From Clavibacter michiganensis (GTDB lineage: Bacteria > Actinomycetota > Actinomycetes > Actinomycetales > Microbacteriaceae): a stretch of 64,000 nt of DNA. Each line of letters starts with the position of its first letter. Within the stretch, counting starts at the first letter, position 1. The position numbers and the translations under genes were made by a program. Positions 1 to 64,000 of the stretch are shown piece after piece. The DNA is taken from positions 1,364,001 through 1,428,000 of the forward strand of contig NZ_JAFBBJ010000001.1 in assembly GCF_016907085.1 (NCBI RefSeq), in the 5' to 3' direction. Below the pieces are notes generated by a model. That model saw only the letters and a list, made by a program, of their open reading frames with translations, made no database searches and had not been told where the DNA came from.

Positions 1-48
1 GGCCGGCGCGAGCGCGTCGGCCTCCACGAGGGAGCGGGTGGCGGGCAT
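1..48 (-). CDS. 5' end of next phosphonate-transport gene (probably PhnC ATPase), partial
   Basis: An ATG lies 3 bases beyond the phnD stop codon on the same strand and opens a frame (MPATRSLVEADALAPA) that runs off the window. In phosphonate uptake operons the gene after the binding protein usually encodes the PhnC ATP-binding subunit, so this is the likely identity. The 16 residues visible carry no diagnostic motif, so the function is inferred from position alone. Confidence 0.4.
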   Translation of the reverse strand, partial: MPATRSLVEADALAPA

Positions 49-51
49 CCG

Positions 52-1029
52 CTACTGCAGACCGAGCGACTCGGCGGCGCGGGCCACGACGTCGAGCGAC
101 GACGGGTCGGCGGGCGCGAGCTTGGTGATGGAGTACACGGCCGTGAGGGCGGCGGATCCCTCGGGCGTGGCCGAGTAGTCGGCCAGCGCCTTCGTGATCC
201 TGTCCTGCAGCTCCGGCGAGAGCGAGCCGGAGACCGCGACGCCGTCGTTGGGGATCTCGTCCGTCATGGCGAAGACGACGACCTTCTGGCCGACGTCCGG
301 CTTGTCCTTCGCGACGATGGTGCGGGCGTCCCAGAAGCTGAAGCCGACCTCGGCGTCGCCGTTGTAGACCGCGAGCACCGAGGCGTCGTTGGCCGTGACG
401 GGGATCCGCTGGATGTCGGAGTCGATGTCGAGGCCGGCGTCCTTCAGGGCGAGCATCGGGTAGATGTAGCCGGCGGGCGAGCCCGGGCCGAGGACGGCGA
501 CCTTCGCGCCCTTCACCTTCGTGATGGAGTCGAGTCCCTGGGGGCCGGACAGCGCGTCGGCGCCGTTGCAGAACAGCATGCCGTCGCGCTCGACCGGGGT
601 GTCGTCGCAGTACTTGTCGGGGTCGTTCGTCATGAACTGCGCGGGGTAGGTGATGTTGCCGTTGCGCTCGGTCTGCAGCACGACCTTGGCCTTGTACATG
701 TCGCTCGCCTGCCAGAGCTGGAGCGACGGGAGGAAGCCGATCTGCGCCTGGTCGGCGCCCATCGCCTCGACCGCGGCCTGGTAGTCCTTCGAGACCACGC
801 CGGTGACGGGGATCCCGAGCGCCTTCGTGAGCATGTCGGTGAGCGGCGCCGCGGTCTCGACCAGGCCGTCCTGGTCCTGCGACGGGACCAGCGCGAGCGT
901 GAGGGAGGTGGGATCCGCGGCGGCCGCGGGGGTGCCGGACGCGTCGGAGCCGGATCCTGCGGAGCAGCCGGTGAGCGCGAGGGCGGTGACGGCCCCGATG
1001 GCGAGGAGCGGGAGGGCGGGCTTCTTCAT
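52..1029 (-). CDS. phnD: Phosphonate/phosphite ABC transporter substrate-binding lipoprotein (PhnD-like)
   Basis: The 325-residue product is an extracytoplasmic binding protein of the PhnD family, which delivers phosphonate, phosphite or phosphate esters to an ABC importer. The N-terminus is a clean lipoprotein signal: KKP, a hydrophobic run, then lipobox L-T-G-C with lipidated Cys22. The mature part has the family's two-lobed layout, with the typical early segment LTLALVPSQDQDGL and the later VAVLGPGSPAGYIYP and VGFSFWDART segments. The start is the ATG before KKPALP; a longer upstream frame adds only arginine-rich sequence. The ATG overlaps the stop of the upstream HAD gene by 4 bases, so the two genes are translationally coupled. 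A PHO-box-like repeat ahead of the operon suggests control by phosphate starvation. The exact ligand cannot be read from the sequence. Confidence 0.87.
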   Translation of the reverse strand: MKKPALPLLAIGAVTALALTGCSAGSGSDASGTPAAAADPTSLTLALVPSQDQDGLVETAAPLTDMLTKALGIPVTGVVSKDYQAAVEAMGADQAQIGFLPSLQLWQASDMYKAKVVLQTERNGNITYPAQFMTNDPDKYCDDTPVERDGMLFCNGADALSGPQGLDSITKVKGAKVAVLGPGSPAGYIYPMLALKDAGLDIDSDIQRIPVTANDASVLAVYNGDAEVGFSFWDARTIVAKDKPDVGQKVVVFAMTDEIPNDGVAVSGSLSPELQDRITKALADYSATPEGSAALTAVYSITKLAPADPSSLDVVARAAESLGLQ

Positions 1030-1811
1030 GCGTGCATCTGCTTTCCGTGGGGAGCTGCGGTGGGTGCGGGATGAGGAGAGGAGGGGTCGGTGGCGGCGCC
1101 GGCGAGCCACGCGTCGATGTCCGCGTAGAGGTCGGCGACGGAGGCGGCGCGGAAGGTGGGCCGCGCGTCGGCGGAGGATCCCGGTCCCACCAGCGCGGTG
1201 CTGAAGCCGCGGACGTGCGCGGGCTCGAGGTCGTTGACCCAGAGGTCGCCGACGCTGAGGAGCCGGTCGGCGCTGAGGCCCGCGGCAGGGCCCGGGTCGA
1301 CGCGGTCGAGGACGGCGTCCATCCCGCCGGGCTTGCCGGCACCGGTGACCACCTCGTCGAAGGCGTCGTCGAGGCCGAGCGCGGCGAGCGCCTCGGGGAT
1401 CCGGACGGCGGGCGAGTTGGTGACGAGGACGCGGCGGACGCGGCCGGCGACCCCGCGGAGGAACGGGGCGAGGCCGGTGGGGGCGAGCACCGGCGCGTGC
1501 GGTCCGCCGAGCTCGGCGCGGCTCGCGAGGAACGCGGCGGAGAGGAGACGGGCGGGCACGCCGTGGTCGGCGGCGAGGCCCTGCACGAGCGCGTAGCCGT
1601 CGACCGCACCCGAGGCGCAGCCGACGTCACGGAGACCCGCGGCGACTCCGGCGGCGAAGCCCGGGCGGGCGTCCACCGCCAGCGTCTCGGCCACGTGGTG
1701 GGCGTACCGGAGCACGGGGCCGTCGCCGAGGGAGACCGTGCCGTCGAAGTCGAACACGATGGTCCGGCCGGGGGTGCTCACGGGTGGCGCTCGTCTCCGC
1801 GCCCGGTTCAT
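1026..1811 (-). CDS. HAD-superfamily hydrolase, probable phosphatase linked to phosphonate uptake
   Basis: This is a 261-residue haloacid-dehalogenase-type hydrolase. Motif I is FDFDGTVS (nucleophile and acid/base aspartates, about residues 20-25). Motif II is VLVTNSP, the motif III lysine is in GAGKPGGMD, and motif IV is SVGDLWVNDLEP. A helical cap lies between motifs I and II. It is the first gene of the operon with phnD, and its stop overlaps the phnD start, so its substrate is probably a phosphate ester or an organophosphonate product. Phosphonatase (PhnX-like) activity is possible, but I do not see the cap-domain lysine signature needed to claim it. ATG 1811 is given; an in-frame GTG at 1781, just before STPGRTIVFDFDG, is a realistic alternative because a hairpin abuts the first start. 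Confidence 0.8.
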   Translation of the reverse strand: MNRARRRAPPVSTPGRTIVFDFDGTVSLGDGPVLRYAHHVAETLAVDARPGFAAGVAAGLRDVGCASGAVDGYALVQGLAADHGVPARLLSAAFLASRAELGGPHAPVLAPTGLAPFLRGVAGRVRRVLVTNSPAVRIPEALAALGLDDAFDEVVTGAGKPGGMDAVLDRVDPGPAAGLSADRLLSVGDLWVNDLEPAHVRGFSTALVGPGSSADARPTFRAASVADLYADIDAWLAGAATDPSSPHPAPTAAPHGKQMHA

Positions 1812-1812
1812 C

Positions 1813-1849
1813 GGATCCCGCGTCGGGATCCTGTGGACGCAGCGTCCAC
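1813..1849 (-). repeat. Two inverted repeats in the leader of the HAD-phnD operon
   Basis: GTGGACGC-A-GCGTCCAC (1833-1849) is a perfect 8-bp inverted repeat overlapping the candidate -10 and start point. GGATCCCG-CGT-CGGGATCC (1813-1831) is a second perfect 8-bp inverted repeat ending one base before the ATG. The first could be an operator. The second could form a hairpin over the ribosome-binding region. Confidence 0.5.
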
Positions 1850-1853
1850 GATA
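1848..1853 (-). promoter_or_regulatory. Candidate -10 element of HAD-phnD operon
   Basis: TATCGT on the minus strand lies downstream of the PHO-box-like repeat. Transcription would start near 1841, about 30 bases before the first gene. No good -35 is visible, as expected for an activator-dependent promoter. Confidence 0.4.
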
Positions 1854-1880
1854 GGGAGGCGTCGTCGACGGGATGACCGC

Positions 1881-1902
1881 GCCCGGTGAACGCCGCGTGA
1901 AC
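1881..1902 (-). promoter_or_regulatory. PHO-box-like direct repeat upstream of HAD-phnD operon
   Basis: On the minus strand two 11-base units stand head to tail, GTTCACGCGGC then GTTCACCGGGC. They match the GTTCACC-N4 direct repeats bound by the phosphate-starvation regulator PhoP/RegX3 in other actinobacteria. They lie about 27 bases upstream of a -10-like TATCGT, the expected activator position. Binding is inferred, not shown. Confidence 0.65.
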
Positions 1903-1920
1903 GACGGCGGGCGGGACGAC

Positions 1921-1958
1921 GCGAGGGCGGCGGGACCCTTCGGTCCCGCCGCCCTCGC
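1921..1958 (-). terminator. Intrinsic terminator after gcvP
   Basis: A perfect 17-bp GC-rich stem (GCGAGGGCGGCGGGACC and its complement) encloses a 4-base loop, 39 bases past the gcvP stop. No clear U-tract follows, which is common in high-GC actinobacteria. Confidence 0.7.
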
Positions 1959-1997
1959 GGTGATGCGGTGCGGCGCCGGAGCGCCGCGGTCAGCGGA

Positions 1998-4975
<2,978 letters not shown>

Positions 4976-4979
<4 letters not shown>

Positions 4980-5347
4980 TCGCCCACCAGCGCGACGTAC
5001 TCGTCGTGGCTGAGGAGCGTCGGCAGCGCCGCGAAGCGCACCTTCACGAGCCAGCCGGCGCCGAAGGGGTCGCTGTTGACGAGGTCGGGCGAGGCCACGA
5101 CGTCGTCGTTGACCTCGGTGACGGTGCCGTCGATGGGCGCGAACAGCTCGCCGACCGACTTGGTCGACTCGATCTCGCCGACGACCTCGCCGCCCGCGAG
5201 CTCGTCGCCCACGGCGGGCAGCTCGACGAAGACGACGTCGCCGAGCTTGTCGGCGGCGTAGGCCGTGATGCCGACGGTCGCGACGTCGCCGTCGACCTGC
5301 ACCCACTCGTGCTCGGCGGTGTACTGGAGGCTGGTCTGATCGGTCAT
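4976..5347 (-). CDS. gcvH: Glycine cleavage system H protein
   Basis: This 123-residue lipoyl carrier shuttles the aminomethyl group between the P- and T-proteins. The lipoylation site is the lysine in [12 protein letters not shown] (Lys63), within a typical lipoyl hammerhead beginning [13 protein letters not shown]. The length matches the family. Both neighbours overlap it by 4 bases: its ATG overlaps the gcvT stop, and its stop overlaps the gcvP GTG. Confidence 0.97.
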
Positions 5348-6552
5348 GCGGAGGCCTTTCGCGAGTAGAAGGGGAGGGTCACGACGGTGGCGGGCACGCG
5401 CGTGCCGCGGACGTCGACGGCGAGGCGCGTGCCGGGGGCGGCGAGCGAGGGATCCACGTACGCCATGGCGACGGGGTGGCCGAGCGTGGGCGACAGGGCC
5501 CCGCTCGTGACGATGCCGACGGGCGCGACGGCGCCCTCGGTGGCCTCCATCACGGCCTCGAGGGCCGCAGCGGAGTCGCCCGCGGCCTCCTCGGCGTAGA
5601 CGGGGTAGTCGGCGCGGGGCGCGCGGCGGCCCTCGGTGACGAGGCCGACGAGCACGCGGGCGACGGGATCCGGTCCCTTCTCCACCGCGGCGCGACCGCG
5701 GAAGTCGCCCTCCTTGGCGAGCGCGACCACCTTGCCGAGGCCGGCCTGCACGGGCAGCGTATGGAGGCCGAGCTCGTGGCCGTAGAGCGGCATGCCCGCC
5801 TCGAGGCGGAGCGTGTCGCGGCAGGCGAGGCCCGTGTTCAGGAGGCCGAGTGGCGTGCCGGCCGCGACGAGCGCCTCCCACAGGGCGACGGCGTCCTCGG
5901 TCGCGACGTACAGCTCGTAGCCGTCCTCGCCCGTGTATCCGGTGCGGGCGACGAGCACGTCCTGGCCGGCGAAGCGCGCGGCCGTGGCCCGGTAGTAGCC
6001 GAGCGCCTCGAGCGGCGTCTCGGTCTCGAGGCCGACGGTGGCCTCGAGGATCGCGCGGGACACCGGGCCCTGCACGGCGATGAGCGCGACGTCGTCGCTC
6101 GCGTCGTCGACCTCCACGTCGTCCCGGCCTCGGGCGGCCTCCGCGAGGACGGCGAGCACGGGGTCGTGGTTGCCCGCGTTGGCGACGACGAGGAAGGACT
6201 CCTCGCCCGTGCGGTAGACGATGAGGTCGTCGACGATGCCGCCCGAGGGATCCAGCAGCAGCGTGTACTTGGCCTGCCATTCGGCGATGGCGGAGAGCTT
6301 GCCGGCGAGGACGGAGTCGAGGAACGCGGCGGCGCCCTCCCCCTCCACCGCGATCTCGGCCATGTGCGAGATGTCGAAGATGCCGGCGGCCTCGCGCACG
6401 GCGCGGTGCTCGGCGAGGTCGCTCGTGTACCGCACGGGCATGAGCCAGCCGGCGAAGTCGGTGAAGGAGGCGCCGGCGGCCTCGTGCACGGCGTGCAGCG
6501 GGGATCGGCGGGGCGGTGACCCGGCGTCGGTCTCGGCGGGTGCGTCGGTCAT
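5344..6552 (-). CDS. gcvT: Aminomethyltransferase, glycine cleavage T-protein
   Basis: The T-protein transfers the methylene group from aminomethyl-GcvH to tetrahydrofolate and releases ammonia. The product has 402 residues. Family hallmarks are the N-terminal [13 protein letters not shown], the folate-binding region around [11 protein letters not shown] and [19 protein letters not shown], and [14 protein letters not shown]. The start is ATG 6552, with the strong ribosome-binding site GGAGG 5 bases upstream; an upstream in-frame ATG at 6609 would lie in the riboswitch and is rejected. It is the first gene of gcvT-gcvH-gcvP. Confidence 0.96.
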
Positions 6553-6600
6553 GGAGTCCTCCGGTCGTCTCCGGCGCGGATGCCGGATGCGGGACTCCCC

Positions 6601-6770
6601 CTCTGTCATGGGCCTGAGAGCTTCGCGCCGTCCGAGGACGGTGCTTTCACCGTGGGCGAGCCGTGCGGGACGGCTGCTTTTCAGAGTGGCCAGTGCATCG
6701 CGGTACGTGGACCTGAGAGATTGGCGGGGAGGCTTGCTCCTTCGGTGCTCCCGGAGGAGCTCTCCCGCGA
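6601..6770 (-). ncRNA. Tandem glycine riboswitch (two aptamers) ahead of gcvT
   Basis: On the minus strand the leader shows two copies of the glycine-aptamer signature. The first (about 6709-6770) runs GGGAGAG, then CACCGAAGGAGCAAGC, then AATCTCTCAGGT. After a short linker the second (about 6601-6700) shows ACTCTGAAAAG, CACGGTGAAAGCACC and GAAGCTCTCAGGCCC. This tandem architecture is the classic cooperative gcvT riboswitch, which senses glycine and turns on the cleavage operon. Control may be translational: GGAGTCC (complement of 6592-6598) can pair with GGACTCC touching the gcvT start (complement of 6553-6559). Confidence 0.92.
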
Positions 6771-6798
6771 TGCGTGCGCGGCCGTGTGTTCGGAGACC

Positions 6799-6804
6799 AG
6801 CATA
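6799..6804 (-). promoter_or_regulatory. Candidate -10 element for the gcv operon
   Basis: TATGCT on the minus strand lies about 30 bases upstream of the first riboswitch aptamer. No convincing -35 hexamer is visible, so this is a weak call. Confidence 0.35.
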
Positions 6805-6863
6805 TCGAGCGGGACGTTTCGGGCGCGTGACGATTCCCCGCCGATCCCCTCCGCCGGAGACGA

Positions 6864-6899
6864 CGACGCCGCCGCATCCGGGTGGATGCGGCGGCGTCG
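6864..6899 (-). terminator. Intrinsic terminator after the SseB-like gene
   Basis: A perfect 16-bp stem (CGACGCCGCCGCATCC and its complement) with a 4-base loop lies 23 bases past the stop of the minus-strand SseB-like gene. It separates that gene from the gcv promoter. Confidence 0.7.
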
Positions 6900-6922
6900 G
6901 GTGGGCGGGTCGACCCGCGGGA

Positions 6923-7378
6923 TCAGATCGCGTCGGGCGAGGGCGCGACGGGCGCCTGCGGCGCGCCGTCCTCGTCCTGGTCGATGACGCGGCGCACGTC
7001 GTCGGCGAGCTGCGCGACGCCCTCGGGCATCATCTCGAAGCCGTCGGTGGTGCCCACGTTGATGACGAGGCCGGTGCCCTCGGGGATCGCCTGGACGAGC
7101 TCGGCGGCGGGGATGGTGGCGACGTGGTCGGCGACGCTCGTGACCTTCTCGTCGATGCGGTCCTCGTGCGTGAACGCGGCGAGCATGGGCACGCCGTCGC
7201 GGTCGAAGAGGACGGGCTGGAGCTGGTCGGTCTCCGGGGTGAGGGGCATGGCGGTGGGCACCACGACCGTCGTGTTGATGAACTCGGTGAGGACGGCGGT
7301 CATGTCGGACTCGCCCGCCTGGCCGCGCGCGATGGCCTGCTCGAGGGGGGTGGGCTCTCGGTCCTGTGAATCGGTCAT
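6923..7378 (-). CDS. SseB-family protein
   Basis: The 151-residue product resembles the SseB N-terminal domain: TPLEQAIARGQAG, a pair of strands TTVVVPTAMPL and LQPVLFDRDGVPMLAAFTHEDRI, then glycine-rich GTGLVINVGTTDGFEMMP and a helix ending in Ile/Asp-rich sequence. The domain is common as a single protein in actinobacteria, and its biochemical role is not established. It begins at ATG 7378 (MTDSQD), stands alone, and is divergent from the BlaI-type gene. Confidence 0.75.
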   Translation of the reverse strand: MTDSQDREPTPLEQAIARGQAGESDMTAVLTEFINTTVVVPTAMPLTPETDQLQPVLFDRDGVPMLAAFTHEDRIDEKVTSVADHVATIPAAELVQAIPEGTGLVINVGTTDGFEMMPEGVAQLADDVRRVIDQDEDGAPQAPVAPSPDAI

Positions 7379-7504
7379 GCGTCCATCGTGCCCGATCCGG
7401 CGGGGCGGCGGCTGACCGCGGCGGCCGGACGGGGCGTCGTCGCGGCCGTGCGCGGAGTTAGGATCGTCTCTTCCACCCGCCATCCGTCCCGAGGGGAGAC
7501 GCCC

Positions 7505-7876
7505 GTGTCGATCGGACGCCAGCGCCCCCGCGGCGAGCTCGAGGCCGCCATCATGGACGCCCTGTGGGACGCCGACGAGCCGCTCACGGCCAAGGACGTC
7601 GTCGCCCGCATCCCGGATCCGCGCCCCGCGCTCACGACCGTGCTCACGGTGCTCGACCGTCTCGGCCAGAAGGGGCTCGTCACGCGCTCCGACGAGGCGC
7701 GCGCGCTCACGTTCGCGCCCGCCCGGTCGCGCACCGACCACGCGGCGTCGCTCATGTCGGGCGCGCTCGCCGCCACCAAGGACCGCGAGGCGGCGCTGCT
7801 GCGCTTCGCCGGCACGCTCGACGGGGACGACCTCACGGCACTGCGTCGCGCGCTCGGCGGGGACGACCGGGCCTAG
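7505..7876 (+). CDS. BlaI/MecI/CopY-type winged-helix transcriptional regulator
   Basis: This 123-residue repressor-type protein has the BlaI/MecI winged helix at residues 8-75: LEAAIMDALWDADEPLTAKD, the recognition helix region RPALTTVLTVLDRL, and the wing KGLVTRSDEARALTFAP. A short C-terminal helical dimerisation region follows. Family members repress beta-lactam or copper resistance genes. The neighbouring convergent CopC-type gene makes copper a possible signal, but no BlaR1-like peptidase is adjacent. The start is GTG 7505, preceded by AGGGGAG. Confidence 0.85.
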   Translation: MSIGRQRPRGELEAAIMDALWDADEPLTAKDVVARIPDPRPALTTVLTVLDRLGQKGLVTRSDEARALTFAPARSRTDHAASLMSGALAATKDREAALLRFAGTLDGDDLTALRRALGGDDRA

Positions 7877-7885
7877 GCGGGACCG

Positions 7886-8653
7886 CTAGCGCGGGTCGTC
7901 GGCGCCGTCGTACGGTCCGCCGACGCTGCCGTCCTCCCCGGGGAACCGGCGCGACGACCGGCGCACGACGCCGACCACCACGAGCACGGCGGCCGCGAGG
8001 ATCACGAGGCCGATGAGCACGAAGACCCAGACGGGCGTGGTCTCCGCCGTCTCGGCGAGCGGCACGGACGCGCCGGACTGCGCGTCCGACGTGGGCGCGG
8101 GCGCGACGGACTCGGCGTCCTGCGTGGTCATGGTGCCCTCGGGCTCGGGCGTCGCGGTGGCCGCGCTGCCCGCCCAGGCGTCGCCGCAGGCCGGGGCCGC
8201 GAGGATCGCGGGGGTGCCCGTCGTGTCGCCCGTCGGCGCGTAGGTGAAGGAGTAGGTGCCGTCGATGGGGTGGCTGTCGCTCGAGACCGCGCGCCACGTG
8301 ACCTGGTAGGTGCCGGCGGTGCCGAGCGCGATGCGGGTCGTGGCGGTGGATCCGTCGACGGCGACGCAGCCGTCCTCGTGGAAGGAGCCGTCCGAGGAGT
8401 TGACCACCTGGATCGCGAAGCCCGAGGCCTGCGCGTCGAGCGCGAGCAGCTCCTCGCTGAAGTCGAGCGCGACGGTGCCGGGCTCGTCCGTGACGGTGGC
8501 GTCGGCGGCGGGGGTGGATCCCACGAGCCGGTCGTGCGCGGACGCGGCGCCCGCCGGGATCAGCGCCCCGCCCAGCACGAGCGCTGCGGCAGCCGCGGCG
8601 AGCGCGGCGCGACGGAGGGGGGACGGGGTGCGGGGGTGGAGCGGAGACGCCAT
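7886..8653 (-). CDS. Secreted membrane-anchored CopC-domain copper resistance protein
   Basis: The 255-residue protein has a signal peptide ending ASA before the mature start HDRLVGSTPAADATV. That N-terminal histidine and a later histidine in SSDSHPIDGTYSFTY are the expected Cu(II) ligands of CopC domains. After the CopC domain (about residues 40-140) come a Thr/Ala/Pro-rich linker and one transmembrane helix (PVWVFVLIGLVILAAAVLVVVGVV), then a basic cytoplasmic tail. It probably binds copper at the outer membrane face, as in YobA/CopC proteins. It is convergent with the BlaI-type gene, with 9 bases between the stops. No CopD permease domain is fused or adjacent. Confidence 0.85.
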   Translation of the reverse strand: MASPLHPRTPSPLRRAALAAAAAALVLGGALIPAGAASAHDRLVGSTPAADATVTDEPGTVALDFSEELLALDAQASGFAIQVVNSSDGSFHEDGCVAVDGSTATTRIALGTAGTYQVTWRAVSSDSHPIDGTYSFTYAPTGDTTGTPAILAAPACGDAWAGSAATATPEPEGTMTTQDAESVAPAPTSDAQSGASVPLAETAETTPVWVFVLIGLVILAAAVLVVVGVVRRSSRRFPGEDGSVGGPYDGADDPR

Positions 8654-8707
8654 GGATCCATCATCTCCCGCGCATGGCGGCCCGAGAAGTTGACCCGACG
8701 CAACGAT

Positions 8708-8740
8708 GTTCGCCCGCCGGTCGCCTGCGGTTCGCCTGGC
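8708..8740 (+). promoter_or_regulatory. PHO-box-like triple direct repeat upstream of alkaline phosphatase
   Basis: Three 11-base units run head to tail with exact periodicity: GTTCGCCCGCC, GGTCGCCTGCG, GTTCGCCTGGC. They resemble the GTTCACC-N4 PhoP/RegX3 repeats, with G in place of A at one position. The array ends just upstream of a plausible -10 (GAATCT, 8757-8762), so transcription would begin near 8770, before the chosen ATG. Confidence 0.6.
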
Positions 8741-8810
8741 GGGACCTATTTCGGCGGAATCTGAAATGCACCCCGCTCCGGGGGCATCACCCGAGGAGAC
8801 CCGCACCCCC

Positions 8811-10502
8811 ATGACAACCACGCCATCCCGGACGCGTCGCCGCGTCCTCCCGATCGCCGCAGCCGCCGTCGCCGCGACGATCCTCCTGCCGGCGGGCGCC
8901 TTCGCCGCCGGCGCGGCGCTGTCGCAGAACGGCGGCGCCCAGCGCCTCGCCGGCGACCAGACCGCCCAGATCCGCTCCGAGATCAAGAACGCCTCCGCGA
9001 AGAACGTCATCCTCCTCATCGGCGACGGCATGGGCGACTCCGAGATAACCATCGCCCGGGACTACGCCTACGGCGCCGCCGGACGCCTCCCGGGCCTCGA
9101 CGCGCCGCCCCTGACCGGCCAGTACACGACGTACTCCCTCGAGAAGAGCGGCGACCGCAAGGGCCAGCCCGACTACGTGCCCGACTCGGCCGCGACCGGC
9201 AGCGGCTGGGCCACCGGCACCAAGACCAACGACGGGGCGATCAGCGTCGACATCGACGGGAAGCCGCAGGCGACCCTCACCGAGATCGCGAAGGCCAACG
9301 GGCTGCGCACCGGCGACGTCAGCACCGCGGAGATCCAGGACGCCACCCCGGCCGTCCAGGTCGCGCACGTCGACAGCCGCTCCTGCTACGGGCCCGACTC
9401 CGCCTCGTGCGGCGACGACGCGCTCGCCGCCGGCGGCCTCGGATCCATCAGCGAGCAGCTGCTGGACACCCGCCCCGACGTCACGTTCGGCGGCGGATCC
9501 GCGAGCTTCACCCAGACCGCGAAGGCCGGCCGGTACGAGGGCCAGACCCTCTTCGCCCAGGCCGACCAGCGCGGCTACCAGGTCGTGCAGGACGCCGCGG
9601 GCCTGGCGGACGTGAAGACCGCCGACCAGACCGCGCCGGTGCTCGGCCTGTTCACCCCGGGGAACTTCCCGACGCGCTTCGCGCCGACCCCCGCGACCGT
9701 CGGCGGCGCCGACCTCGCGCCCGTCACCTGCACCGAGAACCCCGCGCGCCTCGGGAGCGACCTGTCGCTCCGGACGCTGACGGACAAGGCGATCTCGCTG
9801 CTCGACACCAGGAAGGGCGGCAAGGGCTTCTTCCTCCAGGTCGAGGGCGCCAGCATCGACAAGCAGGACCACGCCGCCAACCCGTGCGGGCAGATCGGCG
9901 AGACGCTCGACTTCGACGAGTCCGTGCAGGCCGCCATGGCCTTCGCGAAGAAGGACGGCAACACGCTCGTCATCGTCACCGCCGACCACGCGCACTCCAG
10001 CCAGATCGTGGACAGCACGCCTCCCACCTCGCTCAGCGCCGCCGTGCGCACCCTCGAGGGCGGCGTGATGAAGCTGTCCTACGGCACCGCGGGCCTCGGC
10101 GGATCGCAGCAGCACACCGGCACCCAGGTCCGCGTCGCGGCCTACGGTCCGGGAGCGGCGAACGTCGTCGGCCTCACCGACCAGACGGACACCTTCTTCA
10201 CGATGGCGAACGCGCTGAAGCTCGACCGCAGCACGGCCGCGCTCAGCAAGGGCGCATCGGTCGTCGCCAGCGACTACCGGCCCGACCGGGGCGAGGAGAT
10301 CACCGTCACGGGCAGCCGCTTCGCCGGCGACCGCCAGGTGACCCTCACCACGTCCGCCGGGGACCTCGTCGGCACGTACGACGTCATCGACGGCAAGGTC
10401 GCCATCCCGTTCACGGCCCCGGCCACCGCGGGACCGCTCACGCTGACCCTCACCGGCGTGCAGACGGGCAAGGTCGTCACCGCCAAGGTGACCGTCCGCT
10501 AG
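8811..10502 (+). CDS. phoA: Secreted alkaline phosphatase with C-terminal Ig-like domain
   Basis: This 563-residue enzyme hydrolyses phosphate monoesters outside the cell. An N-terminal arginine run and hydrophobic segment ([20 protein letters not shown]) form the signal peptide. The catalytic core has the metal ligand Asp in [11 protein letters not shown], the nucleophile Ser126 in [16 protein letters not shown], the ligands in [17 protein letters not shown] and [10 protein letters not shown], and the histidine in [12 protein letters not shown] cysteine pair ([14 protein letters not shown]) could form a disulfide. After the phosphatase fold, about 80 residues ([18 protein letters not shown] to the end) look like an Ig/IPT-type beta-sandwich. 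The start is ATG 8811, with GAGGAG 12 bases upstream; an upstream ATG at 8765 would fall at the predicted transcription start. Confidence 0.93.
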
Positions 10503-10518
10503 CACCGCGGCTCTCCAC

Positions 10519-10552
10519 GGGCGCCCCCTCGGCCACGGCCGGAGGGGCGCCT
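10519..10552 (+). terminator. Terminator after alkaline phosphatase
   Basis: A GC-rich inverted repeat (GGCGCCCCCTCGGCC with GGCCGGAGGGGCGCC, one bulged base) lies 17 bases past the stop codon. Confidence 0.6.
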
Positions 10553-10622
10553 TCCGCGTCTCCGGGCGTCGCGCACCCGCGCCCGTGTTGCGCCGAGCGT
10601 CGCATCACGATGGACTCGTCGG

Positions 10623-11930
10623 ATGCACACCGCACCCCAGGACGCCCCCGGTGACGGCACGGCGCGATCCGCCGGCCTCACCGCCGACGAGATCGACCGG
10701 ATCCGCCGCGACTTCCCCATCCTCGACTCGGAGGTGAACGGCCACCCGCTCGTCTACCTCGACTCGGCCGCCACCTCCCAGAAGCCGCGCCAGGTGCTGG
10801 ACGCGGAGCGCGCGTACCTGGAGCACCGCAACGCCGCCGTCCACCGGGGCGCGCACACGCTCGCGGCCCTCGCGACGGAGGAGTTCGAGGAGGCGCGGGA
10901 GAAAGTCGCGCGCTTCGTCGGCGTCGACGCGGGCGAGATCGTGTGGACCTCGAACGCGACCGAGGGGCTGAACCTCGTCGCGTACGGCCTCGGGAGCGCG
11001 GCCGCGCCGGCGTCGATCCGCGTGCGGGAGGGCGACGAGATCGTCGTCACGGAGTCGGAGCACCACGCGAACCTCATCCCGTGGCAGCAGCTCGCGCTCC
11101 GCACGGGCGCCCGGCTGCGGTTCATCCCCGTCGACGACCAGGGCGCGCTGCGGCTGGAGACGCTGGGCGACGTCATCACGGAGCGCACGCGCGTCGTCGC
11201 GCTCGCGCACGTCTTTAACGTGCTGGGCGGGGTCGCGCCGCTCGGACCCGTCATCGCGCGGGCGCGGGAGGTCGGGGCCCTCGTCGTGCTCGACGCCTGC
11301 CAGTCCGTGCCGCACCTCCCCGTCGACCTGCGCGCCCTCGACGTCGACCTCGCCGTGTTCTCCGGCCACAAGATGCTCGCGCCGACGGGCATCGGGGTGC
11401 TCTACGGGCGCCGCCAGGTGCTCGAGGCGCTGCCGCCGTTCCTCACGGGCGGGTCGATGATCACGACCGTGACGATGGAGGCGGCCGAGTTCCTCCCGCC
11501 ACCGCAGCGGTTCGAGGCCGGCACGCAGCGCATCTCGCAGGTCGTGGCGCTGGGCGTCGCGGTCGACTACCTCGAGGCGGTCGGCATGGACCGGATCGCG
11601 GAGCACGGGCGGCGCATCGGGGAGCGGCTCGTGACGGGTCTCTCGGGGATCACGGGCGTGCGCGTGCTCGGCCCGGCCGCCGACGGCCACCGTGTCGGGC
11701 TCGCGGCGTTCGACCTGGCGGGCGTGCACGCGCACGACGTGGGGCAGATCCTCGACGACCGCGGCATCGCCGTGCGCGTCGGCCACCACTGCGCGCAGCC
11801 GCTGCATCGCCGGCTCGGGCTCACCGCGTCGACGCGCGCGAGCGGGACCCTGCACACGACCGACGCCGAGATCGACCTGCTGCTGCAGGGCGTCGAGGAC
11901 GCCGCCGCCTTCTTCGGGTCCGGCCGATGA
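10623..11930 (+). CDS. sufS: Cysteine desulfurase SufS
   Basis: SufS is a pyridoxal-phosphate enzyme that takes sulfur from cysteine for Fe-S cluster assembly. The 435-residue protein shows the group II signature RRDFPILDSEVNG, YLDSAATSQKP, TEGLNLVAYGLG, the cofactor lysine in VFSGHKMLAPTG, and the catalytic cysteine in VRVGHHCAQPLHRRLG. The usual C-terminal RASFYLY segment reads RASGTLHTTDAEID, and the usual HVSNVLGT reads HVFNVLGG; these are unusual but not obviously inactivating. The gene overlaps sufU by 4 bases. No sufBCD genes are adjacent, so this is a detached sufS-sufU pair. ATG 10623 is the only good in-frame start, with a weak ribosome-binding site. Confidence 0.92.
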   Translation: MHTAPQDAPGDGTARSAGLTADEIDRIRRDFPILDSEVNGHPLVYLDSAATSQKPRQVLDAERAYLEHRNAAVHRGAHTLAALATEEFEEAREKVARFVGVDAGEIVWTSNATEGLNLVAYGLGSAAAPASIRVREGDEIVVTESEHHANLIPWQQLALRTGARLRFIPVDDQGALRLETLGDVITERTRVVALAHVFNVLGGVAPLGPVIARAREVGALVVLDACQSVPHLPVDLRALDVDLAVFSGHKMLAPTGIGVLYGRRQVLEALPPFLTGGSMITTVTMEAAEFLPPPQRFEAGTQRISQVVALGVAVDYLEAVGMDRIAEHGRRIGERLVTGLSGITGVRVLGPAADGHRVGLAAFDLAGVHAHDVGQILDDRGIAVRVGHHCAQPLHRRLGLTASTRASGTLHTTDAEIDLLLQGVEDAAAFFGSGR

Positions 11931-12370
11931 GCGCTCCCGCGTCTGGCGGCGGCGCGCTGTACCAGGAGCTGATCCTCGACCACTCGCGCACGCCCGAGGG
12001 CCAGGGCGACCCCACGGGCTGGCCGCTGCACGCGCACCAGGTGAACCCGACGTGCGGGGACGAGATCACCCTCGGGATCCGCGTCGAGGACGGTCGCGTG
12101 GCCGAGATCGCGTGGACGGGACACGGCTGCGCGATCTCGCAGGCGTCGGCGTCGATGCTCGTCGGCGTGCTCGACGGCGCGGACCTGGAGACCGTGCACG
12201 CGCGGGCCGAGGCGTTCCGCGAGGTCATGCGGAGCCGAGGCGCGTCCCACCTCGACCCGGAGGAGTTCGGCGACGCGGTCGCGCTCGACGGGGTCTCACG
12301 GTACGTGGGCCGCGTGAAGTGCGCGATGCTGCCGTGGACGACGCTGGAGGAGGCGCTCCGGGCGGGCTGA
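11927..12370 (+). CDS. sufU: SufU-type Fe-S assembly sulfur acceptor
   Basis: This 147-residue zinc protein of the SufU/IscU fold accepts sulfur from SufS. Its three conserved cysteines are in NPTCGDEITL, GHGCAISQASASML and GRVKCAMLPW, and the insertion before the last cysteine is typical of SufU rather than IscU. Its start codon overlaps the sufS stop, which supports a functional pair. Confidence 0.93.
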   Translation: MSAPASGGGALYQELILDHSRTPEGQGDPTGWPLHAHQVNPTCGDEITLGIRVEDGRVAEIAWTGHGCAISQASASMLVGVLDGADLETVHARAEAFREVMRSRGASHLDPEEFGDAVALDGVSRYVGRVKCAMLPWTTLEEALRAG

Positions 12371-12449
12371 CCCGGCCGTCCCCGCGCGGGGCGGGCAGAG
12401 TGGGGAGACGGGCCGCGCGAGGCGGCCGCCCGCGACACCAGGAGGATCC

Positions 12450-12845
12450 GTGGCCCCCGACGACGACATGCCGAGCACCATCCGCCGCTCCCCCGAGCAC
12501 GCGCAGGCCACCTGGTCGGCGGCGCACGCGGCGGCCGAGGAGCAGTACGGATCCGGCGAGCGCGCCGAGCGCACCGCCTACGCCGCGCTCAAGCACGGCT
12601 TCGAGAAGGTCGGCGACCACTGGGAGCCGAAGGAGTCAGCGGGGCCGTCGGACGCGGGCGCCGAGGAGCGCGGCGCGGGCACGGCCGGCGGGGTCGACGC
12701 GAACGCGTCGAAGGCGCACCTGATGGAGGTGGCGCGCCGTCTCGACGTCGCCGGCCGCAGCCGCATGACGAAGGACGAGCTGGTGGAGGGGATCCGGAAG
12801 GCGAACGACCGCGAGACCCGCCGGGCGCGCGAGCGCGAGGGCTGA
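12450..12845 (+). CDS. ChaB-domain protein with C-terminal Rho_N/SAP-like motif
   Basis: The 131-residue protein begins with a ChaB domain (residues 7-60: MPSTIRRSPEHAQATWSAAH to GFEKVGDHWEPK). After an acidic Gly/Ala-rich linker it ends in a Rho_N-like helical segment (ASKAHLMEVARRLDVAGRSR, then MTKDELVEGI), a nucleic-acid-binding fold. It was first linked to cation transport (ChaB), but the combination with Rho_N suggests a nucleic-acid-related role; the function is unknown. The start is GTG 12450 with a strong AGGAGGA site. It follows sufU by about 80 bases. Confidence 0.82.
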   Translation: MAPDDDMPSTIRRSPEHAQATWSAAHAAAEEQYGSGERAERTAYAALKHGFEKVGDHWEPKESAGPSDAGAEERGAGTAGGVDANASKAHLMEVARRLDVAGRSRMTKDELVEGIRKANDRETRRAREREG

Positions 12846-12847
12846 GG

Positions 12848-12880
12848 CGGGGCGCCCGTCCCGAACGGACGGGCGCCCCG
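12848..12880. terminator. Bidirectional terminator between ChaB-like and GH43-like genes
   Basis: A perfect 14-bp stem (CGGGGCGCCCGTCC and its complement) with a 5-base loop sits between two convergent stop codons. Confidence 0.75.
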
Positions 12881-12885
12881 TCGGG

Positions 12886-15735
12886 TCAGCCGATCGTCGT
12901 GCCGCCGCGCACGTCGTCGAGCACCGTGAGGAGCGCGCCCTGCGTCCAGACGCCGACGCGCCCGGTCGCGTCGTGGAAGCGCGCCGCGTCGGCGTCGGAG
13001 AGCTCCCTGGTGCCGACGAGGTCGTCGCCGAGCTGGATCTCCACGGTGTCGTCCGCCGTGTACCGCGCGGTGAGCACGTCGCCCGCGATCAGCCGCACCG
13101 GGATCGCCGGGTAGGCCGTGCGGGTGCCGTCGGTCGCGATGGCGGTCGTCGTGATCGCCTTCGACCGCGCGTCGTAGGTCACGGTGATCGCGCCGCGGTC
13201 GACCGTGCGGGCCGACTGCGCCTTGAGCACCAGGCCCACGGACCGCGCCGTGCGCGCCACCTTGGTCAGCGTCACGGACGCCTCCTGCGTGGCGCCGAGC
13301 ACCTCGGGTCGGAGCAGCGCGCCGCCCTGGTAGGGGCGGAGCGTGCCGGCCGCGAGGCGGTAGGCGGTGGCGGCGGTGTCGCCGGTCCAGGATCCGCCGA
13401 CCGCGGAGCCGCGGCGCGCGAAGTCGTCGAGCACGGCCGCCTGCACCCGGAAGGTGCGCGTGATCGACTCGGCGGGGGCGAACTCGCCGTCCCCGGCCTG
13501 TGTGGCGGTGATCGTGCAGACGCCCGCGGAGGTCGGCGAGAGCCGCGTCCCCGTGACCGTGCACGCGCCGGACGCCTGGAACGACACGGGTAGGCGCGAG
13601 GTCGCGGTGGCCGTCAGAGCGATCGCGTCGCCGCCCGCGGTCGCGCCGGTCGGCGCGGTGAACGCGATCGTCTGCGCGGCGAGCGCGGCCGGGCCGCCGG
13701 ACACCATGAGGAAGCTGACCTGGATGTCCGGGCCCGCCGCCTTCGCGATCTCCACCCTCAGCACCCCGTCCGCCCCGACGGTCGCGGTGTACGCGCTCGA
13801 CGAGTCGGCGCCGAACGGCCGGGCGGTCTCCACGACCTGCCCGTTGAGCGTGATGCGCGCGGCGCGGCTGGCGGTGGTCCACGGGTCCGAGAACCCGAGG
13901 TCGACGCGGTGCTCGCCCGGGGTGAGCCCGCCGAAGGAGTAGGTCAGCGTCGCGCCGGACTTCGCCCAGCGCAGCGTCGAGTAGAGGTCGCCGGTGGCGT
14001 CGCCCTTCACGTCGCTGGATCCGGTCCAGCCCCAGGTGGCGCCCGTGGCAGGATCCGCGCCGAGGGGCTGCTCCGGGACCGAGCCGAGGAGCGGCCCGTC
14101 GGCGGCGGACGCGGCGACGATCGCCGCCCAGTCGGCCGTGGCCCAGCCGCCCGCGTCGACCGCGTACTCGAGGTCCTGCGGGACGACGACCACGCGGCGG
14201 ACGAGCGTGCGCCCGTCGTCGAGGGTGCCGCGGAGCTGCACGGGGCCGGCCCCGGCGAGCGCCGCGGCCTCCCAGGTGATCCCCGTCGTCGTGGTCGCGC
14301 CGCCGCTGGTCACCTCGACCTCGGCCGGCAGCGCGGAGGCGTCGTCGGTGCGCACAATCGCGGGGATCGCGGTCGTGACCTCCCACGGCGCGTACGCCGG
14401 GATGTCGCGGACGCTCCACGTGCCCGGGTTCGCGAGGGTCATGGATCCGCCCTCGCCGAAGGACAGCGGCAGCCAGATGTAGGGCGCGTTCGCGAGGTCG
14501 TCCGGGGTCCACCGGTCGCCCATGTAGGCGAAGCGGCCGTTCTCCGGGTCGATCGGGATCACGGAGGTGCTCTGCGAGCCGAAGGTCGTGCCGGCGCCGT
14601 CGCCCTGCGCGGGGTTGCCGCGGTCGGTCCAGGTGCCGAGGATGTCGGTCGCCGTGGCGTAGGACGCCGGGTTCGGGTTCCAGCCCGTCGCACCCGAGGT
14701 GATCAGGTAGTAGGTGCCGTGCGACTTGAACAGCACGGGCGCCTCGCGGTGCGCGCCGACGTAGGGGCGCGTGAAGTCGACGCCCTTGACGGCGTCGGCC
14801 GGACCCGTGGCGAGCGCGGTGTAGTCGGCGTCGAGCTTCGAGATGTAGAGCGAGTAGTTCTCCTCGCTCGAGTAGACGATGTAGGCGGTCCCGTCGTCGT
14901 CGACGAAGAGGTTCATGTCGCGCGCCATGCCCTTGCTCTCGGGCTGGTAGTCGGGCTCCCCGGGCGGCGCCTCGTGCAGGCGGTAGTCCTGGAGGTAGCG
15001 GAACGGGCCGGTCGGCGAGTCGGAGACGGCGACGCCCGCGGTGGCCTTGGCGTACTGCGCGTCGCTCGTGGCGGTGGGGCCGTCGGTGTGGATCCACATC
15101 ACCCACTGGCCGGTCGCCGCGTTGTGGACGACCTTCGGGCGCTCGAGGATCGCGGCGGGGCGCGTGGATCCGCCGGCGGGCACGGTGCCGAGGTCCTCGT
15201 AGACGGCGGCGCGCGCGTCGGCGTCGAGGTCGCCGTAGAGGCCGGCGAAGTAGGGGTCGGCGTCGAACTGGTCGGGCGACGACATGGCCCGGAGGACGAG
15301 GCCCTCGTCGGTCCAGGCCTCGAGGTCGTGCGAGGAGTAGACGTGCACGCCGGGGCTCGAGGCGTAGCCGTTGGAGCGGTCCTCGCCGTACCAGTAGTAG
15401 ATCGTGTCGCCGGCCTCGTCGACAGACGGGACGATCTGGCCGCCGTGGGCCTGGATCACCTCGCCGGACGTGTCGAGACGGGCCTCACCGGGCGTGAAGG
15501 TGGCGTCCTCGACGGCCGCCGGCGCTGGCGGGGTCGCGGCGGCCGGAGCGGCGGCGCGGGCGGCGGCGGGTGCCGACGCGTGCGTCGCGGCGTGCGCCGG
15601 CAGGCCCGCGAGGGACAGGGCGGTGGCGAGCCCCGCGGTGACGGCGAGCGCCCGGATGCCCCTCCTCCTCGTGGGGCTCGGGGCCTCGCCTTCGACGGGC
15701 GTCCCGCGTCCGGGTGCGGATGGTTGCGTGATCAT
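12886..15735 (-). CDS. Secreted GH43-type glycosidase (beta-1,3-galactosidase-like) with accessory domains
   Basis: The 949-residue protein has a signal peptide (RRRGIRALAVTAGLATALSL, ending AHA) and an Ala-rich linker. The five-bladed GH43 domain (about residues 80-400) opens with IQAHGGQIVPSVDEAGDTIYY and WYGEDRSNGY, as in galactan beta-1,3-galactosidases, and continues with KVVHNAATGQWVMWIHTDG, GMARDMNLFVDDDGTAYIVY and HREAPVLFKSHGTYYLITSG. Then follow a linker with bacterial Ig-like strands, a malectin/CBM-like domain (YAVDAGGWATADW onward), another Ig-like repeat (QTIAFTAPTGATAGGDAIAL) and a C-terminal laminin-G-like beta domain (LDDFARRGSAVGGSW). It probably degrades plant arabinogalactan outside the cell. 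The start is ATG 15735; longer upstream sequence is Arg/Gly-rich and non-conserved. Confidence 0.85.
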   Translation of the reverse strand: MITQPSAPGRGTPVEGEAPSPTRRRGIRALAVTAGLATALSLAGLPAHAATHASAPAAARAAAPAAATPPAPAAVEDATFTPGEARLDTSGEVIQAHGGQIVPSVDEAGDTIYYWYGEDRSNGYASSPGVHVYSSHDLEAWTDEGLVLRAMSSPDQFDADPYFAGLYGDLDADARAAVYEDLGTVPAGGSTRPAAILERPKVVHNAATGQWVMWIHTDGPTATSDAQYAKATAGVAVSDSPTGPFRYLQDYRLHEAPPGEPDYQPESKGMARDMNLFVDDDGTAYIVYSSEENYSLYISKLDADYTALATGPADAVKGVDFTRPYVGAHREAPVLFKSHGTYYLITSGATGWNPNPASYATATDILGTWTDRGNPAQGDGAGTTFGSQSTSVIPIDPENGRFAYMGDRWTPDDLANAPYIWLPLSFGEGGSMTLANPGTWSVRDIPAYAPWEVTTAIPAIVRTDDASALPAEVEVTSGGATTTTGITWEAAALAGAGPVQLRGTLDDGRTLVRRVVVVPQDLEYAVDAGGWATADWAAIVAASAADGPLLGSVPEQPLGADPATGATWGWTGSSDVKGDATGDLYSTLRWAKSGATLTYSFGGLTPGEHRVDLGFSDPWTTASRAARITLNGQVVETARPFGADSSSAYTATVGADGVLRVEIAKAAGPDIQVSFLMVSGGPAALAAQTIAFTAPTGATAGGDAIALTATATSRLPVSFQASGACTVTGTRLSPTSAGVCTITATQAGDGEFAPAESITRTFRVQAAVLDDFARRGSAVGGSWTGDTAATAYRLAAGTLRPYQGGALLRPEVLGATQEASVTLTKVARTARSVGLVLKAQSARTVDRGAITVTYDARSKAITTTAIATDGTRTAYPAIPVRLIAGDVLTARYTADDTVEIQLGDDLVGTRELSDADAARFHDATGRVGVWTQGALLTVLDDVRGGTTIG

Positions 15736-15833
15736 CGTCGATCGTCCTCCAGGTGCGCGATGCGGATCCGGACGCCCCGCATCGTCGCGGTGCCCCCTCG
15801 CATCGCCTCCCACGCTAGCCCCGGAGGTCGGTG

Positions 15834-15869
15834 CCATGTCACATGGGATCCGGGGTGGACCTCCCATGC
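15834..15869 (-). promoter_or_regulatory. Overlapping inverted repeats upstream of the GH43-like gene
   Basis: CCATGT-C-ACATGG (15834-15846) is a 6-bp inverted repeat. CATGGGA paired with TCCCATG (15843-15869) overlaps it. They lie about 100 bases upstream of the gene in a 159-base gap and could be operators. No specific regulator is implied. Confidence 0.35.
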
Positions 15870-15894
15870 CGGACCCCGCGCGCCGTCCGCCGGG

Positions 15895-16449
15895 TCAGGG
15901 AAGGTCGACCCGGAACAGCTCGCAGTCCGCGTCGTAGTAGGCGCGCGTGCGGCCGAGGGGACGCATCCCGATCCGCCGGCACACGGCCTGCGACGGCGCG
16001 TTCTCCGGGTTCGTCACGGCCAGCACCCGGGTCAGCCCGCCCTCGGCCGCGTGCGCGAGCACCCGCCGGGCCGCCTCCGTCGCGACGCCGCGACCCCACG
16101 CGTCCGGATGCAGGTGCCAGCCGATCTCCGTCTCGCCGTCCTCCGGCGCGTCGCGCGGGGCCGGGTCGTCGCCGGCGAGCGGCGCGGCCGACGCGGGCAG
16201 GTCCTTGAGCAGGAGCGTGCCGAGGAGCGCGCCGCCGTCGCGGTCCTCGATCGCCCAGATGCCGCGCACGGGGTGGTCGAGCGCGGCGTAGCGGGCGGAG
16301 CGCGCGACGGCCTGGGCGGGATCCGTCTGCACCGCGCCCGTGCCGATCCACCGCATCACCTCGGGCCGCGAATGCAGGTCGAGGAGGAAGGGCGCGTCGG
16401 CCTCCGTGAAGCGGCGGAGGAGCAGGCGGTCGGTCGCGAGGTCGGGCAT
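15895..16449 (-). CDS. GNAT N-acetyltransferase (RimJ/RimL-like)
   Basis: This is a 184-residue acetyl-CoA-dependent acetyltransferase. The GNAT core includes LATDRLLLRRFTEADAPFL, GIWAIEDRDGGALLGTLLLK, the acetyl-CoA-binding helix ETEIGWHLHPDAWGRGVATEA, and VTNPENAPSQAVCRRIGMRP. It resembles the branch that acetylates ribosomal-protein termini or small molecules; the substrate is unknown. It stands alone, with its start 48 bases from the divergent zinc-ribbon protein gene. Confidence 0.88.
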   Translation of the reverse strand: MPDLATDRLLLRRFTEADAPFLLDLHSRPEVMRWIGTGAVQTDPAQAVARSARYAALDHPVRGIWAIEDRDGGALLGTLLLKDLPASAAPLAGDDPAPRDAPEDGETEIGWHLHPDAWGRGVATEAARRVLAHAAEGGLTRVLAVTNPENAPSQAVCRRIGMRPLGRTRAYYDADCELFRVDLP

Positions 16450-16497
16450 CGCCCCAGGCTAGTCAGCGACGTCGGTGGCTCCCCCTAGCGTGACGGC

Positions 16498-17583
16498 ATG
16501 CCCGAGCCGGTGGATGCGTGGTGGGCGCGACGCCGCTGGTCGCGCGGCCTCGACGTGCCGTACCCGGTGGGCACCTACCGGGAGGCGTGGGCGTCGTTCC
16601 CCGTGCTCATCCGGCAGTACCACCCGGATCTCAACCGCGGCATCACGCTCACGCAGGTGCCGCCCGCGGCCGACGTCCTCCTCACCTGGCAGTGCGACGT
16701 CGGGCACGTCTTCGTCGCGACGCCCGAGGAGCAGCGGAGGCGGCCGGGCCGCGAGCGCCGCCGCTCGTCGTGGTGCCCGGACTGCGCGGAGGCCGCGGCG
16801 CCGCGCACGCCCGTGCTGCCGATGGCGGATCAGGTGCGGTGGCCCGGGGCGTCGCCGCTCGTGGCGGGGCCGGTGGCGGGCGGATCCGCGTCCGGCGCGT
16901 CCGGCGGATCGCCGTCGACGGCCGGCGGCCAGACGCGTCCCCGGCGCGGCGCGCGCGACGGACGGCCCGCGGTCGGCGGCACGGCCCGCGACCGGCGTGG
17001 GAAGAACGGCACCCCGAGCACGGTCGGGCCCGACGAGCGCCGCGGATCCCCCGCCACGGCCACCACGCCGACCCGCGCCCGCCGATCCCCCGCCGTCTGC
17101 GCGAAGACGCCCGACCTCCCCGTCGGCGAGCCGTTCGCCAGCGCGTGCGCGCCGCCGCCCGCGTCCGCCGTCGAGGAGCGCCTGCGGCAGGATCTCGCCG
17201 CGCGCCTGGATCACACGCCCGGCCTGAACGCCGTACGGCTCGCCCGCCCCTTCTTCGAGCACCTCGAGGCGTGGCCCGACATCCTGCTGCCCGAGCTGCG
17301 TGTCGCGATCGAGTACGACTCGACCGGCCGCCACGGCCTCGAGCACGTCGGCCGCCGCGAGGAGGCCGACCGACGCAAGGACCGCGCGCTGCGGGCCGCC
17401 GGCTGGGAGGTGATCCGCATCCGCACCGGCAAGCTGCCGCCCCTCGGGCCGTACGACCTGTGCGTCGCGGGCCTCACCCGCGGCACGGTGGATCAGCTCC
17501 TCGACCGGCTCCGCGAGATCCGCGGCCCGTTCCTGGTGGACGCCTACCTGCGGGAGGTGCCGCCGCCGGCCGCGACCGGATGA
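16498..17583 (+). CDS. Zinc-ribbon protein with C-terminal VSR/DUF559-like endonuclease fold
   Basis: The 361-residue protein has an N-terminal treble-clef-like zinc ribbon (Cys66, His70 in WQCDVGH; Cys93 and Cys96 in WCPDC), preceded by YHPDLNRGITLTQVPPAADV as in zinc-ribbon proteins of Microbacteriaceae. Residues 100-225 are low-complexity Gly/Ser/Arg/Pro. Residues 225-345 match a PD-(D/E)XK core of the VSR/DUF559 type: Asp261, LPELRVAIEYDSTGRHG with Glu272 and Asp274, then DRRKDRALRAAGWEVIRIRT. It is probably a DNA-binding nuclease, for repair or defence. It is convergent with the GIY-YIG gene, 20 bases away. The frame uses typical host codons. Confidence 0.75.
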   Translation: MPEPVDAWWARRRWSRGLDVPYPVGTYREAWASFPVLIRQYHPDLNRGITLTQVPPAADVLLTWQCDVGHVFVATPEEQRRRPGRERRRSSWCPDCAEAAAPRTPVLPMADQVRWPGASPLVAGPVAGGSASGASGGSPSTAGGQTRPRRGARDGRPAVGGTARDRRGKNGTPSTVGPDERRGSPATATTPTRARRSPAVCAKTPDLPVGEPFASACAPPPASAVEERLRQDLAARLDHTPGLNAVRLARPFFEHLEAWPDILLPELRVAIEYDSTGRHGLEHVGRREEADRRKDRALRAAGWEVIRIRTGKLPPLGPYDLCVAGLTRGTVDQLLDRLREIRGPFLVDAYLREVPPPAATG

Positions 17584-17602
17584 GCGGCGCGGGCCGCGGG
17601 CG

Positions 17603-18166
17603 TCAGCTGACCCGCAGCGCCAGCGCCTCGCTCCGCCAGCGGGCGAGCAGCTCCCACGGATCCGGCTGGCCCGCGGCGAGCGCGGCGACGTGCGCCCGCA
17701 GCTCGGTGTCGAGCGCGAACCACTCGGTGCGGTCGTAGCGCTGCCGCGCGAACCGCGCGTGCCGGGCCCGCTCCACCGATCGACCGCCGCGTTCGAAGGC
17801 CAGCAGGTCGTCGTGCCGCAGCGTGCCGAGCCGCTGCCGCGGATTGGCGCTGGTGCCGATCTTCATCCGGTCGCCGAAGCGGATGTAGTAGACGACGTCG
17901 ACGCGCGGCGGCGCCAGCTCCCCGTCCGGGTGGTCGCCGTGCCGCCACTCGCACACCGCGCACAGCCAGCCCGACGGGTACCGGACGCCGAGGCGTGATC
18001 CGCACGCCGGGCAGGGCGACGGCAGCACGTCCTCGACGCCGTGCTCGCGCTCCGCCCACGCGGCCGCGCCCACGAGGTGCACGGCGCACAGCGGCACGGG
18101 TGCGCCGGGTTCAGCCGCCGCGTCGCAGCCCTCGGCGCGGCACGGGGCGGATCCGGTCGACGTCAT
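17603..18166 (-). CDS. Zinc-finger GIY-YIG-type nuclease-domain protein
   Basis: The 187-residue protein begins with two candidate zinc sites (Cys9/Cys14/Cys27/His30 and Cys52/Cys55/Cys69/Cys72). Residues 88-150 match the T5orf172/MUG113 branch of the GIY-YIG superfamily: DVVYYIRFGDRMKIGTSANP, then RQRLGTL, then a helix with Glu132 and His136, and RYDRTEWF. This branch occurs in phage and mobile-element proteins and in stand-alone bacterial genes, and it may cut DNA. Its target is unknown. It is convergent with the VSR-like protein gene. Confidence 0.75.
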   Translation of the reverse strand: MTSTGSAPCRAEGCDAAAEPGAPVPLCAVHLVGAAAWAEREHGVEDVLPSPCPACGSRLGVRYPSGWLCAVCEWRHGDHPDGELAPPRVDVVYYIRFGDRMKIGTSANPRQRLGTLRHDDLLAFERGGRSVERARHARFARQRYDRTEWFALDTELRAHVAALAAGQPDPWELLARWRSEALALRVS

Positions 18167-18201
18167 GCCCCGACGCTATGCGCGGGCGCCGACACCGGAA
18201 C

Positions 18202-18218
18202 CCGGACCGGCGGTCCGG
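18202..18218 (-). terminator. Short hairpin after the small membrane-anchored protein
   Basis: CCGGACC-GGC-GGTCCGG is a perfect 7-bp hairpin 6 bases past the stop of the minus-strand gene. It is a weak terminator candidate. Confidence 0.35.
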
Positions 18219-18224
18219 ACGACC

Positions 18225-18674
18225 TCAGCGCGCCGCCCGCACGACGAAGGGCGCCTGGTCCTCGAGGCCACGGCGGAGCTCGACCGAGGTCCACGGCACG
18301 GGAGCGTCGGCGAAGATCGGCTCGAGCACCTCCCACATGATGCGGCGGTCCGGGCCGACGAAGTAGACGTCGTAGGAGTCCTCGCCGAACTCGTTGCCGT
18401 CGATCCATCCGGCCTCGAGCAGCTGCAGGGCGTCATCGCCCGCGATCTCGGTCGCGGCCAGCGACTCGAACGCCTCGTACGCGGTCGCCGCCTCGCCGGC
18501 CTCGAAGCGCAGCACGACCCAGTCGTCGGGCTCGTCCTCGCGGGTCCACGGGCGCGCGGCCGCGACGATCGCCATGGTCAGGCCGGTGATGATCCCGGTG
18601 AGGAGGAGCGCCCGGATCCGCGGCGTCATGGCCGCGCCCGCCCGGCGTCTCCTGCTGCTGCGCTCATGCGACAT
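18225..18674 (-). CDS. Small membrane-anchored protein of unknown function
   Basis: I do not recognise this 149-residue product. An Arg-rich N-terminus (SHERSSRRRRAG) leads into one hydrophobic helix (ALLLTGIITGLTMAIVAAA), then an acidic soluble domain with WVVLRFEAGEAATAYEAFESL and SYDVYFVGPDRRIMWEVLEP. The soluble part is probably extracytoplasmic. ATG 18674 is preceded by GGGACGGGG; ATG 18629 (MTPRIRALLL) is a possible alternative. It stands alone and is divergent from the next gene. Confidence 0.6.
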   Translation of the reverse strand: MSHERSSRRRRAGAAMTPRIRALLLTGIITGLTMAIVAAARPWTREDEPDDWVVLRFEAGEAATAYEAFESLAATEIAGDDALQLLEAGWIDGNEFGEDSYDVYFVGPDRRIMWEVLEPIFADAPVPWTSVELRRGLEDQAPFVVRAAR

Positions 18675-18850
18675 CCCCGTCCCGGCGGCCGTCCACCCGG
18701 GACCGCGCACCACGTCCCAGTATCCCCGCACGATCGCCTCCGTGGCGTGTCGACCGCGAACCTGGACCGGGAACGGTCCTGATGGGTACCTTTCCCTCCA
18801 CGAGCAGGCGGTCCGCCTGCTCACCCCGTCCGCTTGGCCGAAGGAGCGCA

Positions 18851-19273
18851 GTGTCCGAGCCGAGCACACACGAGGAATTGATCTCCTCGATGGCGACCGT
18901 CTTCGACCTCATGGATGCCGCGACGCTCGACGCCTGGGAAGGCCTCACCGGCCTGCAGATCCAGCTGCTGCGCGTCGTCGCCACCGGGATGCAGGTGGAC
19001 CGCCAGTCGCTCTCCATGTGGACCCGCACCTCGCGCGCGGCCCTCGTGCCGAGCCTCGCGGCGCTGCTGCAGCGGCGGATCCTCGTGGAGGAGGCGGATG
19101 GGGAGGGGGCGCGCCTGGTCGTCGGGCCCGCCGGCCGGGAGCTCCTCGAGACGGTGATGCGCGCCCGCACCGGCTGGATCCGCGGGGCGTGCGCCTCCGT
19201 GCAGCCGCCCGTCGACGAGGGCGAGCTGCGGCGCGCGATCGGCGCTCTGCAGCGCATCGTCGACGGCGCCTGA
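18851..19273 (+). CDS. Small winged-helix-like (MarR-type) protein
   Basis: The 140-residue protein has a MarR-like layout. An N-terminal helix (HEELISSMATVFDLMDAATL) is followed by LTGLQIQLLRVVATGMQVDR, a recognition-helix-like segment (TRTSRAALVPSLAALLQRRI), a beta-wing (LVEEADGEGARLVVGPAGREL) and a C-terminal helix. It is likely a transcriptional regulator, but the match is loose. The start is GTG 18851 with AAGGAG 9 bases upstream. It precedes an APC permease gene by 73 bases; a regulatory link is only a guess. Confidence 0.6.
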   Translation: MSEPSTHEELISSMATVFDLMDAATLDAWEGLTGLQIQLLRVVATGMQVDRQSLSMWTRTSRAALVPSLAALLQRRILVEEADGEGARLVVGPAGRELLETVMRARTGWIRGACASVQPPVDEGELRRAIGALQRIVDGA

Positions 19274-19346
19274 CCCGGGGATACCACGCGACGCCGGCCG
19301 ATCCTGCCCCCTCGACCGCTCGCCACCGCGCCCCTAGTGTGGGGAA

Positions 19347-20813
19347 ATGGCGAATCCCATCGAGGCCCAGGCACCCCCGAGATCCGAGTTGAAGCGCTCC
19401 ATCACGGTCAAGCAGCTGTACTTCTACGTGGTCGGCGACGTCCTCGGATCCGGCATCTACGTGCTCGTCGGCCTCGTGGCCGCGGCCGTGGGCGGCGCGT
19501 TCTGGATGGCGTTCCTGGTGGGCGTCTCCATCGCGACCATCACGGGCCTCGCCTACGCGGAGCTCGTCACGAAGTACCCGCAGGCCGCCGGCGCCTCGCT
19601 CTACATCAACAAGGCGTTCCGCAGCCCGGTGCTCACGTTCTTCATCACCATCTGCATGCTCAGCGCCAACATGGCCGCCGTCGGATCCCTCGCGGCCGGC
19701 TTCGTGCGCTACCTCAGCGACCTGATCGGCCTCCCCGAGTCCGCGATCTGGGCGACCACCGGCATCGCGGTCGCGTTCGTCGCCGTCATCACGGCGATCA
19801 ACCTCATCGGCATCAGCGAGTCGGTCGTCGCGAACGTGATCATGACGTTCGTCGAGATCAGCGGCCTCATCATCGTCGTCGCCATCGGCGTGATCGCGCT
19901 GGTCGAGGGCGTGGGCGACCCCGCCGTGCTGCTGCAGTTCCAGGTCGAGGGCGGCCCCGGATCCGCGGTGCTGGCCGTGCTCGCCGGCGTCTCGCTCGCG
20001 TTCTTCGCCATGACCGGCTTCGAGAACGCGGCGAACGTGGCCGAGGAGACCATCGACCCGTCGCGCGCGTTCCCCCGCGCGCTCATCGGCGGCATGATGA
20101 CCGCCGGCGTCGTCTACGTGCTGGTCTCGATGGCCGCCGCCCTCGCCGTGCCGATCGACGCGCTGGCGGGCAACACGCTCCTCGAGGTCGTCCGCGCCGA
20201 CCTCTTCTTCATCCCGGCGGCCGTGATGCTCGTGATCTTCGGCCTCATCGCCATGGTCGCCATCAGCAACACCGCGCTCGTGACCGTGGTGGCGCAATCG
20301 CGGATCCTGTTCGGCATGGCGCGCGAGAACGTCGTCCCCGCGATCTTCGCCAAGGTGCACCCGGCCCGCCGCAGCCCCTACGTGGCGCTGATCTTCGGCG
20401 GCGCGGTGGTGGCCGGCCTCCTCATCATCGGCGCGGCGATCCGCTCCAGCCAGGCCGGCATCCCCGAAGACGAGCGGCTCGACATCGTCGACCGCCTCGC
20501 GACCATCACCGTCGTGTTCCTCCTCTTCATCTACGCGCTCGTGATCGTCGCGTGCCTGAAGCTGCGCGGCCACGACGAGCGCGACGACACGTACCGCGCG
20601 AACACGCCGCTGCTGATCGTCGGGATCCTCGGGAACGTCGCCGTGCTGATCTACACGCTCGTCGACGACCCCGGAGCGCTGTTCTGGGTCGGCGGGCTGC
20701 TCGCGCTGGGGCTCGTTCTCTACCTCGCGCAGCGCACGTTCGGCGCGAAGAAGCCGGACCTGGAAGCGGCGGCGGGCGTCGCCGCAGCCGGACCCACGGA
20801 CAGGGAGGTCTGA
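19347..20813 (+). CDS. APC-family amino-acid permease
   Basis: The 488-residue integral membrane transporter has about 12 hydrophobic segments. TM1 carries the unwound substrate-binding glycines (VVGDVLGSGIYVLVG) and TM2-3 the AELVTKYPQAAGASLYI segment of APC permeases. The central motif FAMTGFENAANVAEE occurs in the cationic-amino-acid and eukaryotic-like branch. The substrate is unknown. It is followed after 3 bases by a universal stress protein gene, an arrangement seen for several actinobacterial permeases. Confidence 0.88.
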   Translation: MANPIEAQAPPRSELKRSITVKQLYFYVVGDVLGSGIYVLVGLVAAAVGGAFWMAFLVGVSIATITGLAYAELVTKYPQAAGASLYINKAFRSPVLTFFITICMLSANMAAVGSLAAGFVRYLSDLIGLPESAIWATTGIAVAFVAVITAINLIGISESVVANVIMTFVEISGLIIVVAIGVIALVEGVGDPAVLLQFQVEGGPGSAVLAVLAGVSLAFFAMTGFENAANVAEETIDPSRAFPRALIGGMMTAGVVYVLVSMAAALAVPIDALAGNTLLEVVRADLFFIPAAVMLVIFGLIAMVAISNTALVTVVAQSRILFGMARENVVPAIFAKVHPARRSPYVALIFGGAVVAGLLIIGAAIRSSQAGIPEDERLDIVDRLATITVVFLLFIYALVIVACLKLRGHDERDDTYRANTPLLIVGILGNVAVLIYTLVDDPGALFWVGGLLALGLVLYLAQRTFGAKKPDLEAAAGVAAAGPTDREV

Positions 20814-20816
20814 CCC

Positions 20817-21272
20817 GTGCACGTCATCGTCACCACCGACGGATCCCAGGCATCGCTGCAGGCGGCCCGCCAGTTCCAGGTGATCGCGGACTCCCGCGAG
20901 ATCACCGAGGTCACCGTGCTCGCGGTCGTGAGCCCCTACGCGGCCGCGCCGTTCGCCAACGAGCTCGGCCCGCGCCGCGCGACCGGCCAGACCGAGCTCA
21001 GCTACCGCCGCGACGCCGAGGCAGCCGTCGACACGGTCGCGGCGGTCTTCGACGGCTGGGGCCCGACCATCCACCGCGACGTGCGCAGCGGCTCCCCCGC
21101 CACCGAGATCATCCGCGCCGCCGAGGACCTCTCCGCGGGCCTGATCTCGATGGCCGCCGGCAGCCGCGGCCTCACCGCGACGATCCTGCTCGGCAGCACG
21201 GCCTCGCGCGTGCAGCACTCGGCGCCGTGCCCGGTGCTGATCTGCCGGCCGACGGTGCGCGGGCGGGGGTAG
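20817..21272 (+). CDS. Universal stress protein (UspA-like)
   Basis: The 151-residue single-domain protein has the Usp fold: VIVTTDGSQASLQAA with the ATP-contacting aspartate at the first strand end, then the ATP-binding signature GSRGLTATILLGSTASRV (G-2X-G-9X-G-S/T). It ends in HSAPCPVLIC. It probably binds ATP and modulates the co-transcribed permease or a stress response. The start is GTG 20817, 3 bases after the permease stop. Confidence 0.9.
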   Translation: MHVIVTTDGSQASLQAARQFQVIADSREITEVTVLAVVSPYAAAPFANELGPRRATGQTELSYRRDAEAAVDTVAAVFDGWGPTIHRDVRSGSPATEIIRAAEDLSAGLISMAAGSRGLTATILLGSTASRVQHSAPCPVLICRPTVRGRG

Positions 21273-21324
21273 CGGCATGGCGGACGGTAGGTGACGCGAA
21301 CCGACGGACGCCGGTGCATCTGAA

Positions 21325-22329
21325 TCAGGCGGCGAGGATCTTGTTCGACTTGCTTCGATTGCACTTCCAGCAGAGGGTCTGGAGATTGTCGTGCGTGGAC
21401 AGTCCGCCCTTGGACACGGGCACGATGTGGTCCACCTCAAGGAGCAGATGGGGCTCATCCACGACGGAGACCGAGCAGAAGCGGCAGGCGTGGCCATCGC
21501 GAGCCTTGATGAATTGACGTAGGCGGGCTGTCATCAGTGCACGCTGCCCTGCCGCGCTCTTGTCGAATCGGATCTTGCCGGCCAGCACATCGACGAGTTC
21601 GTCGATCGTCTCGTTGTTCAGCTTGATCGACGTCCTCTGCGAGCTGTTGCCACCTGCGCTCACGTACTCGAAGACATAGACCGGGTAGGGAATCACGATC
21701 CGCTTGACCTCGTAGCCGACCTGATTGCGGAACTCCTCCTCGTAGTGCTTCAGGATGAACGCCGGCGGGCGGATCGACTCGACGATGGCCGTCTCACGCT
21801 GGCGAAGGTTGCCGACCGCGTCCTCGAGACGCGCGATGTCCTCGCCCAGCGTCTCCACTTGCGTGAGCCGTGTCTCTGTCGCGGCGATGTTGAAGTACTT
21901 CATCAAGTACTTCAGCGGGTCGCCGCTGGCCGAACGGACCACCTGCAGGGAGCAGTTGTGCACGTTCGGATCCTCGAAGGACGCCTCGTTGCGATCCCGC
22001 CGATGCTTGTGATTGCTCGTGTTCTGGAAGGTGGCGAGGTGAGCATGAGTGCCCGTCTCAGCGACGGCGAGCTGGAACGAATCGCGCTCTCGGATCTCCG
22101 CGATGTACTCGGCCAGTTCGTTGTGCTCATCGACGAAGGCGGCGAGTTCGCGCTTCTGCGCGAGGAAGACCTCGCCCTTGAAGTAACGGTTCTTGCGGAC
22201 GTTGCGCACGATCTTCGGGACGATGATGATGGCGAGGATCAGACCGACGACGGTCAGCGATATCTGCCAGTACGTGAAGATGAGGCTGATCAGGAAGATG
22301 ATCAGGACCAACGCGATGATGTAGGGCAA
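21325..22329 (-). CDS. Membrane-anchored HNH endonuclease-like protein
   Basis: The 334-residue protein has two N-terminal transmembrane helices (IIALVLIIFLISLIFTYW and SLTVVGLILAIIIVPKIV). A basic stretch and a long soluble middle region with coiled-coil character around LTQVETLGEDIARLEDAVG follow. A C-terminal HNH domain (about residues 270-330) has paired cysteines CRFC, the motif LEVDHIVPVSKGGLSTHDNL and CWKC. Putting an HNH nuclease on the membrane is unusual and suggests a role against incoming DNA. The start is TTG 22329. The gene has clearly lower GC than its neighbours and no partner gene, which points to recent acquisition. Confidence 0.75.
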   Translation of the reverse strand: MPYIIALVLIIFLISLIFTYWQISLTVVGLILAIIIVPKIVRNVRKNRYFKGEVFLAQKRELAAFVDEHNELAEYIAEIRERDSFQLAVAETGTHAHLATFQNTSNHKHRRDRNEASFEDPNVHNCSLQVVRSASGDPLKYLMKYFNIAATETRLTQVETLGEDIARLEDAVGNLRQRETAIVESIRPPAFILKHYEEEFRNQVGYEVKRIVIPYPVYVFEYVSAGGNSSQRTSIKLNNETIDELVDVLAGKIRFDKSAAGQRALMTARLRQFIKARDGHACRFCSVSVVDEPHLLLEVDHIVPVSKGGLSTHDNLQTLCWKCNRSKSNKILAA

Positions 22330-22531
22330 GGGCCAGTCCTATCGGGGAGCTCGGGTCTCGACGAGGAGACGTGCGCCGTCATCTCTGGGCGGGAGACGAC
22401 AGCGAAGAGGTGCCAGGCAGGAGGCGCGCCGACACTGCGACGAAACGCTACGAGACCTCGGCGCGCACGCCTAGGCCCCCTTTGTCGGGCCACCCACGTC
22501 TCCCCATGACGAGGAGGGCGGGTGATCCCCG

Positions 22532-23119
22532 TCAGCTGGCGACGGTCGCGATCAACTCCGTGAGCGTCCCCGCATCCACCACCCCGAGGATCCGCGCGCT
22601 GACCCGACCCTCGGGGTCGAGCACGAGCGTCGACGGGGTCGTGTTCGGCGCGGTGCGAGCCGCGAAGGCGAGCTGCACCGCGCTGTCCTGGCCGTCGAGG
22701 ACGTTCGCGTAGGGGATGTCGAAGGTGCGGACGAAGGCGTCGACGCTCGCCGCCGAGTTCCTCGTGTTGACGCCGAGGAATGTCGCCGTGTCCGCGGTCG
22801 CGGCGCTGACCTGGCGCAGGTCGGCCGCCTCGACACGGCACGGGCCGCACTCGGCGTACCAGAAGTTGACCACGAGGACCTTCCCGCGGAACTGCTCGGC
22901 CGTCACCGTCGCACCGGTCGGGTCCTCCGCGGTGAAGGAGACCGGCTCGCCGCGGTCGTCCGCCGCGAACTCCGTGACCCGGCCATCGCCGGAGACGGTC
23001 CCGTTCCCGGCGCCATCGCCCGATCGGAAGTCGCTCGCGAGCTGATCCGTCGCCGTGCAGCCGCCGAGGGCCAGCGCGGCCGCGAGCACGAGGGCTGCGG
23101 CGGCGGTTCGGCGGATCAC
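22532..23119 (-). CDS. TlpA/ResA-like thiol-disulfide oxidoreductase lipoprotein
   Basis: The 195-residue lipoprotein has a signal peptide with lipobox ALGGC (Cys20). The thioredoxin-like domain holds the redox motif CGPC in NFWYAECGPCRVEAADL and a cis-proline region TAPNTTPSTLVLDPEGRV, typical of TlpA/ResA proteins that act on the outer membrane face, for example in cytochrome c maturation. The start is GTG 23119 (MIRRTAAAALVL); a nearby ATG out of frame terminates after three codons. No ccs/ccd genes are adjacent. Confidence 0.88.
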   Translation of the reverse strand: MIRRTAAAALVLAAALALGGCTATDQLASDFRSGDGAGNGTVSGDGRVTEFAADDRGEPVSFTAEDPTGATVTAEQFRGKVLVVNFWYAECGPCRVEAADLRQVSAATADTATFLGVNTRNSAASVDAFVRTFDIPYANVLDGQDSAVQLAFAARTAPNTTPSTLVLDPEGRVSARILGVVDAGTLTELIATVAS

Positions 23120-23307
23120 CCCGTCATGCTACGGCCGGTGCGACCGCCCGCCCGCCCGCCGCCGCCGCCGCAATGTAAAGCCCATGTGAACACTTCGCGG
23201 AAGCTCTCGTCCCCTGCGTATCGTGCTCAGCACCTCCCGGCCCGACGCGTCGCCGGTCGAGCGGGAGGATCCCCCACCCGCGAACGCCGACCCGCCCGGA
23301 GGCTTCC

Positions 23308-24720
23308 ATGGCATCCGCCCCCCAGCTGCACAAGAGCCTCACGCAGAGGCAGCTCACCATGATCGCGATCGGCGGCGTCATCGGCGCCGGCCTGTTCGTG
23401 GGCTCCGGGGTGGTGATCAACGGCGCGGGCCCGGGCGCGTTCCTCACGTACGCGATCTCCGGCGTGCTGATCATCCTGGTGATGCGCATGCTCGGCGAGA
23501 TGGCGACCGCGAATCCCAGCACCGGATCCTTCGCCGACTACGCCCGGCACGCCCTCGGCGGCTGGGCCGGGTTCTCGATGGGCTGGCTCTACTGGTACTT
23601 CTGGGTCATCGTCGTGGGATTCGAGGCGGTCGCCGGCGCGAAGGCCCTCACCTACTGGTTCGACGCGCCGCTCTGGCTCCTCTCCCTCGGACTCATGGCG
23701 CTGATGACCGCCACCAACCTCATCTCCGTCGGCGCGTTCGGCGAGTTCGAGTACTGGTTCGCGGGTATCAAGGTGGCCGCGATCATCCTGTTCCTCGGCC
23801 TCGGCAGCCTCTACGTCCTCGGCATCTGGCCGGGCCGCTCGCTTGACTTCTCGAACCTCGTCGCCAACGGCGGCTTCTTCCCGAACGGCGTCGGCGCGAT
23901 CTTCTCCTCCGTCGTCGTCGTGATCTTCTCCATGGTCGGCGCGGAGATCGCCACCATCGCGGCCGCCGAGTCGAAGGACCCCGCGAAGGCCATCCGGAAG
24001 TCCACCAACTCCGTGATCCTCCGCATCTCCCTCTTCTTCGTCGGCTCGCTCTTCCTGCTCGCCGTGATCCTCCCCTGGGATTCCACGGAGCTCGGCGCCA
24101 GCCCGTTCGTGAGCGCGTTCGACCGGATGGGGATCCCCTTCGCGGGCGACGTGATGAACGCGGTCGTCCTCACCGCCGTGCTCTCGTGCCTCAACTCCGG
24201 CCTCTACACGGCGAGCCGCATGCTGTTCGTGCTCGCGGCCCGGCGGGAGGCGCCCGCGCGGCTCGTGCAGGTGACGTCGCGGGGCGTGCCGCGCGCGGCG
24301 ATCCTGCTCTCGTCGGTCGTCGGCTTCCTCTGCGTGATCGCGGCGGCCGTCTCCCCCGACACCGTCTTCCTGTTCCTGCTCAACTCCTCGGGCGCGATCA
24401 TCCTGTTCGTCTACCTGCTGATCGCGATCTCGCAGATCGTCCTCCGCCGCCGCAGCGGATCCGCGGGCCTGCCGGTGAAGATGTGGCTGTTCCCGGGCCT
24501 CTCGATCGTCACGGTCGTCGGGATCCTCGCGGTGCTCGCGCAGATGGCGCTGGACCCCGAGATCCGCCCGCAGCTCGTGCTGAGCCTCGTGGCGTGGGCG
24601 GTCGTGCTGGTGCTCTACGTCGTCACGAAGGCGCGGGGTGGGTCGGTGGATCCGGCGGCGGCGGTCGATGCGGAGGAGGCGGCCACCGCGCCCGCGGTGC
24701 CGGTGCCCGACGCCCGGTGA
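23308..24720 (+). CDS. Amino-acid permease of the AAT (GabP/AroP/ProY-like) type
   Basis: The 470-residue protein has 12 predicted membrane spans. It opens with KSLTQRQLTMIAIGGVIGAG and LFVGSG, the diagnostic start of the AAT group of proton-coupled amino-acid permeases. TM2-3 give MRMLGEMATANPSTGSFADY. TM6 contains FSMVGAEIATIAAAESKDP, and CLNSGLYTASRMLF follows. The substrate could be GABA, aromatic or neutral amino acids. ATG 23308 has GGAGG 6 bases upstream. It is monocistronic. Confidence 0.9.
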   Translation: MASAPQLHKSLTQRQLTMIAIGGVIGAGLFVGSGVVINGAGPGAFLTYAISGVLIILVMRMLGEMATANPSTGSFADYARHALGGWAGFSMGWLYWYFWVIVVGFEAVAGAKALTYWFDAPLWLLSLGLMALMTATNLISVGAFGEFEYWFAGIKVAAIILFLGLGSLYVLGIWPGRSLDFSNLVANGGFFPNGVGAIFSSVVVVIFSMVGAEIATIAAAESKDPAKAIRKSTNSVILRISLFFVGSLFLLAVILPWDSTELGASPFVSAFDRMGIPFAGDVMNAVVLTAVLSCLNSGLYTASRMLFVLAARREAPARLVQVTSRGVPRAAILLSSVVGFLCVIAAAVSPDTVFLFLLNSSGAIILFVYLLIAISQIVLRRRSGSAGLPVKMWLFPGLSIVTVVGILAVLAQMALDPEIRPQLVLSLVAWAVVLVLYVVTKARGGSVDPAAAVDAEEAATAPAVPVPDAR

Positions 24721-24770
24721 AGGCGACGGCCGGCCGGTGACCGCCGAGGCCAGCTGATTAGGCTGGCCGC

Positions 24771-25463
24771 ATGGCGACAGTGATCCTCGTGCGGCACGGA
24801 CGGACGACAGCGAACGCGACCGGGATCCTGGCGGGGCGCACCCCCGGCGTCGACCTCGACGACACAGGACGCGACCAGGCCGACCGCGCCGGCGACCGGC
24901 TCGCCGCTGTCCCGCTGGCGGCCGTCGTGTCCAGCCCGCTGCAGCGCTGCTGGGAGACCGCGCAGCGGATCCTCGAGCGGCAGCCGGCGAAGCCCGCCCA
25001 GCCCGTCGACCCCGACCTCACGGAGTGCGACTACGGCGACTGGCAGGGCCGCCCCCTCAGCGAGCTCGCCACCGAGGACCTCTGGAAGACGGTCCAGGCG
25101 CACCCGTCCGCCGTCGTCTTCCCCGGCGGGGAGTCCATGGCCGGGATGCAGGCGCGCGCGGTCGCCGCGATCCGCCGGCACGACGCCGCCATCGAGGCCG
25201 AACATGGGCCGGGCGCCGTGTGGGTCGCGGTGAGCCACGGCGACGTCATCAAGTCGATCCTCGCCGACGCGTACGGCATGCACCTCGACCTGTTCCAGCG
25301 CATCGACGTGGGCCCCGCGTCCCTCTCGATCGTGCGCTACGGTGCGGGCCGCCCCACCGTGCACGCGACCAACACCGACGCGGGCGACCTCTCCTGGCTG
25401 GCCGCGAGCGTCGGATCCGGCGATGCGCCGGTCGGCGGCGGCGCCGGGCACAGCACGCCGTGA
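24771..25463 (+). CDS. Histidine phosphatase family protein (MSMEG_4193-type)
   Basis: The 230-residue phosphoglycerate-mutase-like phosphatase has the catalytic motif VRHGRTTANATG, with the phospho-histidine in RHG. It continues with SSPLQRCWETAQ, TECDYGDWQGRPL and the second catalytic histidine in WVAVSHGDVIKSI. It begins a conserved actinobacterial operon with the DUF3090 and SCO1664-type genes. In Mycobacterium the same order (Rv2135c, Rv2134c, Rv2133c) leads on to mshC. The physiological substrate is unknown. Confidence 0.9.
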   Translation: MATVILVRHGRTTANATGILAGRTPGVDLDDTGRDQADRAGDRLAAVPLAAVVSSPLQRCWETAQRILERQPAKPAQPVDPDLTECDYGDWQGRPLSELATEDLWKTVQAHPSAVVFPGGESMAGMQARAVAAIRRHDAAIEAEHGPGAVWVAVSHGDVIKSILADAYGMHLDLFQRIDVGPASLSIVRYGAGRPTVHATNTDAGDLSWLAASVGSGDAPVGGGAGHSTP

Positions 25464-25486
25464 TCCCCCGCGCATAGAGTGGACGC

Positions 25487-26050
25487 ATGCCCACACGAGC
25501 CCTCGAATTCGACTGGCCCGACCGGGCCGTGGTCGGCACCATCGGCCTCCCGGGCGCGCGCACGTTCTACTTCCAGGTGCGCTCCGGCCCGCAGCTGGTG
25601 ACCATCGCCCTCGAGAAGCAGCAGTCCGCGCTGCTCGCCGAGAAGATCGACGAGATCCTCGACCAGCTCGTCACCGTCGAGGGCAACCCGTTCAGCATCC
25701 CCGAGAGCACGCCCCCGGAGCTCGTCGACAACGACCCGCTCGAGGACGTCGTCGAGCGCTGGCGCACCGGCGCGATGGGCCTCGGCTGGGATCCGACGAC
25801 GGCCCAGGTGGTCATCGAGGCGTACCCGCTCGCGGAGGACGACGACAGCGACGACTTCGACCTGCCGAGCGTCGACGACGACGTGGACGTGGACGACACC
25901 GAGATGCTCGTGGTGCGGATGCCCGTCGGCGCAGCTCGCGCGTTCGCGAAGCGCACCCACGAGGTCGTGGGCGCCGGCCGTCCCATCTGCGCGCTGTGCG
26001 GCTACCCCATCGACCCCGACGGGCACATCCACACCTTCCCCGACGAATGA
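25487..26050 (+). CDS. DUF3090-family protein
   Basis: The 187-residue protein matches DUF3090 throughout: LEFDWPDRAVVGTIGLPGAR, TFYFQVRSG, an acidic central region (EDDDSDDFDLPSVDDDVDVD) and a C-terminal zinc-site-like end, CALCGYPIDPDGHIHTFP. The family is nearly restricted to Actinobacteria and has no established function. It lies 23 bases after the phosphatase gene and overlaps the SCO1664-type gene by 4 bases. Confidence 0.9.
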   Translation: MPTRALEFDWPDRAVVGTIGLPGARTFYFQVRSGPQLVTIALEKQQSALLAEKIDEILDQLVTVEGNPFSIPESTPPELVDNDPLEDVVERWRTGAMGLGWDPTTAQVVIEAYPLAEDDDSDDFDLPSVDDDVDVDDTEMLVVRMPVGAARAFAKRTHEVVGAGRPICALCGYPIDPDGHIHTFPDE

Positions 26051-26817
26051 TGTCGGAGACGGACCCGCTGGACGGCGAGCTGATCGTCACCGGCCGCATC
26101 CGCACCGCGTCGAACGCGACCTTCCTCGGGACGATCGGCGACGTGGCCGTCGTCTACAAGCCCATCCGCGGCGAGAACCCGCTGTGGGACTTCCCCGACG
26201 CGGTGCTCGCGCATCGCGAGGTCGCCGCCTACCTTGTGTCCGAGGCGCTCGGCTGGGGCGTCGTGCCGCGCACGTGGCTCCGCGATGGCCCGGCGGGCGA
26301 GGGCATGGTGCAGCTCTGGCAGGACGAGGATCCCGACCAGGACGCCGTGGACCTGATCCCCGCTGCCGAGATCCCGGAGACCGGCTACCGGACGATCCTC
26401 GGCGGCGAGGACGAGGAGGGCAACACCGTCGCCCTCATCCACGAGGACACCCCGGCGCTGCGCCGCATGGCCGTCTTCGACGTGATCGTGAACAACGCCG
26501 ACCGCAAGGGCTTCCACGTGCTCGCCATGCCGGACGGCCACCGCTTCGGCATCGACCACGGCCTCACCTTCCACGCGCAGCACAAGCTGCGGACTGTGCT
26601 GTGGGGGTGGGTGGGGGATCCGCTGACCGCGGATGAGCTCGAGGGCGTGGATCGGGTGCTCGCGGGGCTGGATGGGGAGCTGGGGCGGGAGCTGGCTGGG
26701 CTGCTGACGGTGGAGGAGGTCGAGGCGTTGGCGGAGCGGTGCGCGCGGTTGCGTGCGGCGGCGAAGTTTCCGGCCCCCCTAGGGGAGGCCTCGGCCGTCC
26801 CCTGGCCACTATTCTGA
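26047..26817 (+). CDS. SCO1664-family protein
   Basis: The 256-residue protein belongs to the conserved actinobacterial SCO1664 family, distantly like phosphatidylinositol 3/4-kinase or HipA-like folds. Segments are GDVAVVYKPIRGENPLWDFP, RTWLRDGPAGEGMVQLWQDE, FDVIVNNADRKGFHVLAMPD and GIDHGLTFH; the DxxxNNADRK and GIDHG elements resemble a kinase catalytic loop and metal site. ATG 26047 overlaps the DUF3090 stop. The C-terminus ending in PWPLF is the family's normal end, so the gene looks intact although the island begins at its stop codon. Confidence 0.88.
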   Translation: MMSETDPLDGELIVTGRIRTASNATFLGTIGDVAVVYKPIRGENPLWDFPDAVLAHREVAAYLVSEALGWGVVPRTWLRDGPAGEGMVQLWQDEDPDQDAVDLIPAAEIPETGYRTILGGEDEEGNTVALIHEDTPALRRMAVFDVIVNNADRKGFHVLAMPDGHRFGIDHGLTFHAQHKLRTVLWGWVGDPLTADELEGVDRVLAGLDGELGRELAGLLTVEEVEALAERCARLRAAAKFPAPLGEASAVPWPLF

Positions 26818-26824
26818 GCTCCGG
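26809..26824. repeat. Left imperfect repeat at island boundary (att-like candidate)
   Basis: CTATTCTGAGCTCCGG, spanning the stop codon of the SCO1664-type gene, matches CTATTCTCAGTACCGG at 32245-32260 at 13 of 16 positions. The pair brackets most of the AT-rich region. No integrase is present, so attachment-site status is speculative. Confidence 0.35.
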
Positions 26825-27214
26825 TCCACGTCGCTCACCACCCCACGAAGCTGGGTCGTAGCTCTACTCGGCAGCAGGACCGCTCCGGCCCTAGGTATCC
26901 GGCACCAAGCGCGCCGGCAAGCTACAAAGCCGAGATCGTACTCACCTCAAGGACTCACGTGGTGACTGCTCGCCCTTCCAGTCGGTAGGCGCCCCATGCT
27001 CATAGTCGCCCCATGTGGCTCAGTTAGACGCGATGTGGCAACACAGGTGGGCTCTGGAAGAGCATACAGAGTACGATCTAGTCAACTTCACGAGGCACAT
27101 GTCTCAAGGCACCCACAGGGAAATCTTCCGGCGATGACCAATGCCAGGCGTTACTTCTACGAGCAATCCTGAGATCTATACTCCGCCACGAGTGACGCCC
27201 GAACAGGACACATA
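26818..27214. other. 397-base non-coding left part of the island
   Basis: No supportable gene lies here. A minus-strand frame at 27078-27299 runs into the methylase gene and has no ribosome-binding site. The stretch holds a short repeated CGCCCCATG (around 26990 and 27008) and the promoter candidate for the methylase gene. It may contain degraded sequence or an unrecognised RNA. Confidence 0.5.
27177..27182 (+). promoter_or_regulatory. Candidate -10 of the island operon
   Basis: TATACT lies 33 bases before the methylase ATG, with TTACTT (27151-27156) as a poorly spaced -35 candidate. The expected start point near 27189 gives a short leader containing AGGA. Confidence 0.4.
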
Positions 27215-28420
27215 ATGACGTTAGCCACTTTCGGATCTTATGCCGCCGCTTACGCGACGCCACTCGCACGCCTGGCAAGTGATTCAAATGACCCGACATG
27301 GGAGACTCCGTACACAGCCCTGCGAGCTACTACAACAAAAGAAGCGATGCGAGCTGCTGGAACTTATTTCACAAGCCCGTCTCTCGCGAAAGCACTGTGG
27401 GATCTGGTGGATTTACCCCTGCCCGATGGCGCCATTGTGGTAGATCCAGCCGTAGGTGCAGGCGACTTATTGCTGCCGTCTGTAACAGATCATAGCGTCC
27501 CCGACCGCGGCCGTCCACATAGCGATAAAACAACGCGACCCTCATACAGAATAAACGACACTAACCCACTCTTTCTGCAAATAGCCGAGCGGCGCCTTGC
27601 GCAGACAGGCGTGATCGAACGTAGCCAAATATCAAGCTCAAACCTCGACTTCTTATCCGGTAACTTCGACCTAACCAACGCCACCCACGTCGTAATGAAC
27701 CCGCCATTTTTTTCAATCAAGGCCGAACGACCATGGGGACGCGGAAGCATAAATGCGGCTGCGCTTTTTGTAGAGCGTGCCCTTCTAGACATGCAAGATG
27801 GAAGCGTCCTTTTAGCCATATTGCCGGATGTTCTGCGATCCGGGACCCGCTACGCGAAGTGGCGCAGTTCGGTCTCCGCACTTGGTTCGATCCGCGCACT
27901 GTCGACCCAAGATCAGTTTGATCACCAAACAGACGTGCACACATTCTTGATTAAAATCGAAGTCGGCGCTGCAGTTCCCAATAGCTCTTGGCAAAGTTCA
28001 TCAGACACCAAACACACGCTACAGGAGTACTGCCGTGTGGCCGTCGGCCCAGTTGTACCCCATCGAGATAGTCACGACGGCGACGAGGTTGCTTATGTAA
28101 CAGCCCGTTCATTGACGGCAGGAATTCCCTTAACTAGATCATTCACCGGCAGACTTGAGTATGGCCCGATGCTTCTCGTCAATCGAACGGCTCGACCGGG
28201 CGATAATCCGCGAGTACGCGTTCGTCGATGGACCGCGACTACCCCAACCGCTGTTGAGAATCACCTTCTGATTGTGAAACCCAACGCGAACTCGGGAGTG
28301 ACTATAGATGATGCATTACGAGTACTTCAATCAGAACATACACGTACCTTTCTCGACGAGCGCATTCGTTGCCGCCACCTGACCGTCACCGCCCTCAAGG
28401 AGATCCCGTGGACAAACTAG
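27215..28420 (+). CDS. N6-adenine DNA methyltransferase-like protein
   Basis: The 401-residue protein has the gamma-class adenine methylase order. GTYFTSPSLAKALWDLV precedes motif I VVDPAVGAGDLLLP (AdoMet site, Asp77-Gly83). The catalytic motif IV is HVVMNPPFFSIKAERPWGRG (NPPF, residues 162-165), followed by FVERALLDMQDGSVLLAILP. The C-terminal third is unassigned and may recognise DNA or a partner, but it is shorter than a usual specificity domain. No restriction endonuclease is adjacent. It overlaps the next gene by 13 bases, so the operon is translationally coupled. AGGA precedes ATG 27215. Its role may be self-marking in a defence system or signalling through DNA modification. Confidence 0.8.
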   Translation: MTLATFGSYAAAYATPLARLASDSNDPTWETPYTALRATTTKEAMRAAGTYFTSPSLAKALWDLVDLPLPDGAIVVDPAVGAGDLLLPSVTDHSVPDRGRPHSDKTTRPSYRINDTNPLFLQIAERRLAQTGVIERSQISSSNLDFLSGNFDLTNATHVVMNPPFFSIKAERPWGRGSINAAALFVERALLDMQDGSVLLAILPDVLRSGTRYAKWRSSVSALGSIRALSTQDQFDHQTDVHTFLIKIEVGAAVPNSSWQSSSDTKHTLQEYCRVAVGPVVPHRDSHDGDEVAYVTARSLTAGIPLTRSFTGRLEYGPMLLVNRTARPGDNPRVRVRRWTATTPTAVENHLLIVKPNANSGVTIDDALRVLQSEHTRTFLDERIRCRHLTVTALKEIPWTN

Positions 28421-30480
28421 TCAACGCAGAGGCCAAGCTCCGCTTTTCGCCACTTATTCTTCAACGACTTGGTGAAGAGCTGAATCCAAGTGTCGATCAA
28501 GGAATTATTGAATTAGTCAAGAATTCATACGACGCCGATGCTAGCCGATGTGATGTTTGGCTCGACGGCGAGGACGGACATGATTCAGTCGTCATAGAAG
28601 ACAACGGCACGGGTATGGACGCGGACGCTATCTTACGAGGATGGCTCGTTCTGGGTGGCTCATCAAAGTCAACCAACACATTGACAAAAGCCGGTCGGCG
28701 ACCGGCCGGCAATAAGGGCCTTGGGCGCCTTGCCGCCTTGCGGCTAGGGCGAATTGCACATATGAGCTCAAGACCAGGAAATGGGTTCGAGTACTCGATA
28801 ACCATCGATTGGGACTTATTTTCTGGCGTTGAAGCCGTCGATGACGTCGCCCTAAGTGTTACTCAATTTCCATCGACAGACCCGCCAGGCACGCGAATTG
28901 AGCTGCGTGGACTTCGTACAACTATTGGACGCGTGGATGCACGCCGTTTAGCGAGGGCGCTCGTCCTTCTCGCCGACCCATTTACAGACGGGTCTGGAGG
29001 ATTTGAACCAGTTCTTCATACAGAGACCTTTTCGGACTTAGCAGGACAAGTAACAAACCGCTACTTCGACCAAGCGGAGTATCACCTCGTTGCGGAAATC
29101 AAAGACGGTCAACCTGAAGCCACAGTCCGAGATTGGCGGGGCGAAATTCTTTGGACCGCCGCGCCGTCCGATTTTAATCGGGCTACAGGAGACGGTGCCT
29201 ACGGTGTTCCCGACACGCGATTTGAACTATGGGTTTATATACTTAACCATCAATCGTTCCAAACTCGGTCAGTTCAGCTGTCGGCAGTGAGGGAGTGGCT
29301 TGGAACGTTTGGTGGCGTTCATGTTTACGTGAACGGCCTAAGGGTTGCGCCCTATGGCAACCCGTCGAACGACTGGCTGGATATGAATCTAGCCCGCGCG
29401 CGAAGCCCAGAAGAGCGACCATCAACTAATACATCTATTGGCCGAGTGCTTGTGGAAGACCCAAATGACTCGCTCCGCCAAAAGACTGATCGGTCTGGCT
29501 TCCTAGACACGTGGGAGTTTTCAGAGCTTCAACGTTTTGCAAAAGATGCAATGAACTGGATGGCTCAGAAACGGGTCGAGACCGCAGAGCGTAAGCGGCG
29601 CGCAGCAAGAGCAGAAACTCAGAAAGATGCGTCGAAGTCAAGTGAAACCGTAAACGAACTCATTCGGCAAGTAACAGATGATGCTTCCAAAGCAGCACTT
29701 CAGCTTTCTTTTAAAACTTACGAACGGGAAAGAGACCGTGAGGCCGAAGTTCTTAGACGCGAAGTCCAATTGTATCGCACTTTGAGCACGGCCGGCATCA
29801 CGGCCGCGACCTTTGCTCATGAGGCGCAAGGAAATCCCCTGAAAGCCATCGGCACCTCTTTAACTGGCATAGCCTCGCGACTCGTCCGGAATCCATCAGT
29901 CAATTTCGAAGCGGACTACGCTCAAGCCATCAGTCGAATAAGGGCCGCTACGCTGGCACTCAGCGTGCTATCGACAGCCACGCTCGAACTTATCGATGCC
30001 GATAAGCGGCGTATGGGCAAAGTTGTACTCAACCAAACCGTGAGAGACATCACTCAAACATTTAAGCCATTTTTGGATGGTAGAAATGTGCAGCTAACAG
30101 TCGTCATACCTGAAGGCAGTGAACCTTTCTTGCAGGGGTCAGCCGCTTCAGTAGAATCCATAATTACCAACCTTATCAATAATTCATTAGCGGCGTTCGA
30201 AACCTCAACGAATAGCGATCGCATGATTCACATGACAGTTTCAACGACAGATGAGTTGTGGTGCCTCGAGGTGGCAGACAGCGGCCCTGGCATCGTTGGT
30301 ATCGGCTTGGAGGAGATATGGCTACCCGGCCATACCCTCAAACCACACGGGACAGGTCTAGGGTTGACGATCGTCAAAGATACGGTTGCGGATTTGGGCG
30401 GTAACGTCAAAGCTATAGCAAATGGCTCCTTGGGAGGAGCCGTCTTTACTCTACAGTTGCCTACTCTCGGTGCCGACTAA
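28408..30480 (+). CDS. Dual-GHKL ATPase: N-terminal MORC/Hsp90-like module fused to histidine-kinase-like core
   Basis: The 690-residue protein contains two GHKL ATP-binding modules. The first (residues 1-200) is of the MORC/Hsp90/MutL type: N-box QGIIELVKNSYDADASR, EDNGTGM (Asp65, Gly67, Gly69), LGGSSKS and GNKGLGRLAALRLG. A middle domain follows, then a charged coiled coil (about 395-460). The second is a kinase core: an H-box-like FAHEAQGNPLKAIG with His471, N-box NLINNSLAAFE, G1 VADSGPGI (Asp624) and G2 GTGLGLTIVKD (Gly648). The H-box has one residue more between His-Glu and Asn-Pro-Leu than usual. There is no membrane segment, so sensing is cytoplasmic. The start is GTG 28408 with AAGGAG 5 bases upstream, inside the methylase 3' end. 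The receiver protein encoded next is the expected phosphotransfer partner. Confidence 0.82.
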   Translation: MDKLVNAEAKLRFSPLILQRLGEELNPSVDQGIIELVKNSYDADASRCDVWLDGEDGHDSVVIEDNGTGMDADAILRGWLVLGGSSKSTNTLTKAGRRPAGNKGLGRLAALRLGRIAHMSSRPGNGFEYSITIDWDLFSGVEAVDDVALSVTQFPSTDPPGTRIELRGLRTTIGRVDARRLARALVLLADPFTDGSGGFEPVLHTETFSDLAGQVTNRYFDQAEYHLVAEIKDGQPEATVRDWRGEILWTAAPSDFNRATGDGAYGVPDTRFELWVYILNHQSFQTRSVQLSAVREWLGTFGGVHVYVNGLRVAPYGNPSNDWLDMNLARARSPEERPSTNTSIGRVLVEDPNDSLRQKTDRSGFLDTWEFSELQRFAKDAMNWMAQKRVETAERKRRAARAETQKDASKSSETVNELIRQVTDDASKAALQLSFKTYERERDREAEVLRREVQLYRTLSTAGITAATFAHEAQGNPLKAIGTSLTGIASRLVRNPSVNFEADYAQAISRIRAATLALSVLSTATLELIDADKRRMGKVVLNQTVRDITQTFKPFLDGRNVQLTVVIPEGSEPFLQGSAASVESIITNLINNSLAAFETSTNSDRMIHMTVSTTDELWCLEVADSGPGIVGIGLEEIWLPGHTLKPHGTGLGLTIVKDTVADLGGNVKAIANGSLGGAVFTLQLPTLGAD

Positions 30481-30489
30481 AAGGACATA

Positions 30490-31140
30490 ATGAATCACGA
30501 TTCTGAACGAATTGCCATCATTGATGATGATCAGGATGTGCGCGAGGGATACGCATACGCGATTGAGGGTGACGAATTCACCCCTGTCGATCAGCCAGGG
30601 CCGCTTGGCTCCCTCGAGTCGTACTTAGCGCGACCAAAGAACGCAACATCGGCAGTCAGTGACCATCGCTTGACGCCTGCTGGCTACGCGCAGTTCGACG
30701 GAGCAAAGCTCGTTGCGCAATGGTACAGGACTCAATTTCCCGCCGTACTATGCACGACGTATAGCATCTCGAGCGCTGACCAATTTCGGTCACTGAGACG
30801 TTGGATACCCGTCGTCATGTCGCCCAACGAGCTTTCTTCAGATGCGGTTAGGGAAGGCCTGGCTGTCGTTCGTGCAGAATTCGAAGGTAGCTTTCAGGCC
30901 GTACGACGCCCTCGACGTGCACTCGTTAGATTCGTCGAGTATGTCCCTGAAAACCAATCGGTGTATGTGAAGATGCCCGCGTGGAGTTCAGAAGCAGTTG
31001 CACTTCGTGTCGCCGATTTACCTCCAGAATTAGCCTTGAAAGTAACCACACAACCGGATTACCGAGCCTACGCGCAGGTAAACCTTGGGACCGAATCGGC
31101 GGATGCCCTGTATGTCGCCGATTGGGAATACGATTTATGA
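30490..31140 (+). CDS. Response-regulator receiver protein lacking the conserved lysine
   Basis: The 216-residue protein starts with a receiver domain (about residues 5-125). The acidic pocket is in RIAIIDDDQDVREGY, the phosphoacceptor is Asp58 in AVSDHRLTP, and the conserved Thr is Thr89/90 in LCTTYS. The usual Lys-Pro at the fifth strand reads Met-Ser-Pro (VVMSPNEL), so the signalling lysine is replaced by Ser111. About 90 C-terminal residues (RALVRFVEYVPENQSVYVKM onward) form an unrecognised, probably beta-rich domain that is not a standard DNA-binding output. It lies 9 bases after the ATPase gene and overlaps the hydrolase gene by 4 bases. Confidence 0.75.
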   Translation: MNHDSERIAIIDDDQDVREGYAYAIEGDEFTPVDQPGPLGSLESYLARPKNATSAVSDHRLTPAGYAQFDGAKLVAQWYRTQFPAVLCTTYSISSADQFRSLRRWIPVVMSPNELSSDAVREGLAVVRAEFEGSFQAVRRPRRALVRFVEYVPENQSVYVKMPAWSSEAVALRVADLPPELALKVTTQPDYRAYAQVNLGTESADALYVADWEYDL

Positions 31141-32186
31141 GCGACGTAGTCCTTACTCAACAACTGAATACGTCAGACGTCAGCGTAGCAATTTTGGACG
31201 TTGGGCATGGCAGCTGTGTTGTTGTGCAGACTGAAGTCGCCACGATTCTCATCGACACTGGGGCAAACTCCTCCGTCTTAGAGTATCTCGAAGCCCGCGA
31301 TATCCAACTGATAGATCTTGTGATTATCAGTCACGCTGACCAAGACCACGTCGGCGGCCTTTCTGCGATGCTTTCGTCTGGCTTTCCGGTTCGCCGTGTT
31401 GTTTGGAATACAGATGGACTTAAGCGCACTAAGCTATTTCAAGATCTCAGTTATCAGCTTGATGACCTGGCGGACTCCGGAAGCATCATTGCGCACGAGG
31501 AGGTGGGTAAAGGCTTATTGGTCACCAATATAGGGCCTCGCGTGAAGCTTGAGATTCTAGCTCCGCGACTACGGCTTCGGCGGTTAGGGGTAGGCAATAG
31601 GGACCGCACAGGGGCAGCCATTAAGACAAACTCGGTGAGCGCGGTCGTGCGCGTATCGGTGGACGACATGCCCTTAATGCTTGTTCCTGGTGACCTGGAC
31701 GCAGTGGGACTGCGTCACATGAAGAATCCAGAGCTTCCCGACATGCGGGCTAAGTATCTTGTCTTACCTCACCATGGTGGAACTATGGCTTCTTCCGCCG
31801 CCGGGACAGCGACGGCATTAGCAGAACTCGTCGCGGCCGTACAACCCGAACTTGTCCTAATCTCAAATGGCAGGTCGACTGGCATGGACAACCCTAGACC
31901 CGAGGTGCTACAGGCTGCGTTGAGCGCGATGCCCAATGTAGCCGTTGCGTGTACACAGTTATCTCGCTCATGTTCACCCAGTCCAGTTGGTCGAACGGGG
32001 TCCTCCGACGGCTATGCAGCCGGTTGGCAAGAAGGGCATTCCTGCCTAGGTTCAGCTATTATTAGCGGGCCCGTGGGCGGCCCGCTGTTTCTTGACCGCA
32101 CCGCCCATGAGGCTTTCCTCGACGAGTTCGTTCCTGGAGCACGCTGCCGTCTAGCGTCACGGGAGCTAGAGAGGCCAGGAGGTTAG
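31137..32186 (+). CDS. ComEC/Rec2-like metallo-beta-lactamase-fold hydrolase
   Basis: The 349-residue soluble protein has the MBL fold of ComEC/Rec2-type nucleases. Features are AILDVGHGSCVVVQT, the metal motif HADQDH in IISHADQDHVGGL (His66, Asp68, Asp70, His71), the bridging aspartate in LVPGDLDAVGL and the later histidines in LVLPHHGGT. It lacks ComEC membrane domains, so it is a cytoplasmic hydrolase, probably a nuclease or phosphodiesterase effector. Its ATG overlaps the receiver gene stop (ATGA). It ends about 135 bases before ychF. A toxic effector held in check by the upstream phosphorelay is a reasonable but untested idea. Confidence 0.78.
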   Translation: MSDVVLTQQLNTSDVSVAILDVGHGSCVVVQTEVATILIDTGANSSVLEYLEARDIQLIDLVIISHADQDHVGGLSAMLSSGFPVRRVVWNTDGLKRTKLFQDLSYQLDDLADSGSIIAHEEVGKGLLVTNIGPRVKLEILAPRLRLRRLGVGNRDRTGAAIKTNSVSAVVRVSVDDMPLMLVPGDLDAVGLRHMKNPELPDMRAKYLVLPHHGGTMASSAAGTATALAELVAAVQPELVLISNGRSTGMDNPRPEVLQAALSAMPNVAVACTQLSRSCSPSPVGRTGSSDGYAAGWQEGHSCLGSAIISGPVGGPLFLDRTAHEAFLDEFVPGARCRLASRELERPGG

Positions 32187-32244
32187 GGGAACATCAACAA
32201 AATCGCCTTTGGGAAAGCTGCGGTCGCATGCTCGCGTTCATGAC

Positions 32245-32260
32245 CTATTCTCAGTACCGG
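32245..32260. repeat. Right imperfect repeat at island boundary (att-like candidate)
   Basis: CTATTCTCAGTACCGG is the partner of 26809-26824 (13 of 16 identical). It lies between the last island gene and the ychF stop in still AT-rich sequence. Confidence 0.35.
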
Positions 32261-32321
32261 CACATGCTTACGGAGCGTGCTTAAGCTCACGTCAGCTCGC
32301 TAAGAGTCCATATGAAGTACG

Positions 32322-33395
32322 TCAGTTGTTGAACCGGAACTCCACAACGTCGCCGTCCTGCATCACGTACTCCTTGCCCTCGATGCGGGCCTTGCCCTTG
32401 GAGCGCGCCTCGGCGATGGAGCCGGTCTCGACCAGGTCGTCGTAGGAGATGACCTCGGCCTTGATGAAGCCCTTCTCGAAGTCGGTGTGGATCACGCCGG
32501 CCGCCTGGGGGGCCTTCCATCCCTTGCCGATGGTCCAGGCACGCGTCTCCTTGGGGCCCGCCGTCAGGTAGGTCTGGAGGCCGAGGGTCTCGAAGCCGAT
32601 GCGGGCGAGCTGGTCGAGGCCGGACTCCTCCTGGCCGGTGCTCGCGAGCATCTCGGCGGCGTCCTCAGGGTCGAGCTCGATGAGCTCCGACTCGATCTTC
32701 GCGTCGAGGAACACGGCCTGCGCAGGCGCCACGAGGGCGGCCAGCTCGTCGAGACGAGCCTTGTCGCCGAGCACCTGCTCGTCGACGTTGAACACGTAGA
32801 TGAAGGGCTTCGCGGTCAGCAGCCCGAGCTCACGCACCGGCTCCAGATCGATGGACGAGGCCGACAGCGGCTTGCCCGAGTCGAGCCACTCGCGCGCGGC
32901 CTTCGCGGTCTCGAGCACGATCGGCTCGATGCGCTTCGTCTTCAGCTCCTTCTCGTAGCGCGGCTCGGCGCGCTCGAGGGTCTGCAGGTCGGCGAGGATC
33001 AGCTCGGTGTTGATGGTCTCCATGTCGCTCGCGGCGTCGACGCGGCCGTCGACGTGCACGACGTCCTCGTCCTCGAAGCCGCGGACGACCTGCGCGATGG
33101 CGTCGGCCTCGCGGATGTTCGCGAGGAACTGGTTGCCGAGGCCCTCTCCCTCGCTCGCGCCGCGGACGATGCCGGCGATGTCGACGAAGGAGACGGGCGC
33201 GGGGAGGATCTTCTCGCTGCCGAAGAGGCCGGCGAGCACCTCGAGGCGCGGGTCCGGGAGGTTCACCACGCCCACGTTCGGCTCGATCGTCGCGAACGGG
33301 TAGTTCGCGGCGAGCACCTGGTTCTTGGTCAGGGCGTTGAAGAGCGTCGACTTGCCGACGTTGGGGAGACCGACGATCGCGATAGTGAGTGCCAC
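32322..33395 (-). CDS. ychF: Redox-regulated ATPase YchF (Obg-like)
   Basis: The 357-residue protein is a full-length YchF/OLA1 P-loop protein that binds ribosomes and prefers ATP to GTP. The Walker A is [15 protein letters not shown], switch regions include YPFATIEPN and [19 protein letters not shown], the NKxD-equivalent is FNVDEQ, and the C-terminal TGS-like domain includes [20 protein letters not shown]. The start is GTG 33395 ([16 protein letters not shown]). The last residues read EFRFNN where the family usually ends FNV, and the stop sits at the island edge, so the final codon may have changed when the island arrived. Confidence 0.95.
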
Positions 33396-33494
33396 GGGAG
33401 TCCATCGTACGGGGCCCTCCGGCTCCTCCCCCGCCCGCGCCGGGCTGGGCTGTCCCGGGATCCAGGGTCGGTCGTGCGTGGAACACTCGAACCC

Positions 33495-34124
33495 ATGCCG
33501 TTGGACTTCACCGCGATCGACTTCGAGACCGCCAACAACTCGTCGGCGAGCGCGTGCTCGGTGGGTCTCGTGAAGGTCCGGGACGGCGTCGTCGTCGAGA
33601 CCGCGTCCTGGCTCATCCGGCCGCCCGCGGGGCACGACTCCTTCTCGGTCTGGAACACGCGGATCCACGGCATCGTCGAGGACGACGTCGCCGGCGCCGA
33701 CGGCTGGGCCGACCAGCTGCCGCGCCTCATGGCCTTCGCGGGCGACGACCACCTCGTCGCCCACAACGCGCGCTTCGACATGGGCGTGATCCAGGGCGCG
33801 TGCAAGGCCACCGCGCTCATCCCGCCGCCGTACTCCTACCTCTGCAGCCTCCAGGTCGCGCGCCGCACCTACACGCTCGACTCCTACCGGCTGCCGGTCG
33901 CCGCGCGGGCCGCGGGCTTCGAGGACTTCTCGCACCACGAGGCACTGGCGGACGCGCGGGCGTGCGCCGCCATCGTCGTGCACGCGGCTTCCCGGCACGG
34001 CGCCGCCTCGATCGCGGGGCTGGCGGAGGCGGCGGGCGTGGGCCTCGGCCGCATCGGCGCGCCGCGCACGCAGACCGTCACGCAGGCCTCGGCCGCCGCG
34101 ACGCCGCCCATCGACTGGGCCTGA
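33495..34124 (+). CDS. DnaQ-like 3'-5' exonuclease (DEDDh)
   Basis: The 209-residue protein has the DEDDh exonuclease core: Exo I FTAIDFETANN, Exo II in VAHNARFDMGVI, and Exo III HHEALADARACAAI with the catalytic histidine. It resembles stand-alone epsilon-like exonucleases of Actinobacteria, which trim DNA or RNA 3' ends. After the catalytic domain, about 35 residues form a Gly/Ala-rich tail. It is divergent from ychF and precedes rmuC, which would fit a repair role. Confidence 0.88.
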   Translation: MPLDFTAIDFETANNSSASACSVGLVKVRDGVVVETASWLIRPPAGHDSFSVWNTRIHGIVEDDVAGADGWADQLPRLMAFAGDDHLVAHNARFDMGVIQGACKATALIPPPYSYLCSLQVARRTYTLDSYRLPVAARAAGFEDFSHHEALADARACAAIVVHAASRHGAASIAGLAEAAGVGLGRIGAPRTQTVTQASAAATPPIDWA

Positions 34125-34190
34125 TCCGCCGCTCGGCCACCCGCCGACCCAGGTCCCTGCCGTGTCGGGGGCCGCTGGCACACTGCACGC

Positions 34191-35570
34191 ATGGATCCCG
34201 TCATCGCCCTGCTCGTCGGCCTCGTCATCGGCCTGACCGTGGGCGCGGTGGTCGGGCTGGCCGTGTCGCGCGCACGCTCCGGGCTGGATGCGCCGGGTCG
34301 CGCGGGCGAGGCCGCGCGCCTCGCCGCCGCCGAGGCCACGGTCCAGGCGCTGCGCGAGCAGCTGGATCGAACGGAGCGACTCGCCGAGGAGCAGGTCGCC
34401 CAGACCACCGCGCAGTACGCCGAGCGCGCCCAGACGCAGGACGCTCTGCACCGCGAGCGGCTCGACGCGCAGGAGTCCCACCTCCGCGAGCAGATCGGCC
34501 AGCAGGAGGACCGCATCGCGGAGCTGCAGACGAGGCTGCGCGAGATCCAGCGCGCTGAGCTCGCCCGCACCGAGGAGGACGGTCGCGTGCTCACCGCGCT
34601 CAGCCCCGTCGCCGAGAGCCTCAAGCAGGTGCAGGCGAAGGTGCACGAGCTCGAGGAGCAGCGCCGGCAGCAGCACGGCGAGCTCAGCGAGCAGCTGCGG
34701 AGCGCCACCGAGGCGGAGGAGCGGCTGCGCGCCACGGCTGAGACGCTCGCGTCCGCGCTCCGCTCCAACAGCACGCGCGGCGTGTGGGGCGAGACCCAGC
34801 TGCGGAGCGTCGTCGAAGCGGCGGGACTCATCCACCGGGTCGACTTCGACGTGCAGACGTCCGTCTCCACGGCGCAGGGCATCGGCCGGCCCGACATGGT
34901 CGTGCACCTGCCGGGCGGCAAGCACATCGCGGTGGATGCGAAGGCGCCCTTCACCGCCTACCTCGAGGCGAGCGCCATCCCCGCCTCGGCCACCGGGCCC
35001 GAGGGCGCGCGCCGCGACCACCTCATGAAGCAGCACGTGCAGGCCGTGCGCGACCACATCACGGCGCTCGGCAGCCGCGCCTACTGGGCGGGGCTCGACG
35101 CGAGCCCCGAGATGGTCATCGCGTTCATCCCGAGCGAGTCGCTGGTGTCGTCGGCGCTGGAGGCGGATCCGAGCATCATGGAGTTCGCGTTCTCCCGCCG
35201 TGTCGCGCTCTCCTCCCCCGTCACGCTGTGGTCCGTGCTCAAGACCGTCGCGTTCAGCTGGCAGCAGGAGGTGCTCACGGAGGACGCGAAGCAGCTCTTC
35301 GACCTCAGCCGCGAGCTGCACGCGCGCCTCGCCACGAGCGGCGAGCACATCGCCAAGCTCGGCCGCTCGCTCACGGGCGCGGTCGGCGACTACAACCGCG
35401 TCGTCGGATCCCTGGAGCGCCAGGTGCTCCCCACCGCCCGCCGCCTCACCCGGCTCGACGAGTCCAAGGTCATCGGCACGCTCGAGCCGCTCGAGGCCAC
35501 CACCCGGGAGCTCACCGCGGACGAGTTCACGCGCCCCGCCGCCCCGGTCGCGGAGAGCCCCGCTGGGTAG
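34191..35570 (+). CDS. rmuC: DNA recombination protein RmuC
   Basis: The 459-residue protein has one N-terminal membrane helix (VIALLVGLVIGLTVGAVVGL), a long coiled coil (about residues 40-185, rich in Ala, Glu, Arg, Gln), and the RmuC nuclease-like domain beginning SNSTRGVWGETQLRSVVEAA. Key segments are GRPDMVVHLPGGKHIAVDAK (restriction-endonuclease-like acidic site), FIPSESLV and LWSVLKTVAFSWQQE. RmuC limits DNA rearrangements at inverted repeats. The family length and order are normal. Confidence 0.94.
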   Translation: MDPVIALLVGLVIGLTVGAVVGLAVSRARSGLDAPGRAGEAARLAAAEATVQALREQLDRTERLAEEQVAQTTAQYAERAQTQDALHRERLDAQESHLREQIGQQEDRIAELQTRLREIQRAELARTEEDGRVLTALSPVAESLKQVQAKVHELEEQRRQQHGELSEQLRSATEAEERLRATAETLASALRSNSTRGVWGETQLRSVVEAAGLIHRVDFDVQTSVSTAQGIGRPDMVVHLPGGKHIAVDAKAPFTAYLEASAIPASATGPEGARRDHLMKQHVQAVRDHITALGSRAYWAGLDASPEMVIAFIPSESLVSSALEADPSIMEFAFSRRVALSSPVTLWSVLKTVAFSWQQEVLTEDAKQLFDLSRELHARLATSGEHIAKLGRSLTGAVGDYNRVVGSLERQVLPTARRLTRLDESKVIGTLEPLEATTRELTADEFTRPAAPVAESPAG

Positions 35571-35675
35571 AGTGGCGAGCACGCGGGGCCCGGCCGCACG
35601 ACTCCATCCGCCGGCCGATCAGGATCCCGCGACAGCCGCACGGCGTCGCCGTGGATCCGCCGAAGGAGATGCACC

Positions 35676-36701
35676 ATGCCCGTAGCAACCCCCGAGCAGT
35701 ACGCCGAGATGCTGGACCGCGCCAAGGCCGGCGGATTCGCCTACCCGGCCGTCAACGTCTCCTCGTCGCAGACCATCAACGCGGTCCTCCAGGGGCTCAC
35801 CGACGCGGGATCCGACGGCATCATCCAGGTCACCACGGGCGGCGCCGACTACTTCTCCGGCCACACCGTGAAGAACCGCGCGGCCGGCGCCCTCGCGTTC
35901 GCGCGCTTCGCCACCGAGGTCGCCAAGAACTACCCCATCACCGTCGCGCTGCACACCGACCACTGCCCGAAGGACGCCCTCGACGGCTTCGTGATCCCCA
36001 TGATCGAGGCCAGCGAGGAGGAGGTCCGCGCGGGCCGCAACCCCATCTTCCAGTCGCACATGTGGGACGGCTCGGCCATCCCGCTGAACGAGAACCTCGA
36101 CATCGCGACGGACCTGCTCCCCCGCATGAAGGCGATCAACGCGATCCTCGAGGTCGAGATCGGCGTCGTCGGCGGCGAGGAGGACGGCGTCAGCCACGAC
36201 ACCGGCTCGCACCTCTACACGACCCTCGAGGACGCCATCTCCACCGTCGAGGCGCTCGGCCTCGGCGACAAGGGCCGCTACATGGCCGCCCTCACCTTCG
36301 GCAACGTGCACGGCGTGTACAAGCCCGGCGGCGTGCAGCTGCGCCCGGCGCTCCTCAAGGAGATCCAGGACGGCATCCAGTCGAAGTACGGCACCGGCGA
36401 GAAGCCGTTCGACCTCGTCTTCCACGGCGGATCCGGCTCCTCCGACGACGAGATCGCGGAGGCCGTGCGCAACGGCGTCGTGAAGATGAACATCGACACG
36501 GACACGCAGTACGCGTTCAGCCGCTCCATCGCCGACTCGGTGCTCCGCAACTACGACGGCTTCCTGAAGGTCGACGGCGAGGTCGGCGACAAGAAGACGT
36601 ACGACCCCCGCGCCTGGGGCAAGACGGCGGAGTCGGCCATGGCCGCCCGCGTCGTCGAGGCCACGCGCCAGCTCGGGTCGCACGGCCACTCGCAGAGCTA
36701 G
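35676..36701 (+). CDS. fba: Class II fructose-bisphosphate aldolase
   Basis: The 341-residue zinc aldolase interconverts fructose 1,6-bisphosphate with dihydroxyacetone phosphate and glyceraldehyde 3-phosphate. Hallmarks are FAYPAVNVSSSQTINAVLQG, the zinc and catalytic region HTDHCPKD, EVEIGVVGGEEDGV, GNVHGVYKPG and the phosphate-binding loop VFHGGSGSS. ATG 35676 is preceded by GAAGGAG. It is a single-gene unit bounded by a strong terminator, as expected for a highly expressed glycolytic gene. Confidence 0.97.
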   Translation: MPVATPEQYAEMLDRAKAGGFAYPAVNVSSSQTINAVLQGLTDAGSDGIIQVTTGGADYFSGHTVKNRAAGALAFARFATEVAKNYPITVALHTDHCPKDALDGFVIPMIEASEEEVRAGRNPIFQSHMWDGSAIPLNENLDIATDLLPRMKAINAILEVEIGVVGGEEDGVSHDTGSHLYTTLEDAISTVEALGLGDKGRYMAALTFGNVHGVYKPGGVQLRPALLKEIQDGIQSKYGTGEKPFDLVFHGGSGSSDDEIAEAVRNGVVKMNIDTDTQYAFSRSIADSVLRNYDGFLKVDGEVGDKKTYDPRAWGKTAESAMAARVVEATRQLGSHGHSQS

Positions 36702-36728
36702 CGGGACGCAGCCCAGCGCTGCGCGAAC

Positions 36729-36762
36729 CACGGCGGGGCCGGTCCACCAGGACCGGCCCCGC
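36729..36762 (+). terminator. Intrinsic terminator after fba
   Basis: A perfect 15-bp stem (CGGCGGGGCCGGTCC and its complement) with loop ACCA lies 27 bases after the fba stop. It also separates the convergent DUF6264-like gene. Confidence 0.8.
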
Positions 36763-36799
36763 CGTCGTTCGTCAGATGCCGCGCATCAGATGCCGCGCG

Positions 36800-37633
36800 T
36801 CACGGCCCGCGGCTCGACATGATCTGCTGGAACGCGGGATCCTGCACGATCAGCGTCAGCACGAGCACGCTCGTGATCACGGTCGCGACGATCGCGCCGA
36901 CGATCGGCACCCAGAAGGCCATGCGCCGGCGCTTCACGAGCTCCAGGGAGATCCACGCGGCGAGCACGAAGACGACGATGTTCACGACGTTCACCGCGAT
37001 CCCGATGACCGAGGTCTGCGGCGTCACCTCGTAGGTGCCGCCGCCGAACAGCGCGTACGACTGGTTGATGGCGCGCGACGGATCCGCGTTCGCGCCGATG
37101 CTGCCGACGACGTTGACGAGGCCCGCGGCGAGCAGGCCGACCGTGATGGCCGCGTCGAAGCGCCGGGGCGCGCGGCGCGGCTCCTGGCCGGCGAGGTACG
37201 CGGGGCGCTCCGGACGGGTGCCCGGGGTGGCGCCGGCGTCCGCGGCGGAGGGGGCGGTCGGCGCGCGACGCGTGTCCCGGCGCTCCGTCGCGGCGGCCTT
37301 CTCCGCCGTGCGACGGGCATCGGCCGCGGCCTTCTCGGCCTCGCGGCGCTCCGCCTGCTGGCGCTCACGCGCCGCCTTGCGCTCCTCCGCCATCTGCTCG
37401 GCGAGGGTCTGCGGCGCGGCGGCCTTGCCGGCCTTCTTCGCGCCGCGACCGGCGGACGCCGGGGCGTCGCGCTCGGCCTGCGCGCGGCGGTACTCCGCCG
37501 CCTCGGCGACGATCCGCGCGTCCGCCTCGGACAGCTCCGACGATCCGCCCGCGTCCGACGCGGCCGGCGACGCGTACTCGCCGTAGCGCGGCGCGGGCCG
37601 TCCGGGACGGCGCGTGCCGTCGTCGTCGCTCAC
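36800..37633 (-). CDS. DUF6264-like multi-span membrane protein with charged N-terminal coiled coil
   Basis: The 277-residue protein has a highly charged first half with Ala/Arg/Glu repeats ([20 protein letters not shown]), likely coiled coil and cytoplasmic. Four hydrophobic segments follow ([60 protein letters not shown]). It matches the Microbacteriaceae DUF6264 pattern; the function is unknown. GTG 37633 overlaps the ispH stop by 4 bases, so it is translated from the ispH message. Confidence 0.75.
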
Positions 37634-38721
37634 GCGCGGGTGCGCCCGCCGATGGCGCGGGAGTCCGTGTTGCCGGACTGGTCCTTGCGCAGCTCCTTGG
37701 GGAGCGAGAAGACGAGGTCCTCCTCGGCGGTGACGACCGCGGTGACGTCGCCGTAGCCGGCGTCGGCCAGGTCGTCGAGCAGCTCCTGCACGAGGACCTC
37801 GGGCACGGACGCGCCGCTGGTGACCCCGACCGTCTGCACGCCGTCGAGCCACTCCTGCTTGACCTCGGACGCGTAGTCGACCCGGTACGACGCCTTGGCG
37901 CCGTACTCGAGCGCGACCTCGACGAGGCGGACGGAGTTGGAGCTGTTCGCGGATCCGATGACGATCACGAGGTCGGCGTCGACGGCGACCTTCTTGATGG
38001 CGACCTGACGGTTCTGCGTGGCGTAGCAGATGTCGTCGCTCGGCGGGTCCTGCAGGTTCGGGAATCGGGCGCGGAGTCGGCGGACCGTCTCCATCGTCTC
38101 GTCGACCGACAGCGTGGTCTGCGAGAGCCAGACGAGGTTGTCGGGGTCCTTGACCTCGATCACGTCGGCGTGCTCCGGGGAGTTGACGACGATGGTCTGC
38201 TCGGGCGCCTCGCCCGCGGTGCCCTCGACCTCCTCGTGGCCCTCGTGGCCGATGAGGAGGATCTGCATGTCGGCCTTCGCGAAGCGCACGGCCTCGCGGT
38301 GCACCTTGGTGACGAGGGGGCAGGTGGCGTCGATGGCCTGGAGGCCGCGGTCGGCCGCGCCCTGCACGACGGCCGGCGAGACGCCGTGCGCGCTGAAGAC
38401 GACGTGGGCGCCCTCGGGGACCTCGTCGACCTCCTCCACGAACACCGCACCCATGCGCTCGAGCGTCGAGACGACGTGCACGTTGTGGACGATCTGCTTC
38501 CGCACGTAGACGGGGGCGCCGTAGCGCTCGAGCGCCTTCTCGACGGCCACGACGGCGCGGTCGACGCCGGCGCAGTAGCCGCGGGGAGCGGCGAGCAGGA
38601 CCTTCTTGGGTCCGGCCACCGGGTTATCCTTGAGCCTGTTGCGGACGCCGGGCATCCGCGGCATCGACAGGCTGACGACGGGTGCTCCCACGAGTCGCTG
38701 GTCAGTGGTCGCTGTAGTCAC
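37630..38721 (-). CDS. ispH: 4-hydroxy-3-methylbut-2-enyl diphosphate reductase
   Basis: IspH is the [4Fe-4S] enzyme for the last step of the MEP isoprenoid pathway, giving IPP and DMAPP. The 363-residue protein carries the three cluster cysteines in [24 protein letters not shown] and [11 protein letters not shown], and the substrate-pocket segments [21 protein letters not shown] and GSANSSNS. About 40 N-terminal residues precede the domain. GTG 38721 is used, but an internal ATG (MPRMPGVRN) could also serve. It is divergent from xseA with 45 bases between the starts. Confidence 0.95.
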
Positions 38722-38766
38722 AGTCCCGAGTCTAAGCGCCCGTGCTGGGCGACGAGTGGGGGAGCC

Positions 38767-40083
38767 ATGAGCGAGACGCGCACCGTGTCCATGCCGGCGG
38801 CCGGCGCCCCGACGGTCGACGCCCCCTGGCCCGTCTCCGTGCTGTCCGGGAAGATCAAGGGCTGGATCGATCGGCTCGGCACCGCGTGGGTCGAGGGCGA
38901 GATCACGCAGTGGGGCGGATCCGGCGGCAACGTCTACGGGAAGCTCAAGGACCTCGACGTCGACGCCACCATCAGCTTCACCGTCTGGTCGTCGGTGCGC
39001 GCGAAGATCCCGGCCGACCTCGGCCAGGGCGCCCGCGTCGTCGCGCTCGTGAAGCCGAACTACTGGGTCAAGGGCGGCACGCTCACGATGCAGGTGCTGG
39101 AGATGCGCCACGTCGGCCTCGGCGACCTGCTCGAGCGCCTCGAGCGCCTGCGCCAGACGCTGCGCGCGGAGGGCCTGTTCGACGCCGACCGCAAGCGCCG
39201 CCTGCCGTTCCTCCCCGGCTGCATCGGCCTCATCACCGGCAAGGACTCGGACGCCGAGAAGGACGTGCTCCGCAATGCCCAGCTCCGCTGGCCGAGCGTC
39301 CGCTTCCGCGTCGTGCACACCGCGGTGCAGGGCGACCGGGCCGCCGGTGAGGTGACGCGCGCCATCGGGGTGCTCGACGAGGATCCCGAGGTCGACGTCA
39401 TCGTCATCGCGCGCGGCGGCGGCGACTTCCAGAACCTCCTCGTCTTCAGCGACGAGAAGCTGGTGCGCACGGCGGCCGCGTGCCGCACGCCGCTCGTCAG
39501 CGCGATCGGGCACGAGGCCGACCGGCCGCTGCTCGACGACGTCGCCGACCTCCGCGCCTCCACCCCCACCGACGCCGCCAAGCGCGTCGTGCCGGACGTC
39601 TCCGAGGAGCTGTCGCGCGTGCAGCAGGCGCGCGCCCGCATCGGCATGCGCCTCACCAGCCAGGTGCGCGGCGAGATCGACCGCATCGAGCAGCTGCGGT
39701 CGCGGCCCGTCCTCACGAGCACGGCGTGGATCGTCGACTCGCGCGCCGAGGAGCTCGGCCGCTACATCGCGCGATCCGCGGAGCTCGCCGGCCGCGTCGT
39801 CGAGCGCGGGATGCAGCAGACGAGCGAGCTGTCCCGGCAGCTCCGCACGCTCTCGCCGCAGCACGTGCTCGACCGCGGCTACGCCATCGTGCAGACGGCC
39901 GACGGATCCGCCCTCCGCACGCCCGTGGACGCGCCCGACGGCACCGGCCTCGTGCTGCGGCTCGCCGCCGGCGCGCTCGGCGCGACCTCCACCGGCCCCA
40001 CCGACGACATCCCCTCGTCGGCCGCGCGCCTGCCCGCCTCCCCCGCCCCGGGCGCCCGGCCGGCGTCCGGCGCCGAAAGCTAG
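38767..40083 (+). CDS. xseA: Exodeoxyribonuclease VII large subunit
   Basis: The 438-residue catalytic subunit of ExoVII degrades single-stranded DNA from both ends. The N-terminal OB-fold runs [19 protein letters not shown] and [10 protein letters not shown]. The catalytic core includes [37 protein letters not shown] and [21 protein letters not shown] long helical C-terminus then ends with [15 protein letters not shown]. The C-terminal Pro/Ser-rich tail is lineage-specific. xseB follows after 10 bases. Confidence 0.96.
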
Positions 40084-40093
40084 GATCACCCCC

Positions 40094-40336
40094 ATGCCCA
40101 CCAGCCCCGCCGACACCGGCGCACGCCTGCCCGACGTCTCCGAGCTCAGCTACGAGGAGGCGCGCGACGCCCTGGTGCGCGTCGTCAACGACCTCGAGCA
40201 GGGCGCGTCCACGCTCGAGGAGTCGATCGCCCTGTGGGAGCGCGGCGAGGCCCTCGCGGCCCGCTGCGAGGAGTGGCTGCTCGGCGCGAAGGCGCGCCTC
40301 GACGCCGCCCGCACCACCGCATCCGACGCCGGCTGA
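40094..40336 (+). CDS. xseB: Exodeoxyribonuclease VII small subunit
   Basis: The 80-residue helical subunit binds the XseA C-terminus. The signature is [20 protein letters not shown], then [20 protein letters not shown] and a second helix. Its position directly after xseA confirms it. Confidence 0.94.
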
Positions 40337-40338
40337 CC

Positions 40339-41046
40339 GTGGCCAAGCCCCGCACCCCGAACGTCGTCGCCGAGCTCGGCCGGCCCGAGACGCCCGAGGA
40401 GACCGCCGCCCGCAAGGCCGCCGACTCCCGCCGCCACCGCGCCAAGCAGACGTTCCGCAACCTGCTCTACTCGCTCATCGTCACCGTGGCGACCGTCGCG
40501 GTGATCGTCGCGCTCGTCCCCCGCTCGAACACCACGATCCTCCCCGACGTCGACTACGGCGCGGCGGCCGCCGAGGCGCAGGGCGGGTTCCCGCAGACGC
40601 TCGTCGTGCCCGACCTGCCGACGGCGTGGAAGAGCAACGACGCGGAGATCCGCCCGGCCGGCCGCGACGGCGTGGCCGTCTGGTACATCGGCCTCATCAC
40701 GCCGAGCAACCGCTACATCGGGATCTCGCAGGGCATCGACGCGAACCCCACCTGGCTCGACGAGACGCTGCAGTCGGCGCCCGAGGTGAGCTCCGAGGAG
40801 ATCGGCGGCCTCGAGTGGACCCTGTACGACAACTCGCAGGCCGACGACCCGGGCAACGTCGTCCTCGCGGCGAGCGCCGTCGACGGCGACAGCACCTACG
40901 CGATCTACGGCACGGCCGACGCGAACGAGCTCCGCACGGCGATCGACGCGGTCGCCGCCGCGCGCACCGCCCCGGCGGGCACGACGCCGACGCCCGCCGA
41001 CGGCACCACCAGCACCACCGCACCCGGAGAGGGGATCGAGGGATGA
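40339..41046 (+). CDS. DUF4245-family membrane-anchored protein
   Basis: The 235-residue protein has a basic N-terminus, one membrane helix (NLLYSLIVTVATVAVIVALV) and an extracytoplasmic domain with LVVPDLPTAWKSNDAEIRPA, WYIGLITPSNRYIGISQG and LEWTLYDNS, matching DUF4245. The family is actinobacterial and often next to xseAB and fumarase; its role is unknown. GTG 40339 lies 2 bases after xseB, and the stop overlaps the carbonic anhydrase ATG by 4 bases. The tail is Thr/Pro-rich. Confidence 0.85.
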   Translation: MAKPRTPNVVAELGRPETPEETAARKAADSRRHRAKQTFRNLLYSLIVTVATVAVIVALVPRSNTTILPDVDYGAAAAEAQGGFPQTLVVPDLPTAWKSNDAEIRPAGRDGVAVWYIGLITPSNRYIGISQGIDANPTWLDETLQSAPEVSSEEIGGLEWTLYDNSQADDPGNVVLAASAVDGDSTYAIYGTADANELRTAIDAVAAARTAPAGTTPTPADGTTSTTAPGEGIEG

Positions 41047-41690
41047 CCGACCAGGACGAGACCGTGCAGAGGCCCGCCGACGTGTGGGCCGAGATGGTGG
41101 AGGGCAACGCGCGCTTCGTCGCCGGCACCCCCGAGCACCCGCGCCAGGACGTCGAGCGCCGCGCCGCGCTCGCCCACGTGCAGCGCCCGGTCGCCGCGCT
41201 GTTCGGCTGCAGCGACTCGCGCCTCGCGGCCGAGATCATCTTCGACAAGGGCCTCGGCGACCTCTTCGTGATCCGCAACGCGGGCCAGATCATCTCCGAC
41301 TCCGTGCTCGGCAGCCTCGAGTACGCCGTCGCCGTGCTGGGCGTGCCGCTCATCGTGGTGCTCGGGCACGACGAGTGCGGCGCCGTGCGCGCCGCCATCG
41401 AGAGCGCGGCGCCGGGCGCCGAGGCGCTGCCGCCGCACATCGCGAACCTCATCGCGCCGATCGCGCCCGCCGTCCACCGCGTCGCGGGCGACCACGTCGT
41501 GCCCAGCGAGGTCGACGCGGGCGAGGTCGGCCGCCAGCACCTGCGCGGCACCGTGACCCGCATGCTGGAGGCCTCGGAGATGATCTCCGACAAGGTGGCG
41601 GCCGGTAGCCTGGCCATCGTCGGCGCCAACTACAAGCTCCTCGAGGGCACCGCGGTGCCCGACGTCATCGTGGGCGACATCCCTCGCTAG
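41043..41690 (+). CDS. Beta-class carbonic anhydrase
   Basis: The 215-residue zinc enzyme interconverts CO2 and bicarbonate. The zinc site is visible: Cys and Asp in [11 protein letters not shown], and His plus Cys in [11 protein letters not shown]. Further matches are [10 protein letters not shown] and [13 protein letters not shown]. It is probably cytoplasmic, as no signal peptide is present. It overlaps the DUF4245 gene by 4 bases and is followed by fumC after 80 bases. Confidence 0.94.
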
Positions 41691-41770
41691 AGGACACGCC
41701 CGCGCTGACCTGCGCGACCCGGGCCCGCGGGGCCCGGTGCATCACCCGTCCCGAAGGAGAGAGAAACAGC

Positions 41771-43198
<1,428 letters not shown>

Positions 43199-43217
43199 GC
43201 CGCCGCTCCGCACCGAC

Positions 43218-43259
43218 GACGACGGGCGCCGATCCCCTCGGGGACCGGCGCCCGTCGTC
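43218..43259. terminator. Bidirectional terminator between fumC and the PhoH-like gene
   Basis: A 14-bp stem (GACGACGGGCGCCG and its complement) encloses a second inverted repeat (TCCCC-TC-GGGGA). It lies between two convergent stop codons. Confidence 0.78.
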
Positions 43260-43277
43260 ATGCGCGGGGCACGTGGA

Positions 43278-44624
43278 TCACATGGGGTCGCCGTCGAGCA
43301 GCCCGGTGACGAGCGCCGCGATCGCGCTCCGCTCCGAGCGGGTGAGCGTGATGTGCCCGAACAGCTCGTGGCCCTTGAGCGTCTCGATGACGCTCGCGAC
43401 GCCGTCGTGCCGGCCGACCCGCAGGTTGTCGCGCTGCGCGACGTCGTGCGTGAGCACCACGCGCGAGTTCTGGCCGATGCGGCTGAGCACCGTGAGCAGC
43501 ACGTTCCGCTCCAGCGACTGCGCCTCGTCGACGATCACGAACGCGTCGTGCAGCGAGCGCCCGCGGATGTGGGTGAGCGGCAGCACCTCGAGGATCCCCC
43601 GCTCCACCACCTCGTCCATGACGTTCTGCGAGACCACGGAACCCAGGGTGTCGAACACGGCCTGCGCCCACGGGTTCATCTTCTCGGCGGCGTCGCCCGG
43701 CAGGTAGCCGAGCTCCTGGCCGCCCACCGCGTACAGCGGCCGGAACACCATGATCTTGCGGTGCTGCTGCTTCTCCAGCACGGCCTCGAGCGCGGCGCAC
43801 AGGGCGAGCGCCGACTTGCCGGTGCCGGCGCTGCCGCCGAGGGAGACGATCCCCACCTCGCGGTCGAGGAGCAGGTCGATCGCGAGACGCTGTTCCGCCG
43901 ATCGGCCCTTGAGGCCGAACACCTCGCGGTCGCCGCGCACCAGGTTCACCGTGCCGCGGCGGACGACCCGGCCGAGCGCGGACCCCCGGTCCGAGTGCAG
44001 CACGACGCCCGTGTTCACGGGCAGGTCCTGCACGACGCGCGTCTGCAGCGACTCGCCGTCGTAGAGGTCGGCCATCTGCTCGCTGGAGAGCGTGACGTCG
44101 GCCATGCCGGTCCAGCCGCTGTCGACGGCGAGCTCGGCGCGGTACTCCTCCGCCTGCAGGCCGATGGAGGCGGCCTTCACGCGCAGCGGCATGTCCTTCG
44201 AGACGACCGTGACCGCGAGGCCCTCGGTCGAGAGGTTGAGCGCGACCGCGAGGATCCGCGAGTCGTTGTCGCCGAGCTGCAGGCCGTTCGGGAGCGCCGC
44301 CATGCTGGAGTGGTTGAGCTCGACCCGCAGCGTGCCGCCGGCCTCGCCCACCTCGATGGGGAAGTCGAGCCGCTCGTGCTCCTCGCGGAGCTGGTCGAGG
44401 AGGCGGAGGGCCTGGCGCGCGAAGTAGCCGATCTCCGGGTCGTTCCGCTTCGACTCGAGCTCGGTGATGACGATGACCGGGATCACCACCGCGTGCTCGG
44501 CGAAGCGGAAGAGCGCCCGCGGGTCGGACAGGAGGACGGAGGTGTCGAGCACGTACGTGCGCTCGGCCTGCGGCGTCCCCTCCCCCCGGCTCGCGCGTCG
44601 TGCTGTGCTGCTCTGGCTGTCCAT
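43278..44624 (-). CDS. PIN-domain PhoH-like ATPase (PhoH2)
   Basis: The 448-residue protein couples an N-terminal PIN ribonuclease domain ([43 protein letters not shown]) to a PhoH P-loop ATPase (Walker [14 protein letters not shown], Walker [10 protein letters not shown], arginine region [15 protein letters not shown]). PhoH2 proteins act as RNA-unwinding ribonucleases. ATG 44624 (MDSQSST) is chosen, with upstream in-frame starts at 44645 and 44687 possible. It is monocistronic. It is not necessarily phosphate-regulated despite its name. Confidence 0.92.
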
Positions 44625-44820
44625 CGGGGCCACGGGCCACTCCATCCCCGAGCGGTCGCGCTCGGATCCTGACGGCGATCGGGCCACGGTGGCGAGAAGA
44701 GATCCTGCGGCCCTCTCGATCGGGCGCCATGCCCGATGAGTGCGAACCTACGTCGCGCACCGGCGCCATGACCAGAGCGACGCGGGTCCGGATGTGTCGT
44801 GGACATTAACTCTTCCTCCG

Positions 44821-44848
44821 CGCGCCCCGGACCGCGCCGGGGAGCGCG
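44821..44848 (-). terminator. Probable terminator after the isoprenyl transferase gene
   Basis: An imperfect GC-rich inverted repeat (CGCGCCCCGG against CCGGGGAGCGCG) abuts the stop codon of the minus-strand gene. Confidence 0.45.
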
Positions 44849-45643
44849 TCAGGAGCCGAAGCGGCGCTGGCGGGAGGAGTAGTCGCGCAAGGCGCGGAGG
44901 AAGTCGACCTCGCGGAGGTCGGGACCCAGCGCCTCCATGAAGTAGAGCTCGCTGTGGGCCGACTGCCACAGCATGAAGTCGCTGATGCGCTGCTCGCCCG
45001 AGGTGCGGATCACGAGGTCCGGATCCGGCTGCCCGCTCGTGTAGAGGTGCTCGCCGATGAGGTCGGGCGTGAGGAGCGCCGCGAGGTCCTCCAGCGTGCC
45101 GCCGGCGAGGTGGTGCTGGTGCACGATGCTGCGCATGGCGTCGGCGATCTCGGTGCGCCCGCCGTAGCCGACGGCCAGGTTGATGTGGAGCCCGGCGTTG
45201 TCCTTCGAGCGCTCCTCGGAGGCGTCGAGCCGGGCGATGAGCTCGGGCGGCAGGCCCTCATCGGATCCGACGTGCTTCACCCGCCAGTCGCGGTGCCGGG
45301 AGAGGTCCTCCGCGAGCTCGCCGATGATGTCGATGAGCGCGGTGAGCTCCGCGCTGCCGCGGCCCGTGAGGTTGTCGGTGGAGAGCAGGTAGAGCGTGGT
45401 GACCTTCACGTCGAGGTCGTCGCACCACTCGAGGAACTCGAGGAACTTGGCCGCTCCGGCGCGGTGGCCGTGCGCCGCGGACTCGAGCCCGAGCTGGCGG
45501 GCCCAGCGGCGGTTGCCGTCGAGGATCATCGCGATGTGGTGCGGCAGCGCGTTCCGGTCGAGGCCGCGGCGGAGGCGCTTCTGGTACGCCCGGTAGAGCA
45601 GACCGCGCCACGGTCGGATCGGCTTCTCTCGCACGGAGGCCAC
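44849..45643 (-). CDS. uppS: Cis-isoprenyl (undecaprenyl-type) diphosphate synthase
   Basis: The 264-residue enzyme extends isoprenyl diphosphates in cis for lipid carriers of cell-wall synthesis. It shows HHIAMILDGNRRWARQLGL (catalytic Asp and diphosphate loop), HGHRAGAAKFLEFLEWC, LYLLSTDNL, INLAVGYGGRTEIADAMR and RTSGEQRISDFMLWQSAH with SELYF. The chain-length product cannot be told from sequence alone; actinobacteria often have both short- and long-chain forms. The start is GTG 45643 after a GGTGGGA site. It is divergent from the hemolysin III gene. Confidence 0.93.
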   Translation of the reverse strand: MASVREKPIRPWRGLLYRAYQKRLRRGLDRNALPHHIAMILDGNRRWARQLGLESAAHGHRAGAAKFLEFLEWCDDLDVKVTTLYLLSTDNLTGRGSAELTALIDIIGELAEDLSRHRDWRVKHVGSDEGLPPELIARLDASEERSKDNAGLHINLAVGYGGRTEIADAMRSIVHQHHLAGGTLEDLAALLTPDLIGEHLYTSGQPDPDLVIRTSGEQRISDFMLWQSAHSELYFMEALGPDLREVDFLRALRDYSSRQRRFGS

Positions 45644-45716
45644 GCTATCCCACCTGCCCGTGAGCCCGGATCGCCCGCCAGGCCGACGTCGTGGACGGCT
45701 GTCCTACACTCGCAGG

Positions 45717-46469
45717 ATGACGCCCGCCGCCCCGTCCCCCGGCCCGCTCAGCACCCCGGATGGCGCGTCGCCGGAGGACGACCACGTCGCCCACCTCCCG
45801 CTCGTCGAGGACGCGCAGGACGTCGGACCGGAGCCCAAGCCCACCTGGCGGGGCTGGCTGCACGCGGGGATGACGCCGGTGGCGCTCGTGCTCGGGATCG
45901 TGCTCATCGCGGTCGCCGACGGGGCCGCGGCGAAGATCGCGTGCGCCGTGTTCGTGGCGTCGTCGCTCCTGCTGTTCGGCGTCTCGGCGGTCTACCACCG
46001 GTTCGACTGGTCGCCGCGAGCCAAGATCCTGCTCAAGCGGATGGACCACGCCAACATCTTCCTGCTCATCGCGGGCTCGTACACGCCCATCACGGTGCTG
46101 GCGCTGCCGCACGACAAGTCGGTGCTGCTGCTCTGGCTGGTGTGGTCGGGCGCCGCGATCGGCGTGCTCTTCCGCGTGCTCTGGATCCACGCCCCGCGCT
46201 GGCTCTACGTGCTGCTATACCTCGTGCTCGGGTACGCGTCGCTCGTCTTCATCGTCGACTTCTTCCGCGCCGACGCCGCGATGATGACGCTCATCCTCGC
46301 GGGCGGCCTCGCCTACACGGTGGGCGCGGTCGCGTACGCGCTGAAGCGGCCGAACCCCTGGCCCGGCCGCTTCGGCTTCCACGAGATCTTCCACGCGTGC
46401 ACCCTCGTGGCGTTCCTCTGCCACTGGACGGGGATCCTCCTGGTGGCGACGCACCCGCCCGTCGTCTGA
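45717..46469 (+). CDS. Hemolysin III / PAQR-family membrane protein
   Basis: The 250-residue protein has an acidic N-terminal tail and seven membrane spans. The PAQR metal-site residues are present: Ser and His in FGVSAVYHRFDWSP, Asp in MDHANIFLLIAGSYTP, and two His in HEIFHACTLVAFLCHW. Family members are putative metal-dependent hydrolases acting in membrane homeostasis; the haemolysin name is historical. The start is ATG 45717 (MTPAAPS), preceded by GCAGG. Confidence 0.92.
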   Translation: MTPAAPSPGPLSTPDGASPEDDHVAHLPLVEDAQDVGPEPKPTWRGWLHAGMTPVALVLGIVLIAVADGAAAKIACAVFVASSLLLFGVSAVYHRFDWSPRAKILLKRMDHANIFLLIAGSYTPITVLALPHDKSVLLLWLVWSGAAIGVLFRVLWIHAPRWLYVLLYLVLGYASLVFIVDFFRADAAMMTLILAGGLAYTVGAVAYALKRPNPWPGRFGFHEIFHACTLVAFLCHWTGILLVATHPPVV

Positions 46470-46513
46470 CCGGAGCTCGCACCGGCCTGCGCAGCCGGGT
46501 CAGGCGTCCGCGG

Positions 46514-47284
46514 TCAGGCGCCCGCGCGCCCGAAGCCGGGGAACCGCGCGACGAACCCCGGGTGCGCCGCGAGCAGCTCGCGGGCGTACCGGGGGTGGTT
46601 CGCCGTGGTCGCGTCCACGTCGAGCTCCACGATGCGGCGCACCTCGCCCGGTCCCTCGAGGAGGGACGCGTGCACGCGGAGCCCCGCGTCGTGCAGCCCG
46701 TCCACGAGCGACCGCGTGAGACCGCGCCACGGCAGCATGATGGTGCGGGCCCGCGTGGGCGCGACCACATCGCGCCACTCGCCGTCGATGTCGGCGACGA
46801 GCAGGCCCGTGCCGCGCGGGAGGTCGGGCAGCCCGGTCATCACGTCCACGAGCGCCTGCGGGTGGAAGCTGATGACCGTGCAGCGTGCCCGGTCGGCGTC
46901 GCCGCGGGCGCGCAGGAGCGCGACCAGGGGTCCCGCCGCCGCCGGCGCCTTGACCTCCACCTGCACGAGCCCACGCGTGCGGTCGAGCACCTCGTCGAGG
47001 GTCGGCACGCGCTGGCCCGAGCCGAGGTCCACCGAGCGGACCTCGGCCAGCGTCAGCTCCTCGACGGGCGTGTCGAGGTGCGGGCCGGGTGCCGCCGCCG
47101 TGCGCTCGAGCGTGCGGTCGTGCAGCACGACCAACTGCCCGTCGCGCGTGAGGCGCACGTCGAGCTCGATCTCGTCCGCCCCGGCCCGCTCCGCCGTCGT
47201 GAACGACAGCATCGTGTTCTCCGGGCAGTCCGCCATGCTGCCGCGGTGGCCCGCCAGCAGGAAGGTGCGCGGAGAGCCGGTCAC
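46514..47284 (-). CDS. Glycerophosphodiester phosphodiesterase (UgpQ-like)
   Basis: The 256-residue TIM-barrel enzyme cleaves glycerophosphodiesters to glycerol 3-phosphate and an alcohol. The signature is LLAGHRGSMADCPENTMLSF, EIELDVRLTRDGQLVVLHD and the later VQVEVKAP. There is no signal peptide, so it is cytoplasmic, acting on imported substrate. GTG 47284 overlaps the stop of the binding-protein gene by 4 bases. It is the last gene of the permease-permease-binding protein-phosphodiesterase operon. Confidence 0.9.
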   Translation of the reverse strand: MTGSPRTFLLAGHRGSMADCPENTMLSFTTAERAGADEIELDVRLTRDGQLVVLHDRTLERTAAAPGPHLDTPVEELTLAEVRSVDLGSGQRVPTLDEVLDRTRGLVQVEVKAPAAAGPLVALLRARGDADRARCTVISFHPQALVDVMTGLPDLPRGTGLLVADIDGEWRDVVAPTRARTIMLPWRGLTRSLVDGLHDAGLRVHASLLEGPGEVRRIVELDVDATTANHPRYARELLAAHPGFVARFPGFGRAGA

Positions 47285-48660
47285 AGGTACGGCTCGACGT
47301 TCTCCGTGTAGGCGGACGTGAGCTGCGTCGCGGCGGCCGGGAACACCGCGGCCGGGTCCGCGTCCTGCGTGAGGATCTGCGACCACGGCTGCTGCAGGTA
47401 CGTGTCGCCGTTCGGGATCAGCGTGCGGGCCCAGTCCTGCGAGCGCACGTGGTCGAGGCTGTCGTACACCGTGCGGAAGGCCGGGTTCGAGGCCCAGAAG
47501 CCCGTGAGGTCGGACGACTCGCCGGCCGACGTGCGCACGGGCGCGTAGCCCGTCTTCTTCGCGAAGGCGACCTGCTGGTCGACCTCCGTGCAGTGCTTGA
47601 TGAACATGGCCGCGGCCAGCTGCTGCTCCTTGGTCTTGCTGCCGATGACCGCGAGGCCCGTGCCGCCCGTGGGGACGAACTGGCCCTGGGGGCCGCCCGG
47701 GAGCACGCCCGTGCCGATCGGGAACTTGGCGCTCGCGGTGACGATGCCGACCGCGCCCGCCGAGGCGATGGTGCAGGGCGCGAGCCCGCCCGCGAAGTCG
47801 ACCGCGGTGTCGCCGCTGGCCGCCGCCACGTTCGCGATCTTGGAGTCGAAGACGAGGCCCTGCGCGTAGCGGGCCGCCTCGAGCGTCTCGGGCTGGTCGA
47901 GCTTCAGGTCCCAGCCGTCGGAGTACTGGCCGCCGCGGCCCCAGAGGACGTTGCTCATCGCCCACGTGCCGATGGATCCCTGGGGCATGCGGAAGGCGGG
48001 CGTGCCGCCGGTCGCCTTCATGATCGCGGGCGCCCACTCCTCGAGCTCGGCCCAGGTGTCGGGCGCGCGGTCGGGGAGGCCGGCCTTCTGCCAGATCGAC
48101 TTGTCGTAGTAGAAGATCGGCGTCGAGCGCGCGTAGGGCACCGCGTAGCGCGCGCCGTTGTACAGGTAGTCGTCGAGGAACACCTTGTTGAAGTCGTCGA
48201 GCTCGAAGCCGAGGTGCGACATGAGGCCGTCCATCGCGATCGACTGCTTGTTCACCATGTAGCGGAACCACCAGGTGTCGCTGGCGTTCACCATGTCGGG
48301 CATGCTGTCGGTTCCCGCGGCCGCCTGCAGCTTCTGCGCGATCTCGTCGTAGCTCGCGCCGCCCGTCACCACGTTGACGGTGATGCCGGTCTTCGCGAGG
48401 AAGTCCGCCGCGAACTGCGCCTCGAGGTCCGAGGTCTGCCCGGGGTGGGTGGTCCACCAGGTGATGTCGGTGGCGGGCTGGATCCCGTCCCAGTCGGTGT
48501 CGGGGGCCGCGGTGGCCGCCGTGTCGCCGCCGACGGACGGACCGGAGCAGGCGGCGAGCATCGCGGTGCCGCCGAGGACGGCGCCGAGCTTCAGCACGCT
48601 GCGGCGGTCGAACGGGCGGGCGGCGAAGCCGCCGAGGGCCGAGCGGGGATCGATGGGCAT
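47281..48660 (-). CDS. ABC transporter substrate-binding lipoprotein (UgpB-like, family 1)
   Basis: The 459-residue protein has a twin-arginine lipoprotein signal (FDRRSVLKLGAVLGGTAMLAAC, lipidated Cys in LAAC). The binding domain is of the UgpB/extracellular family 1 type, with ITWWTTHPGQTSDLEAQFAA, ARYAVPYARSTPIFYYDKSI and VAFAKKTGYAPVRTSAG. With a UgpQ-like phosphodiesterase in the same operon, glycerol 3-phosphate or glycerophosphodiesters are the best-supported ligands; a sugar is the alternative. AGGAGA sits 3 bases before ATG 48660. Confidence 0.87.
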   Translation of the reverse strand: MPIDPRSALGGFAARPFDRRSVLKLGAVLGGTAMLAACSGPSVGGDTAATAAPDTDWDGIQPATDITWWTTHPGQTSDLEAQFAADFLAKTGITVNVVTGGASYDEIAQKLQAAAGTDSMPDMVNASDTWWFRYMVNKQSIAMDGLMSHLGFELDDFNKVFLDDYLYNGARYAVPYARSTPIFYYDKSIWQKAGLPDRAPDTWAELEEWAPAIMKATGGTPAFRMPQGSIGTWAMSNVLWGRGGQYSDGWDLKLDQPETLEAARYAQGLVFDSKIANVAAASGDTAVDFAGGLAPCTIASAGAVGIVTASAKFPIGTGVLPGGPQGQFVPTGGTGLAVIGSKTKEQQLAAAMFIKHCTEVDQQVAFAKKTGYAPVRTSAGESSDLTGFWASNPAFRTVYDSLDHVRSQDWARTLIPNGDTYLQQPWSQILTQDADPAAVFPAAATQLTSAYTENVEPYL

Positions 48661-48723
48661 GGTTCTCCTGGGTTCGGGATGCGGGTCGAGCGGGGAGGTG
48701 GTGGGGCGGGAGGGAGAGGCGCG

Positions 48724-49635
48724 TCAGCCGGTCACGGCGCCGGCGGTGAGGCCGCCGACGATGCGCCGCTGGAAGACGAGGAAGACCGCGAGCACCGGGA
48801 TCGTGACGATGACGGTGCCGGCCATGAGCACGCCCCAGTTCGTGATGCCCGTGGTGTCCTGGAGCAGGGTGAGGCCGACGGGCAGCGTCATCATGTGCGG
48901 ATCGGTCGTGACGAGGAGCGGCCAGAGGTAGTCGTTCCACTCGCCGACGATGGAGACCAGGGCGACGGCGGCGATCGTGGGGCCCGACATGGGGATCACG
49001 AACGACCACAGGCGGCGGAGGTGGCCGGCGCCGTCCATCGCCGCGGCCTCGAGCACGGAGCCCGGCAGCGTGAGGAAGTGCTGGCGGAAGAGGAAGGTGC
49101 CGTACGCGCTCGCGACGCCGGGGAGGATGAGGCCCGGGTAGGTGTTGATCCAGCCGAGGCCCGCGATGACCTGGTAGTTCGGGATCATCACGATCTGCTG
49201 CGGCACGAGGAGCGCGAGGATCACGACGCCGAACCACACGTTCTTGAACGGCACGCGGATGAAGACCAGCGCGTACGCGGTCATCAGGCCAAGCAGCACC
49301 TTGAGGCCCGAGCCCGCGATCGTCTTGATGAGGCTGTTGGTCGCGAGCGTCGAGAAGGACACCGTGTCGGACGCGGTCGCGTAGTTCGTCGGCGCGAAGG
49401 ACGACGGCAGGAGCTTGAGGGGCAGCGAGTAGATCTCGCCGAAGTCCTTGAAGCTGGTGAGCACCATCCAGACGAGGGGCAGGAGCATGACGACCACGGC
49501 GAGGGCGAGCGCGAGGTACGTGCCGGCGAGCGACGGGCGGGCGGATCCCGACGCGGACGGACGGAGGCCGCGACGAGGGCGGCGCGCACCCGCGGGAACC
49601 GCCGCGGGCTCGGGGCGGGCGAGGGTCGTGGTCAC
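48724..49635 (-). CDS. ABC transporter permease (UgpE-like)
   Basis: The 303-residue inner-membrane permease has six predicted spans. The EAA loop that contacts the ATPase reads EAAAMDGAGHLRRLWSFVIP, and SFKDFGEIYSLPLKLLPSSF is the typical periplasmic segment after TM1. The start is GTG 49635, overlapping the preceding permease stop by 4 bases (GTGA). It forms the channel with the UgpA-like partner. Confidence 0.9.
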   Translation of the reverse strand: MTTTLARPEPAAVPAGARRPRRGLRPSASGSARPSLAGTYLALALAVVVMLLPLVWMVLTSFKDFGEIYSLPLKLLPSSFAPTNYATASDTVSFSTLATNSLIKTIAGSGLKVLLGLMTAYALVFIRVPFKNVWFGVVILALLVPQQIVMIPNYQVIAGLGWINTYPGLILPGVASAYGTFLFRQHFLTLPGSVLEAAAMDGAGHLRRLWSFVIPMSGPTIAAVALVSIVGEWNDYLWPLLVTTDPHMMTLPVGLTLLQDTTGITNWGVLMAGTVIVTIPVLAVFLVFQRRIVGGLTAGAVTG

Positions 49636-50621
49636 GAGTAGTGCACCTTCCGCTGGACGACGACGAGCTGGACGAGCGTGACGACGAGCAGGACGAGGAA
49701 CAGGATCGTGGCGACGGCGGACGAGTAGCCGGCCCGTCCGGCCACGAAGCCCTCGTGGTAGATCTGGTACATCATCGTGGTGGTCCCCTGCAGCGGCCCG
49801 CCCTTGGTCATGGCGCTGATGAGGTCGAAGGTCTGCAGCGAGCTGAGCAGCGTGGTCACGCTGAGGAAGAACGTGGTCGGGCTGAGCAGCGGCAGCACCA
49901 CGCGGAGGAAGGTGCGGATGCGGCCGGCGCCGTCGAGGGCCGCGGCGTCGAGCAGGTCCTTCGGCACGGCCTGGAGGCCCGCGAGGTAGATGAGGGCGCA
50001 GTAGCCGAGGTCGCGCCACACCTGCACGGTGGTCACCATCGCGAGCGCGGCGCCCGGGTCGCTGTACCAGTCGGGCGACGGGAGGCCGACGAGCTGGAGC
50101 CCCGCGGAGATCAGGCCGAAGTTGGGGTCGAAGACGTAGAGCCAGAGGAAGCCGACGGCGACGCCGGAGAGCACGTACGGCGCGACGATGATCGTGCGCA
50201 CGGGCCCGCGCAGCCGGATCCGCCTGTTCAGCAGCACCGCGACCCCGAGCCCCAGCGCCATCGAGCCGACCACCGTCACTCCGGTGAAGATCAGCGTGAC
50301 CCGGATGACCGTGGGCGTCTGCGGGTCCTGGAACCAGGCGACGTAGTTGGCGAGGCCGACCTCGCGGGCCACCGAGGATCCGATGTTCCACTGCAGCGTC
50401 GAGTAGTAGAAGGACTCGAGGAGCGGCTTGTACGTGAAGACCGCGAGCAGGAGCACGTTCGGGCCGACGAAGGCGAGGAAGAGGAGCCCGTCGCGGAGGC
50501 GTCCCGGGCGGCGGCGGCGCGAGCGGGGGGCGGCGCCGGCGGGCGGGGCGACCGCGGGGATCGTGGAGGACACCGCTCCGGGCGGTGGCGCGACCCGGGC
50601 GGGCGCGGGGGCGTGCGTCAT
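49632..50621 (-). CDS. ABC transporter permease (UgpA-like)
   Basis: The 329-residue permease is the first gene of the operon. A Pro/Ala-rich cytoplasmic N-terminus is followed by six spans. The first contains LLFLAFVGPNVLLLAVFTYK, and the EAA loop is DLLDAAALDGAGRIRTFLRV with VLPLLSP. AGAGGAGG precedes ATG 50621. No ATPase gene is in the operon, so a shared MsiK-type ATPase encoded elsewhere is likely. Confidence 0.9.
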   Translation of the reverse strand: MTHAPAPARVAPPPGAVSSTIPAVAPPAGAAPRSRRRRPGRLRDGLLFLAFVGPNVLLLAVFTYKPLLESFYYSTLQWNIGSSVAREVGLANYVAWFQDPQTPTVIRVTLIFTGVTVVGSMALGLGVAVLLNRRIRLRGPVRTIIVAPYVLSGVAVGFLWLYVFDPNFGLISAGLQLVGLPSPDWYSDPGAALAMVTTVQVWRDLGYCALIYLAGLQAVPKDLLDAAALDGAGRIRTFLRVVLPLLSPTTFFLSVTTLLSSLQTFDLISAMTKGGPLQGTTTMMYQIYHEGFVAGRAGYSSAVATILFLVLLVVTLVQLVVVQRKVHYS

Positions 50622-50647
50622 GTCCGACCTCCTCTGGGGACACGAGG

Positions 50648-50661
50648 AGGGAACGTTCCCT
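50648..50661. promoter_or_regulatory. LacI-type operator candidate ahead of the Ugp-like operon
   Basis: AGGGAACGTTCCCT is a perfect 14-bp palindrome with the AACGTT centre typical of LacI/GalR-family operators. It lies 26 bases upstream of the first permease ATG, overlapping the likely promoter/leader. No LacI gene is adjacent. Confidence 0.6.
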
Positions 50662-50734
50662 TCGTGCCTGGCCAAGGTACGGAGGGTGAGTTAACGGCGG
50701 GGGGCCCGCGGGTGGCGAGCGGGCGGCCGAGCGG

Positions 50735-50769
50735 CGACCGGCGCCCCCCGGACGGGGGTCGCCGGTCGT
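50735..50769 (-). terminator. Terminator after the small secreted peptide gene
   Basis: A stem of about 14 bp (CGACCGGCGCCCCC against CGGGGGTCGCCGGTCG, one mismatch) lies 26 bases past the minus-strand stop codon. Confidence 0.6.
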
Positions 50770-50794
50770 CGGCGGGCGGATCAGCCGTCGACCA

Positions 50795-51055
50795 TCAGCC
50801 CCCGTGGTGACCGTGGCGCCAGTCCCCGATCGAGGGCACTCCCACGTAGTAGGGATCCGGCTCGGCCGGGCTGTGGTTGTGCCCCATGGCGACGACGCTG
50901 ACCCCGTCCGAGTCGGCGGTCGCGGGTGCGGCGGCGGATGCGTGCGCGATGCCCAGGCCGACGCCGGCCGAGAGGGCGATCACGGCGACGGCCGTGACGG
51001 ACCCCGTTCGGCCGAGGCGGCGGGAGGGTCGGGTGGAGGGCGTGGTGGGTGACAT
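50795..51055 (-). CDS. Small secreted histidine-rich peptide, unknown
   Basis: I do not recognise this 86-residue product. It has a signal peptide (RRLGRTGSVTAVAVIALSAG and GLGIAHASA), then a short mature region with MGHNHSPAEPDPYYVGVPSI and the tail DWRHGHHGG. Histidine clustering suggests metal binding, which is only a guess. The start codon has CGGAG upstream and a terminator follows, which supports a real gene. Confidence 0.55.
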   Translation of the reverse strand: MSPTTPSTRPSRRLGRTGSVTAVAVIALSAGVGLGIAHASAAAPATADSDGVSVVAMGHNHSPAEPDPYYVGVPSIGDWRHGHHGG

Positions 51056-51165
51056 GCTCGTGGGGCTCCGTTCTCGTGGGGATCACGAGGCTACGGAGCC
51101 CGAGGGCCGATGGGCTGGTGGACGTCCACAGCGCCGACGGGCCCGCCGACCGGGAGGGGCGTCGT

Positions 51166-51513
51166 TCAGCCGCGCGGCGGACCTGCGGGATCGTCCGGAT
51201 CCGCGGGGCCGTCGTCGTCCGCGGCCGTCGCGCCCGGCATGCGGAGGTCGCGCTCGGGCGCCGCGTCGCGCGCGAGGTCGGCCTCGAGCTTCTCCGCCTC
51301 GAGCCGGCCGCGGATCTCCTCGCGGTAGCGCGTGCGGCGGATCCGGCGGGTCATGTCGACCATGAGCAGCAGCACCACCACGGCGACGAAGAAGATCGCG
51401 ATGAAGCCGATGGGGCCGGGCGAGACGGTGTCGGGGTCGAACTCCGCCGTGGGCGTGGGGCTCGGCGTCGTGGTCACGGCGGTCGCGAGCCGCAGGACGA
51501 GGTCGGCGCCCAT
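51166..51513 (-). CDS. Small single-span membrane protein linked to mca
   Basis: The 115-residue protein has a short Thr/Pro-rich N-terminus, one membrane helix (PIGFIAIFFVAVVVLLLMVD), then a basic, charged cytoplasmic tail (RRIRRTRYREEIRGRLEAEK) and an acidic, disordered end. Its ATG shares one base with the mca stop (TGATG), so the two are coupled. The function is unknown; similar short proteins follow mca in other Microbacteriaceae as far as I recall. Confidence 0.7.
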   Translation of the reverse strand: MGADLVLRLATAVTTTPSPTPTAEFDPDTVSPGPIGFIAIFFVAVVVLLLMVDMTRRIRRTRYREEIRGRLEAEKLEADLARDAAPERDLRMPGATAADDDGPADPDDPAGPPRG

Positions 51514-52394
51514 CACGCGACCGCCTCCTGCTCCTCGTCGACGATGCCGGCGAAGAGGTCGTGCTCCTCGTCCGGCACGTCGACGCGCGACTCCACGAGC
51601 TGGAAGTCCTCGAACGGCCACGCCCGCTGCTGCAGGTCGCGCGGCCAACGGAAGAACGTGCTGTCGGGCGCGACCTGGCTCGCGTGGGAGAGGAGCGCGC
51701 GGTCGCGTGCCTCGAAGTGGTCGGCGACGTGGACGTGCGTGGTGGCGAGGTCGGGGCGGTCGCCCATCCAGCCGAGCATCTCGTCGACGGCCTCGAGCAT
51801 CTCCGCGGCCGCATCGGTGGCGACCAGGTGCTCGCGCACGGCGCGGAGCTTGGCGCCGTTGAAGATCCGGTCGAAGTAGAGCTTGGAGATCTCCCACGGC
51901 TCGCCGGCGTCGGGGTAGGAGCCGGCGACGCCGGACTCGCGCCAGGCCTCCATCGCGATCACGTGCGCCTGGATGTGGTCGGGGTGCGGGTAGCCGCCGT
52001 TCTCGTCGTACGCCACGAGCACGTGCGGGCGGAACCCGCGCACCAGGCGGATGAGCGGCTCGGCCGACACCTCCACCGGGATGCTCGCGAAGGCCGCGGG
52101 CGGCAGCGAGCCGTCCTCGCGCGCCATGCCCGAGTCGACGTAGCCGAGCCAGCGGTGCTGCACGCCCATGACCGCCTGCGCGCGCGCCATCTCGATGCGG
52201 CGGAGCCCCGGCAGGTCGCGCTCGGCCATCGCCCGCTCGGCGAGGCCCTCGTTGAGGATGTCGCCGGCCTCGCCGCCCGTGCAGCTGACGACCATGATCT
52301 CGGCGCCCTGGTGCGTGTAGTGGGTGTAGGTCGCCGCGCCCTTGCTGGACTCGTCGTCGGGGTGGGCGTGCACGGCCATGAGGCGCAGGGTCAC
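51513..52394 (-). CDS. mca: Mycothiol S-conjugate amidase
   Basis: Mca cleaves mycothiol S-conjugates to mercapturic acids for export, detoxifying electrophiles; the family shares the MshB/LmbE zinc fold. The 293-residue protein has the zinc motif AVHAHPDDESSKGAA, VVSCTGGEAGDILNEGL, HRWLGYVDSGM, the second metal region GGYPHPDHIQAH and the late HVADHFEARDRALLSHASQV. The length and RWLGYVDSGM segment favour Mca over MshB. GTG 52394 is chosen; ATG 52379 (MAVHAHPDD) is possible. It is divergent from the DUF4307 gene. Confidence 0.92.
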   Translation of the reverse strand: MTLRLMAVHAHPDDESSKGAATYTHYTHQGAEIMVVSCTGGEAGDILNEGLAERAMAERDLPGLRRIEMARAQAVMGVQHRWLGYVDSGMAREDGSLPPAAFASIPVEVSAEPLIRLVRGFRPHVLVAYDENGGYPHPDHIQAHVIAMEAWRESGVAGSYPDAGEPWEISKLYFDRIFNGAKLRAVREHLVATDAAAEMLEAVDEMLGWMGDRPDLATTHVHVADHFEARDRALLSHASQVAPDSTFFRWPRDLQQRAWPFEDFQLVESRVDVPDEEHDLFAGIVDEEQEAVA

Positions 52395-52460
52395 GGGGCT
52401 CCAAGGGTGGGGAAGGTAGTCTGGATCCCCAGAGTACAAGGTGCGTGTGAGGAGATCGCC

Positions 52461-52943
52461 GTGACGACCGAGTCCCGCTCCCCCGCCCCCGCAGGCCCGC
52501 ACGCGGACGACGACGAGACCGTCGAGCACCGCGTCGCCGGGCCCCGGTCGACGCCCGCGCTCGACGAGCGGTACGGCCGCACGCGACCCGCCCGCATCCG
52601 CCAGCGATGGCTCTACGGCGTCGCCGGCGGCCTCGTCGCGCTGGTGTTCGGCGCGTGGGTGCTGTGGGCCGGGCTCGACCAGGCGTCGGGGAGCATCGAC
52701 GCCACCGACCGCGCGTTCGACATCGTCGACGACCGCACCATCGACGTGACCTTCTCCGTCGTGATGCCCGCCGGCACGGAGGCCTACTGCGCGGTGCAGG
52801 CGCAGGACGAGCAGCGCTCCATCGTCGGCTGGAAGGTCGTGGAGCTGCCGGCCCAGGACGGCTTCGAGCGCATGGAGACAGTGCGCCTGCGCACCACAGG
52901 TCCCGCGGTGACCGGGTTGATCCACAGCTGCTGGCCCGCCTAG
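52461..52943 (+). CDS. DUF4307-family membrane protein
   Basis: The 160-residue protein has an acidic N-terminus, ALDERYGRTRP, one membrane helix (WLYGVAGGLVALVFGAWVLW) and an extracytoplasmic beta domain with FDIVDDRTIDVTFSVVMPAG and a cysteine pair (AYCAVQAQ, IHSCWPA) likely to form a disulfide. It matches DUF4307, common beside mca and greA in Actinobacteria. The role is unknown. The start is GTG 52461 with GAGGAG upstream; greA follows after 60 bases. Confidence 0.88.
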   Translation: MTTESRSPAPAGPHADDDETVEHRVAGPRSTPALDERYGRTRPARIRQRWLYGVAGGLVALVFGAWVLWAGLDQASGSIDATDRAFDIVDDRTIDVTFSVVMPAGTEAYCAVQAQDEQRSIVGWKVVELPAQDGFERMETVRLRTTGPAVTGLIHSCWPA

Positions 52944-53003
52944 AGTGGGGGATTCGCCTCGACGGTTCCGTCGGGGCGTCCGTGCGAGTGCAAGGAGTCC
53001 ATC

Positions 53004-53492
53004 GTGGCGCAGGAGCAGGCAGTCACCTGGCTGACCCAGGAGGCGTTCGACCGCCTCAGCAGGGAGCTCGACACCCTCAGCGTGCAGGGCCGCGAGGAGA
53101 TCGCGAAGAAGATCGAGATCGCCCGCGAGGAGGGCGACCTCAAGGAGAACGGCGGCTACCACGCCGCCAAGGAGGAGCAGGGCAAGATCGAGGCGCGCAT
53201 CCGCCAGCTCACGCAGCTGCTGCGGACGGCCGAGGTCGGCGACGCCCCGGAGAGCCACGGCGTCGTGGAGCCCGGCACGGTCGTCACCGCGCTCATCGCC
53301 GGCGACGAGACCAAGTTCCTGCTCGGCAACCGCGAGATCGCGGGCGACAGCGAGCTCGACGTCTACAGCGAGCAGTCGCCGCTCGGCGCCGCGATCATCG
53401 GCTGGGAGGTCGGGCAGAAGGGCGCGTACACCGCGCCGAACGGCCGTGAGATCCCCGTCGAGATCCAGGCCGTGGAGAACTACACGCCGTAG
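53004..53492 (+). CDS. greA: Transcription elongation factor GreA
   Basis: GreA rescues backtracked RNA polymerase by stimulating transcript cleavage. The 162-residue protein has the N-terminal coiled coil (WLTQEAFDRLSRELDTLSVQ) with acidic tip residues in REEGDLKENGGYHAAKEEQ and the C-terminal FKBP-like domain ending PNGREIPVEI. The start is GTG 53004 after AAGGAG. The length is typical of actinobacterial GreA. Confidence 0.95.
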   Translation: MAQEQAVTWLTQEAFDRLSRELDTLSVQGREEIAKKIEIAREEGDLKENGGYHAAKEEQGKIEARIRQLTQLLRTAEVGDAPESHGVVEPGTVVTALIAGDETKFLLGNREIAGDSELDVYSEQSPLGAAIIGWEVGQKGAYTAPNGREIPVEIQAVENYTP

Positions 53493-53506
53493 GGCGAGCG
53501 GCACGA

Positions 53507-53546
53507 CGACGAGGGGCGCGGACCATGTGGTCCGCGCCCCTCGTCG
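53507..53546. terminator. Bidirectional terminator between greA and ilvA
   Basis: An 18-bp perfect stem (CGACGAGGGGCGCGGACC and its complement) with loop ATGT separates the convergent genes. Confidence 0.8.
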
Positions 53547-53580
53547 CGTGCGCGGCGCTCAGTCGCGTGCGCGGCGCTCA
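53543..53580. repeat. Tandem 19-bp duplication at the ilvA stop codon
   Basis: GTCGCGTGCGCGGCGCTCA occurs twice in direct succession (53543-53561, 53562-53580) and begins a third time (GTCGCG). The ilvA stop codon lies in the second copy, and its first copy overlaps the terminator edge. It looks like recent slippage. Confidence 0.85.
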
Positions 53581-54954
53581 GTCGCGCTGGAGGCGCGGGT
53601 CGTAGCCGGCGTCGCGGAGCCGCTGGACGACCTCGCCCGTGTGCTCGGGTCCGCGCGTCTCCACGCTCACCTCGAGCTCGACCTCGCTGATCTGCAGGCC
53701 CCGGCCGTGGCGCGTGTGCAGCACCTCGACGACGTTGGCATTCGCCTCGGAGATGATCTGCGACGTGCGCGCGAGCTGACCCGGGCGGTCGGGCAGCATG
53801 ATCCGCAGCTTCACGTAGCGGTCGCTCGCGGCGAGGCCGCGGCTGATGACGCGCTCCATCATGAGCGGGTCGATGTTGCCGCCGGAGAGGATCACGACCG
53901 TGCGGCCGGCGTCCTTCACGAGCCCGGCGAGGACCGCGGCGACGCCCACGGCTCCCGCGGGCTCGACCACGAGCTTCGCGCGCTCGAGCAGGAGGAGCAG
54001 GGCGCGCGCGGTGTCGTCGTCCTCGACCGTGACGACCTCGTCGACGCTCTCGCGGATGATGTCGAAGTTCAGCAGGCCCGGCTTCGCGACCGCGATGCCG
54101 TCGGCGATGGTGGGCGTGATCTCGATCTCGGTCGCGCGGCCGGCGGCGAGGGACGGCGGGTAGGCGGCGGCGTTGCGCGCCTGCACGCCGATCACGCGGA
54201 TCGTGCGGCCCTCCTCGGCGGCGCGCAGCTTGAGCGCGGTCGCGACGCCGGAGATGAGGCCGCCGCCGCCGATCGGGACGACGACCGTCTCGACGTCGGG
54301 CGTCTGGTCGAGGATCTCGAGGCCGAGCGTGGCCTGGCCCGTGATGACGTCCTCGTGGTCGAACGGCGGGATGAGCACGGCGCCGGTCTGCGCGGCGAAC
54401 TCCGCGGCGGCCAGCAGCGGCTCGGCGACCGTGTGCCCGCGGAGGATGACCTCGGCGCCGTACTGGCGCGTGGCCTGGAGCTTCGGGAGCGCGACCCCGA
54501 CGGGCATGAAGATCGTGGCGCGGATCCCGAGCTCGCGCGCCGCGAACGCCACGCCCTGCGCGTGGTTGCCGGCCGACGCGGCCACGACGCCGCGCGCCTT
54601 CTCCTCGTCGGTGAGGCGCGAGATCCGGTTGTACGCGCCGCGGATCTTGTAGGAGCCGGTGCGCTGCAGGTTCTCGCACTTGAGGTGCACGGGGCTGCCG
54701 AGGATCTCGGCGAGGAACCGCGACGACTCCATCGGCGTCACCTCGGCGACGCGGCTGACGATCTCACGCGCGGCCTCGATGCGCGCGAGCGTGGGCGCGG
54801 AACCGCGGGGCAGCTCCCCGGCGAGCGCCGCGGCGTCCTCCCCCAGCTGCGACGGGTCGAGCTCGTCGCCGACGGCGCGCAGGTGCGGGAGGTCGGCGTG
54901 CGGGGCGGCGGCGGCCTCCTCGGCGGGGGTCCGTGCGGGGGCGGCGTCGGTCAT
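53578..54954 (-). CDS. ilvA: Threonine ammonia-lyase with ACT domain
   Basis: The 458-residue enzyme deaminates threonine to 2-oxobutanoate. The cofactor lysine is in LQRTGSYKIRGAYN, with ASAGNHAQGVAFAA, the glycine loop VPIGGGGLISGVATALK and SGGNIDP. A C-terminal ACT domain (LRIMLPDRPGQLARTSQIIS to the end) suggests amino-acid regulation. The single short ACT domain resembles the catabolic (TdcB-like) branch, so the biosynthetic versus degradative role is uncertain. ATG 54954 overlaps the stop of the AI-2E-type gene by 4 bases. Confidence 0.93.
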   Translation of the reverse strand: MTDAAPARTPAEEAAAAPHADLPHLRAVGDELDPSQLGEDAAALAGELPRGSAPTLARIEAAREIVSRVAEVTPMESSRFLAEILGSPVHLKCENLQRTGSYKIRGAYNRISRLTDEEKARGVVAASAGNHAQGVAFAARELGIRATIFMPVGVALPKLQATRQYGAEVILRGHTVAEPLLAAAEFAAQTGAVLIPPFDHEDVITGQATLGLEILDQTPDVETVVVPIGGGGLISGVATALKLRAAEEGRTIRVIGVQARNAAAYPPSLAAGRATEIEITPTIADGIAVAKPGLLNFDIIRESVDEVVTVEDDDTARALLLLLERAKLVVEPAGAVGVAAVLAGLVKDAGRTVVILSGGNIDPLMMERVISRGLAASDRYVKLRIMLPDRPGQLARTSQIISEANANVVEVLHTRHGRGLQISEVELEVSVETRGPEHTGEVVQRLRDAGYDPRLQRD

Positions 54955-56186
54955 CGGGTGGGCTTCCTCGGGTTCGGGCGGCGGGTGGCGTGCGCGGCGT
55001 CGGCGGGGACCGCGGGAGGCGGCGGCTCGGGTTGCCCGCGCCATGCCCCGCTGGCGACGTGCTTGACCATGGAGTTGAGAGTGGCGACGAGCGGCACGGC
55101 GAAGAACGTGCCGGCGATCCCGCCGACCATGCCTCCCGCGGCGACCGAGAGGACGACCGCGAGCGGGTGCACCTTGACGACGGAGCCCATGATGAGCGGC
55201 TGGAGCACGTGGCCCTCCACCTGCTGCACGATGAGCACGATGGCGATCATGATCAGCGCCTGCGTCAGCCCGTTGTAGACGAGCGCCACGAACACGGCGA
55301 GCGTGCCCGTGACGACCGCGCCGACGATCGGGATGAACGAGCCGAGGAACACGAGCACGCCGATGGGGATCGCGAGCGGCACCCCGATGATCGCGGCGCC
55401 CCCGGCGATGCCGATCGCGTCGATGAGCGCGACGAGCACCTGCACCTTCACGAAGTTCTGCAGCGTGCTCCAGCCGGCCCTGCCCGCGCCGTCGACCGCG
55501 GGACGCGCGAGCCGCGGGAACAGCCGCACGACCCAGCGCCACATGCCCGCGCCGTCGATGAGGATGAACAGGGTCGAGAAGAGCACCAGCAGCACGCCCG
55601 TGAGCACGTGGCCGAGCGACGACGTCACGGACAGGGCGCCGCTGAGGAGCGCGCCCGCATCCCGCTGCACGGCGTCGACCGCCTGCGCGTACGCGTCGTT
55701 GAGCTGCTGCTCGGACAGCTGGAGCGGCCCGTCGGTGAGGAACCCGCGGAGGTCGGCGTAGCGCGTGAGCGTCTGCGCGCGGAGGGAGTCGTACTGGCCG
55801 ATGATCTGCGTCGTCACGAGGTACACGAGGGCGGCCACCGCGACGATCACGCCGATCTCGGAGATCGCGACCGCCAGCCACTTGGGCACGTGGTGGCGCT
55901 GCATCCACTGGGAGATGGGCACGAGCAGGGCCGCGAGCACGATGGCGAGGAACAGCGGGATGACCACGTACTCCAGCTGGATCACGAGCCACGCGACGAC
56001 CCCGAGCACGCCGAGGATGAGGAGCAGCCGCCAGGCCCACGCACCTGCGATGACCATCCCGGGCGGCACGGTCTCGGCGACGGTGCGCGCGACGGGCTGG
56101 ACGGAGTCGATGTCGGGCTCGGCGGGCCGCTCGGCCGCGCGGGCGGCTGCCGCGGCGCGCGCACGGGATCGCTGGCCGAAGATCAT
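54951..56186 (-). CDS. AI-2E-family (PerM/TqsA-like) membrane protein
   Basis: The 411-residue protein has eight predicted membrane spans. The family signature lies in the last third: VKVQVLVALIDAIGIAGGAA, IGVLVFLGSFIPIVGAVVTG and VQQVEGHVLQPLIMGSVVKV. Members have been described as AI-2 exporters or as sodium/proton antiporters; the substrate here is unknown. It is upstream of ilvA in one operon, with a 4-base overlap. Confidence 0.88.
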   Translation of the reverse strand: MIFGQRSRARAAAAARAAERPAEPDIDSVQPVARTVAETVPPGMVIAGAWAWRLLLILGVLGVVAWLVIQLEYVVIPLFLAIVLAALLVPISQWMQRHHVPKWLAVAISEIGVIVAVAALVYLVTTQIIGQYDSLRAQTLTRYADLRGFLTDGPLQLSEQQLNDAYAQAVDAVQRDAGALLSGALSVTSSLGHVLTGVLLVLFSTLFILIDGAGMWRWVVRLFPRLARPAVDGAGRAGWSTLQNFVKVQVLVALIDAIGIAGGAAIIGVPLAIPIGVLVFLGSFIPIVGAVVTGTLAVFVALVYNGLTQALIMIAIVLIVQQVEGHVLQPLIMGSVVKVHPLAVVLSVAAGGMVGGIAGTFFAVPLVATLNSMVKHVASGAWRGQPEPPPPAVPADAAHATRRPNPRKPTR

Positions 56187-56272
56187 GCTGGGAGTCTAGG
56201 ACGGGGCTCCCGTGCGGCCGCTCCCCGCCGGGCCGGTGCCGCCCGGTCGGGGGTCGCCGCTAGCGTCGCAGC

Positions 56273-57526
56273 ATGGCCGACTCCGTCTCCCCCGCCCTCG
56301 CCCGACGCGTGGCCCTGGCGGCGCAGGGGCTGGGCCGGCCCCATCCGGTCGCGGCGGCGGGCACGCGGCGCCTGGCCGCGGAGATCCAGCGCCTCGGCCT
56401 GCTGCAGATCGACTCCGTCAACGTCTTCGAGCGCAGCCACCACCTGCCCGTGCTCGCCCGCGTCGGGCCCTACGATCGCGCGGCGCTCGACCGGATGCTG
56501 TTCGGCGGCGGCGGCGCGTACACCGAGTACTGGGCGCACCAGGCAGCCGTGCTGCCCGTCGAGGACCTGCCGCTGTTCGGATGGCGGATGGCGGCGGAGC
56601 GCGCCCGGCGCACGCGACCCGGCTCCTGGGCGCTCGAGCACGTGCCCCTGATCGCCGAGGTCCGGGCCGAGCTCGCCCGCACGGGCCCGGTGCCCGCCAG
56701 CGCGATCGAGCACGAGTCGAACGTCCGCACGGGCCCGTGGTGGGGCTGGTCGGACGTGAAGCGCGCGCTGGAGGCGATGTTCGCGTGGGGCGAGATCGCG
56801 AGCGCCGGCCGCCGCGGGTTCGAGCGCGTCTACGGGCTCGCGGAGGACGTGCTGCCGGCCGCGGTCCGCGAGCGCGAGGTGCCCGAGGAGGACGCCGTGC
56901 GGGAGCTCGTGCGCCGCGCCGCCGTCGCGCACGGCATCGGCACGGCCGCCGACCTCGGCGACTACCACCGGCTGTCCCGCGCCGCGACCGACCGCGCCCT
57001 GCGCGACCTCGCCGATGCGGGCGAGGTGCTGCCCGTCACCGTGCCCGGCGGGGAGGGGCGCGGGAAGCCGCTGCCCGTGTGGCTGCACCGCGACGCGCGG
57101 CTGCCCCGGCGGATCCGCGGCGAGGCCCTGCTCTCGCCGTTCGACCCCGTCGTGTGGTTCCGCGAGCGCGCGCTGCGCCTGTTCGACCTGCACTACCGGA
57201 TCGAGATCTACACGCCGGCGGCGCAGCGCGTGCACGGCTACTACGTGCTGCCCGTGCTGGTGGACGACGAGATCGTCGCCCGGGTGGACCTCAAGAGCGA
57301 CCGGCAGGCGGGCGTGCTGCGCGTGCAGGCGTCGTGGATCGAGGGGCGCCACGATCCCGCGACGGTCGCCGAGCGCATCGCGCCGCTCCTCGAGCGCGCG
57401 GCCGCGTGGCAGGGGCTCGAGGGCGTCGGGGTCGTCGACCGCGGCACGCTCGCGCCGGCGCTGCGGGCGCACCTGCCGGCCGTGGCGGCGACGGCGCCGA
57501 CGCCGCTGCAGAGTCCGCCGGAGTGA
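56273..57526 (+). CDS. Winged-helix DNA glycosylase of the YcaQ/AlkX type
   Basis: The 417-residue protein matches the HTH_42 family, which includes interstrand-crosslink glycosylases YcaQ and AlkZ. The N-terminal part contains LAAEIQRLGLLQIDSVNVFE, with the catalytic-type Q-x-D (QID), then HHLPVLARVGPYDRAALDRM and YWAHQAAVLPVEDLP. Tandem winged helices follow, and the C-terminal beta region holds LLSPFDPVVWFRERALRLFD and DLKSDRQAGVLRV. It probably unhooks crosslinked or alkylated bases. It is monocistronic and convergent with lemA. Confidence 0.9.
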   Translation: MADSVSPALARRVALAAQGLGRPHPVAAAGTRRLAAEIQRLGLLQIDSVNVFERSHHLPVLARVGPYDRAALDRMLFGGGGAYTEYWAHQAAVLPVEDLPLFGWRMAAERARRTRPGSWALEHVPLIAEVRAELARTGPVPASAIEHESNVRTGPWWGWSDVKRALEAMFAWGEIASAGRRGFERVYGLAEDVLPAAVREREVPEEDAVRELVRRAAVAHGIGTAADLGDYHRLSRAATDRALRDLADAGEVLPVTVPGGEGRGKPLPVWLHRDARLPRRIRGEALLSPFDPVVWFRERALRLFDLHYRIEIYTPAAQRVHGYYVLPVLVDDEIVARVDLKSDRQAGVLRVQASWIEGRHDPATVAERIAPLLERAAAWQGLEGVGVVDRGTLAPALRAHLPAVAATAPTPLQSPPE

Positions 57527-57536
57527 TGCGCCGCCG

Positions 57537-58103
57537 CTAGAACTGCACGCGGGGCGGCTCGGCGATGGACGCGAGGCTCGAGACCTCGTAGAAGTCCCGC
57601 TCGCCGAAGCCCAGCCCGCGCACGAACAGCGTGTTCGGGAACTGCGTGATCTTGGTGTTCAGCTCGCGCACGCCGCCGTTGTAGAAGCGGCGCGACGCCT
57701 GGATCCGGTCCTCGGTGTCCACCAGCTCGCCCTGCAGCTGCAGGAACGTCTGGCTCGTCTGGAGCTGCGGGTACGCCTCCGCGACCGCGAACAGCGACTT
57801 CATCGCGCCCTGCAGGTGCTCCTCGGCGGCGCTCGCCTCCGAGGGGTTCGCGGCGCTGATCGTCTCGGTGCGGGCGGACGCGACCTTCTCGAACACCTTC
57901 TGCTCGTGGGTGGCGTAGCCCTTGACCGACTCGATGATGGTCGGCAGCAGGTCGGCGCGCCTCTTCAGCTGCACCGTGATGTCGCTCCACGCCTCGTCCA
58001 CGCGGACGTTCAGGGTGACGAGGGCGTTGTACGTGGCCCAGAGGTAGATGCCGACGAGAACTGCCAGGAGCACGACGACTCCGAGCGCGATCCACAATTC
58101 CAT
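57537..58103 (-). CDS. lemA: LemA-family protein
   Basis: The 188-residue protein has one N-terminal membrane helix (LWIALGVVVLLAVLVGIYLW) and a helical-bundle domain: NALVTLNVRVDEAWSDITVQ, LKRRADLLPTIIESVKGYA, AYPQLQTSQTFLQLQGEL and RRFYNGGVRELNTKITQFP, with NTLF. It is a typical LemA protein of unknown function. ATG 58103 (MELWIAL) is the start; upstream sequence is Arg-rich and not conserved. Confidence 0.93.
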   Translation of the reverse strand: MELWIALGVVVLLAVLVGIYLWATYNALVTLNVRVDEAWSDITVQLKRRADLLPTIIESVKGYATHEQKVFEKVASARTETISAANPSEASAAEEHLQGAMKSLFAVAEAYPQLQTSQTFLQLQGELVDTEDRIQASRRFYNGGVRELNTKITQFPNTLFVRGLGFGERDFYEVSSLASIAEPPRVQF

Positions 58104-58208
58104 GCTCCGGATCCTACGCGCGGGCCTGGGGAGGACCCGGGGTACGCGGCGCGGGCGCACCCGTTCTGGGGGCGTGGGCGGGCAGCCTCCGGGTCCACCG
58201 CCTCCGGG

Positions 58209-59627
58209 TCAGCCGCGCTCGCGGAGGGTGTCGCGGAGGAAGCGGTACGAGGAGCGGGGCGTGCGGTCGCCGGTGCGCGCATCCACGTGCACGAGGCCGC
58301 GCGGTGCCTCGCGCCCGGCCTCCCACTCGAAGCCGTCGAGCAGGCTGCCGGCGATGACGGCCTCGAGCCGCACGCCCTCCGCCGGGCCGCCGGGCGCGAC
58401 GGCGGCGAGCGCCTGCACGAGGTGGTCGGAGATGGCGTGCGCGCGGCGCGGATCCCGGCGCGAGCCGTCCCGGTCGTCGACCTGCTCGGGGTGCGCGGCG
58501 TCGAGGCCCGAGAGCACGACGGGCGGCAGGGCGTCGCCGTAGCGCGCGCGGAGGTCGGCGAGCACGGCCGGCACGAGGTCGGGCGCGACGGGGTGCCCGT
58601 CGAGGGACGCGGGGTGGTCGGTCCAGGGCAGCGCGGCGAACGGGATCGCGGTGGATCCGGCGACGAGGCGCGGCACCGCGGCCACGCGGATCGGGTCGGC
58701 GAGGGCGACGCCGTAGTGGTCGAGCGGCTGGCCGATGGAGCGGAGGTCGGCGGGATCCACGCGCCCGAGCCGATCGAAGGCCTCGGCGTGCGGGCCGGCG
58801 AGGTCCGGGTAGCGGCCGAGGAGCACGGCGTCGGCGAAGAGGTCCTGGTGCAGGGCACGCGCCACGATGGCGGCGGCGCGGTCGTCGTCGTCCCCGGAGG
58901 CGGCCTCGACCACGCGGTGCGCGTTCACGATGCCGACCCGGGCCGCGGAGCTCGAGCCCCGGATCGCCTCGACCGCACGGCCGTGCGCGAGCAGCTGGTG
59001 GTGCACGGTGGGGAGCGCGTCGAGCCCGAGGCGGGCTCCGGGCGCGTGCGTCCCCGTGACGTGCCCGGCCATCGTGGTGAGCGCGGGCGTGCGGAGCGTG
59101 ACCCAGTCGGGCACGCGGTCGGCGAGCGCCTCGGCGGCGAGGTACGCGAGGTCGCCGAAGCGCAGCGCGGTGTCGCGGTGCAGCCAGCCGCCGCGGTCCT
59201 GCAGCTCGACGGGCAGGTCGTGGTCGTGCAGGGCGGCGCGCGGGCGGATCCCCGCGGCCAGCAGCGCGTCGACCAGCTCGTCGTAGAACGCTATGCCCTC
59301 GCGGCGGAGGCCCCCGCGGGCCTCCGGCTGGATCCTCGACCAGGAGAGGGAGAAGGAGAGGACGTCGGCGCCGAGCTCGGCCGCGAGCGCGACGTCCTCC
59401 CGGTACCTCTCCATGTGCCGGGCGCCGCGCTCCGGGTCGCTGCCGTCCGCCACCGCGCCGGGCCGTCGGGCGAACGCGTCCCACACGGACTCCGTGCGGC
59501 CGCCCTCGTGCGCGCGGCCCTCGACCTTGGTCGCGCTCGTGCTCACCCCGATGCGCGGGCCACCCGCGAGGAGACCCGCGAGCTCGGTCGGCGTCGGGCG
59601 GTCGGGGGCGGCGGCGCGGGAGGTCAC
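58209..59627 (-). CDS. Glycoside hydrolase family 1-like protein lacking both catalytic glutamates
   Basis: The 472-residue protein aligns along its length with GH1 beta-glucosidases: IGVSTSATKVEGRAHEGGR, RYREDVALAAELGADVLSFS, LSWSRIQPE, DRGGWLHRDTALRFGDLAYL and LLDGFEWEAGREAPRGLVHV. The acid/base motif, normally TLNEP, reads TLRTP (Glu replaced by Thr180). The nucleophile motif, normally ITENG, reads VLSGL near residue 373. HWDLP reads DHDLP, NYY reads ALA, and the usual SATQ reads SATK. The frame is intact. It should be unable to hydrolyse by the normal mechanism and may be a binding or regulatory pseudoenzyme. GTG 59627 is chosen; a longer form from 59714 is possible. Confidence 0.8.
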   Translation of the reverse strand: MTSRAAAPDRPTPTELAGLLAGGPRIGVSTSATKVEGRAHEGGRTESVWDAFARRPGAVADGSDPERGARHMERYREDVALAAELGADVLSFSLSWSRIQPEARGGLRREGIAFYDELVDALLAAGIRPRAALHDHDLPVELQDRGGWLHRDTALRFGDLAYLAAEALADRVPDWVTLRTPALTTMAGHVTGTHAPGARLGLDALPTVHHQLLAHGRAVEAIRGSSSAARVGIVNAHRVVEAASGDDDDRAAAIVARALHQDLFADAVLLGRYPDLAGPHAEAFDRLGRVDPADLRSIGQPLDHYGVALADPIRVAAVPRLVAGSTAIPFAALPWTDHPASLDGHPVAPDLVPAVLADLRARYGDALPPVVLSGLDAAHPEQVDDRDGSRRDPRRAHAISDHLVQALAAVAPGGPAEGVRLEAVIAGSLLDGFEWEAGREAPRGLVHVDARTGDRTPRSSYRFLRDTLRERG

Positions 59628-59767
59628 GTGAGCCAGTATCGGCCACCGGGGACGCCCAGCCGGCGCCCCGGCGCCGGGCACGCGCCGCACAGGTTCTCCT
59701 ACCACTTCCGTCACGGTCGGTGCGTGCGGTTGACACGCCCGGATGCAGCCGTCTGAATGGACGCACG

Positions 59768-62065
59768 GTGCAGCAACTGGCGAGGAACGAGGATCGTCCG
59801 TCCACGGGGGGTGGAGCGGGCGGTGTCCGTCGATCCCGCGAGCGGCTCGTCCGCACGGCGTCGGTCCTCCTGCTGCTCGCGGCGCTCACCGCCGGCGGCA
59901 CGGCCGCCGCCTCCGCCGCCACCGACACCCCCGCCCCCACGCCGAGCCCCGTCCCGTCCGGCGCGCCGGCACCCGCGCCGACGGTGGAGACGCCGCCGTT
60001 CTCGACCGACGGCTCCATCGTGGTCACCGGCACCCGGCCCGCCGGCGCCGACGTGCAGGTCACCATCGCGAGCGTCCCCGCCGCCGTCACGCTCCCCTCC
60101 TCCACCACCTGGCGCGCGACCGCGACGGGCGTCCCGGACGGGCAGAGCCCCGTGCGCGTCACCGCGGGCGGGCAGGAGGCCACCGCGACGGCGTCCGTCC
60201 TTCGGGCTCCCGGCGTCAACAGCTTCTCCGTCGTGACCACCGGGCTGGTCAGCGGCACGGGCTACCCGGGTGCGATCGTCGACGCGCGCTCGGGATCCGC
60301 CGCCTGCCGCGCCACCGTCGGCTCCTCGAGCACGTGGGCGTGCCTCCTCGCACCGCCGCCGCCCTCCGGCACCGGCGTCCCCGTGACCGCGACCCAGTCC
60401 ACGCCGTGGAGCACGGGCACGCCCGCCGTGGGACGCGGCACGGGCAGCTTCGACACGACGGCGCCGAGCGCCGCGATCATCACCGCCCCCGCGGCCGGCG
60501 CCACCGTCGACGGCACGGGGATCACGATCTCCGGCACCGCCGACGAGGACGGCGCCGTCGTGCGCGCGTACCTGACGGGCTACGGCGACGCGGCGTGCCA
60601 GGCGCAGGTCGCCGGCGGCCGCTGGTCGTGCACGACCGGCACGCTGCCGCCCGGTCCGCTCGGGATCACGGCGACGGTCACGGATCCGCTCGGCAACATC
60701 AGCACGCTGGCCGCGGAGGTCGACATCACGGTCGCGCAGCCCGCCTCCTCGCCCACGCCGGGCGCGACGACGCCGCCCGCGAGCGCGACGCCCGAGGCCA
60801 CCAGCTCGCCCGAGGGCACGCAGGCGGCCCCCGCTCCCGGATCCGGTCCCGGCGGCGGCGGGGGCGGCGGCACGACGGGCGCCGCGCCCGGACCCGACGG
60901 CGCGCCCGGCACCGGATCCGCACCCGCCGCCCCCGCGCCCGGCACCTGGAACGCGCCCACGCGCTTCGGCACCTCGCTCCAGCCGCTGCCCGCCGCGTTC
61001 ACCGACGGCCGCGGACTCCTCCCCCTGCTGCTCGCGCTCGGCGCGGTGCTGCTCGTGACCCTGCCGGCCCTCCTCCTCCGCGGGGCGCTCGTCGCGCGCT
61101 TCGGCGGCCGCCACCGCGCGGCCGAGGACGTGACGCCCCTGCGGATCATCCCCCGCGGCGACGCCGGCGCCCTCACCACCCGGGCCGCGGCGGCCGCCTT
61201 CACCGACTCGACCGCGACCACCGGCCAGCTGCGCATCATGCCGGGACGGCTCGACTCCGCGCCCATCCCCGTGCCCGCCCGCCGCGAGCCCGAGCCGACG
61301 CTCCTCGGCGCCCGCCCCGCGCACGAGCCCGGCCGCGCCGGCCGCTGGGGTGCCGCCGCGGCAGCCCTCGCCCTGGCCGCCGCGCTGGCCGCGCTGTCGC
61401 TGCCCGTGGGATCCGACCCCAACGCCGTCCGCCTCTTCCTCGCGGCCCTCGTGGGCCTCGCCGTCGTCAACGGCGTCGGCGTGGTCGCGGTCGCCTCTGT
61501 GGCGGGCCGTGTCGGAGCCGGACCCGCCCGGGTGCGGGCCGTGCCCGCCCTGCTCGTCCTCTCGGCGACCGCCGTGCTCGCGTCGCGGGCGTTCGGGCTC
61601 GCCCCGCCCATCGTCATCGGCCAGGTCCTCGGCCTCGTGGCCGACGACCGCGACGACCGGTCCCGCGCCCGTCTCGCGCTCGTGCAATCGGGGTCGCTCG
61701 CGACGCTCGGCCTCCTGGCCTGGATCCTCTACGGCTTCGTCCCCGCGGACGGCGCCATGTGGCCGCAGCTGGCGAACGAGCTCCTCAGCGTCATCACCCT
61801 CGCCTCCCTCAGCTCCGCGGCGCTCGCGCTCGCGCCCGTCTCCCTCGTGCTCGGACGCTCGCTGCTCCTGCGCTCCCTGCCGCTGTGGGCCGTCGTCAGC
61901 GTCGCCGTCCTCACGCTGGCGTTCGCCGCGGTGGCCACGACCGCGAGCGGCGTGCCGGCCGAGGTGTGGATCACGGCCCTCGTCATCTCCGCCGCCTTCG
62001 CGGCCGTGAGCATCGCCGTGTGGCTCTGGATCCGCGTGGTCGAGCCCTCCCTGCAGCGCCTCTAG
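59768..62065 (+). CDS. Large secreted/membrane protein with Ig-like domains and C-terminal multi-span region
   Basis: I do not recognise this roughly 765-residue protein as a known family. A signal peptide (VRTASVLLLLAALTAGGTAA) is followed by Pro/Thr/Ala-rich linkers and about three beta-sandwich repeats, including GSIVVTGTRPAGADVQVTIA and ATVDGTGITISGTADEDGAV, as in bacterial Ig-like domains. A Gly/Pro-rich linker leads to a membrane helix (LLPLLLALGAVLLVTLPALL), a cytoplasmic loop and about six more helices up to the end. It may display extracellular Ig domains from a membrane base. The start is uncertain: GTG 59768 is given and GTG 59720 is in frame. TTGACA at 59730 and a -10-like sequence near 59753 suggest a nearly leaderless message. 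Confidence 0.7.
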   Translation: MQQLARNEDRPSTGGGAGGVRRSRERLVRTASVLLLLAALTAGGTAAASAATDTPAPTPSPVPSGAPAPAPTVETPPFSTDGSIVVTGTRPAGADVQVTIASVPAAVTLPSSTTWRATATGVPDGQSPVRVTAGGQEATATASVLRAPGVNSFSVVTTGLVSGTGYPGAIVDARSGSAACRATVGSSSTWACLLAPPPPSGTGVPVTATQSTPWSTGTPAVGRGTGSFDTTAPSAAIITAPAAGATVDGTGITISGTADEDGAVVRAYLTGYGDAACQAQVAGGRWSCTTGTLPPGPLGITATVTDPLGNISTLAAEVDITVAQPASSPTPGATTPPASATPEATSSPEGTQAAPAPGSGPGGGGGGGTTGAAPGPDGAPGTGSAPAAPAPGTWNAPTRFGTSLQPLPAAFTDGRGLLPLLLALGAVLLVTLPALLLRGALVARFGGRHRAAEDVTPLRIIPRGDAGALTTRAAAAAFTDSTATTGQLRIMPGRLDSAPIPVPARREPEPTLLGARPAHEPGRAGRWGAAAAALALAAALAALSLPVGSDPNAVRLFLAALVGLAVVNGVGVVAVASVAGRVGAGPARVRAVPALLVLSATAVLASRAFGLAPPIVIGQVLGLVADDRDDRSRARLALVQSGSLATLGLLAWILYGFVPADGAMWPQLANELLSVITLASLSSAALALAPVSLVLGRSLLLRSLPLWAVVSVAVLTLAFAAVATTASGVPAEVWITALVISAAFAAVSIAVWLWIRVVEPSLQRL

Positions 62066-62198
62066 CAGCCGTCCCCCGCCGCTGTCCCGCTGCCGCGCCG
62101 CGTCTGGTGCGGATGCCCGGCCGAGGCCACACTGGGTGGCGTCGCCGGCTCCGGCGGCCTCGATCAGGCCCGCGCGGCCCCGACGGCAGGAGTCCTGC

Positions 62199-63641
62199 AT
62201 GAGCACATCGAGCACGTCCCTCTGGGCGGCGCTCACGCGGCGGAAGCCCGTGGAGGCCATCGAGGCGGAGCCCGGCGCGGCGACGGAGGAGGGCGGCCTC
62301 ACCCGCTCGCTCGGCCTGTGGCAGCTCACGGCGATCGGAGTCGGCGGGATCATCGGCACCGGCATCTTCACGCTCGCGGGCACCGTCGCGAACCAGACCG
62401 CCGGGCCCGCCGTCCTCATCTCGTTCCTCATCGCGGGCATCGCGAGCGCCGCGGCCGCCCTCTCCTACGCGGAGTTCGCGGGCATGATCCCCAAGGCCGG
62501 ATCCGCGTACACCTACGGCTACGCGGCGCTCGGCGAGATCGTCGGCTGGTTCATCGGCTGGGACCTGCTGCTGGAGTACACCGCCATCGTCGGCGTGGTC
62601 GCCATCGGCGTCTCCGGCTACGCGGGCTTCCTCCTCGACCAGTTCGGCGTCGACCTCCCCGCGTGGATGCTCGGCGCGGCCGGCACGGGCGACGGCCACG
62701 TGGTCGACCTCTTCGCCGTGATCCTCTGCCTCGGCACCGCCTTCGTCCTCACGCGCGGCATGAAGAGCGTCGGCCGGTTCGAGCTCTACCTCGTGGGCCT
62801 CAAGGTGACGCTCGTGCTCGTGATCGTCGTCATCGGCTTCACGCAGATCACCGGCGCCAACTACCAGCCGTACTTCCCGTTCGGCGCGGCCGGCGTCTTC
62901 ACGGGCGCCGCCACCGTCTTCTTCGCGGTCTTCGGCTACGACGCCATGAGCACCGCGGCCGAGGAGTCGAAGGACGCCACCAAGCACATGCCGAAGGCGA
63001 TCCTGCTGTCGCTCGGGATCGCGATGGTGCTCTACGTGCTCGCGACCATCGTGCTGACCGGCATGCAGAAGTACAGCGACATCAACCCGGAGAGCGGCTT
63101 CGCGACGGCGTTCGAGTCGGTGGGCCTGCCCGCGGTGGCCAACGTGGTGGCCGTCGGCGCGATCGTCAGCGTCGTCACCGTGATGCTCACGTTCATGCTC
63201 GGAGCCTCGCGCGTGTGGTTCTCGATGAGCCGCGACGGGCTGCTGCCGAAGTGGTTCGCCGTGACCGACCGGAAGCGCAACGTGCCGACGCGCGTGACGT
63301 GGATCATCGGCATCGGCTCGGCCCTGTTCGCGGGCTTCCTGCCCATCACCGTGGTGGCGGAGCTGACGAACATCGGGATCCTGCTGGCGTTCGTGGTGGT
63401 GTGCGCGGCCGTGATCGTGCTGCGCTACAAGCGCCCGGAGATCCCGCGGGCGTTCCGGCTGCCGGCCATGCCCGTGGTGCCGATCATCGGCATCGGCTTC
63501 TCGCTGTGGCTGGTCTCGTCGCTGCCGTGGGAGACGTGGGTGCGGTTCGCGGTGTGGCTCGTCATCGGCCTCGTGATCTACCTCACGTACTCGCGCCGCA
63601 ACTCGGTGCTCAGCCCGGACAGCCCGCGCAACCGGCGCTGA
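62199..63641 (+). CDS. APC-family amino-acid permease (CAT/YfnA-like)
   Basis: The 480-residue transporter has 12 or more spans. It opens LTRSLGLWQLTAIGVGGIIG with TGIF in TM1, then SYAEFAGMIPKAGSAYTYGY and ALGEIVGWFIGWDLLLEYT, the typical cationic-amino-acid-transporter segments. FFAVFGYDAMSTAAEESKDA lies in TM6, and the C-terminus reads RPEIPRAFRLPAMPVVPIIG. It probably imports cationic or neutral amino acids. The start is ATG 62199 with AGGAG upstream; a GTG at 62136 would add a non-conserved 21 residues. Confidence 0.9.
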   Translation: MSTSSTSLWAALTRRKPVEAIEAEPGAATEEGGLTRSLGLWQLTAIGVGGIIGTGIFTLAGTVANQTAGPAVLISFLIAGIASAAAALSYAEFAGMIPKAGSAYTYGYAALGEIVGWFIGWDLLLEYTAIVGVVAIGVSGYAGFLLDQFGVDLPAWMLGAAGTGDGHVVDLFAVILCLGTAFVLTRGMKSVGRFELYLVGLKVTLVLVIVVIGFTQITGANYQPYFPFGAAGVFTGAATVFFAVFGYDAMSTAAEESKDATKHMPKAILLSLGIAMVLYVLATIVLTGMQKYSDINPESGFATAFESVGLPAVANVVAVGAIVSVVTVMLTFMLGASRVWFSMSRDGLLPKWFAVTDRKRNVPTRVTWIIGIGSALFAGFLPITVVAELTNIGILLAFVVVCAAVIVLRYKRPEIPRAFRLPAMPVVPIIGIGFSLWLVSSLPWETWVRFAVWLVIGLVIYLTYSRRNSVLSPDSPRNRR

Positions 63642-63660
63642 CGACCGCCGGGACGACGAC

Positions 63661-63698
63661 AGGGGCGCCGCCCACCTCGCGAGGTGGGCGGCGCCCCT
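63661..63698. terminator. Bidirectional terminator after the APC permease
   Basis: A perfect 38-base inverted repeat (AGGGGCGCCGCCCACCTCG and its complement) makes a 17-bp stem with a CGCG loop, between the permease stop and the convergent partial gene. Confidence 0.82.
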
Positions 63699-63717
63699 GC
63701 TGCGTCGTACCTGCTGG

Positions 63718-64000
63718 CTAGTTCGCGCCGCTGGTGTTGATGCCGCCGTTGACGCCGTTGGGGTAGAACCCGCCCTTCGTCACGGCCTTGTTGTTCAGGT
63801 ACACGATGTTGAGGACCTGACCCGTGGTGCGGCTGAACGCGATGCCGTTCGCGTCGGTCGGCACGAGGTTCGCGCCGCCCGAGACCGTGATGCCCTGGTC
63901 GAGGTCCGTGGACCCGTCGAGGGAGTCGCGCGCGTTGGAGATCGCGTTGGTCGGGGCCGCGAGGCCCTTCGCGAACAGCGAGGTGCGGATGATGCCCGCG
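63718..64000 (-). CDS. C-terminal part of an unrecognised Asn/Gly-rich protein, partial
   Basis: An open frame of 93 residues runs in from the window edge and stops with TAG at 63718. Its end reads FYPNGVNGGINTSGAN, preceded by FSRTTGQVLNIVYLNNKAV and DLDQGITVSGGANLVPTDA. The composition (Asn, Gly, Thr, Ser; no cysteine) suggests an extracellular or surface protein. The N-terminus, and so the family, lies outside the window. Confidence 0.6.
   Translation of the reverse strand, partial: AGIIRTSLFAKGLAAPTNAISNARDSLDGSTDLDQGITVSGGANLVPTDANGIAFSRTTGQVLNIVYLNNKAVTKGGFYPNGVNGGINTSGAN

What the first reader, a model, noticed from the sequence alone, without database searches (positions are those of the whole stretch)
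27215..32186. Four-gene operon: DNA methylase, dual-GHKL ATPase, lysine-less receiver, ComEC-like hydrolase
Seen: four genes in one direction with a 13-base overlap, a 9-base gap and a 4-base overlap, inside an AT-rich island. Known: adenine methylases mark self DNA, MORC/Hsp90-like ATPases recur in defence systems, Detocs uses a histidine-kinase/receiver relay against phage, and soluble ComEC-like MBL proteins are candidate nucleases. Inference: a phosphorelay-controlled, possibly anti-phage system with the MBL protein as effector and the methylase for self-marking. I know of no named system with this set.
Basis: partly seen in the sequence, partly recalled or inferred. Interest (0 to 1): 0.9.

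Follow-up and report, generated by a model that had tools for sequence, protein, structure and literature searches.

The report
Kinase-controlled nuclease operon with DNA methylase
A small foreign piece of DNA in a plant-associated bacterium carries four genes, found together in distant bacteria, that most likely sense invading DNA, pass a phosphate signal and switch on a DNA-cutting enzyme; no experiment has yet tested this.

Summary
The four-gene operon is real, at the stated coordinates. It fills a 5.5-kb AT-rich island (54% vs 73% GC). In 17 genomes of the same genus (Clavibacter) the site is empty (1) or holds other sequence; 10 of 14 inserts scanned have proteins with strong matches to defence models, including type I and III restriction-modification (control: 2 of 10 ordinary window genes). 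The kinase-receiver-MBL trio (K-R-H) is present in all 17 non-truncated loci of its kinase clade, from six phyla; the methylase M accompanies it in 12 of 17. The recognised catalytic residues are conserved in the rows aligned, except that the receiver has no conserved lysine. A sister kinase clade pairs the same architecture with HNH nuclease-like genes; another has C5 methylases (Vsr confirmed once). Best reading: a MORC-type DNA-sensing histidine kinase phosphorylates a receiver that releases a ComEC-type DNase, with the methylase marking self DNA. Sequence, linkage and location support it; every biochemical step is inferred. Closest published relatives are the HEF_HK/Response_reg_2 pair linked to R-M genes (2021) and MBL nuclease effectors (2025). 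The proteins match neither Pfam model of the former, and ten searches of the held library found no description of this set. New variant of a known kind.

The parts
26818..32320 (.). Horizontally acquired island holding the four-gene operon, between two convergent genes (left gene ending at 26817; a YchF-like GTPase gene, named by eye, on the - strand ending at 32322)
   Evidence: Homology to 17 same-genus genomes ends at 26815-26818 in 12 of 17 (26762-26847 in the rest) and resumes at 32319-32331 in 16 of 17; near-empty site of 47-48 bp in G010; GC 0.538 vs 0.730
26818..27214 (+). Leader upstream of the first gene, presumably with the promoter (none identified)
   Evidence: Promoter-like sites in 26700-32500 no more than in shuffles and none on +; no Rfam match
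27215..28420 (+). M: gamma-class N6-adenine DNA methylase; motif I DPAxGxGD at residues 77-84, NPPF at 162-165 (27698-27709); C-terminal part with conserved blocks, probable target-recognition region (inferred)
   Evidence: Pfam N6_Mtase 19.5 bits, just under its 20.4 cut-off; family profile hits BseCI and type I M structures; DP and NPP 27 of 27 (two of the 27 rows are the same Demequina protein)
28408..30480 (+). K: kinase with N-terminal MORC-like GHKL (28498-28824), DHp histidine H471 (codon 29818-29820) and C-terminal HATPase_c (30145-30465)
   Evidence: Pfam HATPase_c_3 6.8e-18 and HATPase_c 6.5e-19; H471 aligns with the HE of ZraS; family profile hits MORC3, MORC2 and MutL at the N-terminus
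30490..31140 (+). R: receiver-like protein (D12, D13, D58 at 30661-30663, T/S89) without conserved lysine, plus a C-terminal region of unknown fold with invariant R139, W165 and N198
   Evidence: Family profile hits the PhoB receiver 7e-4; 6 of 22 members match Response_reg at E up to 1, best 6e-4, P0003 itself none; conservation
31137..32186 (+). H: ComEC-type MBL hydrolase; HADQDH at 31332-31349, D186/D188, HHGG 212-215; C-terminal extension with invariant Cys 272, 279, 303, 337
   Evidence: Pfam Lactamase_B 1.2e-10, over cut-off; NCBIfam ComEC_Rec2 8.7e-19, under cut-off; PADLOC RTasMBL 1.6e-13 and LmuA 5.7e-11, partial; family profile to ComEC structures 1.3e-18; conservation 16 of 16, D188 15 of 16

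Best explanation
The operon is a mobile anti-phage / anti-plasmid system in which a kinase relay controls a DNase. Proposed steps: (1) the N-terminal MORC-like GHKL module of K closes around, or otherwise senses, foreign or improperly marked DNA (inferred from the family). (2) This lets the C-terminal kinase core autophosphorylate H471 (inferred; the residues are shown). (3) The phosphate passes to D58 of R (inferred; the residue is invariant in the rows aligned and K and R are tightly co-inherited). (4) R, directly or by lifting an inhibition, turns on H, a ComEC-type MBL DNase, halting infection by restriction or by killing the cell (inferred). (5) M methylates host DNA so that the sensor or nuclease spares it (inferred); this layer is common but optional (shown: near 12 of 17 loci).
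For: Linkage: K-R-H in 17 of 17 non-truncated loci of the clade. H in 11 of 11 genomes searched, 13 matches: one at the operon of each, a second copy in G185 and a weak one (1.2e-17) inside a 900-aa frame. Co-inheritance over 12 four-gene loci: K-R r=0.84, R-H 0.67, M-H 0.59, K-H 0.58, M-R 0.50, M-K 0.40, permutation p 0.0001-0.0028 (common descent alone also gives correlation). Catalytic residues intact in the rows aligned. Related kinases with other nuclease-type neighbours: MBL (with truncated L110), HNH and C5 groups each lie on one side of a supported branch (SH-aLRT 99, 99, 100, quick tree). Location: 10 of 14 scanned inserts at the same site in the genus carry strong defence matches. 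A Burkholderia copy lies near a HerA annotated anti-phage-associated and an integrase. H partly matches PADLOC MBL models of DRT and Lamassu. ComEC MBL domain is a Mn-dependent DNase (PMC8579336, passages); a ComEC-like MBL protein is an activated DNase in Hachiman and AVAST (PMC12799240, passages).
Against: No phage, plasmid or biochemical data. R has no conserved lysine, so phosphorylation-driven switching is uncertain. Five of 17 loci lack M nearby, as does truncated L110; a genome search for M in four of the genomes concerned found none in three and one weak match (4.5e-11) in one. The hotspot comparison is moderate: PADLOC also gave strong matches to 2 of 10 ordinary window genes against 15 of 20 hotspot proteins, which I chose by eye, mostly the larger ORFs; 3 of 14 inserts had no match. 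MBL folds hydrolyse many substrates other than DNA.
Confidence: 0.58

Rival explanations
1. Restriction-modification proper: M and H are the modification and restriction halves of a new R-M type; K and R act as an assembly or ATP-driven DNA-looping unit (as Iyer et al. proposed for paraMORCs), and the histidine-aspartate chemistry may be a relic.
For: Sister kinase clades sit beside methylases and nucleases (HNH group; C5 group, Vsr confirmed in L037); K's N-terminus partly matches BbrUII/HgiDII restriction-enzyme models, under cut-off; R lacks the lysine; M co-varies with K, R and H.
Against: H471, E472 and the kinase boxes are invariant in 44 of 44 rows and D12/D13/D58 in 23 of 23, unlikely for a relic; M is missing near 5 of 17 loci.
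Confidence: 0.22
2. A phosphorelay stress or DNA-damage regulator: K senses nucleotides or DNA damage and R/H process DNA or a nucleotide for repair, not for defence.
For: R's C-terminal region is uncharacterised; some copies, such as the Anabaena locus, show no obvious defence genes among nearby ORFs, judged by eye; MBL folds can act on nucleotides.
Against: Sparse distribution (3 of 396 genomes of the order, 2 of 396 of the phylum, own genome included in both), plasmid copies (3 of 72,556 records) and the hotspot fit a mobile accessory system better than housekeeping.
Confidence: 0.1
3. Independent genes brought together by island assembly, without joint function.
For: M is variable in presence and position (downstream in L027, divergent in L028).
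Against: K-R-H in 17 of 17 loci over six phyla, mostly overlapping or nearly adjacent genes; correlated divergence.
Confidence: 0.03

Closest known systems
HEF_HK / Response_reg_2 two-component-like pair (Bellieny-Rabelo et al. 2021, PMC8011034; read: abstract, introduction, results, discussion; not methods or supplements)
   Same: HATPase_c_3 + DHp + HATPase_c kinase without transmembrane parts beside a receiver-like protein and a DNA methylase; R-M context
   Different: Neither PF19191 nor PF19192 matched here; their set is mostly C5 methylase with Vsr, HNH and type II nucleases; their receivers are reported to keep the beta5 Lys; the words lactamase, ComEC and phage occur 0 times in the main text
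paraMORC ATPases in R-M operons (Iyer et al. 2008, PMC2292703; passages only)
   Same: N-terminal GHKL in R-M-like operons with methylases and nucleases; paraMORC1 has a C-terminal extension and may co-occur with HNH endonucleases
   Different: 'Receiver' and 'lactamase' occur 0 times; 'histidine kinase' only in the spelling-out of GHKL
MBL-type nuclease effectors of Hachiman and AVAST, with relatives in Lamassu, DRT and canu (PMC12799240; passages only)
   Same: MBL protein resembling the ComEC nuclease as defence effector
   Different: Those are proenzymes cut by a trypsin-like protease (canu: caspase-like); no protease gene is in this operon and a receiver gene stands next to the nuclease
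VcSduA, Shedu with N-terminal GHKL ATPase (PMC12137116; passages only)
   Same: GHKL module, earlier called paraMORC3, in a tested anti-phage protein
   Different: One protein with a fused PD-(D/E)xK nuclease; no kinase core, receiver or methylase described in the passages seen
Detocs, defensive two-component system (PMC11249213 glossary passage; further details recalled)
   Same: Two-component signalling used against phage, with an effector
   Different: Three-gene family whose best-described effector is a PNP that destroys ATP; here a GHKL-headed kinase, one receiver, an MBL effector and a DNA methylase

Membership tests
HEF_HK / Response_reg_2 system | Kinase matches PF19191 (HEF_HK) | tested here: not met
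   No match for P0002 at E up to 1; not among the 25 of 28 families shown for the 44 members of A6. The model exists, where it rang in 0 of 6 genomes and in no control genome, so that search alone shows no absence
HEF_HK / Response_reg_2 system | Receiver matches PF19192 (Response_reg_2) | tested here: not met
   No match in P0003, in 22 family members at E up to 1, or in the own genome (no control genome rang)
HEF_HK / Response_reg_2 system | HATPase_c_3 + phosphoacceptor His followed by an acidic residue + HATPase_c | tested here: met
   44 of 44 members match both HATPase families; H471-E472 invariant
HEF_HK / Response_reg_2 system | Conserved beta5 lysine in the receiver | tested here: not met
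   No column with K in 10 or more of 23 rows
[quoted passage not shown]
   H66, D68, D70, H71, D186, H212, H213 in 16 of 16 rows, D188 in 15
ComEC-type MBL nuclease | Metal-dependent DNase activity | not testable with these tools
   Needs purified protein
Detocs | Kinase plus two receiver proteins, one fused to the effector (recalled, no call) | tested here: not met
   One receiver gene; H shows no receiver match
Type II restriction-modification | Methylase with a cognate sequence-specific endonuclease | tested here: inconclusive
   Methylase motifs intact; specificity of H unknown; M absent near 5 of 17 loci
MADS (PADLOC mad genes) | Matches to mad models beyond the methylase | tested here: not met
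   Only mad2, 1.2e-6, for P0001
paraMORC | GHKL followed by an S5 domain | tested here: inconclusive
   GHKL boxes met; S5 fold not tested, structure prediction being switched off

The most novel reading that the evidence does not exclude
A restriction-modification system gated by a histidine-aspartate phosphorelay: a MORC-type DNA clamp fused to a histidine kinase reads unmethylated or otherwise foreign DNA, converts that event to a phosphate signal through an atypical lysine-less receiver, and releases a ComEC-type DNase. The same kinase-receiver module would be a plug-in controller that separate lineages have paired with different nucleases (MBL and HNH here, perhaps Vsr or another effector in a third).
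Probability: 0.33. Interest if true: 0.87.

Novelty: new variant of a known kind. Interest (0 to 1): 0.7.

Why it matters
It would join two fields: DNA-reading GHKL/MORC ATPases, whose prokaryotic signal is poorly understood, and two-component signalling. If a MORC-type clamp drives a histidine kinase, its activation can be read out as phosphorylation, making the open question of what prokaryotic MORC-like ATPases sense directly testable. I found no name or covering database model for the set; it occurs in six phyla, with sister systems that carry other nucleases, so one study could define a family of phospho-controlled DNA-defence systems.

Tried and rejected
Rejected: chance assembly (17 of 17 K-R-H). 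Phage-borne origin: one partial 22.5% match in 50,697 phage records, none covering 80%. tRNA genes: none in the window; Rfam: no match in 26000-33000. Promoters and terminators: no better than shuffles. Repeats at the island edges: only short or imperfect pairs; the ychF 3' end is not duplicated inside this island, apart from the 20 bases that query and island shared by construction. Filing as HEF_HK/Response_reg_2, Detocs or MADS: failed tests above. Literature: ten searches of the held open-licence library listed no paper on this set; most subscription papers are not held, so absence from print is not proven. The MBL substrate and the fold of R's C-terminal region were not resolved.

Rows left out: of 80 loci I used 21 (L021-L041); the other 59 (L042-L100) matched mostly the common histidine-kinase part. 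Of 29 K loci examined (21 + 8), L110 and L031 end at contig edges and are not counted; 17 are MBL-type, 5 HNH-type, 5 C5-type; several HNH and C5 labels are by eye, Pfam having been run on proteins of L039, L040, L037 and L112 only. L031 is not in the tree. A4 (receiver conservation) leaves out L027, whose R start is uncertain. Of A9's 27 rows two (P0035, L109) are the same protein. In the hotspot G004 and G005 (short inserts) and G010 (empty) were not scanned, nor were other ORFs of the scanned inserts (for example 312 aa in G006, 305 aa in G011).

Full report
Observation. The window encodes four co-directional genes: M 27215-28420, K 28408-30480, R 30490-31140, H 31137-32186, with the 13-base overlap, 9-base gap and 4-base overlap claimed. 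GC is 52-54% per kb from 27001 to 32000 and 64-79% in the other kilobases; 53.8% for 26818-32320 against 73.0% for the rest.

Proteins. M is a gamma-type N6 methylase: Pfam N6_Mtase at E 6.7e-4, just under cut-off; family-profile hits to BseCI and type I M structures; DP and NPP in 27 of 27 rows. K has an N-terminal GHKL (HATPase_c_3, 6.8e-18) and a C-terminal HATPase_c (6.5e-19). Its family profile hits MORC3, MORC2 and MutL at the N-terminus and ZraS, FixL and other kinases at the C-terminus. H471 aligns with the HE of ZraS. R has no Pfam match by itself, but 6 of 22 family members match Response_reg at E up to 1 (best 6e-4), and the family profile hits the PhoB receiver at 7e-4. D12, D13 and D58 are invariant in 23 of 23 rows, position 89 is T (18) or S (5), and no lysine is conserved. 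H matches Lactamase_B over cut-off, ComEC_Rec2 under cut-off (8.7e-19), PADLOC's RTasMBL and LmuA in part and, with the family profile, ComEC structures (1.3e-18). Its metal ligands are invariant in 16 of 16 rows (D188 in 15), as are four C-terminal cysteines.

Conservation. I examined 29 loci with K relatives. Seventeen, the window included, have the MBL partner: R in 17 of 17 and H in 17 of 17 (in the Pseudanabaena plasmid, L108, H is split by an IS982 element). M is nearby in 12 of 17; it stands in the order M-K-R-H on one strand in 10 of those 12, downstream in L027 and divergent in L028. The five without M are four cyanobacteria (L024, L025, L026, L108) and L111. A genome-wide search for M in the genomes of L024, L025, L026 and L111 found nothing in three and one weak match (4.5e-11) in one; for L108 only 18 kb of the plasmid was examined. 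Two K loci (L110, L031) were cut by contig ends and not counted; L110 also shows no M on its intact upstream side. H matched in 11 of 11 genomes searched, 13 matches: one operon copy per genome, a second copy in G185, and a weak match inside a 900-aa open frame in G820. Pairwise divergences over the 12 four-gene loci correlate: K-R 0.84, R-H 0.67, M-H 0.59, K-H 0.58, M-R 0.50, M-K 0.40, permutation p 0.0001 to 0.0028; common descent of the hosts or of the cassette would also produce this.

Sister systems. In the K tree the MBL loci (with the truncated L110), the HNH loci and the C5 loci each lie on one side of a branch (SH-aLRT 99, 99, 100; quick method, root at the midpoint). The HNH group (L032, L033, L034, L039, L112) has K, a receiver-like gene and an HNH-like gene in 5 of 5 by eye, Pfam-confirmed as HNH in L039; a methylase is Pfam-confirmed in L039, reads so by eye in L033 and L034, and an upstream protein of L112 matches the M profile (2.3e-22). 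The C5 group (L035, L036, L037, L040, L041) has a receiver-like protein of about 400-440 aa; C5 methylase is Pfam-confirmed in L037 and L040 and reads so by eye in L041 and, as a fragment, in L035; Vsr is confirmed in L037 (fused to the methylase) and reads so by eye in L036. In most of this group an unidentified protein gene follows the receiver, so the effector of that group is not settled. The receiver profile of our clade aligns with that of the HNH clade at 94.8% probability and weakly with the C5 clade (33%, E 4.5e-4).

Location. The window genome is in the genus of Clavibacter californiensis: a 3.5-kb piece of the same-genus genome G004 is 100% identical to a plasmid of that species. 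The gene to the left was found in 18 of 18 genomes of the genus, own included. Homology ends at 26815-26818 in 12 of 17 relatives (26762-26847 in the rest) and resumes at 32319-32331, the 3' end of a YchF-like gene (named by eye), in 16 of 17 (in G009 it was not reached within 15 kb). One relative (G010) has 47-48 bp between: an empty site. Of the other 16, inserts of 14 were scanned (20 proteins chosen by eye, mostly the larger ORFs): 10 had PADLOC matches below 1e-20: type III R-M (G015), PDC-M32A (G001), Orf5/HEC-06-like proteins (G017, G009, G013), PRTase_III-A (G012), AriA-like ATPase (G016), type I R-M (G003, and G006 with PrrC), PDC-S11 (G014). G002 had a weak match (4e-9); G008, G011 and G007 had none. 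As a control, two of ten ordinary window genes also gave strong PADLOC matches (to SspA/DndA and RTasRmuC models). By protein this is 15 of 20 against 2 of 10, one-sided Fisher p 0.006; by insert 10 of 14 against 2 of 10, p 0.018: supportive, not overwhelming, and the units are not independent. None of the 17 relatives has a full-length K.

Distribution. K at E<=1e-60: 3 of 396 genomes of the order and 2 of 396 of the phylum, own included in each; 3 of 72,556 plasmid records; no full-length match in 50,697 phage records. In Burkholderia the operon lies near a HerA annotated as anti-phage-associated and an integrase.

Mechanism. The order of events proposed is DNA sensing by the GHKL/MORC module, autophosphorylation of H471, transfer to D58, activation of H and DNA cleavage, with M protecting self. 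Shown: linkage, co-inheritance, intact residues, location. Inferred: every biochemical step. The isolated ComEC domain is a Mn-dependent DNase (PMC8579336, passages), and in Hachiman and AVAST a ComEC-like MBL protein is an inactive proenzyme released by a protease (PMC12799240, passages). No protease gene is in this operon, so I propose that R plays the releasing part; the four-cysteine C-terminal extension is a candidate gate or docking site (inference). The missing lysine suggests an atypical receiver in which phosphorylation may stabilise a complex rather than trigger the usual allostery (inference).

Comparison. Bellieny-Rabelo et al. (PMC8011034; [quoted passage not shown] Architecture is shared, but both Pfam models fail on these proteins (also 72, 73, where no control rang), the receivers differ in the lysine, and lactamase, ComEC and phage are not mentioned there. 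Iyer et al. (PMC2292703, passages) described paraMORC1 with a C-terminal extension and HNH neighbours, possibly the same broad kind. A GHKL-headed Shedu protein, VcSduA, protects against phage (PMC12137116, passages), so GHKL modules do serve defence. Detocs is the known defensive two-component system, with different parts (PMC11249213, glossary passage). Ten literature searches in the held library found no description of this set; this does not cover most subscription papers.

Verdict. A real, phylogenetically wide but sparse, apparently unnamed four-gene system, most probably anti-phage, and a new variant of the paraMORC/HEF_HK type of two-component-like R-M systems with a ComEC-type MBL effector.

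Noticed in passing
26818-32320 and loci L132-L148: The intergenic site beside the YchF-like gene is a variable hotspot across Clavibacter: one empty site and many different inserts, including type I and III R-M, PrrC, an AriA-like ATPase, Orf5/HEC-06-like and PRTase-CE proteins. Scanned proteins of the G008, G011 and G007 inserts match no PADLOC model and may belong to unknown systems.
   Followed up: partly
L139, L135, L144 (G008, G005, G009): Partial copies of the ychF 3' end (31 to 211 bp) occur in the inserts, in G009 just before a gene that reads by eye as a serine recombinase, suggesting that the ychF 3' end is an attachment site.
   Followed up: no
L032, L033, L034, L039, L112: Sister operons: GHKL-kinase, receiver-like gene, HNH-like endonuclease (Pfam-confirmed in L039), in several with a methylase; in Bacteroidota, TM6, Paceibacterota and a genome of the window's phylum.
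   Followed up: partly
L035, L036, L037, L040, L041: Sister operons: GHKL-kinase with a ~400-440-aa receiver-like protein (DD and DYD motifs), a C5 methylase in several, and an unidentified protein gene downstream that may be the real effector.
   Followed up: partly
31950-32147: Four invariant cysteines in the C-terminal extension of the MBL protein, outside the part aligned with ComEC: possible metal site, gate or docking element.
   Followed up: no
30850-31140: The C-terminal region of R (invariant R139, W165, N198) has no significant Pfam match and may be the part that contacts the nuclease.
   Followed up: no
L108:10848-12801: In a Pseudanabaena plasmid the MBL gene of the operon is split by an IS982 transposase gene while kinase and receiver remain open.
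   Followed up: no
L110, L111 (G185): One genome of the order carries two kinase copies from different sub-lineages, with a second MBL gene on another contig (C103).
   Followed up: no
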